Positions 1-64,000 of a stretch of 64,000 bases of DNA are shown here, in pieces (within the stretch, counting starts at the first letter, position 1; every line of letters begins with the position of its first letter). A model generated the notes under the pieces. It did no database searches and was not told where the DNA came from. It saw only the letters and a list, made by a program, of their open reading frames with translations. The position numbers and the translations under genes were made by a program. This stretch comes from Liolophura sinensis (Eukaryota > Mollusca > Polyplacophora > Chitonida > Chitonidae). The stretch is from assembly GCF_032854445.1 (NCBI RefSeq), contig NC_088296.1, positions 8,718,706-8,782,705 on the forward strand, read 5' to 3'.

Positions 1-126
1 GATGCAACCGGAAATGTTTTCATTGAGAGTAAAGAATGCGCATGTGCTTGTGGCAAAGGTCATATTTTTACAAATGGAAAGCAAACCATAGTTTTCAAGG
101 AAGATGACATTTACCATCCAAAGTAA
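1..126 (+). CDS. Possible last exon of an unidentified gene (C-terminal 41 residues)
   Basis: The + strand is open from the first base to a TAA at 124-126. The 41 residues have a coding-like composition and include ECACACGKGH (three Cys at spacing C-x-C-x-C, then GKGH) and end in EDDIYHPK. I do not recognise the family. There is no start codon, so any gene lies mostly left of the window. The first AATAAA downstream on this strand is near 990, rather far for a 3' end. A chance open frame of this length is possible in AT-rich DNA, so the call is tentative. Confidence 0.33.
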   Translation, partial: DATGNVFIESKECACACGKGHIFTNGKQTIVFKEDDIYHPK

Positions 127-1254
127 ATACATATTGTAAGAAAAAATAGTAGACTGCAAATCTTTAAAGGAAAAGGAGTATGGAATGTGAAGTAAGCATC
201 ACCAAAGACCATAATATTTTTTGGTATAAAATACATTTACGTATTTTATACACTGAATGGAATGGAGTTCAAGATTTCTGACTGTGAGATAGGCTTTTCA
301 GACCACAATGATAATGAGATCACACAATTCTGTTCCACACATTTGTCTTCCGGTTTGAATGACATTCTTCTGAAGTGTTTGTGGGAAAGTTTGTCAGCAG
401 CCTGCAAAAAGTTGCGGGTTTCCGCAGGTTTCCTGCTATCATAATTCGAACTAGTCTCCGTCGTATAAGTAAAATATTCTTGAGTACAGCGTGAAACACT
501 AATCAAAAAAAAATGCGTTAAGTTACTGTGTGCCTCTGCACGAAAATAAAAAAGCTTCCAACTCTGAATTCGTGTTTTAGGGATATAGAAGAGTCGGTGT
601 GACGTCATTGACGACATGTATTACAAAGTGTATAAAGTCCACCTTACAAATCAACCATTTGACTTCCATTGTCATTCAGTGAAAAAAAGAAGCAGTTGAA
701 AATATTTTAACTGTACTGATGCTAACTTCAGGTTTAATGTTCTTTTCCTTTTAAACATCATAGCGAAACATGACAAAAGAGTTTAATGCCAACAGCCAAA
801 AACATTCACAAGTGTCTCAAAAGATGGAGCAATTTTATTTCTCTAAACCGGTACATTGACATGCATGTACATGTACGCGTCACAACGGTATTTTGCGTTA
901 CCTTGCAATGTATGCAACTTGAGGTCTCATATTTTACTTCAGATGGAACAAAAATCGTAGGAGGTATATTACGAGGTGTTTGATTAAAATAATAAATCAA
1001 TACTATCTTGCACAAGGGCAAAATTCTTTACTGTTGAAGCATGGTCGCAACAGTTTCTCTGCCCCCATGCATAGGTAAGTGGCACGTACAAGATACATAT
1101 TTTTAGATGTGTTTTTGGAATATTGTCCTGTGATGTTATTTTTCAAGTTTCGATTCTATATATAGTTATCAAAACTGTCACCGACTAAAACATCAAGTCG
1201 TACCTAAATTTCACAAATCAACTCTCCTATTTTTTTTCACACTTTTGAAATTAC
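127..1254. other. Non-coding stretch
   Basis: No convincing exon on either strand. It holds one SINE fragment (391-511). I looked on the minus strand for the second exon of the cathepsin-like gene (rest of the I29 propeptide) and did not find it here. Confidence 0.6.
391..511 (+). repeat. Family A SINE, 3' fragment
   Basis: Degenerate copy of the SINE body (TTTGTCAGCAGCCTGC then GCGGGTTTCC) followed by the core GTATAAGTAAAATATTCTTG and a poly-A-like tail. The tRNA-like head is missing. Confidence 0.7.
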
Positions 1255-1397
1255 CTTTTGTCGTCCTCTGATCCTTCGTACACCTTTCCGTAGTTTGTTT
1301 TGAACGTCTTCCATTCGTCCACTGGTGATGTACTTATCACGTGACCGAAGGATTCGGCCAATACTAGGGCCCCACACAACGCAACGAGCACCTTCAT
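1255..1397 (-). CDS. Cathepsin L-like cysteine protease, first coding exon only
   Basis: The exon runs from an ATG at 1397-1395 to a GTAAT donor after 1255: 143 nt, 47 codons plus 2 nt. It encodes a hydrophobic signal peptide (MKVLVALCGALVLAESFG) and then DEWKTFKTNYGKVYEGSEDDK. The W-x-x-F/K-x-x-Y-x-K-x-Y pattern is the start of the I29 inhibitor propeptide of papain-family proteases, which in cathepsin L-type enzymes keeps the secreted or lysosomal zymogen inactive. The mature enzyme (Cys, His and Asn active residues) is not in the window. A (TA)n tract starts about 25 bp upstream of the ATG. It could be the 5' end of a gene continuing left, a lone propeptide gene, or an orphan exon; the + strand open frame at 1-126 makes the locus puzzling. 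Confidence 0.75.
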
Positions 1398-1417
1398 CTT
1401 TTTGAGCTGTTGGTTGA

Positions 1418-1421
<4 letters not shown>

Positions 1422-1478
<57 letters not shown>
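1422..1478. repeat. (TA)n microsatellite
   Basis: About 28 uninterrupted TA units, ending close upstream of the cathepsin-like start codon. Tyr-Ile repeat open frames read across it are artefacts. Confidence 0.98.
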
Positions 1479-1482
<4 letters not shown>

Positions 1483-2066
1483 AACTACAGAACCATATTA
1501 TTTTTTCCAAGAGCGCATGTGGAATACTAACTTCAGTCACAATCAAGATTTTTGTTGTTGGCAGGCAACAAACTGGTAGGCAGAAGCAGACATACGTGTT
1601 GTTGAAGTTTAGTAGAATAAACCCGTCACAGAGAGGTAACATGAGCAAGTCATCTAAAAAAGGAAACACTCGATAGCACAGTTTAGGGTCAATGTCGATT
1701 ACAACGGTATATGCTCTTGTCAACATATAACGGTCTCTTCTACAAGAAAGCTGTCCACACAGTTTTATTTTGATTATATCAATACTTAATCGTCTATTTG
1801 ATTCATGTTTTAATTTTTTTTTCCATTTATATAACATTGGTCAAGGCTGGGGATGGAGGAAACCCGAGTGCCCGAACAAAACCACCGACCTTGACCGGGT
1901 ACCTGATAAACCTTCTGACTTAAACCCGCAGCTGAAACAGCTAGAGCTGGATTTGATCACGCGAAATGAAATCCATAGTGTTCATTTTCAGTATACGCAA
2001 ACACAGGAAATCCACTGAAACAGTCACGTTTCACAACTACGTGTACCTGCTAAACAAACATCCAGA

Positions 2067-2200
2067 TTTATTTATTTATTTTTTTATTTGGTGTTTTACG
2101 CCTTACTCAGAATGCTTCTCTTATATGCATTATTTTGGGAGGAAAAAGAGTCCGGGGGAAACCCACGATCATCCGCAGGTTGCTGGAGGATCTTAACACT
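2067..2200 (-). repeat. Family A SINE, 5'-truncated
   Basis: Tail-first orientation: TTTATTTATT, then GGTGTTTTACGCC, a diverged core, and the body match CCGGGGGAAACCCACGATC through GGTTGCTGG. Confidence 0.75.
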
Positions 2201-2218
2201 GAGGGCCGGAGCATCCAG

Positions 2219-2345
2219 ATTTACTTATTAATTTGGTGTTTCACGCAGCACTCAAAAATATTTTACTTATACGACAACAGCCAGCATTATCGTGGGAGGA
2301 AACCGAGTAGATCTGAACACATACGTCTGGACCCTCTTTATGTAA
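2219..2345 (-). repeat. Family A SINE, 5'-truncated, adjacent second copy
   Basis: Starts with TTAATTTGGTGTTTCACGC and includes ACTTATACGACAACAGCCAG and GGGAGGAAACCG. It lies head-to-tail behind the copy at 2067-2200. Confidence 0.75.
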
Positions 2346-2539
2346 AGCCGCAGCACATTGCTGAAATCTAGAATCTGTCACGCAAATTTGGCAAGGTACT
2401 TACGAACTTTTCCTTGTATACGTCATATGCTTAATGTTTGAGTCATATGACGACAAAAAGGCCCAATTTGTATGCACATCTATACTGTCTTTTGTGGCAA
2501 GGCGAGTCTATGCTGCCACACCATACCAGCCATGCAGTG

Positions 2540-2995
2540 GTGTTTCTTTGCTCTAGCCTCTCGGTACTGAGCGCCAGCCGAGACAGCGACAAGTACCATT
2601 AGCTGTAGGTTTTGGTTATCCGTGTATGTATGTATGTATGTAGGTATGTATGCAAGTATGCTTGAGGTTTTACTTCATGCTTAACAAATTTTCAGTCAGC
2701 ACATTATGTCTTCTAGTGGGAGTGCAAGTTCATGCGCTAAATTGCTGCTGTCACTGAAGTATTATGCTGGAGACACCAGACATGACATCCTACTTAGCCA
2801 CTTAATACCGACACCGGGCCAACCAGTCTTGTTTCCTTGCTCTAGCCTCTAAGTGCTGAGGGAACGTTGAGAGCGGGTCCGGAAATACAAAAATACATGG
2901 TCCAAGACTAGAATTGAACCTGCATTCCTTGAGTGCACCGTGGTTGGGCCTCGCACACCCATCACTCTATGAATCACGTCCCGCTCACTATTGTC
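2540..2995 (-). repeat. Probable third tRNA-derived SINE (family C) or diverged relative of family B
   Basis: On the minus strand the right end reads as a tRNA-like head with a B-box-like GGTTCAATTCTAG. The left part contains CTTCATGCTTAACAAATTTT, which resembles the tail of family B, and a GTAT microsatellite at about 2622-2655. A related fragment appears near 14430-14580. Boundaries are approximate. Confidence 0.45.
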
Positions 2996-4908
2996 TAATG
3001 CGTCATTGTCATATTTGCTGCTTATGCTTAGGAATTAATAAATAAGTGATTATGGCTTAACGACACATCGGCAATGTTTCAACCATATCATGGCGAAATC
3101 TGTAGCCTATAAAGGGATAGGCGAGAAACTTACCTGTGGCTGAGCTGAACCTAGCTACGTGTATAAACGTGTCCCGACGTACATGTATATGTGTATGATA
3201 ATAAGAGTAATATAATATTTAGACACACCTCCCTGCCACGTGACTAAAGCACGTGCATAGATACCATGTGAATCTTATTATGACCTTGACATGAGGTTAA
3301 GACCTATGGAAGGTCTGTATAGATTTTCTTATGCCCGTGTTCCATTATATTGCATTGTAGACACTAAAAAAAACCATCCTACAAGAACCGTAGATTTCCA
3401 TGACCAACGATTTTTTTGTTGTTGTGGGGGGAGGGGGGGGCGGAAGGGGTTATAGTATCTACAAAATTTTCTCTCACGGCCGGGATTGATCCCTCGTTTC
3501 TCTCACCGAGCCAAGTCACTCTCCAACACAAGTATTCAAGCAGACTTGCAAGTGCTGTAAATTCCTTGACAACAAAACGTGACAACAAAATTCCTAAGCA
3601 ATTGCACCTGACACACTGTAGATACTTGCAGGCTCCTGTACATACAGATCATGCGTTTTCCGAGATTGTCCGTTTTAATTTTAGTCATCGAAAACGGCGA
3701 AGCGAATTGAAACTATCGGGAATTAATGCTTTGTGGACACTGACGTACAAATAAGAACGGACACTTAAATGTAACACAGCATTGAATCGGCTCAACTCAA
3801 TATCTTGAATTCAATCTCTATAGAACCTCGGTTTTATGAAGTCACATTATAGACATAAGAGATCCCTCTTTTAACAAAACACACCGATAATATACTCATA
3901 TTTTACAAAGATCAGTTTTTGGTGCTGCTTCGCATACCGGCTCATGGCTTATTGAGTGTGAGCCAAGAACAAGATTGTCAGTCTATCTTAATCCCAGGTC
4001 TTAGTAATTTAAAGGATAGCCTTTATTACAGAAAAAAAATTCGATGTTTTAAAACAATGGGTATTGCAGAGAATAATTGAATTCACGTCCTTAAATTACA
4101 ATATAAGAGTTCGTCATAACGAACTGCGGACGACCTGGAAATAGGTGTTACGGTTGACGTATTCACAGAGTGTATATGTCCTTATACGTGTGGAATAAGG
4201 ACCGGCTACAAGGCTGAACTGAACATCATTTACATTGGTTTTACTACTGGCTTGCACTAAGCGACAAGTTAGTTGGCCTAATCGGTGATAATTGTTGTTA
4301 ACAGACAAAAAAAACAGTGATTTACGAAAAAGACTCGATTTTATTCGACGATGTCCATGACATATAAATATGTTGCAGAGCTCCAGTTTGTGAGGCCAAG
4401 TACTGTACCAAAACTAAACCACAGACTACAATCTGGCGAGAAGATGGCCAACTCATAAGATAGTTCTATATGTATAGTTCATAGCTAGCATCGTCCATTA
4501 ACTCTGTACATATGTAACAAGACCTACTGATTCGTGTCTACTATCAACAATTCCTTAACCACACAAGACAGTTCTTTAACATATACCGTAACAAATATAC
4601 CAAAACACTATCAAAACGCACCTTCACTGTACAATCTGTGCTGCCTAACATGACACAAACCAAGAGGTATAACTTTAGGTCAGGAATGTATTTAGTGCAA
4701 CCTTAACACAACTGTGGAATTCGTCACTATCTTATATTTTGGTGATTAACACCAAACCAAAATATTTTCGGACACAATACAGTATTTAACTGTTTTCAGA
4801 GTTTGTACATGAACTTGTGACAGTTATATATTAAAACGTCACTGTTTTAGTTTACCTCACATACACATTTACACTATGTGAAAGAAATACACGGCGAAGA
4901 TTATTATT

Positions 4909-4943
<35 letters not shown>

Positions 4944-6829
4944 TGTGAGGGACGTTTGAGGTGAAACAAATTCCATTTGTTTTTTGGCCAAAAATTTGTT
5001 AAAATGATGTTCAGCAAAGAGTTCGTAGAGGTAAAGCAGGTGTCGGACGCCTGACAAACCTCCTGTAAAGCCGTTTCACATGCAGGTTGATCTTTTCATT
5101 TGCACAATTCAAGAAAACAAGAGTACAAGTGATACGAAATATATTTTCCTGAATCCTCTTCCGGCAAGCCGCATTGGGGGTGCGTCTGATGTCAAAGTGA
5201 CAAACTGATCGGTGGAAGAGGAATGTTAGCTTCACAATCACAGTATATGTGCCTATAGAAAGATGGAATTTAAACAGCAAAATGACAATGAAGGCTGTAA
5301 TCGAGCTGCCAATTCACTGGTGAGACACCAATGCTACAAGCATTTGGTGTTGCATACTTTTAAGACTATAAATCCACATGCATTTCACAAACAAAGAGGG
5401 AATTTAAACAGCGAATGATGAAAACGACTGTTAAATTCCAACTGCTTCTGTTCACAAAAACAAGTCTGCACCAATAAGAGTAAACCCACCATAGGACAAT
5501 TTCCATCCAATAATGAAATATCAATTTTCAAAACTCCGAGCAGCCAATATGAGCTGATCTTTGACACAATGGTACAAGACATAAAGATCTACACTAATAT
5601 TTATTCAGCTGACACGTGCGTATAATGTTTATAAAGATGCAAACGAAATATACAATGTTCAATGGTGCATATATAATTATGTGTGTACCACTATTTCAGT
5701 TGCATCTGAACTGGAATAAAAGCTATGTAACGTCAGCTGAAGCGATTTAAAAGCGTACAAGTGCAATGGTAAAATACACACAAAATGTACGTATGAACAG
5801 TATTGTACAGATCAATGCTAAGCTAAATTCGAGATACACGCGTATAATATTAGCTTAAGTATATAACATAGTTTTACTAACGGTACCTTAAATAAATAAT
5901 AAAGGTAGTTTGCCTATTAACATACAATAATGTAGAATATAAAATTCATAACAAGTTGTCAAATGACTTTTAAAAGCAGGTTATATCCTATAAAATCAAA
6001 CTTTTACATCCAAATCTTAATTCTGTTGACCTGAGTTATGAAAAGGAGTTTTTCAGGGCTAAGGTGGCTTGTTTATAATGATTGAGTGATCCCTTGATTG
6101 TTGTTTGAAGCCATACTTTAAAACTTTTCACTTAAATAATGGCTACGAATTTTATGGGTGGATGAAAACAGAGCGAACAGGGAAATCCACTGACATTCGG
6201 TAGGTTACTGATGCGCTTCCCCACTTGTGCCGTACACATTTGTTCGCCTTGTTATGGACGACATGATGCTTTAAGCAAACGTTAGACACACAATGGCGAC
6301 ACAAGCGTAGCCAACTCTTTCTCACCAAGGTCTTACAAACGTTCAGAGTGGCGGAAACCGCAAAGTCCCTCTCCTTGGCTGGGTTTGAACCCACACACCT
6401 TTACCGCCATAGCTATCTACACTAAAGTAGGCATTTCAAACTATGCCCGGGATCACGCCCTACTTCTTTCAGTACATCAGGGATGAATACATACCGTGCC
6501 TAAGTACATCAGGAACTGATCAACGCTATGCATGATTCTGAATATGTTGGGAATCAACTACAATTCAGCATGTTTAAAAAAAATTCACCAAAAATGTATT
6601 TGTGGAGAGAAAAAATCAAACTTGATATGCACAAATCAATAAAAATATTTACTGCATGTAATAGCACTTATATGTGTATTTGTGATATGTATACATATAC
6701 AAGGTTGAGTCGCGTACAGGGAATGTCAAATTCCCCAAAGTATGACCGAGTTTTACCACGTTTTAAATGGATTTTAACTGAATACCATATTGGTGAAAGG
6801 TAGGTGAACTATAAACTTCATGTACGACG
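2996..6829. other. Intergenic stretch without a recognised gene
   Basis: No exon with supporting splice sites or recognisable protein. It holds a purine-rich G run near 3421-3440, an (AAT)n tract at 4910-4942, and tRNA-like B-box sequences at about 3480 and 6360-6385 that look like old SINE heads. A short diverged direct repeat (GGAATTTAAACAGC) occurs near 5263 and 5398. Confidence 0.6.
4910..4942. repeat. (AAT)n microsatellite
   Basis: Eleven near-perfect AAT units. Confidence 0.95.
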
Positions 6830-6965
6830 ACATATTTATTTATTTTTACTCAACTGATGTTCTATGCCGTACTCAAGAACATTTCACTGTGCAGAGCTCA
6901 CAGGAAACGCATGACCATTTGCACACTGATGGCGACCTTCGCACATACGGCTGTAGAGGCACGTT
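6830..6965 (-). repeat. Family A SINE, old diverged copy
   Basis: TATTTATTTATTTTTACTC, then TATGCCGTACTCAAGAACATT and a decayed body. Because it lies in the same orientation as the FAS1 gene, its tail provides AATAAATAAATA on that gene's strand about 480 nt past the stop codon. Confidence 0.7.
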
Positions 6966-7010
6966 CTATGTATGTTAATGCATACAGTGATGTTTACATG
7001 TAATAAAGTC

Positions 7011-7016
7011 TTTAAT
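7011..7016 (-). terminator. Candidate poly(A) signal of the FAS1 gene (ATTAAA)
   Basis: ATTAAA on the minus strand about 300 nt downstream of the stop at 7316. The next candidate, AATAAA, lies in the SINE remnant at 6830-6850. Neither is tested by transcript data. Confidence 0.3.
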
Positions 7017-7315
7017 GGGGCTATCATGAAAAATGGGAAGAACATTTCTCCCTAGCATATCATGAATAGAGCAGTAAGAGTTAAAAACTGAAGAGCAGAG
7101 ATGACGAAATTATGTTCACAGAACAACAATTCTTGATTAATATGAATCAAAGTAATCTACAAAACTGATTTAAAATTGGATAAAATTTAAGATAGTTACC
7201 AAGATGTATCAAAAATAAAAATACAAAGGAGATATTTACACCATTTCATCGCTCAGAGTTCACTCTCTAGATAAAGTCCCAATGAAAAAAGCAGCAATCT
7301 GTATCAATGGAGAGA

Positions 7316-7515
7316 TCATAAGAGTTTGACAACAGCTGTTACTAGGAAGAGAACAACTACAGAAACTGCACTAGGTCTGCTACCGTAAGACACCGCCCTT
7401 GTCCTGTCTTCCTCCACTGCTAGGATATCACGGACGATGTGGACTACGCCATTGGTCGCTCCCAAATCCATGTGAATGACTTGTGTGCGCTTTCTACCAA
7501 ATACAATCTCCACAT
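7316..7515 (-). CDS. FAS1 gene exon 13 (end of domain 4, GPI signal, stop)
   Basis: The acceptor TTTACAG precedes 7515; the TGA stop is at 7318-7316. Encodes residues 697-762: VEIVFGRKRTQ, the domain 4 H2 motif NGVVHIVRDIL, a hinge DRTRAVSYGSRPS and the hydrophobic tail SVVVLFLVTAVVKLL. The tail ends the protein directly with no cytoplasmic residues, favouring GPI anchoring over a transmembrane segment. Confidence 0.92.
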
Positions 7516-10500
7516 CTGTAAACATAACCAAAAGAAGAAAAATCTATGAATTTAACAGAATTTCAGCAATGAGCTGCTGGCATTTGCAACCTTTGTTTGG
7601 TGACAAGAGTAAAACGATACCGAACGTTCGCAGCATGGCCTTGTATGATTTCTTCCTTCTATCCGGTAATTAATACTTTGAACAGAGTTAATTTACATTT
7701 CTTTACTTCCAAAAATTCTACACGTGCAACTGCTTTCTTAGATGAGGTTTTGAGATCACACACGTATTTCCGTTTTTTACATTATTTAAGCATAAAAAAA
7801 ACTTTAAAAGACCAGTCCTACTGTAATTCATCAGATATGATTTCACAGAAATAAAAAAAAACTATTTTCAAAAATGTTTGTTCGACAAATAGGGCAAACA
7901 TTTTCTCAAGAACCTGATGTGATCCCCACATGCCTTAAATATTGTCCGAAAAGGCCACTGTACATGTATTTTGTCCAAATTTCAATGACTTGTACAGTAA
8001 TAATTATGTAACAGAAAAAAATGACATAGTTTTGAGGGCAAGTGTATCCAGCACTATGAATAGCACCAACTTTGTCTAATCATTTACCGTTCACATTGTA
8101 CTGAACTTACATGCACGGATACCGTATCCATTCTTCTTCAGGACAATTTCCTCGCCGTTATCTGTTCTAAATATGTGGTTACCTTCAGGAAGTTTGTCCA
8201 TGTGGATTGTGCGGTAAGGTATGACATGACGCCGCATGATCTGTAAGAGAGAAGGACAAATCATGAAAAGGTTTATTTATTTCATTACCTGATTGTTGTT
8301 TTAAGCCCTACTCAAAACACATTTCACTTATACAGTCAGCATTATGATGGAGGAAAACCAGGCACAGCCCATGGTAAGCCACGAGGATCCACAGTTTGCT
8401 GTCAGGCCTTCTCACGTAGATCTGGTGAGTAAGCCAGCCAGCATGAGCTGAACTTGAACTTAAACTCAATGCGCCACGCTGACAGACTAATTACTTGGTC
8501 ACACAGGCCCAGATCATGACAAAAAAACCCCCAAAAAACAAAACAAAGTATTGTTTGGTGGGTAAAAATCTACTTTCGGAACCACACAAAAGCTTGAAGC
8601 ATACGTAACATTTAATTGTTATAGAGGCCTCCGTGGCTCAGTTGGTTAGCACGCTAGCACAGCGTAATGACCTATAAGCCTCTCTCACCAATGTGTTAAG
8701 TTTCTCTCCGGCTGTACGTGGAAGGTCTGTCAGGCACCTGCGGATGGTCGTGGGTTTGCCCAGGCTTTGCCCGGTTTCCTCCCACCATAATAAGTGAAAT
8801 ATTCTTGAGTACGGCGTAAAATACCAATCAAATAAATAAATAAATTTAATTGACCCTCAACTCTTGTTTCCTTGCAGTTGCCAACTTCTCAAAGCTATGC
8901 CGGTGGAATCTGGATTTCGAGGTATAAAGGTAGATAACTCATTTTCAGAACGCACCCATCTGTATCTAATTGGATCCTGCATGATCGTCCGGCCAAGGTT
9001 GGTCTCCTCAAAGTACTCCATTGCACTTCCATTGACAACAAACACAGTGAACTCCTGAGGGACATCCTGATAGTCCACGTATGAGTTCCCATAGCGGTTG
9101 TTTTGACCGTAGTTGTTCTGGTTTTGATTGTTGTTGTTCTGGTTTTGGTTGTAATTGTTCTGGTTTTGGTTGTAATTGTTCTGGTTTTGGTTGTAGTTGT
9201 TTTGGTTTTGGTTGTAGGTGTTTTGGTTGTAGCGGCTGGTTGAGGTCCTGTAGTTGTTTTGGTTGTAGTTGTTCTGGTTGTAGTTGTTCTGGTTGTATCG
9301 GTTATTGTAGTAACTACTTGGCACAACACAGGTACGTCCAGGTGAACCTTGTGTCAGTCCACGATCTCTAAGATACTCTCCTAAAGTCAGTCCATTCATC
9401 ACCAGGTAAGTTTTACTGAAAACAAATAACAAAAAACAGTCAGTCCACAATCTCTCAGGTAGGCCTACTCCCTTAAAGTGAGCCGGTAAGTTTTACTAAA
9501 AACAGATTATACAAAACAGGCAGTCCACATTTCACAGGTAGGCCTACTATCCTAAAGTCAGTCCATTCATCACCAGGTAAGTTTTACTGAAAATAAAGAG
9601 TCAATCCACTCTATCTGAGATTTTCAGATAATCTCATGAAGTCAGGAAAAAAGTCCACCCAGTCATCAACAGGTAAGTTTCATGGTCAGTCCACAATCTC
9701 TCAGTTACTTTTCTAAAGTTTGCCCAGTCATCAACAGGTAAGTTTCACTGCCAGTCCATAATCTCTCAATTACTTTTCCAAAGTCTGCCCAGTCATCAAC
9801 AGGTAAGTTTCACTGTCAGTCCATAATCTCTCAGTTACTTTTCTAAAGTCTGCCCAGTCATCAACAGGTAAGTTTCACTGCCAGGCCACAATCTCTCAGT
9901 TACTTTTCTAAAGTCTGCCCAGTCATCAACAGGTAAGTTTCACTGCCAGTCCATAATCTCTCAGTTACTTTTCTAAAGTCTGTCCAGTCATCAACAGGTA
10001 AGTTTCACTGTCAGTCCACAATCTCTCAGTTACTTTTCCAAAGTCTGCCCAGTCATCAACAGGTAAGTTTCACTGTCAGGTCACAATCTCTCAGTTACTC
10101 TTGTAAAGTCCACCCAGTCATCAACAGGTAAGTTTCACTGTCAGTCCATAATCTCTCAGTTACTTTTCTAAAGTCTGCCCAGCCATCAACAGGTAAGTTT
10201 CACTGTCAGTCCACAATCTCTCAGTTACTTTTCTAAAGTCTGCCTAGTCATCAACAGGTAAGTTTCACTGTCAGTCCACAATCTCTCAGTTACTTTTCCA
10301 AAGTCTGCCCAGTCATCAACAGGTAAGTTTCACTGTCAGGCCACAATCTCTCAGTTACTCTTCTAAAGTCCACCCAGTCATCAACAGGTAAGTTTCACTG
10401 TCAGTCCACAATCTCTCAGTTATTTTTCTAGTCTGCCCAGTCATCACTAAGAAAGTTCTACAGAAAACACACTAAAATACAGTCCACAACTTTTAATCCA

Positions 10501-13500
10501 CACAGATAATCTCTCCAGGTTTTGAATTACTTGGGAAGAACAGCAGTTAAATAAATAAATGAATTTAACTATGGAACATAAAGGTGCAAATCGAAAGAAT
10601 GTGACACGTACACTTCTAATTCCAATTTCTACCTAAAATACCATGTTTCCACTGCAATCTTTGGAGCAAATTAAAGAACAATTTATGCACACTTAGAAAT
10701 TTGATTTTGGAGACAATACTAAATTGGTTGGATTGGCCAGATTCAGTTGAGGGCTTCAGAATATGCTTAAATAAACCCCTCGCAAAAAGCGAAAAGATCG
10801 AACGATTCCAGTATGCAAATATGCACTTACTACAGCCAGGCGTCTTCACAGATTGTTGTTGGAATGTCCTTGGGAGGAATGCCAAACACACGATCGATGT
10901 ACTGTACATAACCATTGGTTACTCCAACATCTGGGCGTACAACTCTGGCTCGCACGTACCCTGCCTCCACGTAAGTGTCTGAAAAAACATAAAGTCCAAA
11001 AATAATGTGAGCTTCAAAATGAAAAGCAAAAGGAAATTTTAACTGTGGGCAGAACTACTTAAAAAAAGAAAAGATAATAGATGCTGGCTGGTGGACAGCT
11101 GAGAAAGGCTTGCCTGGCAGCAATGGGTGAGTGAGTGAGTGAGTGAGCGCTTGGGGTACTTAACAATTTTTCAGTCATATGACAACGAAGGAATCCTTAG
11201 TGCATGTAATGTGCCTCCTTATTGCAGGATGGATTTCCAGCGCTCTTTTATCTAGTGCTGCTTCACTGAGATGACTTACCAAAGGCAGGTAAGCCACCCC
11301 GCCCGAGCCATCATACTGATACGGGTCAATCAGTTGTTGCACTAGCTCTTTCATGCTGAACGCCAAGCAAGGAAGTTACAACTTCCTCTTTTAAAGTCTT
11401 AGGTGTGACTAGACCCAGGACTGACGCTGGATCTACCGCTCCCAATGCGGACATTCGACCAACTGTGCTATCGGGGCCGGTTGGCAGCATTGGTCACGCT
11501 TGAATAAATTTGCACATACCATACATTTACCTTACCTTGACAACAGCCAATCAGGATTGATTCTGTATCCCTTTAAGTTATTTATTTTATATTGGTTTTT
11601 CTTTACAAGAAAAGCCATTATCGTATCAGGTACATTTTTGAGCCCATACTTTCCCACAAGTACAGGTATTTCAGAACAATTTGCATGACAGCCCTGACTT
11701 AGTACCACATCACGACAGTTCACCTCATGAAACAAATATTTAAACACACCAATCTCCCTAGTGACATTAAAGTACTGCTACACATGTGTAGCTTACACAA
11801 GATTTCAGACAGTGTACATCCTTCCCCATTATAACATGCCTCAACTACAATTTATTTATTTCACTGTCATTTAACTCAAGAATCACCAATGCTCTCGCTG
11901 TGCGTTCAAATCCAACTAATGTTGGCTTCCTCTCCGGCCGTGCTTGGGAAGTTCTTCCAGCAACATGGGCATGGCTGTGGGTTTCCCCTGGGCTCTGCTC
12001 GGTTTCCTCCCACCATAATGCTGGGTGCCGTCGTATAAGTGAAATATTCTTGAGTACGGCATAAAACACTAATCAAATAAATAAATAAATTTAACTCAAG
12101 AATTCTCCACTTCTTACATGACAGCAGTAAGGATTAAGGGAGAAGGAAACCTGAGAGCCTGGGTAAACTATACCAACCCTTGACAGCTAACTGTTCAGCC
12201 CCATGACTGAAACAGAGCTGGTCAGGGTTGCTTTGATTATAACAAAAAATTGAGCACAACACAGTCATAGTCCCAATCTTTTCCAAGTGAATCAGTTGTT
12301 CCATTACATACTTTTAAAACCTTTCGAGTCTGTATGTTTATCACACTCATTTTTATGACAGCCATTCTCCTACTTTGGCTTCAGAATTCAGTTTTGAAGG
12401 CAATATTTCCATACCATTAAATCTCTGATAGATAGACACACTCTGTCCCTGATACATGGTCCTTCTCGTCTCGCGTCCCTCGTACTGCTTGTTCACATCC
12501 ATCACAACCAGGGCGTTCCCGACCTCTAGAATGTGGTAACGGATAACCTGAAACAACCCAACACATAAAACAAACAGTCAGGTATCACATATTTAATCAG
12601 TTACTTAATCAGGTAACCTGATTATAACCGGTAACAACACAGTTTTCAGTTTCTTAATCAGATAACCTGAAACAACACATACCTAATCAGTTACCCAATC
12701 AGACAACCTGAAACAACTTGCATTTATTCAGTTACTTAATCAGATAACCTGAAACAACTTGCATTTAATCAGTTACTTATTCAGACAACCTGAAACAACT
12801 TGCATTTAATCAGTTACTTAATCAGACAACCTGAAACAACTTGCCTTTAATCAGTTACTTAATCAGACAACCTGAAACAACTTGCCTTTAATCAGTTACT
12901 TAATCAGACAACCTGAAACAGCTTGTCTTTAATCAGTTACTTAATCAGACAACCTGAAACAACTTGCATTTAACCAGTTACTTAATCAAACAACCTGAAA
13001 CAACTTGCCTTTAATCAGTTACTTAATCAGACAACCTGAAACAACTTGCCTTTAATCAGTTACTTAATCAGACAACTTGAAACAACTTGCCTTTAATCAG
13101 TTACTTAATTAGACAACCTGAAACAACTTGCATTTAATCAGTTACTTAATCAGACAACCTGAAACAACTTGCATTTAATCAGTTACTTAATCAAACAACT
13201 TGAAAGAACTCAAATTTAATCAGTTACTTAATCAGATAACCTGATTATAACCCGAAACAACACACATTTCGGTATCTTAATCATATAAGCTAAAACAACA
13301 CATACTTAATCAGATAGTTAATCGAATAACCTGTCATAACAAAGAGTCAGTCACTTAGTTTGTTAAACAATGAATAATTTTATTGATTTATTTTGATTGT
13401 TATTTAAGCCTCAAGAATTCCTGACTTTAATACTTGTATCATCCTGAAATTTCCCACCTGAACAGACACAGTCTGCCTTAGTTTGAACCTTTCACTGATC

Positions 13501-16500
13501 TTTATGGAAATTAATATATGGAGAAATACATGTACAGCATGTGTGATAGCCGGCAAATGGTTACATGTGACCGCGGAAATATAGTCTCATGTCGATTTAC
13601 TTAAGTTTTATTCTAACTGTTCATGTATATGCATAAAAAGTAGCAAATTACTTGTTCTCTAGCGAGAATGGCTCGTAAGAAGAATTAGACAAAAAAAGAA
13701 GAAAAAAAAAACACACACACACAAACAAACAAACAAACATGCAATGAGGGTAATGGCAACTTGTTCGACATTACTGCTCTAGATTTACTCAAAATCCTGG
13801 GTTGTCTTGGGTGATTTGAGGGAGTGAGTGAGTGCTTGGGGTTTGACGTCATACTTAACAATTTTTAAGTCATTTGATGGCGAGGGAGTGCATGTAATGT
13901 GCCTCCTTGATGCAGGACAGATTTCCAGCACTCTTTTATCTAGTGCTGCTTCACTGAAACGACTTACCGAAGGCAAGTAAGCCGCCTCACCTGAGCCATT
14001 ATACTGAAACGAGTCAACCAGTCACTGCACTATCTTCCTTAAGCTGAACGCCAAACGAGGAAGTTACAACTTCCTCTTTAAAAGGCCTTAAGTGTTACCT
14101 GGCCAGGATTGAGCCTGGGTCTCTCACCCCTGAAGTGGACACTCTACAAAATGAGCTATTGGGGACGGTTCTTAAGGTGATTTGAGGATTTGTTTGGACA
14201 ACCATACACCAAACCTAATCTTTCAAGACATTTACTTGCCTATATAAATGCACTTTTGGAACAAATTCAGATCACATTTTGCCGAACTTCTTCCAGTGAT
14301 ATCATTTTTGATTCAGATTTAATACCATGCACTCAAAAATATTTTGTTGATGGTGTCACACTAACTATCACCAATAAGCTGGACAGAATGCTCAGTAATT
14401 TCATGTAGGCTCATTTGATCATGTTTATAGTGTTGGCTTACAATACCATCATGCCAAAGACACTAGACATAACATTCCACCCAGATATAAAATGGAAAAT
14501 TTTCAGTAACTTATCAAAAGGTTCAGTGGTTTGTGCTCGTCACGATGTCTCTCAGATACTGCAGATGTGGCATTAATTCAGCCATATTCAACCATTCATT
14601 GATTCATTGATTCACTGAGTGGTTTATTTCACTGTTGTAGAAGTTCTCTTCATCAACAGGCGAGTTTCGAGTTTGAATTCTTTTATCACCAAAGGTAAAA
14701 ACAAGTTCTACTGTATCATGTCATCTGTCAAAACTTATATCCTCTCTGGCCATAAGTGGGAAGGTGTGGCAGCAACCTGCGGATGGTAGTGGGTTTCCCC
14801 CGGGCTCTGCATGGTTTCCTCCCACTATAATGCTGGCCCCCATCACATAAGTGGAATATTCTTGAGTACAGCATAAAACACCAATCAAATAAATAAATAA
14901 ACAAATAAAAAAACAAATAAATCAAAACTGTTATTTGTGGGTTCACATTTACTATAACATGGGAATCTGATAAAAGTTTTGCACAAATTTTTTTACAGCA
15001 GCCAAATAATGGGAAAAAATGGAGGACCAATCCCCAGGACCATGAAGTGATCTTGCACATAAGTCAAATTTTGTTACGTTCCTGTCCCTTATTTTAGCTG
15101 AAATCTGTTGTACAATAACTTACCCACAATTCACATTATCAAGCAATACCTTGACCTTCTTAACAGATCAGAAATAAGTTTTTAAATTTTTTTAAATTTT
15201 GAGATTTTGACTTAAGTCTAAGATTGCTTAGTGATCCCGGGGCCAGATCATTTGTGAACTTTATAAAGCAAAGAGGTGTCATATGTGACTCTGGATCAAG
15301 GTGAGACAAGTCAGCGGGAAATTGATGCCATCAAAGGTTGCCTAACATTGTCACATGTGTCACATAATACAGGAAGATTGTTTTTATCTTCAACGACAAA
15401 AGAGTTCAAACGTGAAACCCACCGATTCTTCAGTATAGTAAAAAAATAGCATTAAAAGTTGGACTGGGTTGTTACAGGATCGCTATATAACACGTACCAT
15501 GTCTGTGAGAGTCCTGTTGCCCACAAAGTCGACCCCAGGGAGACTGTTTATATTGGCCATGGCTTCGTTGGTGGGTACAAAGAGGGTGACCTGCTGACTG
15601 CCCATCTGGTCCCTAAGGGTGTTCTGAATCTCTGCAGAGGCTTGACGAAGTACGGCGGCAAAGGAACTGCAATCAGCAGCAAAGCCAAAGGCCTTGATTA
15701 TTACACTGAGAGGTGACTCAAAAGGATACTTGAACTTTTCTTTTTTTTCTTCACTTTTCTCCCATTTTTTCATATATTTACTTTATTTATTTATTGATTT
15801 GAATTGTGTTTTACGCCGTACTCAAGAATATTTCACTTATACGACAATGGCCAGCATTGTGGAGGGTGGAAACCGGGCAGAGCCCGGGGGAAACCCACGA
15901 CCATCTACAAGTTGCTGCAGGACCTTCCCACGTACGGCCGGAAAGGAAGCCAGCATGAGCTGGGCTTGAACTCACTGGGACCGCATTGGTGAGAGGCTCC
16001 ATAGTAACTTTTCATGTATGGTATCATTTAAACTCTGCGAATGAAAGAAATCTGCATGAAAACCAATTGCTTCCTTGTTAAAACAAATATAACAGCGTGG
16101 GAGCCCAATCTTTGTGAGCAATTAAAGCAATAATACATATACTGACCTGACTATTTATTTTTTTTTTGGATTAATTTTTTTCGTTCTCATGTTTAAAAAA
16201 TAATTATGGGCCGGAAGACCAGTGCCAACAACAATATATTTATGTACATCCCCTTAGTGTACATGCCTTATTGAATACTGTAGCAAAACTATTACTGGCC
16301 GAATGATAATAATAACAGCAATATTTACCTCCCCTTACATGCTTCAATATTGAACAACAAAACTATTTTGAGTCTGCTTAACAACACAAGGATTTACCTC
16401 CCCTTAAATGCTTTATTTATTTATTCGATTGGTGTTTCACCACCACACTCAACTATATTTCACTTATAAAACAGCCGCCGGCACTATGGTGGGAGGAAAC

Positions 16501-19500
16501 CCGGCAGAGCCCAGGGAAATTCACAACCATCTGCAGCTTGATGGCAGATCTTTCCACCATGCTGGCCGGAGAGGAAGCCAGTATGAGCTGGACTTGAACT
16601 CACAGCGACTGCATTAGTGAAAGGCACCTGGGTCAATGTGCCATGTTGGTGTGCTATCCCCCTCAGCCAAGGAGAAGCCAAGTTAAAATCTGTTAGCATA
16701 ATGTAATAGAGTACAATTTAATGACATTACTGTATTACTGTAATGTTATAATGCAATGTACATTCAGTTAGTACAATTTAATTACACAATATAGTTTCTG
16801 TTACTATAATGTAATAACGTAATTTATCCCATAATTTACTGGCAGCCAGCATTATGGTAGGAGGACACCCAGCAAGCCTAAAACAAACCCACGACCATCG
16901 CTGGCAGACCTTCCCAGGTATGGCTGGTACATTAAGAAGAGGATACCATTGTATTGGTAAACCCCAGAGCATTGTAGGTTTTGACCTGAGCTGACACAAC
17001 ATTGAATTTTAAGCAAACTAGGCACAAAAATGATTCACTGCAAGTGTTGGGGCACAACTTATCATAGTTTTTCTACTACATATACATGTATGGCAAATTA
17101 TTCAGGAAGAAGTATACCCCAGGGCACAGCAGGTCTTCGAAAATGTACGCAATGTTGAATTTCAAGCAAGTAGAATAAAAACTGATGGCCCACCTCACAG
17201 TACTGTCTGATTCCACCTGCTGTAGGGCCGAGTTGTACCTGTACCCCAGGATGCTGTCCACAACATGCAGAACCCCATTGGCCACTGTGATGTTCCCAAA
17301 CGTGATCTCTGCATTCACACCCTCTGACATCACATAGACTGTAAAGACATCACATAGATCGTAAAGACATCGCATAGACTATAAAGACATCATATAGACT
17401 GTAAAGATATCACACAGACTATAAAAACATCACAGACATGTAAAGATATCATAACATGGACAATTACCATAGCATTCACACCCTCTGACATCACACAGAC
17501 TGTAAAGAGATCACATAGACTGTAAAGAGATCACATAGATTGTAAAGACATTATTACATGGACGGTTAACATAGCGTTCACGCAATCTGACATCACATAG
17601 ACTGTAAAGACATTACCCAGACTGTAAAGAACTCATAACATGGATGGTTAACACGGTGTTCACACCCTCTGACATTACAAAGACTGTACAGACATCACAC
17701 AGACTATAAAGACATCACAGACTTTAAGACATCACAGACTGTATAGACATCACACAGACTACAAAGACATCACAGAGGGGAAGACATCATAACATGGATG
17801 GTTAACATAGCGTTCATACCCTCTGACATCACATTGTGTGAAGACTGTAAAGAAATCACATGGACTATAAAGACATCACATAGACTGTAAAGACATCGCA
17901 ACATGGTCAGTTAACGTACCGTAATTAATAAAGAATATGACGACATTGGAACAAAATAACAAGGACTATAAATACATTGGGACATCATACCAAGGACTAT
18001 AAAGGTATACAGGCCTAATAATGAGGACTGTGAAGACATGCATGAAAATGTAGGGACATAAAATTGGTGGAAAAGACAGTGGGACAAAATAATAAGAACT
18101 CTAACGACATTGGGACAAAACAAGGACTGCAAAGACATTTCAACATAATATCAAGGATTGTAAAGAAATAGAGACATAATAATGAAGAGTGTAAAGACAA
18201 AGGGGCATAATAATAAGGACTGTTAAGACATAGAGACATAATAATAAAGACAGAGGGTCATAATATCAAGGATTATGAAGAACTGAAGAAACAGAGACAT
18301 AATAATGAAGAGTGTTAAGACAAAGGGACATAATAATGACTGTTAAGAAATGGAGACATAATAATAAAGACATAGGGTCATAATATCAAGGATTATAAAG
18401 AAATGAAGAAATATAGACATAATAGTGAAGACTGTAAAGACATAGAGGCATAATAATAATGATTAAAGGCATAGGGTCATAATATCAAGGATTATAAAGA
18501 AATACAGACATAATAATGAGGACTGTAAAGACATGGTGACATAACAATAAGGACTATTAAGAAATACAGACATAATAATAAAGACTGTAAAGACACTGGG
18601 GCATATCAAGGACTGAAAAGACAATGGAACATAACACCAAGGCCTATAAACGCTGGGACATAATAATAAAGAAAACCAAAGTCACCACGAAATACATCAT
18701 GTCCATGTCTGTAATGAGAGGAATGTGGCAAATATGCAAGTCATATCTCAAGAAGTCCATTAAAAACAGTTGACAAATTCACATAGTGATAGATTTCTAA
18801 ATGTCTACATTTGACAATCTTTGACAAATTGTTGACAATGGCTCCGCTCCCAGTCTATCACTTGGTCACTAGATTTTTACAACATATGGAGATTTTGCCA
18901 TACTAGTTGAAACTGAAATCTATGGGAACCCACCTCTTTCTGGGAAGTTATCTGTCTTAATTTTCCTGAAGGTAATTTTCTCGTTAGGCAGCTCAGTCTG
19001 GAACTCTTGTCTGTGCACCACCCAGGATGTGTGAATCGCCTGTTTGAGGATGTAGTGACGCTTGATGACCTTAAATGGAACAAAAGTAAAAAATTATAAT
19101 ATCCTCTCATTTTAACTGCAAGGCGAAATAATTTATAACACTAATCCAGGAAATGGATTAAAATTAAAACAGAAAAAAAATCCACCCAAAGTTTTCATTT
19201 TGTCTAATCCTGATGTTCTCTTTAATACCTGACTATTTTCCAAAGCTTTTGAATCAAGTAATTATGTCGGAGGCAAGAAATATCATTGAGACTGTCCCCT
19301 TGTCCACGAAAAAAATTTCAGTTTATTTTTACACATCCAACTCTCCAAATTCTGTATTTGTGAAAGATATGGATGTATCTCCCTTGGCAAGAATTTACCT
19401 TCCTTGATGGCAGATATCAGTTCAATTACCCAATGCTGTTAGCATTTACAAGTAACAATGTGAAGGTATTTAAGCAACAAGAGTGATTACTTGTAACTTT

Positions 19501-22500
19501 TTAATCATTGAAATTTGTTTTTGAGCACTGAAAAACGGACAAAGTAAATGGCAACATTTTCCACTGACTCGTATATGAATCACTCTAATTCTTCTAACTG
19601 ATTGGATATCTGGCCTGCTCTATTTTGGTAATATAAATGTATTTGAATATCAGGAATATTCAGTTCGTTTTGCACATGGTGAGTAAATCTAATTAACGAC
19701 ATATTCATATCTTTATTCTTCCAAGAAAAAAAAACTGGGAGAAAAATGCAAATATTTGCTTTGAGCACTAATAATATGCGTCCGAAAAATTAAGAGAATT
19801 ACTTGGTAGGGTAAGGCGGAATGAAGGATAGATACGTGTTGTTCGTCAAGGGAGCTAAATACCTGCCAAGGGAAGCAACCTATGCTTTCCTCAAAATACA
19901 GAATAGAGCTTACAGAGTTAAGTTCTTCAGGAGCAGTAGATTGACACTTACTATAATTTTCCATTTTTAAAAGCACTACAGCAAAGTACAATCTTAATCA
20001 TTATTTCATTAAATCTGGAGAAAAAAAAAACTTGTTTATGTCTCCAACCTGATTTAATTTCACAGCATCTGCCCTCAGTTCTGAAAGTTTACTCGCTGGA
20101 ACTTTTGCCATGGCTTCGTCCGATGGAACAAAGAGCGTCATTTTCTCAGCGGTCTTGAAAACTGGAATGGTGTCGTAGTCGGTTTCGGGGAGGTAAAACA
20201 ACAGGTCATTGAAAAACCGCCTGAAAACGAAAGTGTTAAAACGAAAGCGTTAAGGGGTTAATCAAGTACAAGCACGTGACATGTTTTTTCACCTACATAT
20301 ATTCTTCACATCATCATAATACAGTTGCAATTTTGCTCAAGAAGAGTTAAGCCATAATAATCATTCATTATTTCTGCATAGACTTATCTTCTGCCAGGTC
20401 TGCTACCGAAACTGCATAGGCCTATTATTTCACCATAAACACAGACTGGGCCAAAATCGCATAATGACAGGAAGAATTCCTGCTGTTCCCCCCCACCCCC
20501 CCCCCCATTTTTGCTTTCTATTTCGTCCCAGGAAATGGCAAAACTGTACACCAATAGCTACATGTAGGGCCTATCTCTTCACGAATCAGTAGGCTATTTC
20601 AAGTAAAGGACAGGGCTAATGAATTTAGACTGGGTTTCAGTTGTTTCTCGATGGCTTTTTCATGAACATTACTTAAATCAGTTTTAATATAGCCGATTAT
20701 TTTAATTATTCCTAAAACGAAAGCGACGCATGTGGTGCATATCGACAACAACAACATCACTATTCTGTCAGCATGGAGGCACTTTCTTCTTATATAATGC
20801 TGCTCTGTGTTGTAGCTATTTGCCAAAACATACATGTATCGGTCACATAAAAGACTTGTTCCCAACACTTACATCATTCATCGGCTGTATTCTAGGTGGG
20901 GGTAGTGTTGTTAACATGTTAACCTGCATAAGTCAACATCTTGCCCTGGATGGACTCCTCTATAAGCATTTAGGCTTATTGACATACATGGGGTCCAAAC
21001 ACTGGGACAGACAGCATTTCACTTCCTGGCTGTTTACATCCACATTATAAATCGTTTGGTGTATGGCACGGTACTTTATGCTGGGCTGTATTTCATTGGT
21101 GCACATCAAACCTAGCTTGTAGCTCAAACCTAGTTGTAGACTTTGGTCTCAGGTCTTCCCACTAGCAAGTGCACTTGGTGGACATCTTACGAACTGAAGT
21201 GACAAACCCATTTCCAGAGGGTTTGAAATTTGTGATTTATTAGTGGTGGGGTGGTAAGCGTGGTTTTTAGAGTTTGATTTTTTGGTACTCGAACGTATAA
21301 AAGGAAATGTTATGTAATATAACGGTTTTTATATATATTATCCCCCATCTTTTGGACATTTCACTTCCGCTTCGCTCTATCATTTCATATTTGTTCATCT
21401 GATCATGAGTTACATGTACCCTATATCCTTAAAACAAATCGTGGGGAAAATCGTAATTTAAAAACAAAACATCGCAGTAAAGTGACTATAACCCTGTCTC
21501 ACAGTGATTGAGAAATAGTAGCCCGTATATTGAGCAATGTAAACCATATAGAGTTTCCGCTAGCAAAAATAATCAGCTATCATAAAACACTACAATGTAC
21601 ACGACTGTAGCTGTATGCACAGATTGGTTACACGTAATGAGCAAGGTCATGAGATGTGAATTTATGCAGGTTGATATAAATAACAATTAATCTACTATTT
21701 TAAGTAGACACCCAACAATTTATTGATTTATTTATTTGATTGGAGTTTTACGTCGTACTCAAGAATATTTCACTTATACGAAGGCGGCCAGCATTATGGT
21801 GGGAGGAAACCCTGGGTACAGCCCGGCGGAAACCCACAACCATCTGCAGGTTGCTAGCAGACCCTCTCACTTAATTATGGAAGGAGAGGAAGCCAGCATG
21901 ACATCCCACAATGGATGTACTTGTAAATATATAAGTAAATGTTTGATATAAGGGACGCATACATAATTAAGCAAATAGCTGCATCACAGCTCGACCTTAT
22001 TGCCTACGTGTGTGTGCCGAATAATGGTGAGCTATTATTTACATTGTTGCTGCACTGCGTATATGCACCACATGCGTCACTTCCGTTTTAGAGTTAATTA
22101 ATTAATCCCATATATCAAAAACTGATTTACATGAGCGCGAGTCTTACGTTCATGAAAAAGCATCTAGAAAAAAACTGAAACCCAGTCGAAATGTGTTGGT
22201 CTTGGTCCTAATGAAAGTTGCCTGGGACGTAAACCCAAGTGGTTTCCAAATGTGTACTTATAGCAAAGTTATTATCACATGATATTAAAGAATGGTTTTA
22301 ATCAATGTACATGATAATGTCAGGAGAAATTTCACATGAGCTGTACACATTTAATGGGCACAACTGGTCAGTAGGTTTATCAAGTGGTGTTAAAGATCAT
22401 GTCAAAACTTCAATCACCAGAAAAAAATGTACATCTCAGAGCTGATAAGCAAATCCTTAGGAAGGCATTCAGAGAAAACCCGTAGCTCACCTGACTGCGC

Positions 22501-25500
22501 AGGTTGTAAAACTGTATAATGTTCAAGTCATGTGATACATTCAAACTCTGACCTCTAAACCAAATGAAAGCAGAATGATTGTCACTGTCATACAGAGATA
22601 TTAATGTCTAATTATACAGAGCTAAGATCTTTCCATTAAATCAACGAGAAAGGTCAAACTGATCATACTGTCACAACTATCACTGTTTATCGTATGTGTA
22701 AGGATTGCAGAGCAGTGACTTCATATGTCATGGGTCCTCAAGCAACCTGCAGATGGTCATGGGTTTCCCTCGGGGCTCTGCCCTGTTTCCACCCACCATA
22801 ATGCTGGCCACTGTCGTATAAGTGAAATATTCTTGAGCATGGCGTAAAACACCAATTAAATAAATAAAATAAATATCATATTTTTGTGGAGTTGTAAATC
22901 ATTGTGGTCGTAAAAGACATTGTGTAGGGAGTGAGAGCACCACTGCTGTCTTTAAAATCTGAGGTTCTGTCGAGGTTCTGTCGAGGTTCTGGGGGGGTGT
23001 AATTTGTTACTATTTATGCAGTGGCATGAACAGTTAGAAAAAAACCTGACTGAGGTAAACTGACAAGAGATCGGATTTCATTGGTTACGTGTGACCATTT
23101 GCCATCTATCACAATGTCGTCGCTGCTCTGGCTTTACTCTCTATGCTGTACGACTATCACAATGCCGTCGCTGCTCTGGATTTACTCTCTATGCTGTACA
23201 TCTATCACACTGACATCACTGCTCTGGTTTTACTATCTGTGCTGTATGCCTGTCACACTGTCGCCACTACTCTGGCTTTACTCTCGATGCTGTATGACTA
23301 TCACACTGTCGCCACTACTCTGGCTTTACTCTCTATGCTGTACGACTATCACAATGTCGCCACTACTCTGGCTTTACTCTCTATGCTGTATGACTATCAC
23401 AATGTCGCCACTACTCTGGTTTTACTCTCCATGATGTATGTCTGTCACACTGTCGCCACTACTCTGGTTTTACTCTCCATGATGTATGACTATCACACTG
23501 TCGCCACTACTCTGGTTTTACTCTCCACGCTGTATGACTATCACAATGTCGCCACTACTCTGGTTTTACTCTCTATGCTGTATGACTATCACAATGTCAC
23601 CACTACTCTGGTTTTACTCTCTATGCTGTATGACTATCACAATGTCGCCACTACTCTGGTTTTACTCTCTATGCTGTATGACTATCACAATGTCACCACT
23701 ACTCTGGATTTACTCTCTATGCTGTATGACTATCACACCGTCGCCACTACTCTGGTTTTACTCTCTATGCTGTATGACTATCACACTGTCGCCACTACTC
23801 TGGATTTACTCTCTATGCTGTATGACTATCACACTGTCGCCACTACTCTGGTTTTACTCTCTATGCTGTACGCCTGTCACACTGTCGCCACTACTCTGGA
23901 TTTACTCTCTATGCTGTATGACTATCACACCGTCGCCACTACTCTGGTTTTACTCTCTATGCTGTATGGCTACCACACTGTCGCCACTACTCTGGCTTTA
24001 CTCTCCATGATGTATGTCTTTAATTTTTACGAAGTAAACTGTAGAGCATCTTACGTGATTCTGAGTGAGGGCAGATCAGGGTTTTGAAGATAACTGTACA
24101 TGAACTTGTTGCTGACTGGTTCCGGAATGTAATTGATTATATGCAAGATCCCGTTGGAGCAGTGAATATCACCATTAACAATTCGGGCCCCGTTAACATA
24201 ATACTGATATACTCCAGCCTGGCCCTGAAAATATATAAACAGCAAGATAAGATCTAATATCACCAAACACACACTTACTAGAATACTGTTGAGCTGGTCT
24301 AATACTAGCTTCATTTAGCCTGACCAACAGTCTTGGTACAAATTTTAGCTGAATAATTTGTAGAGTGCAGTTGAAAAGAAATTAATGCAATGATCTGATC
24401 AAAAGACAACTACATGTAGGTCATGAACAAAATTGTCATGAAGGTCATGTGTGCTGCTTAATGCAGACTTGGTACTACACCTAGACCAAAAGTCATAAAT
24501 GATACACATTTTGGCTGGATGATTTTTTTTAGAGTGCAGTTGAAATAAAAACATAAATACATGTACAAGTGGGTCCCAAACAAAACTGCCATGAAGGCAC
24601 TTGTCTTGTTTGCATGCAAATTATTTTCATGAGGTACTTACTGAACAATACTTTGATGGATGTTCATAAGGGAGAGATGAACAACTTAGAAGACAAAGAT
24701 GCCTATGTATATATTTATTTATTTGATTGGTGTTTTACGCCGTACTCAAGAATATTTCACTTATACGATGGCGGTCAGAATTATGGTGGGTGGTAACCGG
24801 GAAGAACCTGGGGGAAACCCATGGCCATCTGCAGGTTGCTGACAGACCTTCCCATGTATGGCCGGAGAGGGAGCCAGCATGAGCTGGACTTGAACTCACA
24901 GTGACCGCATTGGTAAGAGACGCCTGGGTCATTACGTTGTGCTAGAGCCCTAACCAACTGGACCACGGAGACCCCACCAATGTATATAACATTTCAAAAA
25001 GAGTACGAGTCAAGATGAAATTTACACAGATTTATGACAATGGTCATTGTTTTCATTATATTTAGGAAATTTTCTACGATACTGTCATGTATTTCACCCA
25101 AAAAGTAGATGTAAAAATGTGCTTTCAGGACCATATAAAGGCCTTGAAATGATACCATTGAGTGAGACAGTGCCTGGGGTTTAAAATCATCCTTAACAAT
25201 TTTTTTAGTCATATGACGACGAAGGAATCCTTAGAGTGCGTGTAATGCGCCTCCTTGTTGCAGGACGGATTTTCAGTGCTCTTTTATCTAGTGCTGCTTC
25301 ACTGAGACGACTTACCGAAGGTAAGTAAGTTGCCCAGCCTGAGCCATTGTACTGATCAGTACAGTACTGGGTCAACCAGTCGTTGCACTATCCCCTTCAT
25401 GCTGAACGCCAAGCAAGGAAAATACAGCTTCCTCTTTTAAAGTCTTAGGTGTGACTCAACCCAGACTCAACTTTAGGTGAAATACACTATGTCCTCAGGC

Positions 25501-28500
25501 TTTAAAATACTTAGATAATGCTAAACAACTGCGAAGAAAAACGTCAATGAGAGCAGAATTGACATGGCATATTTTTTGTTTCTCTCTGTACCCTCTCATC
25601 TTGTTAACCTTTTTCATCTCTTGTATGCACATATAGGCCTACATCATATGTATACCGTTGTAAAAGAAATGTTTCTTTTTGTACAGAGGTCTGCCAGCAA
25701 CCTGTGGATGGTCGTGGGTTTTCCCGGGCTCAGCCAAATTTCCTCACAATTTTATGCTGGGTGCTGTCGTATAAGTGAAATATTCTTGACTATGGTGTAA
25801 AACACCAATGAAACAAATAAATTTTGTGCAGTGTATTTCTCTACACCCCTTATTTCTCCCAGAATGCTTTAAAATATTGGTTGCAGAACCGATTGAAAAG
25901 GTTGACGATTCAAACATGCTGATGGACTTACCCCTACAGATGGCTTGACAGCTATGAACAGCTTCTCCTGGTTGCCACCATGGCTTCTCTGTACAGAGTC
26001 ATCCTGCATGCTGTTTGTCTGGAGCGTTGTGCCAAAAACTGGGCAAAACAAATGACATTAATTTACCCTTTTGTTCACAGTCCGCACAAATTTATTGTTT
26101 TTTGTTCACAGTCCACATTAATTTACAGTTTTGTTCACAATCCACTTTAGTTGACTGTTTTTGTTCACAGTCCGCATTCATTTGCTGTTTTTTTGTTCAC
26201 AGTCCACACTAATTTACTGTTTTCTCCACAATCCACACTAGTTTACTGTTTTTGTTCACAGTCTACATTAATTTAATGTTTTTTGTTCATAGTTCACATT
26301 GCTGTTTTTTATTCTGGTTTCAATTAATGCTCCAAGAATAGATTTATCCAATTATATCCATTCTCTAGCTTGTTCATATTGGATGATCGACCAGAGATTT
26401 CACGTTCACCATGATTTTCATGTTCACTTTGACCATGATCACTTGGACACTGCCAGGTGATTTTATGATCACTTTGGACAGCAAGCTGCAAAGTGCTTTC
26501 CTGATCACCTTGGGCATACTGCAACTGTGTAGACCTTTCCTGATCACTGTAAGCAGCTGTTACACGCCTTATCCCAATCACTTTGGACAACTGTCAAAAG
26601 GTTTGTTTACTTTGGACAACTGTGTAGATCTTTCCTAATTACTTTGGACAGCTGGTAAGCACTTTACCTGGACCACTGTGGACAGCTGTCAAAAGGTTTG
26701 ACAAATCAGTCTGGTCAACTGTCAAAATGTTTGATGAATCAGTGAGGACAATTGTCAAAAGGTTTGATGATCAGTGTGGACAACTGTCAAAAGGTTTGAT
26801 GATCAGTGTGGACAATTATCAAAAGGTTTGATGATCAGTGTGGACAATTGTCAAAAGGTTTCATGATTAGTGTGGACAACTGTAAAAAGGTTTGATGATC
26901 AGTTTGGACAAGTAAGTGGAGCTTTTCTGATCTCTTTGGTCAAATGTCAAGACGACCCATTGTCAATGTTAGACACCAAACTAGATCAAGAGCTTCTGTG
27001 ATCATTTTGGACACTGTCAAATGTCTTCTTGTCACTTTGGAGAACAGTCATTTATGTGATTATGTCATTAGACAACAATCGAAGGCCTTATTAATCACTT
27101 TCTATGCCATTAGGCTGTTTCATGAAGACTTAAGTCAATATCTGAGAGTTTTTGTGATCATTGTAGACAATTCTGGACAACTGCCAGGTGCTGGGAAATT
27201 CATAATCAACTGGACAACTGTAAAGGTCTTTCATGATCACCTTGTATACCACCATCAGCTTCCAATAAAAGTTGCAATCAAAGCACAACTGATTAACCAA
27301 TTTGATGAACAACAACTTATAAACTACATGTAATATGTTACATGATTTGGACTCTAATAAATTTGAATGGAACATTCCTTGCTTCATTCCATCCAAACTG
27401 ACACCATCCATTTGCATCAATCTGTCTTCATTTATAACTGTACATCATTTCTTAAGTTTTTGGATGTCGGTGTTGAATTTTGTTTTGGAAATTAGAAATC
27501 TTCCTGTCAGTGACTGGGAACATCCATTCTGGTGTACAAATATCTCCTTATGATTGCTGGGTCCTAGGGTGTTCACTGTGATGATACAAATACCTCGTTC
27601 ACAAATGTACACCAAATGTGATAAGTGTAGATTAATTTTATGTGCAGTACATGACCATTTAACCCATGATTTCACTTTTACTACAAATACGTCTATATAA
27701 GACACAGGTTCACTGTGATGTCTTATATGTATATACAAGGTTTTATTGTCATAATCCTTTGACAGAATCAAAATGAAAGTTCCCATAAGTTTGCTCTGCA
27801 GGAACCCATCAAGATCTAGGTAAACTCTAGTACCTCAAAGTATGCAGTTATTTCAAGTGAAGGGGTTTAATACGTGGTAAGCATATGTAAAACTAAACAG
27901 CTTTGGGGATTCCCATAAATTTGTTCTTACGGGAAAGAACAAGAATCAGATACCTGGATTCCCATTAAATCATGTAAATCATTAAAATTAAAATTAAATC
28001 ATGTATGCGGTCTTACTTGCTAGAGACCACACGTAGTTGGCAATTTCTGTTCGGAGCATACGTTCAAATCGCAATCGTTTCTCGGCGCTCATCTGCTGGA
28101 ACGCTGTGTTGTTTGGTGCAAAAACAGTGTAACGATTGTTACCCTGGAAGTTAGGCTCCAGCTGGGCACGTGTCAGCCATGATCTGTACTGTGAACAGAA
28201 AATGAAACACAAACATTCAGAAATAATCCTGACACTAATGTGAATTGAAAATGAAAATTCACAAATTGTTCTTTCATGTACTGTGAAAAGAAATTGAAAA
28301 TAAAAAACGAATTTTATTCACAAGTTATTCTGCCATAAATTGTCAACAGAATTTGAAAAAGGAAAGTCACAAACAGTCCTGAATGAAAACAGAAAAAATA
28401 AAACTTTGAAATTCCAATGGATGACTTGATGACTTTATTTACTTGATTGGTGTTTCATGCTGTACTCAAGAATATTTCACTTTTACAGTGCCGCCCAGCA

Positions 28501-31500
28501 CTATGGTAGGAGGAAAACGGACAGAGCCCGGGGGAAACCCACGACCATCTACAGGTTGCAGGCAGACCTTCCCACTTACAGCCAGATAGGAAGCCTGGAT
28601 AAGCTAGACTTGAAATCACAGCTACTGCATTGGTGAGAGGCTTCTGGGCGATTACGCTGTGCTAGCGAGCTAACCAATTGAGCCAAAACCACAAGTTTGA
28701 ATCAGATGTAAATGTGGTGATACTGCTATGACTTAGGTGTCAAGGCTTGTGATAAGTATCTACCACGAGTAAACCTGCCACAGTATATGAAAAAAAATAT
28801 ATATTATTGCAAATTGTGTAAATAGCAATCAAAGAAATCAAAAAAATAATTATTCTGAAGTGCAAATTCCTCCGATTTTCACGCTTACTTCGGGAAAATG
28901 TTTTGGATTTTCTTGCTAATCACTTTAATTAGGAAAGTATAATGCCATATCCCAAAATTTAATGGTCAATGACCAGGTAACAAGGTGGTGGATCTATATG
29001 TAATACAAGTGAAGAAACCTGCCCTAGAATATACACAACCATTGAAGTATAATTAGGCGATGAACCTTGTCCCTGTGTTTAATTTGCTATGCTGGTGGAA
29101 ATCTCACTACAGTTTGAGTCAACTTAATCAATAATCATTGATAACTGAAAAAAGTATAGACTCTGACTGCAGCGCTATAGGGCAAGACTGACTTGGTCTG
29201 AGGTGTGAGACATGACTTTTTTTTATTTGCGTGACTCCTTTTTTTACGTTGAACTCAAGATTATTTCGTTTGTACAATTTACATAAACCCAGAAAAACCT
29301 ACAACCATATGCAAGATCACTACAAGCAGACCAAAATGTATTCATGTGTATAAGAGAACAAGTTGTATTCATGTACATGTAAGAGGACATAAACAAGTGT
29401 ACACTATCTAACACCACATGGCTGGGAAAGCTCTAGCATTGAGCTTCAAGTGCCATATAAGAGACTCCTAAATCAGCCAACAGTATGGTCAGTGACTGGA
29501 GGTACCTTGCACATCAGCTATCAGTCTGACAGTCACAGAAAGTAAAATCAAGCCACAGTTACATGCAGTGGACAGGTATAGCACAAGAGAATGTTAAGAA
29601 TTTTAGACCAGGTCAGTCTCCACATAAGGCATGAAGTTGTTTGTCCAGGGTAGTACTCATCCGATTTTCATTTTCTTTCCTCATACATTTGTATTTCATT
29701 TCAATAACATCTGCCACAAATGGAATTCAACAAATGGGTACGGTAATGTATTTATTTATTTGATTGGTGTTTTACGCCGTACTCAAGAATATTTCACTGA
29801 TACGACGGCAGCCAGCACTATGGTGGGTGGAAACCGGGCTTAGCCCGGGGGAAACCCACGACAATCCGCAGGTTGCTGACAAACCTTCCCACGTACGGCC
29901 GGAGAGGAAGCCAGCATGAGCTGGTCTTGAACTCACAGCGACCGCATTGGTGAGAGGCTCCTGGGTCATTACGCTGCGCTAGCGCGCTAACCGACTGAGC
30001 CACGCAGGCCCCATGGGGAATGTAAATCTGAATTATTTTATTAATTTACTGGAAAGTTAATCTGAAGGATTACAAAAAATCCTCTGAACAAGAAGCATAG
30101 GAATAACTTTTCCATTTGACAGTCCCCAGTCATGTCTGCATTCATTTATCTATTTGATTGGAGTATCTACTGAAAATTTAACTCAAGAATATTTCACTTA
30201 TAAAACAGCGGCCAGCTGTATTGTGGAGGGAAACTGAACCAAACTAATCAAACCCACGACCAACTGCAGGTTACTGGCAGACTTTCCCATATAAGACAGC
30301 ATGTCTAGAGCGCATTGTTCAGGAAACAAAATAAGACATAAAATGAGCCAGCCCACCTATGAATTTTTTACCTATAAGACAGCTGCCAGCATTATTGTGT
30401 GACAAAACCAAGCTAATCAAACCCATGACCAACTGCAGGTTGCTGACAGACCTTCTCACCTAAGATAGCATGTCTAGAACGCATTGTTGAGAAAACAAAA
30501 TAAGGCGTAACATTAGCCAGCCCACCTAAGAATTTTTTACCTATAAAGACAGCTGCCAGCATTATTGTGTGAGTAACCCGAGGTAATCAAATCCACAACA
30601 AACTGCAGGTTGCTGCCAGGCTTTCACACCTGAGACAACATGTCTAGAACGCATTGTTGAGAAAACAAAATAAGGCGTAACATTAGCCAACCCACCTAAG
30701 AATTTTTTACCTATAAAGACAGCTGCCAGCATTATTGTGTGAGTAACCCGAGGTAATCAAATCCACAACAAACTGCAGGTTGCTGCCAGGCTTTCACACC
30801 TGAGACAACATGTCTAGAACGCATTGTTGAGAAAACAAAATAAGGCGTAACATTAGCCAACCCACCTAAGAATTTTTTACCTATAAAACAGCTGACAGCA
30901 TTATTGTGTGAGAAAACCAAGCTAATCAAATCCACAACAAACTGCAGGTTACTGGCAGACTTTCCCACATAAAAACCAGAAGGCATTGTTCAGAAAACAA
31001 AATAAAGCATAACATTAGCCAACCCACTTACCCATCATTTTACAAATTCAGCGCATTATATAAAGACAGATTTTTCTGTGATTTTTCTTTGTGCAATACA
31101 AATGTATGTGCATTCAGTGTTGTAAATAACTCACTAAGCAGGTGCCCTAAATGACATAAAATATCCTCCATGACTAACTTGACCATTTTTCTGAATTCTG
31201 AGACTTCTCTTAATTTTAGAAAGGCTTTTTGAGGTTTGCTTGGGACATGGGATGATATTCTATTGAAAATTTGTCTTCTTCGGCACCGAAAACAGTATTT
31301 TTTAACATTTTCGTGCCTTTAAAAATGCACTTATGTGTGCCAAATTTTAGGTCAGTTAAGGTATATCTGTGTGACACACATGACGGTTGTTTGCACATTT
31401 ATATATAACCTAAATTATAATCTTATCTTTTTTATCTGATTCATGTTTAATGAGGTACATCAATAAAGACATCTGTTTCCTTGTTGAATTAATACTTCAT

Positions 31501-34500
31501 TCCCTTTCTAAATAAAGTCTCAGTTTGTTATGAAGCATCAACTATCAATATCACAAATTCACAGCCATCTTGAAACTAAAAACACCTGTGAAAACTTACA
31601 ATCCCTGAATTGACACATGCAGTTTTCTTTTTGTGTTATGCAAAAAAAAAAAGTAAAAATACATACATAGCAAATGAGTAATTTTTAGAAAAAATATAAT
31701 GTGAGTAATTGAATGATTAATAAGGAAGTGAAGATTAAATGATATGATACAGATTCACGAGGCATGCCAAAAATGAACACAAGGTAGCAGTGTGTGGCTA
31801 CGTGATTATGACTGGTGCTTTATCAGACAATCCCGTCATTATCTTTAATAGAAACAGACATTTCAATAATTGATTATGCATACCTATAGTAACCCACAAA
31901 ACAATGAGTTATTCCCTATTAACACTGGTCATAGATATCTTGAGGATCTACATGGCCCAGTGGTTAGCGCAATAACTCTGAAGCCCCTTCACCAATGTGA
32001 TCACTGTGAGTTCAAGTCCAACTCATGCTCACTTCCTCTCATGCCAAGGAAAGTCCAGTGGCAACCCCCGGATGGTTGTGGGTTTTCCCTGGCTTGGCAT
32101 GGTTTTCTTTCGCCATAACTTAATGCTGGCCGCCATTGAATAAGAGAAATATTCTTGAGTTTACAGCGTAAAACACCAATTAAAAAAATAAATAAAATGC
32201 AGCTGTATCTGTATGCTAATGCACCCACAAAATCAAATTTCATTGCATCTGCTGAAGCCTACAGCTACAAAAAAAGCATTCCTTGAATTTTTTTCGATGC
32301 AACAAAAATAGTGTCAAAGTTTAAACAGTAAACCAAATTTTGCATGACAGTTGAAATACCATAATTTTAATACGACAGGTGAAAATGGCAATGAAAATAC
32401 TCCTGGTCTTCAAAGTTCACGGTGCCCTATAACTTAATACTACGAAATCAATACCAAAAATAAAAAAAAAAAATAAAAACCTATTGCAATTAAAGTTTGA
32501 ATTTCATCTGAAATTTTAGGTTCTTTAAAGGACAAGACAAGCATCTGGCTAAAACATATTTCAGTCGAAAGCAGGATAGTCAAGCTTTCTAAAAAGTATC
32601 ATATTTTACTATTGAAATGAGATGTCATTGAATATCATGTGAACAAAATGACAATACTGCCCCATGAAGTGACATATGATAACTTGAAAAAAAATGCATG
32701 ACATCATTTTGAGATTGTTTACAACAATTTATTTATGTGTCACCTAAGGGCCATTTCACACAGTGTTGTGGGACAGGTCTGTATCATTTACAGACAACCA
32801 CAGGCGTAAACCCAGTTGATTTTAATATAAACCATGCAGTATTCAACAACTGTGTCACAAATTATGTCAGACAGTAGCATAGCGTCACGGCCCAAGCTGC
32901 ATTCATCTCCACAGTAAACCTTTGGCCTACTTAGACACGCTGTTCAAATTATACAGATACATTTTTTTGTCATTCATGTTAGTGTTTAGTCAGCATGCAG
33001 TTACTAAATAACAAATACCAGAGTCAGTGAGAAATTCATTAGGGATGCCGAAGATTTATGGGAATGACAAAATGGCACCTCATCAAACAATGATCAAATT
33101 AATTAAATCTTATGATAACATTTGTTTTTTTTCTCTGAATTTATTAGAACGGAAGAATTTAAATTTTGTCCTTTTTCTTTTTCGCATACAAGGGATGGTT
33201 TTTTCTGTTTTCTTTTATAGAGTACACTAAAATTTTAATATTGAAATCCCGTGTTTAAGCTGGGATGCTTTCTCTGACAACCGCTAGTACTACATATACA
33301 TGCAGGTCAGCACTGCTCTCATCTTTGAAGCCACCATTACAAACCTGAAGCATAAAATCCAGCAACAGACAAATTGAAACCACCATTACAAACCTGAAGC
33401 ATAAAATCCAGCAACAGACAAATTGAAACCACCATTACAAACCTGAAGCATAAAATCCAGCAACAGACAAATGCCTTGATCAGCCTCAGTGGTGCTTGAA
33501 TTTATTTCCATTTTTACCAGAACTGAGCATGAATCTAGTTGTATAACAATCCTATTGTAATTTTGTAAACATTTTATAGGGGGTCAGAAGTACCGGTGCC
33601 AGACCAACCCCTCTAGAGGCAATGACCTTACCCAGGAATACCCTGGCCGTGAATCTGCAGGCTACTCATAAGATGTATAAAAGATATAGTAGACCTACTG
33701 TATGAACAGCTCAAGCAACGGAAGAAATATCCTTCCAGTATGTCCAATTTCCGAGAAAGCTATTTATCACTTGGTCCTTCATCGTCCAACTTTACCACTT
33801 TAATCTGTCATAGGCTTCTGTTTAGACCATTATATGAGAAATATCTTCAACCTTAAAGAGCTAAAGTAATTGTGACGTCACCTTGCTCCCGATAATGGAG
33901 ACGTGCTGAAGCTGTCAGGACAAAGTTTCACACTAAACTTTTACTGGGTTCAAAAAAATGTTTTAAGAATATTTAATGCCTATTTAAGATACTTTGAATG
34001 GTAATCTTTCAGAGGACATAAACATTAGTCAGGTGCTGTCTTTCTCTTTAAGCAAAAAAGTGCTTCTGTTATGAATGACCCAAGAACACCATATCCAGAA
34101 CACTGTACCTCCATACGGGTGCGTCTTCTATTTTTTATTTTTGATAAGTGTTTTATACTGTACTCAAGAATACTTCATTTATACGAAGGCAGCCAGCATT
34201 ATGCTGGAAGGAAACTGGGTCCAAAACCCACAGCCTTTCTCAGGTTGCTAAAGAAATTCACTCATACAACCGGAGACAAAGCCAGTTTGAATTGGATTTG
34301 AACTCCCAAATATCACATTGGTGAGAGGCTCCTGGCTCACTGATCACTGTGCTAGCATGCTAACCACTAAGCCATGGATGCCCTAATATGTCATTCATTG
34401 CACTATAAAGATCAGCATGCAACCGTACAACCTATACAGATAGAGAAATGTAACCCAATACACCTGTATGTATACATGATCATCCACCATAATGCCAATT

Positions 34501-37500
34501 GTTAGAAACTTGTCTGTCATAACAGGATATCACAAACTGATATCAACAGCCACATTGTTGCTGTTCATTGGTGTGTAAACTAAACCGGGGCGGCAACATT
34601 TTTAATGCATGTGGTAATATGATGCAGAATGTGGCAAATGTAAATCATTGTGTCATTAGATGTATGTGTATGGTGATTCAGCTAGCCATCAATGCATTAC
34701 AGTTCATAATCATAGGGATATACTGTCTGAGGGCCATACCTACAGTTCATAATCAAGGGGATATACTGTCTGAGGGCCATACCTACAGTTCATAATCATG
34801 GGGATATACTGTCTGAGGGCCATACCTACAGTTCATAATCATGGGGATATACGGTCTGAGGACCATACCTACAGTTCATAACCATGGGGATATACTGCCT
34901 GAGGACCATACCTACAGTTCATAAACATGGGGATATACTGTCTGAGGGCCATACCTACAGTTCATAATCATGGGGATATACTGTCTGAGGGCAATACCTA
35001 CAGTTCATAATCATGGGGATGTACTGTCTGAGGGCCATACCTACAGTTCATAATCATGGGGATTTATTGTCTGAGGGCCATACCTACAGTTCATAATCAT
35101 GGGGATATACTGTCTGAGGGCAATACCTACAGTTCATAATCATGGGGATATACTGTCTGAGGGCCATACCTAGAAAAACATTAAAAGTTCTGACCTCAAA
35201 CTTAAATTGTGAGATCATGACTGTGCAAAAAATATTCCAATAATGCAACTCAAAATGATACTTTCTAAAAGGTTTAGTCGATAAATGAAGGAAATTTGAA
35301 TGAAAACATTTTACTGGTAAATCATCACATTCCTGTTTAATCTAGTTGTTAGTATTACTACAGTTTGTTTAGTTTGGGCAGACAGCAGTTTGGGAGCCCA
35401 AGCATTTTCCAGAACTGAAGTGACTCTAGGTATGGCGTTGACTGTCTTTATGAAAAACATATGGTGCACCAGAATAAAAATATGCATAGTTTAAAAGTTA
35501 TTGGTGTTCTCACTCAATACAGTTATTATTTCTTTTTTCAGTTTTTTTGTTTAGTCAGTAGTATCAGGGACAACCAAGCTGTATAAACTGCAAGGTTCTC
35601 AGTAATGAATTAATTGCCTATTGATACATTGCACAAGGACTTTGGCCAAACATTACGATATTGGTACAAAAAGCAATCTATTTATTTAACCATAAGAATT
35701 ACTATTCACCAAGGAACCTGCTGACATGACAAACAGTTAAAACAAGGACACCTCCCCAAGGTTGGGTTTTTACATGTACAGGGCTGGGTTTTACATACCC
35801 ACGGTTGGGTTTTTACATGTACAGGGCTGGGTTTTACATACCCAAGATTGGGTTTTTACATGTACAGGGCTGGGTTTTACATACCCAAGGTTGGGTTTTT
35901 ACATGTACAGGGCTGGGTTTTACATACCCAAGATTGGGTTTTTACATGTACAGGGCTGGGTTTTACATACCCAAGGTTGGGTTTTTACATGTACAGGGCT
36001 GGGTTTTACATACCCACGGTTGGGTTTTTACATGTACAGGGCTGGGTTTTACATACCCAAGATTGGGTTTTTACATGTACAGGGCTGGGTTTTACATACC
36101 CAAGGTTGGGTTTTTACATGTACAGGGCTGGGTTTTACATACCCACGGTTGGGTTTTTACATGTACAGGGCTGGGTTTTACATACCCAAGATTGGGTTTT
36201 TACATGTACAGGGCTGGGTTTTACATACCCACGGTTGGGTTTTTACATGTACAGGGCTGGGTTTTACATACCCAAGATTGGGTTTTTACATGTACAGGGC
36301 TGGGTTTTACATACCCAAGGTTGGGTTTTTACATGTACAGGGCTGGGTTTTACATACCCACGGTTGGGTTTTAACCTGGCCAAGGCTGGGTTTTTACATG
36401 CACAAGGTTGGGTTTTCACATGCACAAGGTTGGGTTTTTACATACCCAAGGCTGGGCTTTCACATGCACAAGGTTGGGTTTTTACATGCACAAGGTTGGG
36501 TTTTAACCTGGCCAAGGCTGGGTTTTCACATGCACAAGGTTGGGTTTTCACATGCACAAGGTTGGGTTTTTACATGCACAAGGTTGGGTTTTTACATGCA
36601 CAAGGTTGGGTTTTAACCTGGCCAAGGCTGGGTTTTTACATGCACAAGGTTGGGTTTTTACATGCACAAGGTTGGGTTTTAACCTGGCCAAGGTTGGGTT
36701 TTTACATGCACAAGGTTGAGTTTTTACATGCACAAGGTTGGGTTTTAACCTGGCCAAGGTTGGGTTTTTACATGCACAAGGTTGGGTTTTAACCTGGCCA
36801 AGGCTGGGTTTTCACATGCACAAGGTTGGGTTTTTACATGCACAAGGCTGGGTTTTCACATGCACAAAGTTGGGTTTTTACATGCACAAGGTTGGGTTTT
36901 AACCTGGCCAAGGCTGGGTTTTTACATGCACAAGGTTGGGTTTTCACATGCACAAGGCTGGGTTTTTACATGCACAAGGCTGGGTTTTTACATGCACAAG
37001 GTTGGGTTTTCACATGCACAAGGTTGGGTTTTTACATGCACAAGGTTGCGTTTTTACATGCACAAGGTTGAGTTTTAACCTGGCCAAGGCTGGGTTTTTA
37101 CATGCACAACGCTGGGTTTTCACATTCACAAGGTAGGGTTTTCACATGCACAAGGTTAGGTTTTTACATGCACAAGGTTGAGTTTTTACATGCACAAGGT
37201 TGGATTTTCACATGCACAAGGTTGAGTTTTAACATGCACAAGGTTGAGTTTTTACATGCACAAGGTTGAGTTTTTACATGTACAAGGTTGGGTTTTTACA
37301 TGCACAAGGTTGAGTTTTTACATGCACAAGGTTGGGTTTTAACCTGGCCAAGGCTGGGTTTTCACATGCACAAGGTTCGGTTTTTACATGCACAAGGTTG
37401 GGTTTTAATTTGGCCAAGGCTGGATTTTCACATGCACAAGGTTGGGTTTTTACATACCAAAGGCTGGGTTTTTACATGCACAAGATTGTGGTTTTACATG

Positions 37501-40500
37501 CACAAGGCTGGGTTTTTAGATGCACAAGGTTGGGTTTTTACATGCACAACGTTGGGTTTTCACATGCACAAGGTTCGGTTTTTACATACCCTAGGCTGGG
37601 TTTTTACATGCACAAGGTTGGGTTTTTACATGCACAACGTTGGGTTTTCACATGCACAAGGTTCGGTTTTTACATGCACAATGTTGGGTTTTAGTCTGTA
37701 CTGCTGCCCTGTAATTGTCCTGTCAAGTGGAAAGGAGCTATTAACCTGCCCAAGGTTGGGTTTTAACCAGCCCAAGATTGCATTATAACCAGCCCAAGGT
37801 TGGGTTTTAACACACCCAAAGTTGGGTTTTTATATGCCCAAGGTTGGATTTTTACATGCTCAAGGTTAGATTTTACATGCGTTCTTGCGTTTTGGGGTTT
37901 TAGTCTGTACTGCTGCCCTGTAATTTAGCCTACACTGCTGCCCTGCAATTGACCTCGAAAATGGAAAGGAGCTGACCATGGTAAAGTGGTAATTAGGTGT
38001 TTGCCTTCCAGTGAGAATAACACTCACATAATCAACATGATCTATAAGGTGGACATTGATCAGTGGATGTGAAAAAAAATCATTTTTCAATGATCAATTT
38101 CTCTAATTTTAACACATATCATTGAATGACCTTGATCAAAGGGTATTTTTTCAATTAAAATACTTACATGCCCTAATGTTTCAACCTTTTCCAAACCACC
38201 TCTGTGACAAATATTTTGAAACAGTCTGAGAGAACTATGGGGTGTAGAGATATAATTAGTTTTAACAGGGATATATCTCAGATTTTATGCAGCTTCGTGC
38301 CTGTTTACCGATGTATATGAATCATTTCAGCGTCATTTCCATAATAATTGTATGCTTAAATTCCAATGAACAAAGTGCATCAGTGGTTGAAAGGGTTGAA
38401 GATTTACAGTATATACTTCTCTCCATAACTGTCTACATAAAACGACTCATTTGGCAAAAGCATTGGTACATGTATATCTATGTATTTACAGTAAATTTAT
38501 AGCCAAACATTTATTTATTTGTTTGATTGGCGTTTTACGCCGTACTCAAAAATAATTCACTTATATGACGGCGGAAAGTGTTATGCTGGACGGAAATTGG
38601 GTAGAGCCCAGGGGAAACCCGCGCAGGTTGCTGGCCGACCTTCCCACTTACAGCCGGAGAGGAAGCCAGCATGAGCTGGACTTGAACTCACAGCGACCGC
38701 ATTGGTGAGAGGTTTCTGGGTCATTACACTGTGCTAGTGCGCTAACTATCTGAGCCACAGAGGCCCCTATAGCCATATATGCTAGGACAATCAGGTTCAA
38801 ATCCAGTGGAAGCAAATAAACAAAAAACGCATACAAATACAACAACTAGCTAATTCTCCTTCTGACCTTGCATCTCTTTGTGTACATATATATTTATGGC
38901 CTCAGGATTATTCGGCCTGCATATGTCTCAGGCCAGCCGACATCAGTTATAAAGAACTACACCTATATTTATGCCATCTCTATCTGCTATAAGTCATCAG
39001 CACAACAAAGCCTCTGTTATTTTACACAGGTAAATGTATACAGGTGTGTGTCTGTGTACAGCGTGCAGATGTCTAAAAACGTAATGTGAAAAAATTGTGG
39101 ACCATAATTAATACAGTGACAGTGCACAAGTATTACTGTGTCTACATGGATCACATTAATACTGCATGGAATTCTGTTTACTGGGCACCACCTGTTCTTA
39201 CAAGCTATGTCAGTGCATACATTACAGTAATTGATGGAGACAAGTTAATCTTACTTCATATCCCTATATAGACACTATACCCTGAATGACCCTAAATTTC
39301 GTCCATGACTAACTTGCCCATTTTTCCTGATTTTGAGAGTTCCATTGATTTTAGGACGGTGTTTTGAGGTATGCTTGAAACATGGGATGATGTTCCAATA
39401 GAAAATTGTAACCTTCAGCATCCAAAATAATATTTTGTGACATTTATTTGCCTCTAAAAATGCACTTTTATGGGTGACATTTTATGTTATGTAGAGTATG
39501 TCTGGAATGAATATTATATTTATTTATTTATTTATTCATTTATTTATCTATTTTGATTGGCGTTTGATCGTACTCAAGAAAATCTGACTTATACGACGGT
39601 GGCCAGCATCAAGGTGGGAGGAAACCGGTCAGAGCACAGGGGAAACTCACGACCATCCACAGGTTGCTGGCAGACCTTCCCACGTACAGCCGGAGCGGAA
39701 GTCAGGAATGAATATTATAACAATATAATCTGTATTGGCTCCAGGTATTGGGACCAACATATGGTTGGTCCCTAGGCATCAATTCTGGCTTTCATTCTGC
39801 TTTTCATTTCCTTAACATTCATTTCCTTAACATTTCTTACTGTTCCTTATCCACCAAGTACACACTACCCATTCCAGAGTATCATGATAAAAGGAGTCTG
39901 TCTAGACCCATCACTCTCAACTTAAAAATAACATTAACACATTTTTCTTTTTTATTCCATTACCTATGTGATCTCTTAAAATCACAAATATCAACAATGT
40001 GTGTGTCATTCAGATAAATTTTAATTTATAAATAATTTATAAATAATTAGTCCATCATGCTTTCAGATGTATTTGTAGTATGCTTTCTGTCAATAAGTCT
40101 ATGTAATGTCTCTATGTGACTAAGCAGTGTTATTTTGTAATTAAAATATGTTTATAAAAAGTGTAAATATAGAAATGTAAACCTGCTTATAAACACCAAT
40201 GTAAATACACAAAAAACAGCACCATTGTCTTTCACTAAAATCACAAACAGGTTTTGAAGACATGGGAAAAGAAGTTTTTGTCCACATAATTATTTTTTTT
40301 TAACTTGTAACAGTTTGTTAACCTGTAGGTTCATCAGTGAGAAAAACTTAATAGTGTTATCATATTTATAATGTTTATTTACCTGTACCTAATTGGTGTT
40401 TTATGCCATACTCAAGAATATTTCACTTAAACAACAGTGGTTAGCATCATCAGATCATCGTGAGGGGGAAAGTAGGCAGAGCCCAGGTGAAACCCAAGGC

Positions 40501-42917
40501 CATCCGTTGGTAGCTGGAAGACCTTCTTACAATCAACTGGAGAGGAAACCCAATGAGTATGAGCTGGACTTGAATTCACAGCATTCACATTTGCTCCCCT
40601 CCCTCCCCCCCCCCCCCCCACACACACTCCCTCCCACACTGTGTCATATTGACAGACAGGCTTATTAAACACGATTAATGTAAATATGACCTCAGAATAT
40701 GTGGGAAATTATCCTGATTAAAGACAAAATATATGACAGTATTATTTCCCTGATTTTATAAACCACACATTATTTAATGGCCTTGATCAATCAATGCACA
40801 TGTTTAAAAGTCCACATTCTTCTACCTTTTCAACTTCCTCCATGACCAATATTTAAAAAAAAAATCTGAGACAACTAATAGGTGTACAGAAATAATATGC
40901 ACAGTTTTAGGAAGCTTGTCAGTTTACTCACACAAATAAATAATTTTTGTGTCATTTTCATACTAATTATATGCATAAATTCCACTGCAAAAGATAGAGG
41001 TCGAAAAGGCTGAAGAAAATCGACGGTATTTGTCATGGCCATGGGCTGGGCACGAAACACATTTATTCACGGAGAGTAGACCAATTAATAGCATTATAAT
41101 CAAGGTCAAGGCTTTAGACTAGACTAGACAATTCCAAGAGAGCAAAGGGTGTTCCCATAACATTAAAGCGATTAAATTAGGATGGAATATCTAAAGTTAA
41201 TCCTAATATTCATTTGAAATTAACATGACATATTAATTTCTCTAACTAAAGCTGATGAGATATGACAACATGAATTTAGACTGATCAAGTTAATCTATGG
41301 ATATGCCTTTAAATTCTGGACACACTCTGAAATTAAGACCAAAATTTATTCTGTGCAGTGTGAGCCCAAATCACCCTAATCGAAAGTGTTGCAAAGTGGT
41401 TAACTGTAGACTCAACATCAGAAAGCTAATGACGTGTCAGCCGCAGACATAGCCCCAAAAGGCTCCAACTCTTTTTCTTACACTGGCCTAGCGTCATTGG
41501 AGTCTCGGCGCCAACAGAATTAATTTCATAAGCAACCAAGGTCCAGGCCAATTTTCTTTGTTATCCAACGAGTCTCGTTCAAATAAAAGAAACCAACCTA
41601 AAGACCTTCCAATGTGCGAGCCACCTTCATACAACTCCACCTAGTACGAAGCAGGACATGCGATGAGGCCTACATGTTGCTGTTCAACATGGCGGCCATG
41701 ACTGAGGACCACTTACTGAGGATTTATTTATTTATTCGATTGGTGTTTTACACCGTACTCAAGAATGTTTCACTTATACGACGGCATTATGGTGGGTGGA
41801 AACCGGGCATAGCCCGGGGGAAACCAACGACCATCCGCAGGTTGCTGTCAGACCTTCCCACGTACAGACTTACTGTGGAAGCCTAAAATAAATCTATTCT
41901 AGAGCGAGTAGGGATATACGGTGGCCGTGTGTTGGGTTCAGAAAGCAGATCTTTAGGTTGGTGTCTTTTATTTGCACGAGACTTGTTCTATAGCAAAGAG
42001 AGCCAGCCTGGACCTTCACTGAGTACGAAATTAACGCTGTTTGCGTCAAGACTCCAGAGATGCTACGCCAATATAAGAAAAGGAGTTGGAGTCTTTCGGC
42101 TGCTACTACTGAGGAGTCAGTGACATGAGTTTGTCAGTGACATGGCAAGTTAAAAAACCTTTAATGTACTTCAGTTTTACACTGACCATGTTGACCTAAC
42201 ACTGCTACTGTGCTAGTCAGTAGCATGTACACTGTAGTAGGCCTACATATCTGTACACAAGCCTACATGTTTTAGACCTATAAATAAACTCAAATCCAAG
42301 GCCTACAATATGTACATGCACAATATACATATATTCACTCACCAGGTGTGAACATATATATGTACACTTTTGTGTCACAAGGAGTATTCAGAGATATATT
42401 AAAATGTATGTTGAGAACACATAGGTTAAAATAACAATTCATAACGAGGTATAATTTTAAGGCCTGCAAATGGCATGAATTGTGAAATTATCGAATCAAA
42501 CTATCCGCCATGGCTTACAAAACCGTACCTCATAACTTTCAAAATTTTGAATCCATATAATGAAATATAAATTTTAACCATAAAACGCATTTTATAGTAC
42601 AGTATAAAATGGTTTCGTTTTGAGCAATAAACATGGATGGTACTTTAATTGTTAACTGAACAGTTTACGGTACTGAGTCACTAGCAAAATACGTGCTGTT
42701 GTTGTAAAGACAGTTTTAGGTCAAACATTTCCGCCGTCGCAGTTAAAGTCAACGAACTCTAAAACGATTCCTCGATCCATCGATAGCGACTTACCTGTGA
42801 AAGCTCTGGTCGTTTGGCGATCTCCTGGAACAAAGATAGACCGGAAACCTGTCCAAACACCATCTGAGGTATACTGGCCACGACGATTGCCGCTAAAACC
42901 AAACATTTCGGCGTCAT
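7316..42917 (-). CDS. Fasciclin I-like, GPI-anchored protein with four FAS1 domains (13 exons, full locus)
   Basis: Thirteen exons joined with consistent phases give 2289 nt, 762 residues. Residues 1-22 are a signal peptide. FAS1 domains run at about 27-180, 185-325, 328-488 and 500-732. Each has an H1 motif (RYTVFAPNNTAF at 60-71, MTLFVPSDEAM at 218-228, VTLFVPTNEAM at 376-386, FTVFVVNGSAM at 622-632) and an H2 motif (NGILHII, NGVLHVVDSIL, NGYVQYIDRV, NGVVHIVRDIL at 718-728). Domains 2 and 3 keep the central HY/YH pattern (RHYIL, RYHIL) that contributes to adhesion in vertebrate relatives. N-glycosylation sequons fall at about N67, N304, N400 and N628. Residues 745-762 are hydrophobic after a small-residue stretch (SYGSRPS), which fits a GPI-attachment signal. 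Four FAS1 domains plus GPI anchor matches insect Fasciclin I, about 100 residues shorter; an Asn/Gln/Tyr insertion in domain 4 (534-613) explains most of the difference. Likely role: cell-surface adhesion or extracellular matrix, including possibly shell matrix. Introns are repeat-filled. Confidence 0.9.
7516..8110 (-). other. FAS1 gene intron 12
   Basis: About 595 bp, bounded by GTAAGT and TTTACAG. AT-rich, with no repeat family or exon recognised. Confidence 0.8.
8111..8240 (-). CDS. FAS1 gene exon 12 (middle of domain 4)
   Basis: 130 nt between acceptor CTCTTACAG and donor GTAAGT. Encodes residues 654-696, beginning IMRRHVIPYRTIHMDKLPEG: the region after H1 with the conserved H-V-I-P-Y of FAS1 folds, then the strand NGEEIVLKKNGYGIRA. 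Confidence 0.92.
8268..8480 (-). repeat. Family A SINE in intron 11
   Basis: Tail TTTATTTATTTCATTACCTG, core CTACTCAAAACACATTTCAC, body GAGGAAAACCAGGCACAGCC, through CCAGCATGAGCTGAACTTGAA. The tRNA-like head is only partial. Confidence 0.85.
8619..8843 (+). repeat. Family A SINE with target-site duplication, internally shortened
   Basis: Head GAGGCCTCCGTGGCTCAG through the tail AAATAAATAAAT. The 9-bp ATTTAATTG occurs directly before (8610-8618) and after (8844-8852), a clean target-site duplication. The core has lost part of the GCTGGCCGCCGTCG segment. The copy sits antisense to the FAS1 transcript, just downstream of exon 11's donor. Confidence 0.92.
8956..9415 (-). CDS. FAS1 gene exon 11 (start of domain 4 with Asn/Gln/Tyr-rich insertion)
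   Basis: 460 nt, by far the longest exon. The acceptor TTTTCAG precedes 9415. I place the donor at GTGCGT after the codon for W653, because that is in phase 0 and joins ..IRYRW to IMRRHVIPYR of exon 12. The open frame continues 32 codons further to a stop, so the donor choice is inferred from phase and family fit. Residues 501-520 (KTYLVMNGLTLGEYLRDRGL) are the first helices of domain 4; 534-613 are repeats of YNQNQNN and YNQNN type; 621 onward resumes the fold with EFTVFVVNGSAM. Confidence 0.9.
9076..9315 (-). repeat. Coding minisatellite, 21-bp and 15-bp units (YNQNQNN / YNQNN)
   Basis: In-frame tandem repeat inside exon 11, residues about 534-613, almost only Asn, Gln and Tyr with a few Arg, Thr, Ser and Gly. 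The units are multiples of 3, so copy-number changes keep the frame. Long Cys/Gly- and Thr/Lys-rich open frames in other registers are shadows of it. Confidence 0.95.
9421..10460 (-). repeat. Intronic minisatellite made of copies of the exon 11 splice boundary
   Basis: About twelve tandem units of 65-66 bp between roughly 9660 and 10440, plus three more diverged copies between 9421 and 9660. On the gene's strand each unit resembles the exon 11 acceptor and its first about 55 coding bases: exon AAACTTACCTGGTGATGAAT against unit AAACTTACCTGTTGATGACT. One copy ending near 9595 matches the real exon edge over about 45 bp. Confidence 0.93.
10831..10978 (-). CDS. FAS1 gene exon 10 (end of domain 3)
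   Basis: 148 nt, acceptor TTTTTTCAG, donor GTAAGT. Encodes residues 451-499: TYVEAGYVRARVVRPDVG, then H2 of domain 3 (NGYVQYIDRVFGIPP), then the linker KDIPTTICEDAWL. Phases 1 in and 2 out agree with exons 9 and 11. Confidence 0.93.
11125..11478 (-). repeat. Family B SINE in intron 9
   Basis: Reads tail-first: GTGAGTGAGTGAGTGAGTGA, CTTAACAATTTTTCAGTCAT, GTGCTGCTTCACTGAGATGA, CACCCCGCCCGAGCCATCAT, GAACGCCAAGCAAGGAAGTT, and a tRNA-like head ending ACTGTGCTATCGGGGCCGG. Copies recur at 13815, 25160, 49981 and 55960. Confidence 0.85.
11885..12092 (+). repeat. Family A SINE in intron 9, head truncated
   Basis: Starts near the B-box (GTGCGTTCAAATCCAACT) and continues through GGCTTCCTCTCCGGCCGTGC, the core GTATAAGTGAAATATTCTTG and the tail AAATAAATAAAT. 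Confidence 0.9.
12415..12547 (-). CDS. FAS1 gene exon 9 (core of domain 3)
   Basis: 133 nt, acceptor GTTGTTTCAG, donor GTATGG. Encodes residues 407-450: VIRYHILEVGNALVVMDVNK, holding the YH motif, then QYEGRETRRTMYQGQSVSIY. The intron just upstream is a tandem array of this exon's own acceptor. Confidence 0.93.
12548..13340 (-). repeat. Intronic minisatellite made of copies of the exon 9 acceptor
   Basis: About 14-16 units of roughly 41 bp. On the gene's strand each unit carries CTGATTAAGTAACTGATTAA (branch-point-like CTGAT and TAAC), a short T-rich piece and GTTGTTTCAGGTTGTCTG; the real site is GTTGTTTCAG|GTTATCCG. The array starts at the true acceptor and decays at its far end. Confidence 0.93.
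13341..13814 (-). other. Part of FAS1 intron 8 without recognised features
   Basis: AT-rich, with a short (CA)n/(CAAA)n tract near 13711-13738. No exon or repeat family seen. Confidence 0.6.
13815..14171 (-). repeat. Family B SINE in intron 8
   Basis: Full-length: GAGTGAGTGAGTGCTTGGGG at the tail side, CAGCACTCTTTTATCTAGTG, and a tRNA-like head ending GAGCTATTGGGGACGG. About 80 percent alike to 11125-11478 by eye. Confidence 0.85.
14738..14925 (+). repeat. Family A SINE in intron 8, 5'-truncated
   Basis: Starts in the body (TATCCTCTCTGGCCATAAGT), then GGCAGCAACCTGCGGATGGT, GGTTTCCTCCCACTATAATG and a long AAATA-type tail. Confidence 0.88.
15498..15705 (-). CDS. FAS1 gene exon 8 (first half of domain 3)
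   Basis: 208 nt, acceptor CACCTCTCAG, donor GTACGT. Encodes residues 337-406: VIIKAFGFAADCSSFAAVLR helices, H1 motif VTLFVPTNEAMANI, then GVDFVGNRTLTDM with a glycosylation sequon at N400. Confidence 0.93.
15781..16001 (-). repeat. Family A SINE in intron 7
   Basis: TTTATTTATTTATTGATTTG tail, intact core and body to GCATTGGTGAGAGGCTCC; the outermost tRNA-like head is missing. Confidence 0.92.
16409..16660 (-). repeat. Family A SINE in intron 7, second copy
   Basis: TTTATTTATTCGATTGGTGT, core altered to CACCACCACACTCAACTATA, body through GAGGAAGCCAGTATGAGCTG and into the head region. More diverged than its neighbour at 15781. Confidence 0.85.
16842..16928 (-). repeat. Family A SINE fragment (body only)
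   Basis: CAGCCAGCATTATGGTAGGA through CAGACCTTCCCAGGTATGGC, without tail or head. Confidence 0.7.
17194..17323 (-). CDS. FAS1 gene exon 7 (end of domain 2, linker to domain 3)
   Basis: 130 nt, acceptor TGATGTCAG, donor GTGGGC. Encodes residues 294-336: GVNAEITFGNITVA with a sequon at N304, H2 motif NGVLHVVDSILGY, linker RYNSALQQVESDSTV. The acceptor has a poor pyrimidine tract, and similar sequences recur in the array just upstream. Confidence 0.92.
17324..17910 (-). repeat. Intronic minisatellite carrying copies of the exon 7 acceptor
   Basis: Irregular 16-21 bp units of the type GACATCACATAGACTGTAAA on the + strand, interrupted by at least four higher-order repeats that contain the exon start and acceptor (CATTCACACCCTCTGACATC), near 17469, 17572, 17655 and 17810. 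Confidence 0.88.
17911..18690 (-). repeat. Degenerate AT-rich tandem repeat, rest of intron 6
   Basis: Units of about 30 bp such as GACATAATAATAAAGACTGT, loosely conserved and probably derived from the neighbouring array. Confidence 0.8.
18934..19069 (-). CDS. FAS1 gene exon 6 (middle of domain 2)
   Basis: 136 nt, acceptor ATTTAAG, donor GTGGGT. Encodes residues 249-293: VIKRHYILKQAIHTSWVVHR then QEFQTELPNEKITFRKIKTD. The position and VIxRHYIL pattern match the start of exon 9, showing that domains 2 and 3 share exon structure. Confidence 0.92.
19070..20048 (-). other. FAS1 gene intron 5
   Basis: About 980 bp, AT-rich, with no repeat family or additional exon recognised. Confidence 0.75.
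20049..20220 (-). CDS. FAS1 gene exon 5 (first half of domain 2)
   Basis: 172 nt, acceptor TTTTCAG, donor GTTGGA (weak but in phase). Encodes residues 191-248: RFFNDLLFYLPETDYDTIPV, H1 motif MTLFVPSDEAMAKV, then PASKLSELRADAVKLNQ. Same length as exon 2, the equivalent exon of domain 1. Confidence 0.93.
21720..21905 (-). repeat. Family A SINE in intron 4
   Basis: TTATTGATTTATTTATTTGA tail, core TACTCAAGAATATTTCACTT, body GGTGGGAGGAAACCCTGGGT to GGAAGCCAGCATGA. Head missing. Confidence 0.9.
22738..22875 (+). repeat. Family A SINE in intron 4, 3' half
   Basis: CAAGCAACCTGCAGATGGTC through the core and the AAATAAATAAAATAAAT tail. Confidence 0.9.
23090..24015. repeat. 48-bp minisatellite, about 19 units
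   Basis: Unit contains CTATGCTGTATGACTATCAC and CGCCACTACTCTGG. Because 48 is divisible by 3 it holds a 314-residue + strand open frame (23143-24087) of 16-residue repeats (MLYDYHTVATTLVLLS). It lies in FAS1 intron 4, antisense, ending about 40 bp from the exon 4 donor. The reading frame has no other support as a gene. Confidence 0.95.
24055..24224 (-). CDS. FAS1 gene exon 4 (end of domain 1, start of domain 2)
   Basis: 170 nt, acceptor TATTTTCAG, donor GTAAGA. Encodes residues 135-190: GQAGVYQYYVNGARIVNGDI, H2 of domain 1 (NGILHIINYIPEPV), then SNKFMYSYLQNPDLPSLRI, the first helix of domain 2. Confidence 0.93.
24711..24976 (-). repeat. Family A SINE, near full length, in intron 3
   Basis: Complete from the TATTTATTTATTTGATTGG tail to the head end CCACGGAGACCCCA. 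ATGTATATA flanks both ends (about 24704-24712 and 24978-24987), a probable target-site duplication. Confidence 0.95.
25160..25470 (-). repeat. Family B SINE in intron 3, head truncated
   Basis: GAGACAGTGCCTGGGGTTTA, CTCCTTGTTGCAGGACGGAT, TAGTGCTGCTTCACTGAGAC, GAACGCCAAGCAAGGAAAAT, ending before the tRNA-like part. Confidence 0.85.
25685..25822 (+). repeat. Family A SINE in intron 3, 3' half
   Basis: GGTCTGCCAGCAACCTGTGG to the core GTATAAGTGAAATATTCTTG and a short AAATAAAT tail. Confidence 0.88.
25932..26038 (-). CDS. FAS1 gene exon 3 (middle of domain 1)
   Basis: 107 nt, acceptor GCCCAG, donor GTAAGT. Encodes residues 99-134: IFGTTLQTNSMQDDSVQRSH then GGNQEKLFIAVKPSVG, the beta strands between H1 and H2. 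The acceptor lacks a strong pyrimidine tract, but phases 1 in and 0 out fit both neighbours. Confidence 0.88.
26055..26310. repeat. Degenerate tandem repeat near exon 3 acceptor, 30-40 bp units
   Basis: Seven or eight variants of TTGTTCACAGTCCACATTAA separated by T runs, starting about 20 bp from the exon 3 acceptor in intron 2. Confidence 0.85.
26400..27250. repeat. Degenerate 33-36 bp minisatellite in intron 2
   Basis: Units of the type TTTGGACAACTGTCAAAAGG followed by TTTGATGATCAGTG. Best conserved between 26680 and 26920 and decaying on both sides. An ORF at 26944-27333 is inside the decayed part and is not supported as coding. Confidence 0.85.
28017..28188 (-). CDS. FAS1 gene exon 2 (first half of domain 1)
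   Basis: 172 nt, acceptor TGTTCACAG, donor GTAAGA. Encodes residues 42-98: YRSWLTRAQLEPNFQGNN, H1 motif RYTVFAPNNTAF, then QQMSAEKRLRFERMLRTEIA. Joins exon 1 in phase 0 with no residues missing relative to the family. Confidence 0.93.
28189..28420 (-). repeat. Weak tandem duplications beside exon 2 acceptor
   Basis: Three diverged copies of a segment of about 80 bp starting GTACTGTGAACAGAAAATGA at the acceptor (near 28186, 28279 and 28337). Similar in kind to the acceptor-derived arrays of exons 7, 9 and 11 but much more decayed. Confidence 0.5.
28434..28695 (-). repeat. Family A SINE, near full length, in intron 1
   Basis: TTTATTTACTTGATTGGTGT tail through body to a diverged head (GCTAGCGAGCTAACCAATTG, then GAGCC). 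Confidence 0.92.
29749..30013 (-). repeat. Family A SINE, best full-length reference copy
   Basis: About 265 bp. In its own orientation: tRNA-like head with A-box-like sequence (GTGGCTCAGTCGGTTAGCGC) and B-box-like GAGTTCAAGACC; body with GGCTTCCTCTCCGGCCGTAC, GTGGGTTTCCCCCGGGCTAA and CACCATAGTGCTGGC; core GTATCAGTGAAATATTCTTG; end ACGGCGTAAAACACCAATCA and an AAATA tail. This is the layout of tRNA-derived SINEs with a conserved central domain known from molluscs and other animals (V, Nin or Meta types); which type is not determined. Possible short flanking repeat GGTAATGTA / GGGAATGTA. Confidence 0.96.
30147..31020 (-). repeat. Tandem array, about 175-bp units, derived from a SINE fragment
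   Basis: Five units, each containing TTTACCTATAAAGACAGCTG, CCAGCATTATTGTGTGAG, AACTGCAGGTTGCTG and GTCTAGAACGCATTGTTGAG. The two middle units are nearly identical. The first unit still shows family A body features (GCGGCCAGC, CACGACCAACTGCAGGTTAC, TGGCAGACTTTCCCA), so the satellite seems to have grown from a SINE insertion. Confidence 0.9.
31165..31390. repeat. Dispersed repeat, copy 1 (unknown family)
   Basis: Shares with 39297-39512 the ordered matches GACTAACTTG.CCATTTTTC, ACATGGGATGATRTTC, AAAATGCACTT and others over about 215 bp. Confidence 0.75.
31944..32195 (+). repeat. Family A SINE, full-length but diverged
   Basis: Head GATCTACATGGCCCAGTGGT, B-box GAGTTCAAGTCC, an ATTGAATAAGAGAAATATTC core variant also seen at 46201, and a short AAATAAAT tail. 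Confidence 0.9.
32196..33327. other. Part of FAS1 intron 1 without recognised features
   Basis: AT-rich. No tandem array, SINE or exon recognised. Confidence 0.6.
33328..33475. repeat. Three-copy 49-bp tandem repeat
   Basis: GAAACCACCATTACAAACCT followed by GAAGCATAAAATCCAGCAAC, three nearly identical copies, suggesting recent duplication. Confidence 0.97.
34130..34383 (-). repeat. Family A SINE, old full-length copy
   Basis: TTTTTTATTTTTGATAAGTG tail, diverged body, head end GCTAGCATGCTAACCACTAA and GCCATGGATGCCC. Confidence 0.85.
34700..35171. repeat. 43-bp minisatellite, about 11 units
   Basis: Unit TACAGTTCATAATCATGGGG then ATATACTGTCTGAGGGCCAT and ACC. Only scattered substitutions between units. 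Confidence 0.97.
35757..37882. repeat. 2.1-kb minisatellite, 43-bp dimer giving way to about 22-bp units
   Basis: From 35757 to about 36375 a 43-bp unit (GGTTGGGTTTTTACATGTAC, AGGGCTGGGTTTTACATACC, CAA) repeats about 14 times. From 36376 to about 37700 the unit is about 22 bp (GGTTGGGTTTTTACATGCAC, AA), mixed with a TAACCTGGCCAAGGC variant. Hardly any stop codon occurs in any + frame over long stretches, giving three overlapping frames of 189-314 residues. A 28-bp segment (TTAGTCTGTACTGCTGCCCT) recurs at about 37690 and 37900. Confidence 0.97.
38100..38405. repeat. Dispersed repeat, copy 1 of a second unknown family
   Basis: Shares with about 40735-41020 the ordered motifs ATGACCTTGATCAA / ATGGCCTTGATCAA, TTCAACCTTTTCCAAACCAC / TACCTTTTCAACTTCCTCCA, and TGCTTAAATTCCAATG / TGCATAAATTCCACTG. 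Diverged. Confidence 0.6.
38509..38767 (-). repeat. Family A SINE, full length, with probable target-site duplication
   Basis: Complete from ATTTATTTATTTGTTTGATT to GAGCCACAGAGGCCCC. TATAGCCA occurs on both sides (about 38499 and 38767). Confidence 0.95.
39297..39512. repeat. Dispersed repeat, copy 2 (pairs with 31165-31390)
   Basis: GTCCATGACTAACTTGCCCA through AAAATGCACTTTTATGGGTG, roughly three quarters identical to copy 1 by eye, in the same orientation. Confidence 0.75.
39517..39706 (-). repeat. Family A SINE, head truncated
   Basis: Long TTTA-rich tail, GGCGTTTGATCGTACTCAAG, body to CCCACGTACAGCCGGAGCGG. Confidence 0.9.
40374..40590 (-). repeat. Family A SINE, diverged, head truncated
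   Basis: TTTATTTACCTGTACCTAAT, core CATACTCAAGAATATTTCAC, body to TATGAGCTGGACTTGAATTC; followed by a C-run at about 40598-40619. Confidence 0.85.
40735..41020. repeat. Dispersed repeat, copy 2 of the second unknown family
   Basis: Diverged match to 38100-38405, same orientation, keeping motif order. Confidence 0.6.
41434..41608. repeat. Left arm of long inverted repeat
   Basis: About 170 bp whose reverse complement recurs at 41946-42118 (left AAACCAACCTAAAGACC, right arm reversed ACACCAACCTAAAGATC). The arms are about 75-80 percent alike by eye. Confidence 0.8.
41721..41866 (-). repeat. Family A SINE inside the inverted-repeat loop
   Basis: ATTTATTTATTTATTCGATT tail, intact core, body to TTCCCACGTACAG. 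Confidence 0.92.
41946..42118. repeat. Right arm of long inverted repeat
   Basis: Partner of 41434-41608 across a loop of about 340 bp. It may be a fold-back or non-autonomous DNA element. Confidence 0.8.
42795..42917 (-). CDS. FAS1 gene exon 1 (signal peptide and start of domain 1)
   Basis: Start at the ATG 42917-42915 with A at -3; donor GTAAGT after 42795. 123 nt, 41 residues: MTPKCLVLAAIVVASIPQMV then FG as signal peptide, followed by QVSGLSLFQEIAKRPELSQ, the first helix of FAS1 domain 1. It joins exon 2 in phase 0. A longer minus open frame through the same bases (from 43005) is in another register and is not the protein. Confidence 0.9.
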
Positions 42918-43110
42918 TTTGAATACTTCTCTCTCTCAGGCCTCCTGTTCCGTACCCGTACAAGGTACGCCGAATGAAGGTTGACAGGGGAGATAATTTA
43001 TTCAACTCACCTGTCGTGACCTACTTAGAACCGAGTCCTGGCGTTTACCTGAGTCCTGGATTCGCCCATGGCGCTACAAAAATGGGTCACGCAGAGTTGC
43101 GTTCTCGCCT
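42918..43110 (-). promoter_or_regulatory. Upstream region of the FAS1 gene
   Basis: Should hold the 5' UTR and core promoter. No clear TATA box at a fixed distance. A donor-like CACGACAG|GTGAGT on the minus strand at about 43011 could mark an upstream UTR exon, but I see no matching acceptor with a good pyrimidine tract. Confidence 0.25.
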
Positions 43111-43407
43111 ACGTTGTTGGTGTTTTCTTGTTCGGGGTGAAGCTCGGACATCATTGGGAACCAGGTACACCACGGTGATCTCGAAGGGGAGGCGGAAGCG
43201 TCGAGTTTACTTTACGTTTGTCATGGACAATTCAGTATCAAATTACTACAAAGGATCGCTGTTTTTTTACTTTCACAAAACAGTGTAAACTTAACGAAGA
43301 ATTCCTTTCAAAGCTGGCTCTTTCTTCGTGATCATGAGGGAACCACCTTCCGGTGTATACACCTTCCCTTGTGGAACCTCATAAGTGTAATCGTAAAGAT
43401 AAGATTA

Positions 43408-43497
43408 ATTTATTTATTTATTTATTTGATCGATGTTTTACGCCGTACTCAAGAATATTTCACTTATACGACGGCGGCCAGCATTATGGTGGGTGGA
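43408..43497 (-). repeat. Family A SINE, strongly 5'-truncated
   Basis: Tail plus core only, ending GGTGGGTGGA. The core is close to consensus, so the insertion is fairly young. Confidence 0.92.
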
Positions 43498-44275
43498 TAA
43501 GATTAATGAAAAGAGTACAAAACACCTACTGGCATTACATGCTTATGACGTGGTCATGTTACTACGCTGTGCTTGAGCTATACATACGTTTGTTGAAATA
43601 CGAAAAGTGTAATTTGTCGTACGCAGTGTTGATTGGTGATGTGTAGTACACCTGTCATATGGGACTACACAACAGGGCATATTTTGTTAACTGCCTCCAT
43701 TTATCGTAGCAGAGTACACATGTAACATTGGATGCTAACGGATGCGACAAAAGATGTACTGCTAAGATGGATATGTTGAGGTCGATTATGGTAATTAATT
43801 GTTGTTTATGAGTTTACGATGAATCTGATGATTTTATGACTGAGGGATGATAGATTTTGTATTAATTCTGTATTAAATTATCATACTGTGGATTGATTGT
43901 ATGATTGCGTGACTTCAATATTATTTAGGGTTATATATTTTTTTTTTTTTTTTACTTTATGTGTAATTGGCAGATTGATCAGACGGTTGATTTGCTTTTA
44001 TGATAAGTTTTCGATGTTGTTATCTGAGATTGATTTTAAGAATGAATGAACAGATAAGCAGCAGAAAACTACAACAACAACAACAAAGAAAACCAGTATG
44101 CCCCTACTTATACGAAGCGATATTTAACCCACATAATACACCTGACAGGTGTTTAACGAACGACTCTAGATTTTGTCAATCACATGACAGCGATCCGGTT
44201 TACGGGTGGAGAAAACTGGAGGGCCCGGAGTAAATCATGCACCGATCATATACCTGACAAACCTCCAGCCTTCTT

Positions 44276-44470
44276 TACTTATTTATTTATTTATTTGATT
44301 GGTTTTTTACGCTGTACTCAAGAGTAGTTCGCGGCCAGCAATATGGTGGAAGGAAACAAAACAGAGTCAGGGAGAAACCCACGACCATCCGCAGGCTGCT
44401 GAAAACCTTCTCATGTATGGTGGGAGAGGAAACCGGCATGAACTGGACTCGAACTCACCGGAACCGCAGT
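44276..44470 (-). repeat. Family A SINE, diverged, with small deletion
   Basis: CTTATTTATTTATTTATTTG tail. The core lost TATTTCACTTATACGACG between AGAGTAGT and TCGCGGCCAG; body to GAACTGGACTCGAACTCACC. Confidence 0.88.
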
Positions 44471-44540
44471 GATGGGAACCTCTTGGCTTTTAGCGGCAAG
44501 CGAAACCGGGCGAGTTGAATTCGGGCAAACGATATGTATG

Positions 44541-44621
44541 GATTTATTCGACTGGTGTTTTATGAAGTAGTCAAGAAACATAAGACCATCCATAAGTTGC
44601 TGGCAGACCGCCCCACGTACG
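44541..44621 (-). repeat. Family A SINE fragment with internal deletion
   Basis: GATTTATTCGACTGGTGTTT followed soon by AAGACCATCCATAAGTTGCT; the middle of the body is missing. Confidence 0.7.
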
Positions 44622-44784
44622 TAATATATGATGTAATTGGTCAAGGGCGTTGTATATATTGTTACAATGACCCACCGCTAACTTTACCATCTGAATCCCA
44701 AGTACCGGCCTGTATGAAGATATGCAATCGCTCAAGCATTTTCAGGGAGCGGGCGATTTAGCGGCTAAAGCTGGTTGACTTTCT

Positions 44785-44848
44785 GTCGATTGGAAATGAA
44801 ATATTCCTGAGTACAATGTAAAACATAAATCAAATAAATAAATAAATG
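44785..44848 (+). repeat. SINE tail fragment
   Basis: GAAATGAAATATTCCTGAGT to AAATAAATAAATAAAT. It may belong to family A or B, which share this core. Confidence 0.7.
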
Positions 44849-45097
44849 TATTCAGTCGATAGGACACATGCATGTACAAGGTGGGGAATCAAACCCGAGA
44901 AATGGGCATTTGTAGATTTTCCTGCACTCACTCTTTGTGGGTCCTGATAGTGGCAATAAAGTCTCGCCGGCTCACGTGTTGTTGTTCGCGAAGTGCAACG
45001 TCCTTTGAAACTCACCAATATAGCGTGTACGTAGCGTGTATGTGGAATGTGGGAAAGTTCATCAATCAAACGTCGGTGGTTTACTCTTGGAACGCTG

Positions 45098-45190
45098 GAT
45101 CAATACTAATGACCGCCATCGTAAAAGTGAAAAATTCCTTAAGAGCCGCGTTAAACAACAATCAAATAAATAAATAAATAAATAAATAAA
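45098..45190 (+). repeat. SINE tail fragment
   Basis: Diverged core GTAAAAGTGAAAAATTCCTT and a long AAATA tail. Confidence 0.7.
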
Positions 45191-45299
45191 CATGAATTTT
45201 GACTTAGTCGGTGGAGATTATTAGTTTGTACTCCTGAGAAAAGCAAAAGTGGAGCAGGGTACTACGGGGAATAACCTGCACCTCGCCAAGTGTACTTCA

Positions 45300-45345
45300 C
45301 AAACCATCTGAAGCAGGATTCGAACCCGCGACCAGACTGAGCAGA
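45300..45345 (-). other. tRNA-like B-box sequence (old SINE head)
   Basis: On the minus strand GGTCGCGGGTTCGAATCCTG is a good B-box, but no cloverleaf or A-box at the right spacing is apparent. Probably a SINE remnant, not a tRNA gene. Confidence 0.4.
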
Positions 45346-45415
45346 GGTCATATGCTCATATGCTCATATGCATACATAACGAGGGACAACAGGTCCATTC
45401 TGAACACTCACTGTG

Positions 45416-45417
<2 letters not shown>

Positions 45418-45499
<82 letters not shown>
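45418..45499. repeat. (TA)n microsatellite
   Basis: About 40 uninterrupted TA units. Confidence 0.98.
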
Positions 45500-45502
<3 letters not shown>

Positions 45503-46200
45503 GTGTCATGCCATTCTACATGTTAGATCGACACACACACTGTGATGCTCTGTTACGCCTTGGTTTCAACAAACGTTGCATCTAATCTACAATCTATCCA
45601 GCGAAGGACAATCGTATTTATCGGTATAGACTCGCGTGTAATTGTACGCCATTTTTACGTATTTGTGAATCTGTCAGCTATAAAACTCAAAGGCATATTG
45701 AGGCAGAACAGGAGAATTCTGGGTTAATAATCAATACGTATAATAGGTATGTCACTATATCTGTATAGCAGAAACATTAAACATCAAACGTTCCGGTTTG
45801 TCTGCTCTGAAAACACACTTTTTTTCAAAATGTCTTCCAATTGTTTCCAAGACAAAACCGGAGCTCGCGACACAATCTTTTACGAAAGAAGTCACGATCC
45901 ATCATATCAAGGGCGTACACGACGCGCTGAATACTAGCTAGAGGAATGCTTTTTATGCGCACAAAGCACAGGCTTAGCGGTGGCTCAGTCAAGCGGGGTC
46001 ATTCACCGCAACCTCACGTTTAGTGCATATTTACACGATGACTACTCGTCAAATTATTTGTGTAATTCTCCGCGAACATGTATGCCTTCATAACGATGAA
46101 AGAGCCTCGTGCATGTATATATACATACTAGTATACGACCCATTTAGATCAAGTGTCAAATAAACTCCTACTGTAGGAATACCTTTATCTGTCCATACTT

Positions 46201-46397
46201 CATCTTCTCCGGCCGTACCTTGGGAAGGTCTGACAGCAGCGTGCGGATGGTCGTGGGTTTCCTCCCGCCATCCTGGTGGCCACCGTCATTGTTTCCTTGG
46301 CATGGTTTCCTTCAATCATAACTTCATGCTGGCCACCATTGAATAAGTGAAATGTTCTTGAGTACGGCGTAAAACACCAATCAAATAAATAAATGAA
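46201..46397 (+). repeat. Family A SINE with internal rearrangement
   Basis: TCTTCTCCGGCCGTACCTTG to the tail AAATAAATAAATGAAT. The stretch between GGTTTCCTCCCGCCATCCTG and TTTCCTTGGCATGGTTTCCT looks like a partial duplication of the body. Confidence 0.88.
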
Positions 46398-46540
46398 TAT
46401 TCATACTTCTGAATGAATATGGCTTAGGAAATATTGCACAGAATATGTTTAAACCACGAGAAAGTACTCAGTATCAGGCTTTCCAGAATCTGAGTTTTTC
46501 CCAAGAAGCAGATGTGAAATAAGATGGTTTACAAATTAGC

Positions 46541-46620
46541 ATATTTATTTATTTGATTGGTACTTTACGCCATTCTCAAAAAATATTTCACTTATGCGAC
46601 GGCCGCCAGCATTGTAGCTG
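46541..46620 (-). repeat. Family A SINE, tail and core only
   Basis: ATTTATTTATTTGATTGGTA to ACGGCCGCCAGCATTG. Confidence 0.88.
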
Positions 46621-48804
46621 TCATATTTGAGGGCCAGTCATACTCTGGATACTATCCAGAAAGAAATTGTCTGACCTAAATTAAAGCTTTAAATTTTCAT
46701 TTCCATGGTAAAATTTTATTCAAAGCCTATATCGGCCAGGTTAAATTCTTTATTCACACCGCCATTTGTGTCCTCACGTGACCTAAGAGAGTGCTGATCA
46801 TTGGCTACGAGCAGTTAAGACTTTATCACTAATGTATACATGTAGGCTTACCGTAAAACTACACTAATGACCATATCGTTTAGGTAAAGACGACTTACCC
46901 GTGACCACTGAGGCCCCGGGTTCGATTCTAGGACCGCACCGACCGCAGTCGTTGCCTTCTGTCAATATGCAATGCCAGTCGTTGGAAAGTTCGGCAGTAT
47001 CTAGCCAAACGTAAGAGGTTTATCCCGTGCAGTTCTTTCCTTTCGTTAGTACAACTGACCACCAACACTAACGTATAAGTTCTTGAGTATGAATGCTATT
47101 AAAGACGAAACCGGAGCCCGTGACACAAAAAAGTCAAATTAACTGAGAAGTCATACTTGTGTACCATATTCACAATGCAAGACTTGAATGTAAGCAAATG
47201 TCCTCCTTCTCAAATTAAATGTAAGCATTTGTCATATATGTACACACAATGTCAAAATGACCGCCCCTGTGAGGCCTGATACATGTGGCATCACGTATAC
47301 ATTCATACTGAGATGATCGTGGGAAGCGTGACAGCAAATAAGAGCATTAATTATATGCGACTCACGAAATGTAACCTTCAACATTCCAAAATTATGACAA
47401 CCCTTCAAAATATTGTCAGTTATTTATTATCATAAAGTTATTTCTCATAACAGAATTGCATATCCTATTTATCCCGTCATTTTTAGGTGGTTGATAGAGA
47501 AGACAACGTTAATGCAGTGCCTACTGATATCAACATACGTGAAATGCGTTGAACCGAAACACATTTCAGTAAATATAGTTCTTTGGAAAACATTGAGGAA
47601 ATCTGTGATTTCTATGAGCAGAAAACATAACACAGTCCATTAGTGTGCGATAAGATGACGAACTTTAATTTTTTCCAAAATATTAGCATTCATAACTGCT
47701 CATTTATCGAAACATTTGCCTCCAAAGTCGGGACCATGGTACGTTACATTATAACAACTGATGTCACTCGGTGACCTGCGTGATGCGAGGAGTGGTGATT
47801 TCGTAAATCATACAGAACGAAATAGGTCTATTCAAATTTAGGCTTTGAACGCGAACAATTCATCTCAAAACTTATTTGCTGGTCTTACCTACCCTCATAA
47901 AACTTGGAGAATGCAACAAAACAGTGCCTACAATGTTTCAAGGGCTTTGATTTTAGTTCTGTTTTGGATTTTCCGTGTGACGATATACGTGACGTTGAAT
48001 GAAAGGGTTACAGTGGGACCAATTATCGTGTTGGATGTGGCACATAGAATGGACTAGATCTAAGAATAACCTTGAGGTACATTAGTTGTAGACAAGTTCA
48101 TACACACGAGGCACCTTGGCGCTCTACAAAGTAGTAAGGTAACTTTGGGGGTGTTTAATTTCTGGAAAATCTGATACCGATACATGCTGTTGTCGTTGAG
48201 GGTTGAACCTGCGTTTTAATTGAGTACCATGTTTTAGGCGTACAGCGTCAAACGCTTCATGTTCTTTCACCAACCTTTTCTATTTTGCACATTTCATAAA
48301 GGTAAATTTTATGCCTATTCAGCGTCCAAAATCTTAACCGTTTGGTATCAAAAAAAGGATGCCACGGTGTAGTAAGTGATCGCTAGCCTGACTTTTTCCT
48401 CTCAAGGCAACAAACAATAGAAATAGCTCGGTATGCAGTAGTACTTTTTCATTGGATAAGCTTGTCAATGAAAGTTCAGGTGACCGATCCAAATTACGGT
48501 TTATTTATGCAAGGAGTGGAATAGTGAAAAGGACTCATTGCAAATGGATAGGAAACCGCCCCAATTCGGTGCAGCGGTGTACTTTTTTTTCATGCAGAAA
48601 CAAGTTAAACTTACCTGGACACGAAGAACAATTACTGCAGAACATACGAGTGAAAAATTGGAGTGATGCGATTCATACCTTTAGTTTTATCCGAAGGCAA
48701 AGTAGAGTCAAAAGCAGATTTTGCTATTTTGAGGCGTTTTCCTGAGGGAATTCCATTTATAATAAAAATATGAATACGTGAACCAAAATTATTTCCACAT
48801 ATTT

Positions 48805-49355
48805 GGTGTCTAGTTAGAGAGTAATAAGCTGTAACGACGTGAACATGTACATTCTTACATGTATGTAATATTTACATACATTTTTACATATATGTAATAT
48901 TTACATACATTTTAGTTAGAGAGTAATAAGCTGTAATGAAGTGAACATGTACACTCTTACATGTATCTAATATTTACATACATTTTTACATATATGTAAT
49001 ATTTACATACAGTTTAGTTAGAGAGTAATAAGCTGTAATGAAGTGAACATGTACACTCTTACATGTATCTAATATTTACATACATTTTTACATATATGTA
49101 ATATTTACATACAGTTTAGTTAGAGAGTAATAAGCTGTAATGAAGTGAACATGTACACTCTTACATGTATCTAATATTTACATACATTTTTACATATATG
49201 TAATATTTACATACATTTTTACATATATGTAATATTTACATACATTTTTACATATATGTAATATTTGAATACATTTTTACATATATGTAATATTTACATA
49301 CATTTTTACATATATGTAATATTTACATACATTTTTACATATATATAATAATGAT
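48805..49355. repeat. Two-level tandem repeat with palindromic 30-bp subunit
   Basis: Four units of about 118 bp starting GTTAGAGAGTAATAAGCTGT, followed by about six 30-bp units containing TTTACATATATGTAATATTT; TTACATATATGTAA is a perfect palindrome. The 30-bp subunit is also part of the larger unit. Confidence 0.93.
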
Positions 49356-49980
49356 ATACATTAGTGCTTAACAAAGTGAGATAACAGTCAGGGGAGATGA
49401 ATTTGAACCACACTAGGAGTTCATTTTTTTATATATATTTCTTCGTATAACGTCAAGTTATACATTAAATACGGTAAGTTTAATTATATTATTGTAAATC
49501 TATGCAGCTTATGTACAGTATTCTTCCAATAAAAGCTCAACGCTATTTACTTCAGCTGACAGCATATCAAAAAATTACTTCGAAAAATTGTCAAGCACGC
49601 CGATAAACCCCAAGCACGCATAAAATTACATTGAGAATGGGGGCACCTGTTGAAGAGTTTAGCTTCATAATAAATGTCTGTTCAAGACACTGTCATGTGT
49701 TTAGGGTATAATTTGTAAGGAAAAACTTGTTTTAAATAATTGTCTGTAACACTTGTCATTGTGATAAATTCGTTATTATATCAGCGTATTGCATGGGTAT
49801 ACGGTTGATATTTGGCCGCCTGAAAATAGTTATCTTCTGGACGAAATATCATCACCGCATACCCACTCAGCACGCTGGTATAATTTTACCTATACCAACT
49901 CTCCAAGAAGTCCACATTACCAAAGGTACTGTTGAAACCTTTAGCATACATTTGCCTCTTGAGAATTTCGTGGAGCATTT

Positions 49981-50330
49981 ACTGGCCCCGATAGCACAGT
50001 TGGTAGAGCGTCTGCATCGGCAGCGGTAGATCCAGGGTCAAGTCTGGATAAGACCTTGAAAATGGAGGTTGTAACTGGCAGCCGTCATATATGTGAAATG
50101 TTCTTGAGTATGGCGATAGTGCAACGACTGATTGAACCTGTATCAGTATAATAGCTCGGACGGGCCGGCTTACTTGCCTTCGGTAAGTCGTCTCAGTGAA
50201 GCAGCACTGGATAAAAGAGCGGTGGAATTCCGTCCTGCAACAAGTAGGCACATTGCATGCACTCTATAGACGCCTTCATCGTCATATAACTGAAGAATTG
50301 TTAAGCCCTCACTCACTCCAGGGACAGTTT
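49981..50330 (+). repeat. Family B SINE, full length, head-first
   Basis: tRNA-like head GGCCCCGATAGCACAGTTGG with A-box, then GTAGATCCAGGGTC; GGTTGTAACTGGCAGCCGTC; the family A-like core TATGTGAAATGTTCTTGAGT; then GATAGTGCAACGACTGATTG and TAAGTCGTCTCAGTGAAGCA. Shows that family B exists in a form with the shared core. Confidence 0.88.
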
Positions 50331-50395
50331 ATCAATTTCTGCATATTTATCCCGTTTTTAATGATTGCTCACGTTAACAATTTATTTCTCAATGA

Positions 50396-50495
50396 TATAT
50401 TTATTTATTTTTATATTTGATTTGTGTTTACGCCTTACTCAAGAATGTTTAACATATACGGCGGCAGCCATGATTATGGTGGGTGGAAACCGGGT
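50396..50495 (-). repeat. Family A SINE, 5'-truncated
   Basis: TATTTATTTATTTTTATATT tail, core CTTACTCAAGAATGTTTAAC, ending GGGTGGAAACCGGG. Confidence 0.88.
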
Positions 50496-53006
50496 TAATG
50501 ACATAGCCATTCAGCATGTTACTAAAGCCTCCATCTGTACACTCTGTCTTTTAAAGCTGTCAACTTTAGTTCTATCGTCACGTTCATGATATAAATGGCA
50601 AAGAGATTCTTAACAAAATGAAACCATAATTTGTTTTGATTTAATGATGCTAGGTTGATTCTAGCACTTAGAATAGGATTAAGCTAGGGTTAGTTTTCAA
50701 CTGTTGACTGTGTGAATGTCGCCGACAAAACACCGCCAGTCCGCTTTCCTCCATGCTGCCCTCTGCCAAGTTTGAGCCTGATCGGTAATTGTTTTCGAAC
50801 AGAAGGAATTCGATTCATCAGAATTATAGGGTCTAAACAGGTGTTTCCTGTGTTCAAAATAAGTAAGCAGCTCGTAATATTAGCCGATCTTGTGGTCAGA
50901 TCCTCCCCCGTGGCACTTTCAGTAATTATCGAAAAAAGGGGCGCAGGGAGATGTAGAGCCAGTGTTGTAACATTAATCAGAAAGTAGGTTCAGTCCAAGG
51001 AAAGGGTTGTTTTGTTAGCAGTTGTCATCGACAGATTTTGAATAGTGCGGTCTTTGTATTTAAGTGTACCAAAAATGGAGACGTAAACAATAAATGAACA
51101 TACATTTGCGAAAGCTGATAAACCATCACAGGTTTTAGTACCTTCCGCTAGTAAATGAGCGTAGGCCTATAGCAGGTGCAGACAAAACATGGGAAATTCT
51201 GTAATTTCAGACATTGGTAAGCTTGACCAAGTTAGAAACATGAAGATAGCCCAGACGGTTACCCCACAGATTCAAGGCAGGTAAAGAATGAATATCCTCA
51301 TCGGTTGAGAATAACCTATAGTGCTGCAGGTCAGTGGTCGAGCCACGGCATAAATCAGCCAGACCAACAGTATACGCAGCCTGTGCACAGAAGAAAAATA
51401 AACCAATTGTAGCATAAACTCAAAGAAGAAATACATCAGGCGAAATAATGTCCACACTCATGTTTATGACTGCAGTAAAGAAATAGGGATCTAACGCCAC
51501 GGGGAGTGGGAAGGTCATATTTGCTATCGCCAGGGTGATGATTAGCCGTTTCGCTTTCAGTTCAGAGTTGTCGAACCCTTGTTATCACCCCCAATAGAAA
51601 AAAATTGGCGAAGACGGACGCACATGCTATAGCAATGTTAACAGAAGAAATAATTGATGAAGCGAGGCTAAAACGGAACGCGAAGACAGCTGAGCCCGGT
51701 GAGGCTGGCCCAAAGAAGTCACTACAACAGGAGACGTTGTTGTTGGAGTTGTTAGAAAAGAACCAAAAGTATATGACGTGTTAGCCACATCTGTTTAAGC
51801 CATTGTGTGAACCTGTCAATAGAAGAGAGTAGAAGAGTTAAAGGACAAAAAAATATAACAATGATGCCATCATCAGGTAAAAGAGCGTGAAAACGTAGTT
51901 GTAAATATGTTTTTTTCGATTTTGTCTTTCAGGAGAGAAACGGTTATTGGAAATATTTTTGAATTGTGAGTATTTGGCGGCCACCTATTGGTAGGCCTAT
52001 ATTTTGTTTTTGCATAATAATGTTCTAAATAAGGATGTGATGCATGTCTAATAAATTTATTTAAATCTAAGTTTATTGTTTCTATCCAAACATATGAATT
52101 TAAGTTATGATAATATTTATGAGTATATTCAAAATATAAATATGATCAAACTCTGAACACATTTCTTAGCTGAAAGGACCAAATTCTAGTGCAATTGTCT
52201 CCAGTATACATATGTTATGCCCTCATTTATAGCATTGTTTCGCAAAACCAATGAACACAAAGAGCTGGTTACAAATACCCACCATGCAGAAAAAAAATTT
52301 AAATTGTTTTTCTCTTCAAAGAAAAATTGAAAAAAAATATTTAAGACCACATTAACAACTAACTTTTCGCAAGCTTTCATCTGAACTTAATGCCATTGTT
52401 TTTTTGTTTACTCTTGGCTTCATTATAGAAGAGCTGTTCTTTACTGTTATCCAGTGTATGTGACGAAAAAACGTTTAGCGTCTAAATGTATGATTCCTCA
52501 GGTTAGATGACTAAGGTACGTCTCCTTTGTGGATGTCTAGGGCTAAAATTAATGATAGCTGTTATAAGATATTAATTTCCGTCTACGACAAATATCACAC
52601 TGAGAGAAAAATATTTTCTCTCAAAGCTGTGGTCTCTCATATTTGAAAATACAAATTTACGATGCTGTTAACAAATTTACATCAGGTACGTGTAGTAATA
52701 ATTACTGATGTTTCAGTTTGTGGTTTTAGTTAACATGCTTCGGGGTTTCTTTTAGGGAAATGTTTGAGTTCTTGTGCCCTTGACTTTCCAGACTGTGAAA
52801 CACTGAGAACAAGGCAGACATGTTCAGAGAACAAACATTTAACAAAATCAACAAAGCACTGTGCCCAAGTACCTGCTACTCCTAAATACCATACAATCAT
52901 ATGTTTATACTAGCGTTGACAAAAGTGTAGTAGCAGATGATGGTGAGCATTATAAATGACATTAAACATTACTTAGTACTTTCAGGAGTGCGTTAAATTT
53001 TGCCTC

Positions 53007-53210
53007 GGGGGCCTCCGTGGCGTTAGCGCGCTTGCTGGCTTCCTCTCCGGCCGTACGTGGGAATATCTGCCTGCAACCTGCGGATGGTCGTGGGTTTGCC
53101 CCGGGATCCGCCCGGTTTCCTCCCACCATAATGCTGGCTGCCGTCGTATAAGTGAAATATTATGTACGGAGTACGCCGTAAAGTATCAATCAAATAAATA
53201 AAATGAATGC
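53007..53210 (+). repeat. Family A SINE with internal deletion and target-site duplication
   Basis: Starts GGGGCCTCCGTGGCGTTAGC. The second half of the head is deleted, joining directly to GCTGGCTTCCTCTCCGGCCG. ATTTTGCCTC flanks it exactly (52997-53006 and 53211-53220). Confidence 0.95.
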
Positions 53211-53292
53211 ATTTTGCCTCCAAGGCATGCGCACTGTCGTGCATCATGTCTGTTATGCCAGTAAGGTGTAGGATGATACTTGTGAGTTTGCT

Positions 53293-53370
53293 ATATTTAT
53301 TTATTTAATTGGTGTTTTACGCCACCTTCAGGAATATTTCACTTATACGACGGCGGTCAGTATTGGCCGC
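53293..53370 (-). repeat. Family A SINE, tail and core only
   Basis: TATATTTATTTATTTAATTG through ACGACGGCGGTCAGTATTGG. Confidence 0.88.
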
Positions 53371-54599
53371 CGTTTATGGTCTAGTATTACTTCTGAGTAA
53401 ACGTGTGGTACAATCATATATCACATGTGTCTCTTTCAGTATGTTCATGAAAATGCAAATAGACAAAATGGTGTGAAGCGTTTAGTTTTACACATTTAGA
53501 CAGTGAAAAGATGGACGTCGATAAACTCGCATCGATCACCAACAACTATCATTCAACATTGGATTTAAATACTCATAACATGATACCTGTACAGTGATAA
53601 ATTTCTGTGTGTGGAATTAAACAACAATCAGATTAATAAATCATGGCAGGTGTATATAATTATCAAAATGTAATGAGGATGAGCTTCTTCCGTGCAGGAT
53701 TCATTTCTAAAAACTCAACACAAAACAAGACTTACTATACAGAATACCCATTTTTAACTCTAATTTATTTAAAACATTGCTGCAACAGCAATCAGCCGGT
53801 AGTTCGTTGATACTGGCTGAAAAGACTTACTTTTTTCAACTCATTTGTTTAAAGTTTTCATATCAGACAAAAGTTCTTACTTCGGTATGCTGGTCAAACT
53901 CACCTAAAGACCAACGACTCTTCAGATTGAAGAGCTTATGCTAGATGGGTACACAGTATACCGTGCTCACGCCATTTAAGGTACATGTATTTATTCATTC
54001 GAAGAATTAGACCATAAATATCAAACATAAATTCGTCAAAATATGGTACGGTATAACTGTTGAAAATGAAGTGCTTCCAGTTGTACAATCAACAGGGCTA
54101 ATACCTCTGGGTGCCATACTTCCAATGCGGGAAATCATTCCCAACTCAATTAAAACTGAACAAATTAGATCTCTGATAAACTGTACTTATCCGAGGCTGT
54201 GAACGATTCATGCGGTACACCTAGCTGTTTGCTAAATGCCTTTCTGCAACGAAATAATTATTAGTTCGATGTTGGTGATTCTCTTGATATTTTTTCAAAA
54301 AAGCTAATAATGTGTTAACTAGAATACTTTGAACACGCCATCTCTTTGTGATAAGGTAGACTTTTAATACAGGAAATAATTTACATAGTATTATAATAAA
54401 CAATCATAAACACACTGGCACTTGGGTTGCATCGGAATTCAGTTAATAGCTTTATATTTTTTGTTAATTTCTTAACTTGAAATCAAAGTATTGTATTCAT
54501 GCAATAGCTTTAGGCATGGTGCATGCTATTGAAACTGAATTATTTAGTGTTATTTGAACAACTGCCGTCAGCTTCTAAATTATAGCTTGCCACTGTTTA

Positions 54600-55310
54600 C
54601 ATATGCTGAGTTCAGGGCCTACTGTCTGCCTCTGCCTTAGAATGTTCCGGAATACGCTCAGTTCGGGGCCTGTTTATTTACAAGTGTTTAAGAATTTTCT
54701 TATTCTAGAAAATTCCACCAGTCTATATAAGACCTATGAAAGCAGGTCAAAAGGGGAAAAAGGGAGAAAGGAGAATTATTGAGAGTTTTGGATGCTTTCG
54801 CTGTGTGTTACTTTAGTAGGCCTTTTGTGCTGAATTTTGGTGTCTTTATAGCCTCTGGCTTTGTTATATCATATCTCCACCGATCACTTGTTTTAGTCTG
54901 AACTTGTATATTTAATTTGTGCTCCTGTGTACACAGTGCTTATTAGTACACGGACCCTGTCTGTGGAATTTTGTGTATATTTCGTCATACACTCAGTTAT
55001 ACTGTGGACATTCCCTCTTGTGAATATTGCCTCTGTGCATTTTTAAGCATTGTGGAGTATATGCGTTCGTTTGGACATGACACCGTTGTACATGTAAGTA
55101 CTTTAGTATTTGTATAGATACTGCTATCCTTTCTTGTTAAACTTAAGTACTTTAGTAGTTGAATAAGTCTTGTTATCTGTTCTTGTTAAACCTAATAAAT
55201 TGTTGAAAAATAAAATCTGCAGGTTTTGGTTACTTGTTTGTGCAGCTAAACTGTCTTGTATTTCGAACAAACCATCTCTTTATAATACAGACAGTTTGTA
55301 TCGTAACAAT
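54600..55310 (+). mobile_element. Possible solo LTR-like sequence
   Basis: Contains a TATA-type CTATATAAGACC at about 54723, a T-rich stretch, and AATAAA-type signals near 55195 and 55210 followed by GT/T-rich DNA, the order of U3-R-U5. No internal retroelement region, second LTR or clear terminal TG..CA with target duplication was found, so it could equally be a cryptic promoter plus terminator. Confidence 0.22.
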
Positions 55311-55705
55311 ATAATATAATAAAGTTCGAACTTGCCAGGGGGATTAGATCATCTTCCGATGTTTTTTTCTGTTAAGTTCAGATTTAAACTTTTGAATGAA
55401 GTACTGTTCTTTGATTCCTCTGGTTTGAGCTTTATTCACCGATAATTTAAAGAAGGGCATTATGTGGAACTTAGGCCCACTGTGTAGGTTACGGGTACCT
55501 GATGCGATAATTTGTTGCCTATTTGTTGCCTACATGTAATTCATTCCTTAATGAATCAATGAAGACAGACAGTAGATTTTGGGAATTACAGTTCTTATTA
55601 CCGTTAATACGGAAGATAAAATTGGTAACATGAAACAAAAAATGAATGCCTGTTATTAAATGTTGACATCATCTGCATCGTGGGTCTCCACACTTATTTT
55701 CTTTT

Positions 55706-55923
55706 CACTCAAAGAATTAATCTGTTAATTTTAAGTGCGTTGTTTGAGTTATGTCAGAATGCATTCTGTTATTATCCTGTTAGTTTGATAGAATCTTCGT
55801 GTTGAATTAATAGAATATGTGTTTTATATTTAACAGAATAGTCTGTCGCAATAGCAGAATACATCTGAGCATCACTCAGACAACAGACTTTCTTTTAAAA
55901 TAAACAGATTTATTTTTGGAGTG
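55706..55923. mobile_element. MITE-like element, copy 1
   Basis: Ends form an inverted repeat (left CACTCAAAGAATTAATCTGT, right end reversed CACTCCAAAAATAAATCTGT) and share AGACAACAGACTTTCT and AACAGAATATGTGTTTTATA-like internal sequence with the copies at 60096 and 60789. The flanks read TT rather than TA; an old copy. Confidence 0.75.
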
Positions 55924-55959
55924 TTTGCGATAGCTATCAGTTTTATGAGTCGAAGGTGA

Positions 55960-56330
55960 CCTACGCGTCAAGCAGTCGTTGCATTATCCCTTTCATGCTG
56001 AAAGCCAAACAAGGAAGATACAACTTCCTCTTTTAAGGCCTTAGGTGTGACTCTACCCATTATTGGCCCTGGATCTACTGTTTCCCGAAGACCTTAAAAG
56101 AGAAAGTTTTAGCTTCCTTGCTCGGTATGCAGCATCAAGGGGTTACTCTGACGACTGGCTCACCCGTATCAGTATAATGGCAGTATGTAAGTCGTCTCAG
56201 TGAAGCAGCACTAAATAAAGAGCAGTGAAAACCCGCTCTGTAGCAAGGAGGCACATTACACATACCTACACTTCTAAGGACGTCATCATATGGCTGAAAA
56301 CTTGTTACGTACGATGTTGTAAAACGTCGT
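55960..56330. repeat. Inverted pair of family B SINE pieces
   Basis: 55965-56085 reads tail-to-head (GTCGTTGCATTATCCCTTTC, ACTTCCTCTTTTAAGGCCTT). From 56086 the same sequence returns in reverse (GACCTTAAAAGAGAAAGTTT, then CGTCTCAGTGAAGCAGCACT, GTAGCAAGGAGGCACATTAC), giving a palindromic arrangement. Confidence 0.8.
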
Positions 56331-56611
56331 TTTAGCAATCGACCTTTTCGATTATTCAGCTAGAACGTCCATATTGGTGGGCAGCTGGTATACGAATGCC
56401 ACTTTGGACGCATAGAATCCAAACTTATCTAATGAACCGCCTGTGATCCAAACATATTTGCGGTAAAATTGGTAGAGGCAGGGGTTGTTGCTAAAAGGCA
56501 ACGATCTAACCCCTTAAATTCAGTACTACCGGACGAAAAGTAAAGGTAAGGCGTAACAAAGTGTTGGTGTGGCCATGTAGGTGATCGATAAGTTACTCGT
56601 TTGCTTATAAT

Positions 56612-56649
56612 ATTTGACGGGTGTTTTTACGGTGTATTCAAGAATGTTT
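56612..56649 (-). repeat. Family A SINE tail remnant
   Basis: TTTGACGGGTGTTTTTACGG and TATTCAAGAATGTTTAACCC. The next SINE inserted right beside it. Confidence 0.7.
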
Positions 56650-56664
56650 AACCCATATAACTGG

Positions 56665-56907
56665 GGCCTCCGTGACCCAGTTCGTAAGCGCGCTGGCGCA
56701 CCGCAATTACCCAGGTGTCTCTCACCAATGCGGTCGTTGTCAGTTCAAGTCCAGCCGTACATGGGGAGGTCTTGCATCAACCTGCGGATGGTCGTGCGTT
56801 TTCCCCGCGTTGTGCCCGATTTCCCCTCACCATAATGCTGGCCGCCGTCTTATAAGTGAAATATTCTTTAGTACGGCGTAAAACATCAATCAAATAAATA
56901 AAGAAAT
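56665..56907 (+). repeat. Family A SINE, nearly full length, with target-site duplication
   Basis: GGGGCCTCCGTGACCCAGTT to the AAATAAATAAAGAAAT tail. AACCCATATAACTGG (56650-56664) recurs as AACCCATACAACTGG right after it: 15 bp with one mismatch. Confidence 0.93.
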
Positions 56908-57346
56908 TAACCCATACAACTGGGATCAGGTGTATGCGGGATTTTTCAGGAATCTTTATAATCGTCCTGACGTAAAGCCGCACTTGACTTTTAAAGGCGC
57001 GATATAAATGGTCAAAAGAATAAAAGTTGCTGCTCCACATTTCTTCGGTATGTTAGGCCGAGAGTACAAAATAAGTACATTGCAGATATTAGTTTCCTAG
57101 TTACGGCATAAAAAAAATCGCGGCATAAAAAGGTCGCGGCAGAACTGGAAAGCTCTGGGGTCTTATGCGCCTCACGCCTTTTCATGATCGTCCTTTTAGC
57201 AACAGATGTATAAGATGTGAAAGATATAAGCACTCCGACCTGGATAATATTTTCACAAACAACAAAATGATCTGGCCCACCTGGCTTCCGAAAAGAAGTT
57301 GTATCTGTAACGAAATTCCTAGTCACGCTAAGATGGTAATGTGAAC

Positions 57347-57431
57347 ATGCTGCGTCATTTCGGGGTGCCTGTACTTGGACGATTTTTCATCTGTGTCATT
57401 ATAGAGGGCGCTGTCTTTCTAACAACCTCAG
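57347..57431 (+). CDS. Possible upstream exon of the SLC5-like gene
   Basis: An ATG at 57347 opens a hydrophobic 28-residue stretch (MLRHFGVPVLGRFFICVIIE, GAVFLTTS) ending at a strong donor CTCAG|GTAAGA. A possible acceptor (GGAAGCAG) at 58135-58136, eight bases before the SLC5 ATG, would join it in frame. SLC5 proteins normally lack such an N-terminus, so it may be a 5' UTR exon or chance. Confidence 0.22.
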
Positions 57432-58144
57432 GTAAGACGTAGTCTTAAATCTGCAATACTCAAATTCATTTTCTAGTTCAGGTAAGGTTTCTTTAAAATG
57501 ATACCCTAACAATATATTTTTTGCTGGAAAACTAAATAAGAGTTAGAAACTGCTTTAAGATAACCTAAATACACTACATTTGATGGGGTTTTTTTAACAC
57601 AAACATACTCTGCATTTTCAGTGTGCATATAGTTGCATGAATATATACAACGATGTGATAAACGCACATTTCTATAGAACTTCTTAAATCCATCCTCTAG
57701 AAACTGTGTTAGAAAGAACGTTGTTTACAGATTTTAATGTCAATAGGTGTTTAATTTCCAATAAAAAGTTACGAAATATATAGTTGCAAACTTTTGAAAG
57801 TAGACAAAATATAGTTAATTTGCCCTGTTTTCACCGAAACACTCTAGAATGGCGTAACATCATTTCGTGTTTATTGTTTCAGTCATAGTTTTTCAGTCAC
57901 TCAGTCATAATGCTTCTCTGATCATTTTTTTTCTAAATGTGTGGGAAGATTTAAACAGTTTTACTGCACAAGCCTATATTAAACACATTACTTCAGTTTT
58001 CAATTAAAATAAGATCAACCTATAATGGAGACGCTATTAGTTACAGTTTCGGTGTTTTGGGCAAATGTGGATACCGTTTGAAAAACCGAAATGCTTTCAG
58101 CCTACAGTTTGTTTCCTTTCGCTACTGTGGAAGCAGAAACCAAG

Positions 58145-58498
58145 ATGGCGGACTCAGACTACGTCCCAAGAGGCTTCCACTGGGCCGATTATGTCATCTT
58201 CGGTGCAACAATCGTAATGTCGTCTGCTATCGGCGTGTTCTTCGCTTGCTCGGGCGGGAAACAGAAAACGACCGCTGAATACCTCCTCGGGAATCGGAAA
58301 CAGAAAGTAGGCCCGGTTGCCATGTCACTGATTGTATCTTTCGAATCGTCCATTATGATGTTAGGCTTTCCAGCAGAAATGTACGCATACGGCACACACT
58401 ACTGGATGGGTCTCATTGGGTATTTCTTCTGTTGTCTCATCATCTCCCAGACGTTTGTTCCCCTTCTTCATCCATTGAAACTAACCAGTTCATATGAG
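58145..58498 (+). CDS. SLC5-like gene, coding exon 1
   Basis: I start at the ATG 58145 (context ACCAAGATGG, close to Kozak) and not at an in-frame ATG 18 codons upstream, because MADSDYVPRGFHWADYVIFG fits the usual short SLC5 N-terminus before the first helix. 118 residues with hydrophobic helices at about 14-35, 55-80 and 86-107, the conserved TTAEYLLGNRK loop at 42-52, and LTSSYE at the end. Donor GTGAGT. Confidence 0.9.
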
Positions 58499-61400
58499 GT
58501 GAGTTCTTCACAATCGGTTGGCCTGATGTATACAAACGATATGTTTGAAATGAATTTGGCTTCGACCGTATATCTGACAGATGGGCTGTCTGTTCCTAGG
58601 AGTGTTAATAATGACCTTTCTGTCTTGCTCTTGCAATAGAGGAATCGCTAGCTCAGAACTTTGAACCTTTAGTTGACATCATCTATCAGGCCATTGTTGT
58701 CACCCAGCTCTAGTAGACCCGCCATAGCAAAAAAGAAATATTCTTGAGTACCGCATAAAACACCAATCAAATAAATAAATAAATAACGTAATTTTACACA
58801 ATCTAGATATCGCTGATCAAAGCAAGCAAATCACGATCACTGAGAAAATCAAAAGAGCCGCCATGTTATCAATTTTATCCAATCAAGGGCGTCCTCTTTC
58901 TGCAACTCGGGCACCTGTTTCCGCTGACGTCATCTGGAAACTGTTTTGTCTTTCAGCAATATCAGCGTGGGATACGAGTCTCGCAAAATCGTGTTTTGCT
59001 AACGTAGCGTATTACATAGCCTAATAAGAAATTTAGACTCTTTGTTTTACATGTCGGCTGACTTTTATTCTCTGTTCTAGGATTATCCTCAATTTAATTG
59101 ACTTTCTGGGTTTGTTATTTGTAAACAGGTGCTCAATAAATTAATGTTAAAAAAGTTGTATAACATTTTTGACAAGTCACAAGATACAGATGTAATACTA
59201 TTTTCTTTAACGAGAAACAATACAGAACTCTAAACCTTCCTTATGCTTCTGTCTTTTTATATTTCAGTATCTTGATATGAGGTTCAACTCCCGTCCTGTC
59301 AGACTTGTAGCCTCCGTTCTAGGTGTTATAAATTATGTGAGTATTTTAATAATTATGTTCAGATTATGAAACACTCACTGTTTACTTTACATTGTTTTAC
59401 ATATACTAACATTAAAGAACACACAAGATGGTAAAGCCAGAAAAAAGTTGTGCGAAGGACGAGGGGTTGCATAGCGATAATACGTTATGATGCAAAGCCT
59501 CGTAAAAATTCCACAATAAAATTTGACAGACAAGAGTTGTCATGTTAAGCCGCTTACTGTCTATTTCCACACCTCATCTGAAATAACAAAAGTTCTTTTG
59601 TTCATTTTTTTCTTTACTGGATTCTTGTTTTACGCCAAACTCAAGAAGTCTTCACACATACGATAGGGAGTGTCGTAGACATCTGCAGATTATGTTGATG
59701 GAAGTCAAGCAGTCTTCAGCGAACGTTACATCGCACAAACGGGCCGCACAAGCTGTCGTAGACCTCTTATTGCCGCCAAGGCCTGGAGAATGCACAAATT
59801 GCTGTCCAAAGTCAGGTTCTACCACGCATCTCGCAAAGTGGGATATCTTTCACTCGTGTATCATATTTCGTTGCCAGGCGCATGCGCTATTACAGACAAC
59901 TAGTTCCTGATAACCTGGTTTTATTGAAATTCAAAAGTACAGGGAGAGAAAAAAGTGCAATGTATTCCTGACGATGATTTAATAATGTTGATAGCAAGCG
60001 CTATAAAAAGGCACTAGCCCAACGCATGGCATAAAAAAAACTGCAAAACCGCCTGCCGAGAAGTAACAAACTATCTTTACACATATGTAGGCCTACACTC
60101 AAAAAATGAATCTCTTAATAATAATAGAACGTCTGTTGTCTGAGTGATGCTAGAATGTATTCTACCATTACAACACAATGATATGTTAAATGTAACACAC
60201 ATAATTTTTTTTTCATTTAACATAAAGATTCCATTGGACTAACGAGGTATTGTTGAATATGACAGAATATTAGGTTAGAACAACAGAGTACATTCCAGCA
60301 TCACTGAAACAACAGACTTTCTGTAGAACTTAAAAGATTACTTTTTTTAGTGTAACGCCTGTTCTAATGGCGACATTTGGCTCTTATGGACAGTCCGGTT
60401 TGACAAGAGTTATTTATGCAAAATCAGGCTGTCGTGTATGAAGACGAATATGTCAGCTGATTTAACGATGACTTATGTAAACTTCACACCGGGACTCGAA
60501 GTCTCAGTATTTTCACTGTCCCCTATTAAATATTATTGGACTTTAATTGTGAGACCGTTTGCGCCACCGTCTTACGTCACATTCAAATGATACTCGATGA
60601 TTGATTTGGATGCTGGATTTAACCAAGTAGACATACTATATCAAAACATATGACCCCAACGCTGCCATATTGGTTTCCGTGACAACTAACTGTATATTGT
60701 ATACAAAACTATAACCTGATATAAGAGTTGCTAGCATGCATAAATGTGGACAAGGACTATTTATTGAATAGAACAATATGACATCTTATTCTCAAAAGAT
60801 TACTCTGTGAACTTTTACATAAAGTGTGTTGTTTTAGTGATGCTAGAAGGTATTGTCTTATTATCGCACAATACTGTGTCATATTCAAAATAGCATCCTG
60901 TTAGTCAAATAGAATGGTTATGCTGAATTAACAGAATATGTGCGTTATATTATACAGAATAGTCTGCTGCAATAACAGAATAAATTCTAGTTTTACCCAG
61001 ACAACAAACTTTCTGTTACACTTTACAGAATATTTTTTTTGAGAGTACGTCCGTTGAATATTACTTATCTTTAGCCAATATAGCCAACGAGACTGTAAGT
61101 GTCGAAACAAGTGGAAATGTTCGTCCGTGTCTGGTCAGATATCCGAGCTTTTCTTTTTGCCACAGTTGTCCTTCTTTTATAGAATTGGTTATCATCATAA
61201 AAATGAGAAATTATTGAGCATACAGCAGTAAAGAAATCAGTGAAATAAAATATATTTATATAAGACACAGTATGAGGTACAAGATTTTCGTAACTGTCGA
61301 CATGCAGTAAAGCTAAAAAATATTAACAGCACTACAACTAAATTCAGTCAACCCAAAAGGCGTTTATTTATTTATTTTACTACATGAGATGTCACGTCCT

Positions 61401-63324
61401 CAACGCAAGAGTTGACGGTGGTTCAGATTTCGTTAGTGAAAGAATTGTGAATGCGGCCTGCCGAAACCCCAACACAGTACACATCCTAAAATTATCACCA
61501 TAAAACAAGTTTCCCTCGTCTCACCTGTCACACTGTCGTCGCTGCTGTCATTTTTTTAATTTATTTATTTGATTGGTGGTTTACGCCCTTCTCAAGAATA
61601 TTTCTCTTATTCAACGGTGGCCACCATTATGGTGGGAAGAGACCGGGGTAAACCTACGACCATCCGCGGGTTCTTGGCAGACCTTTCCACGTACGGCCGG
61701 AGAAAAAGACAGCTGGACTTGAACTCACAGCGACTGCATTGGTGAGAGGCGCTGGCATGCTAACAACTTCGGCCACGGAATCCCCTATCTAATTTTATAT
61801 GTACATGTATTACATCAGGTTCTGCTGATAGACGAAGCACCGTCCAGGCTAGTTCTTTTGCATTGTTTTAATCTCAGTGTTTATCAAATGTGATGACAAC
61901 ATCATATTGGTGTACTTTATACATACATAGATTTTTTTACATCGTAACTCCATTACGTGAAATGATTTGCACCAAGATGTGTTTCAGATATTCAGGTATT
62001 TCTAATCCACAAGGATGAATTCATAGAGAACTATTGGCATAATGCTTCGGCTTAAAATATGTGGACCCTACATGAATAATTCCTCACAGGTTGAAAAAAT
62101 AAACAACCCAAGAATCTGCATGATCAGGAAAAAACGTTAGTCTCGGAGCGGTGTACTGCGGACACATGAGTAAAACATGATGGAAGGTCTCCTCGGCCTA
62201 ACACACATTACACAGATCTGAATCGCTCGAAGTTCAATCTTGTTAGGTAGTTCGATCTTGTTAAGTAGTTCGATCTTGTTAAGTAGCTATTTACTGGACA
62301 ATATTCTGACCTAAGTCGGAAACACAAGATAACTGTTCTTCTGCTAGAATAGGAGAAACGAAGGCAGTTATGAAGCTTTACAACAGGGTTAAAGAAGTTA
62401 TGAAAACGACTTTTTATGAAGTGTCTCACTAATTTTACCATACTTTAAGTAATAGTGACCTAAATTCATTCAGAGTTGCGGATATGGACAGTTTGGGATC
62501 AGACATGGAAGAACTGCTATACTAAAAGACGTCTAATGAGTTACAATTAATATCACTGTTCTAGTTTTTGTACGTAATTCCGCTTAAGCCATGATTCTAT
62601 CGGCCCGGTACATAAATTATTCTTATTTAACCACGGGGGCCTCCGTGGTTCAGTTGGTTAGCACGCTAGCAAAGCGTAATGACCCAGGAGCCCTTAAAAA
62701 AACACCTTAAAAAAGAAGGTTGTAACTGGCAGCCGCCGTATATGTGAAATATTCTTTAGTTATGGTGATAGTGCAACGACTGGTTGACCAGTATGAGTAT
62801 AATGGCTCGGGCGGGGTGGCTTACTTACGGTTGGGGTCCTCCGTGGTTCAGTTGATTAGCGCGCTAGCAAAGCGTAATGACCCAGGAGCCTCTCACCAAT
62901 GCGGTCACTGTGAGTTCAAATCCAGCTCATGCTGTCTTAATCTCCGGCCGTACGTAGGCAGGACTGATCAGCAACCTGCGGATGGTCGTGGGTTTCCCCC
63001 GGGCTGTGCCCGGTTTCCACCCACCATAATGCTGGCCGCCGTCGTATAAGTGAAATATTCTTAAGTACGGCGTAAAACACCAATCAAAAAAAAAAAAAAA
63101 ATGCTGGCCGCTGTCGTGTAAGTGAAATACGCATGAGTATGGCGTAAAACACCAATCAAGTAAATAAATAAATTCAACCACGAATAGTTGGAATAAAACC
63201 GTAACGGAAGGAAATAGACGAGAGATCGGAATATTTACTCTCTATACTATAGTCTGTTATATTATGTTACAGTCATGGTATATGGGGATTGTTTTGTTTG
63301 GTCCGGCTACAGCATTGGAAGCAG
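58145..63324 (+). CDS. SLC5-family sodium-coupled solute transporter (SMCT/SMVT-like), first three coding exons; continues past the window
   Basis: Exons 58145-58498, 59268-59336 and 63273-63324 join in phase to give 158 residues: an N-terminus, the first transmembrane helices, the YLDMRFN segment after helix 3 and most of helix 4. The order ..LTSSYE-YLDMRFNSR..SWYMGIVLFGPATALEA matches the start of SLC5A8/A12/A5/A6-type carriers, which import monocarboxylates, iodide or vitamins with sodium across the plasma membrane. Which substrate cannot be told from this part. About 450 residues and the later helices lie to the right. Confidence 0.88.
58499..59267 (+). other. SLC5-like gene intron 1
   Basis: 769 bp bounded by GTGAGT and TATATTTCAG. 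Holds one SINE fragment at 58685-58785. Confidence 0.85.
58685..58785 (+). repeat. Family A SINE fragment in SLC5-like intron 1
   Basis: Core AGAAATATTCTTGAGTACCG, then CATAAAACACCAATCAAATA and tail; upstream body heavily decayed. Confidence 0.8.
59268..59336 (+). CDS. SLC5-like gene, coding exon 2
   Basis: 69 nt, exactly 23 codons, phase 0 at both ends, acceptor TATATTTCAG, donor GTGAGT. Encodes YLDMRFNSRPVRLVASVLGV then INY. The Y-L-x-x-R-F sequence right after SSYE is a hallmark of SLC5 carriers. Confidence 0.9.
59612..59690 (-). repeat. Old family A SINE fragment
   Basis: TTGTTTTACGCCAAACTCAA to CATCTGCAG, with the middle decayed. Confidence 0.6.
60096..60352. mobile_element. MITE-like element, copy 2, flanked by TA
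   Basis: 257 bp bounded by TA on both sides (60094-60095 and 60353-60354). Terminal inverted repeats CACTCAAAAAATGAATCTCT and (right end reversed) CACTAAAAAAAGTAATCTTT. The inverted similarity continues inward through GTCTGTTGT and GTGATGCTAGAATGT, so the arms are long. A TA target fits the Tc1/mariner superfamily. No transposase inside. Confidence 0.85.
60789..61045. mobile_element. MITE-like element, copy 3, flanked by TA
   Basis: About 257 bp between TA dinucleotides at 60787-60788 and 61046-61047. Right end reversed is CTCTCAAAAAAAATATTCTG. Inner parts (GTTGTTTTAGTGATGCTAGA; CCAGACAACAAACTTTCTGT) match copy 2; the centre (AACAGAATATGTGCGTTATA) matches copy 1. Confidence 0.8.
61553..61785 (-). 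repeat. Family A SINE, nearly full length, in SLC5-like intron 2
   Basis: TTTTAATTTATTTATTTGAT tail to head end GGCCACGGAATCCCC, with small deletions in the head. Confidence 0.93.
62636..63172 (+). repeat. Composite A-B-A SINE bounded by one target-site duplication
   Basis: In order: family A head (62636-62693), family B middle with shared core (about 62716-62829), complete family A element (62834-63086), a run of 15 A, and an extra family A core and tail (63102-63172). TTTAACCACG (62626-62635) and TTCAACCACG (63173-63182) flank the whole block. Located in SLC5-like intron 2. Confidence 0.9.
63273..63324 (+). CDS. SLC5-like gene, coding exon 3
   Basis: 52 nt, acceptor TATGTTACAG, donor GTATGG, phase 0 in and 1 out. 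Encodes SWYMGIVLFGPATALEA, matching the helix 4 sequence of SLC5 carriers (usually Y-x-G-I-V-x-x-x-P-A-x-A-L). Short, so rated on frame, splice sites and family fit together. Confidence 0.85.
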
Positions 63325-64000
63325 GTATGGATGGCTCTTCTCTTTTACACCTTCTTTGTTTTGTTTTAGTATTGATTTTGATAACAGAACGTTGTCTGAA
63401 GGGCTAGGAAAGGGACATAATTTTATAATTCTTATTTTTGCGCCGTCGAAAAACGAGAGGGAAAAAACAGTTCTGCTAACACAAGGAAAGTACTTTCCTC
63501 GGACTTAACCAACATATCAAAATGTTGATATTCGAAATAATATCTTCTCATTGAAAATTACTTTCTCCCGAGTTAACTCATTTAATTTCTTTATTCTCTT
63601 TTTTCCGACGGCCAATAAAAAAACAGAATCTATTTACTAATTTTTTTTCACGGGGAAAATACTTTGTCCCGAGTTAGCTGATTTAATTTCTTTATTCTCT
63701 TTTTTTCTGACAGCCAGAAAAAAGAGGATTTATTTTCTTAATATTTTTCAAGGGTGGGAGGGGGGGGGGTGCTAGTGATCCAGTCAAACGTGCCGTTATT
63801 TAGAATGCAGCATGCCGGTTGATTCACTGTCGGGGTAAAGTACTTTCCCCAGAGTTAGCTAGCCAATGGCTTGCAATCACCGCTTGTTTTAGGACCGAGA
63901 ATAGCTTTCATTGTCCTTACGTTATTTTTGTAAGATGGGTATTAACACAGATGAGCTAATTCATATGTATGTTGACTTTGGGCAAGCGAACAAAAACACT
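63325..64000 (+). other. SLC5-like intron 3, to window end
   Basis: No further exon seen; the expected next segment (after LEA-V/G) is not found. Contains a twofold repeat of CCGAGTTARCTNATTTAATT near 63570 and 63670 and a G-run at about 63757-63770. Confidence 0.6.

Follow-up and report, generated by a model that had tools for sequence, protein, structure and literature searches.

An intron in which the boundary with the following exon is repeated many times in tandem raises the question of how the copies arose, and whether any of them could serve as splice sites or as coding sequence. We considered this question for a FAS1 (fasciclin) gene on the minus strand of the window, i.e. the whole stretch of 64,000 nucleotides analysed here, and in particular for its exon 11. 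The array in front of this exon is very probably a so-called mirage, a minisatellite that has grown by tandem duplication of a segment reaching from the 3′ splice site into the beginning of the exon, and it adds to a known but little-known kind of structure a case with clear anatomy.

The exons of the gene were joined by hand, without transcripts and on the assumption of correct splicing, and the resulting model matched the Pfam family Fasciclin (PF02469) in two stretches with an E value of 1.4e-22 and 80.7 bits, the cut-off being 22; from exon 10 to the end, the model scored 24.8 bits. The hand-joined model also resembled by sequence the solved chains of periostin, TGFBI and fasciclin I. Exon 11 (8880..9415, minus strand; 9415 is its first base and 8880 is approximate) is open throughout in one minus frame, and its join to exon 10978-10831 is in phase 2 and free of stops. 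The matches to PF02469 lay both before and after the copied edge of exon 11; neither the copied edge itself nor exons 10 and 11 alone gave a Pfam match, and in the last FAS1 domain Pfam covered the second half only, downstream of exon 11. Stop-free joins with a phase-2 intron were obtained at 24055/20220, 17194/15666 and 10831/9415, and in an alignment of the three gene segments these junctions fell within about three residues of one another; at 17194/15666, the Pfam Fasciclin match begins right at the junction (residue 47). The exon-11 peptide aligned loosely with its paralogues. An exon on the plus strand, to which an AG-like site before 8879 and the perfect donor sequences in the array could point, was rejected, because all three plus frames stop within 8860-9420 and the open FAS1 frame is minus.

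Exon 11 contains an in-frame minisatellite of its own (9109-9297), which codes for an Asn/Gln-rich run with NQNQNNY-type repeats. By eye, no GT site at the 3′ end of the exon (8857-8890) was convincing as a donor, and the frame reaches a stop at about 8857. The next FAS1 exon lies near 8240. Judged by eye, the last exon (7319-7515) codes at its end for a hydrophobic tail of the kind seen in GPI-anchored proteins. Between about 8630 and 8840 lies a repeat element that looks similar to one from molluscs.

The array spans about 9418-10460, upstream of exon 11 in the gene, with a degraded remnant that could be followed by eye to about 10530. It comprises 15 intronic tandem copies, whose minus-strand starts run from 10457 down to 9492, the exon itself being additional; the copies carry the acceptor end and the first 57-60 bp or so of the exon, close to the roughly 15 copies and 55 bp of coding sequence proposed in a sequence-only reading of this DNA. 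The 65-bp core consensus was identical to the exon-11 edge at 52 of 62 positions (local score 79), and the segment of origin can be delimited as 9356..9425 on the minus strand. In 2000 dinucleotide shuffles of the edge the maximum score was 34, and among 12,520 other 70-mers, taken from the two strands of the window in steps of 10, the top score against the same consensus was 29; the identity thus lies well above chance, and the proposal that the minisatellite was built from the 5′ edge of exon 11 holds. When the array detected by TRF was masked, an nhmmer search of the window with the TRF unit gave a match at 9338-9460 (E = 1.6e-13). The copy at 9550-9593 is identical to the exon edge over an unbroken run of 44 bases, including the acceptor and 7 bases on the intron side, which bears out the match of about 45 bp noticed earlier near 9541-9595. 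Searching the assembly (609,464,459 bases in 632 contigs) for the DNA of 9361-9600 returned at least three matches, repeat counts of this search being lower bounds, and all of them were at this locus; a dispersed satellite as the origin of the array was therefore not supported.

Two types of unit make up the array, all on the minus strand. Adjoining the exon are three long units of 80, 91 and 96 bp (9413..9679), in which the inner acceptors 9495 and 9586 retain a pyrimidine tract. These are followed by a core of eleven full 65-bp units lacking the tract (9680..10394), as delimited by the TRF period of 65, by pairwise identity and by splice context. The outermost part (10395..10530) is formed by a degraded unit at 10395-10457, assigned from its sequence and from the acceptor context of 10457, and by what is left of one more unit, recognised by eye, in which a T-rich tract is present. 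In the long unit at 9413-9492, a T-rich tract of 21 nt precedes the AG, and the alignment showed that it is precisely this tract that is missing from the 65-bp consensus. The core units were 85-100% identical to one another (mean 93%), and all eleven matched the exon at 47-50 of 60 positions. A gradual decay of the copies with distance, as suggested earlier, was thus not found: all full core units have diverged from the exon to an equal extent, and the units nearest to it are of the other, longer type. A tree grouped exon 11 with the two nearest long units (93/92), with no fork starred and 10 of 12 inner branches open, so that the separation of the exon and its nearest units from the rest is weakly supported by the tree.

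Regarding splice signals, the true acceptor of exon 11 was the richest in pyrimidines (13/16), and three of the 15 copies kept a pyrimidine tract, namely those with acceptors at 9495 (11/16), 9586 (11/16) and 10457 (12/16); the other 12 had 5-6 pyrimidines out of 16. The AG was kept at the expected place in 14 copies and was absent from the copy at 9681. Before the true acceptor the AG-free run measured 34 bases; among the copies it was 46 bases for 9495, 20 for 9586, 12 for 10457 and 13-14 for the core. Judged by these signals, three copies are plausible acceptors, one of which is not clearly weaker than the true site, and a few real decoy acceptors are possible, for example 9495 with its long AG-free run; the suggestion that the copies are decoy splice sites is accordingly borne out in part. 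Read in the phase of the exon, 14 of the 15 copies meet a stop no later than codon 16. In 11 of these the stop stands at codon 14, which is TAT in the exon itself; for the inner acceptors 9495 and 9586 the first in-phase stops are at codons 10 and 13, respectively, and the outermost degraded copy alone stays open over the 25 codons read. Copies acting as coding units were rejected on account of these stops, and the stops, like the period of 65 bp, which is not divisible by three, speak against the idea that the array supplies raw material for new exon segments. Most copies thus appear, from their sequence, to be poor splice sites and poor exon material.

Boundaries of the same gene outside its last two exons were compared with their flanking introns at eight acceptors, that of exon 11 included, and at seven donors, all belonging to other exons. 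A second array of the same design was found at 17339..17900 on the minus strand, where units of 20 bp and more combine a TTTACAG-like acceptor with as many as 28 bases of the adjoining exon, whose first base is 17338. Its score against the edge of this exon was 94, compared with a maximum of 29 in 480 shuffles, and was 51 with the exon bases alone; nhmmer matched the exon edge at 17305-17377 (E = 2e-11), and every other acceptor tested scored 19 or less with this array. Its units keep tract-like sites with 10-12 of 16 pyrimidines, the true site having 11. A stretch of about 31-bp units with TTTA(C/T)AG at 17901..18716 (minus strand, detected by TRF) is probably a diverged continuation, linked by nhmmer to 17839-18162, and its score of 30 against the exon edge was below the shuffle maximum of 37. 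Altogether, 18 TTTA(C/T)AG sites and four copies of the longer exon edge, with up to 4 substitutions, were seen over the roughly 1.4 kb of intron at 17339-18716.

Two further acceptors gave what look like weak cases. A 41-bp array at 12560..13360 on the minus strand, with TTGTTTCAG/GTT, resembles the acceptor at 12547, where the adjoining exon begins, over 18 of 19 bases, 6 of them exonic, and scored 33 against shuffle maxima of 29 and 28; the exon bases alone gave no signal (score 12), and nhmmer found no match on the exon. For the exon at 28188, one upstream match scored 36 (shuffle maximum 27) and included four exonic bases. The acceptors 24224, 15666 and 10978 remained below their own shuffle maxima, and 20220 reached 26 against 25 with intron sequence only. 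The eight acceptors therefore comprise two strong cases, two weak ones and four at or about shuffle level, and none of the seven donors tested (0/7) exceeded its shuffles. When eight array stretches were scored against all eight acceptors, each of the two strong arrays gave a high score with its own exon's acceptor (for the exon-11 array, 76 with the core and 96 with the whole) and no more than 21 with any of the others, showing that each strong array matches its adjacent exon and no other tested one.

The array stretches 23106-24016, 26055-26300 and 26440-27000 did not exceed the shuffle maximum with any of the eight acceptors. The stretch at 23106-24016 is a 48-bp array of 19 copies, to which a 48-bp array on another contig is related over a 43-base alignment; the two form a dispersed minisatellite family, unlike the exon-derived arrays. 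A 22-bp array of about 89 copies was observed at 35757-37692. In a 200-kb sample of another contig, 33 arrays were detected by thresholds of our own and no recognisable boundary case was among them, exons not being locatable there, so that the sample says nothing on frequency; none of the 16 open frames beside its arrays looked like a conserved exon when the translations were read by eye.

Structures of this kind have been named mirages in lancelet genes, where, in the available portions of the two reports, they are described as minisatellite-like tandem duplications of an intron-exon boundary (PMC3087553, PMC3902484). The globin genes BflGb6 and BflGb9 carry mirages whose inner units are homogenised, with the boundary units excluded from homogenisation (PMC3087553). 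The exon-11 array is alike in that its tandem units span the boundary, with sequence from the intron and from the exon next to it, and in that the inner units are homogenised and the boundary units divergent. Splice signals are present in many of its units, though not in all (AG in 14/15, tract in 3/15). It differs from BflGb6, which is described as having units of 150-160 bp in 6 and 3 copies in two haplotypes (PMC3087553), by its 65-bp core units, its 15 copies and the absence of the tract from most of them. Tandem repeats over splice sites are likewise described for lancelet Adh3 (10-72 bp) and PGBD5 (60 and 108 bp) (PMC3087553, PMC3902484), the PGBD5 and troponin C (TnC) cases having been added by PMC3902484; for the Adh and TnC repeats, these portions report no aberrant mRNA (PMC3087553, PMC3902484). 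Whereas the globin and PGBD5 mirages, as described there, cover 5′ and 3′ boundaries, the FAS1 gene showed copies of acceptors only. Similar in part is the gain of introns through duplicated AG/GT proto-splice sites (Rogers, cited in PMC3087553), in that coding DNA is duplicated in tandem together with a splice signal; here, however, there is no sign of a new intron, since by the hand-made joins three junctions have a phase-2 intron at roughly the same place in the domain, suggesting that the position is old and that the intron only grew.

The features of the exon-11 locus would fit the following course of events. A tandem duplication within an exon alters the protein. If a duplication spans the acceptor, on the other hand, the mRNA would stay the same provided that splicing uses the copy adjoining the exon body, and the duplicated coding bases would end silently in the intron; such duplications leave the protein unchanged and can therefore persist and grow. 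Unequal exchange or slippage would then multiply the units. The first units were probably long, consisting of the exon edge and the pyrimidine tract, and one of them may have lost the 21-nt tract, giving a 65-bp form with a poor splice site whose spread would have produced the homogenised core. A form without the tract would compete least with the true acceptor, as judged from this one array, and perhaps the tractless units multiplied because they no longer competed with it. Loss of the tract would not be general, since the units at exon 17338 keep their TTTACAG-like sites. We infer that exon 11 is the most likely source of the copies, that splicing uses the acceptor at 9415 alone and that the array is neutral.

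The opposite direction, in which the exon edge would have been recruited from a minisatellite already present in the intron, could account for the edge having the form of the last unit of the array, and would agree with the loose alignment of the exon-11 peptide with its paralogues and the absence of a Pfam match. The position of the phase-2 intron, about the same as at two other junctions of the gene, and the stops that 14 of the 15 copies carry in the phase of the exon speak against it. Because the frame of the exon is open and because of the position and phase of its junction, the exon would be older than the array, and we consider recruitment very unlikely. Tandem arrays generally assemble badly, so that copies added or collapsed during assembly could be invoked as well, and the copy number of the exon-11 array may be off from its true value. 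An array made by such an error is hardly credible, given that the units differ from one another and fall into two types and that a second array of other sequence repeats the same design.

A regulatory role was also weighed, in which splicing to 9495 or 9586 would bring in an early stop and destruction of the transcript, and the array would tune expression in the manner of a poison exon. The tracts of these two acceptors, the AG-free run at 9495, longer than that of the true site, and the stops at codons 10 and 13 would suit such a role, but the true acceptor retains the richest tract, and the lancelet Adh3 and globin mirages are reported, in the available portion of the source, to occur without interference in regular splicing (PMC3087553). 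Regulation by the array thus seems unlikely to us, and growth of a mirage by duplication of the exon-11 boundary is the reading that we prefer.

On this preferred reading, the locus is a clear example of coding DNA leaking into introns, with the exon edge, tract-bearing units and tractless units side by side, and with the recurrence of the pattern at exon 17338 this one gene has two strong cases. Boundary-derived minisatellites would be more widespread than the available portions of PMC3087553 and PMC3902484 report if the species is not a lancelet. Somewhat speculatively, acceptors might repeatedly become minisatellites in a genome possibly far from lancelets, and mirages might arise generally wherever tandem duplications pass through the filter of splicing, rather than being a peculiarity of lancelets. 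The locus also provides a natural test of how the spliceosome chooses among several near-identical acceptors.

Apart from the acceptors, the window has 17 perfect CAGGTAAGT donor sequences on its two strands taken together, and 14 of them lie in the exon edge and the array (9403-10393), on the plus strand and thus opposite to the gene. The sense RNA of the array accordingly repeats a stretch that we take to be like the 5′ end of U1 RNA, and, as a side possibility, this repeated stretch could mask donor sites.
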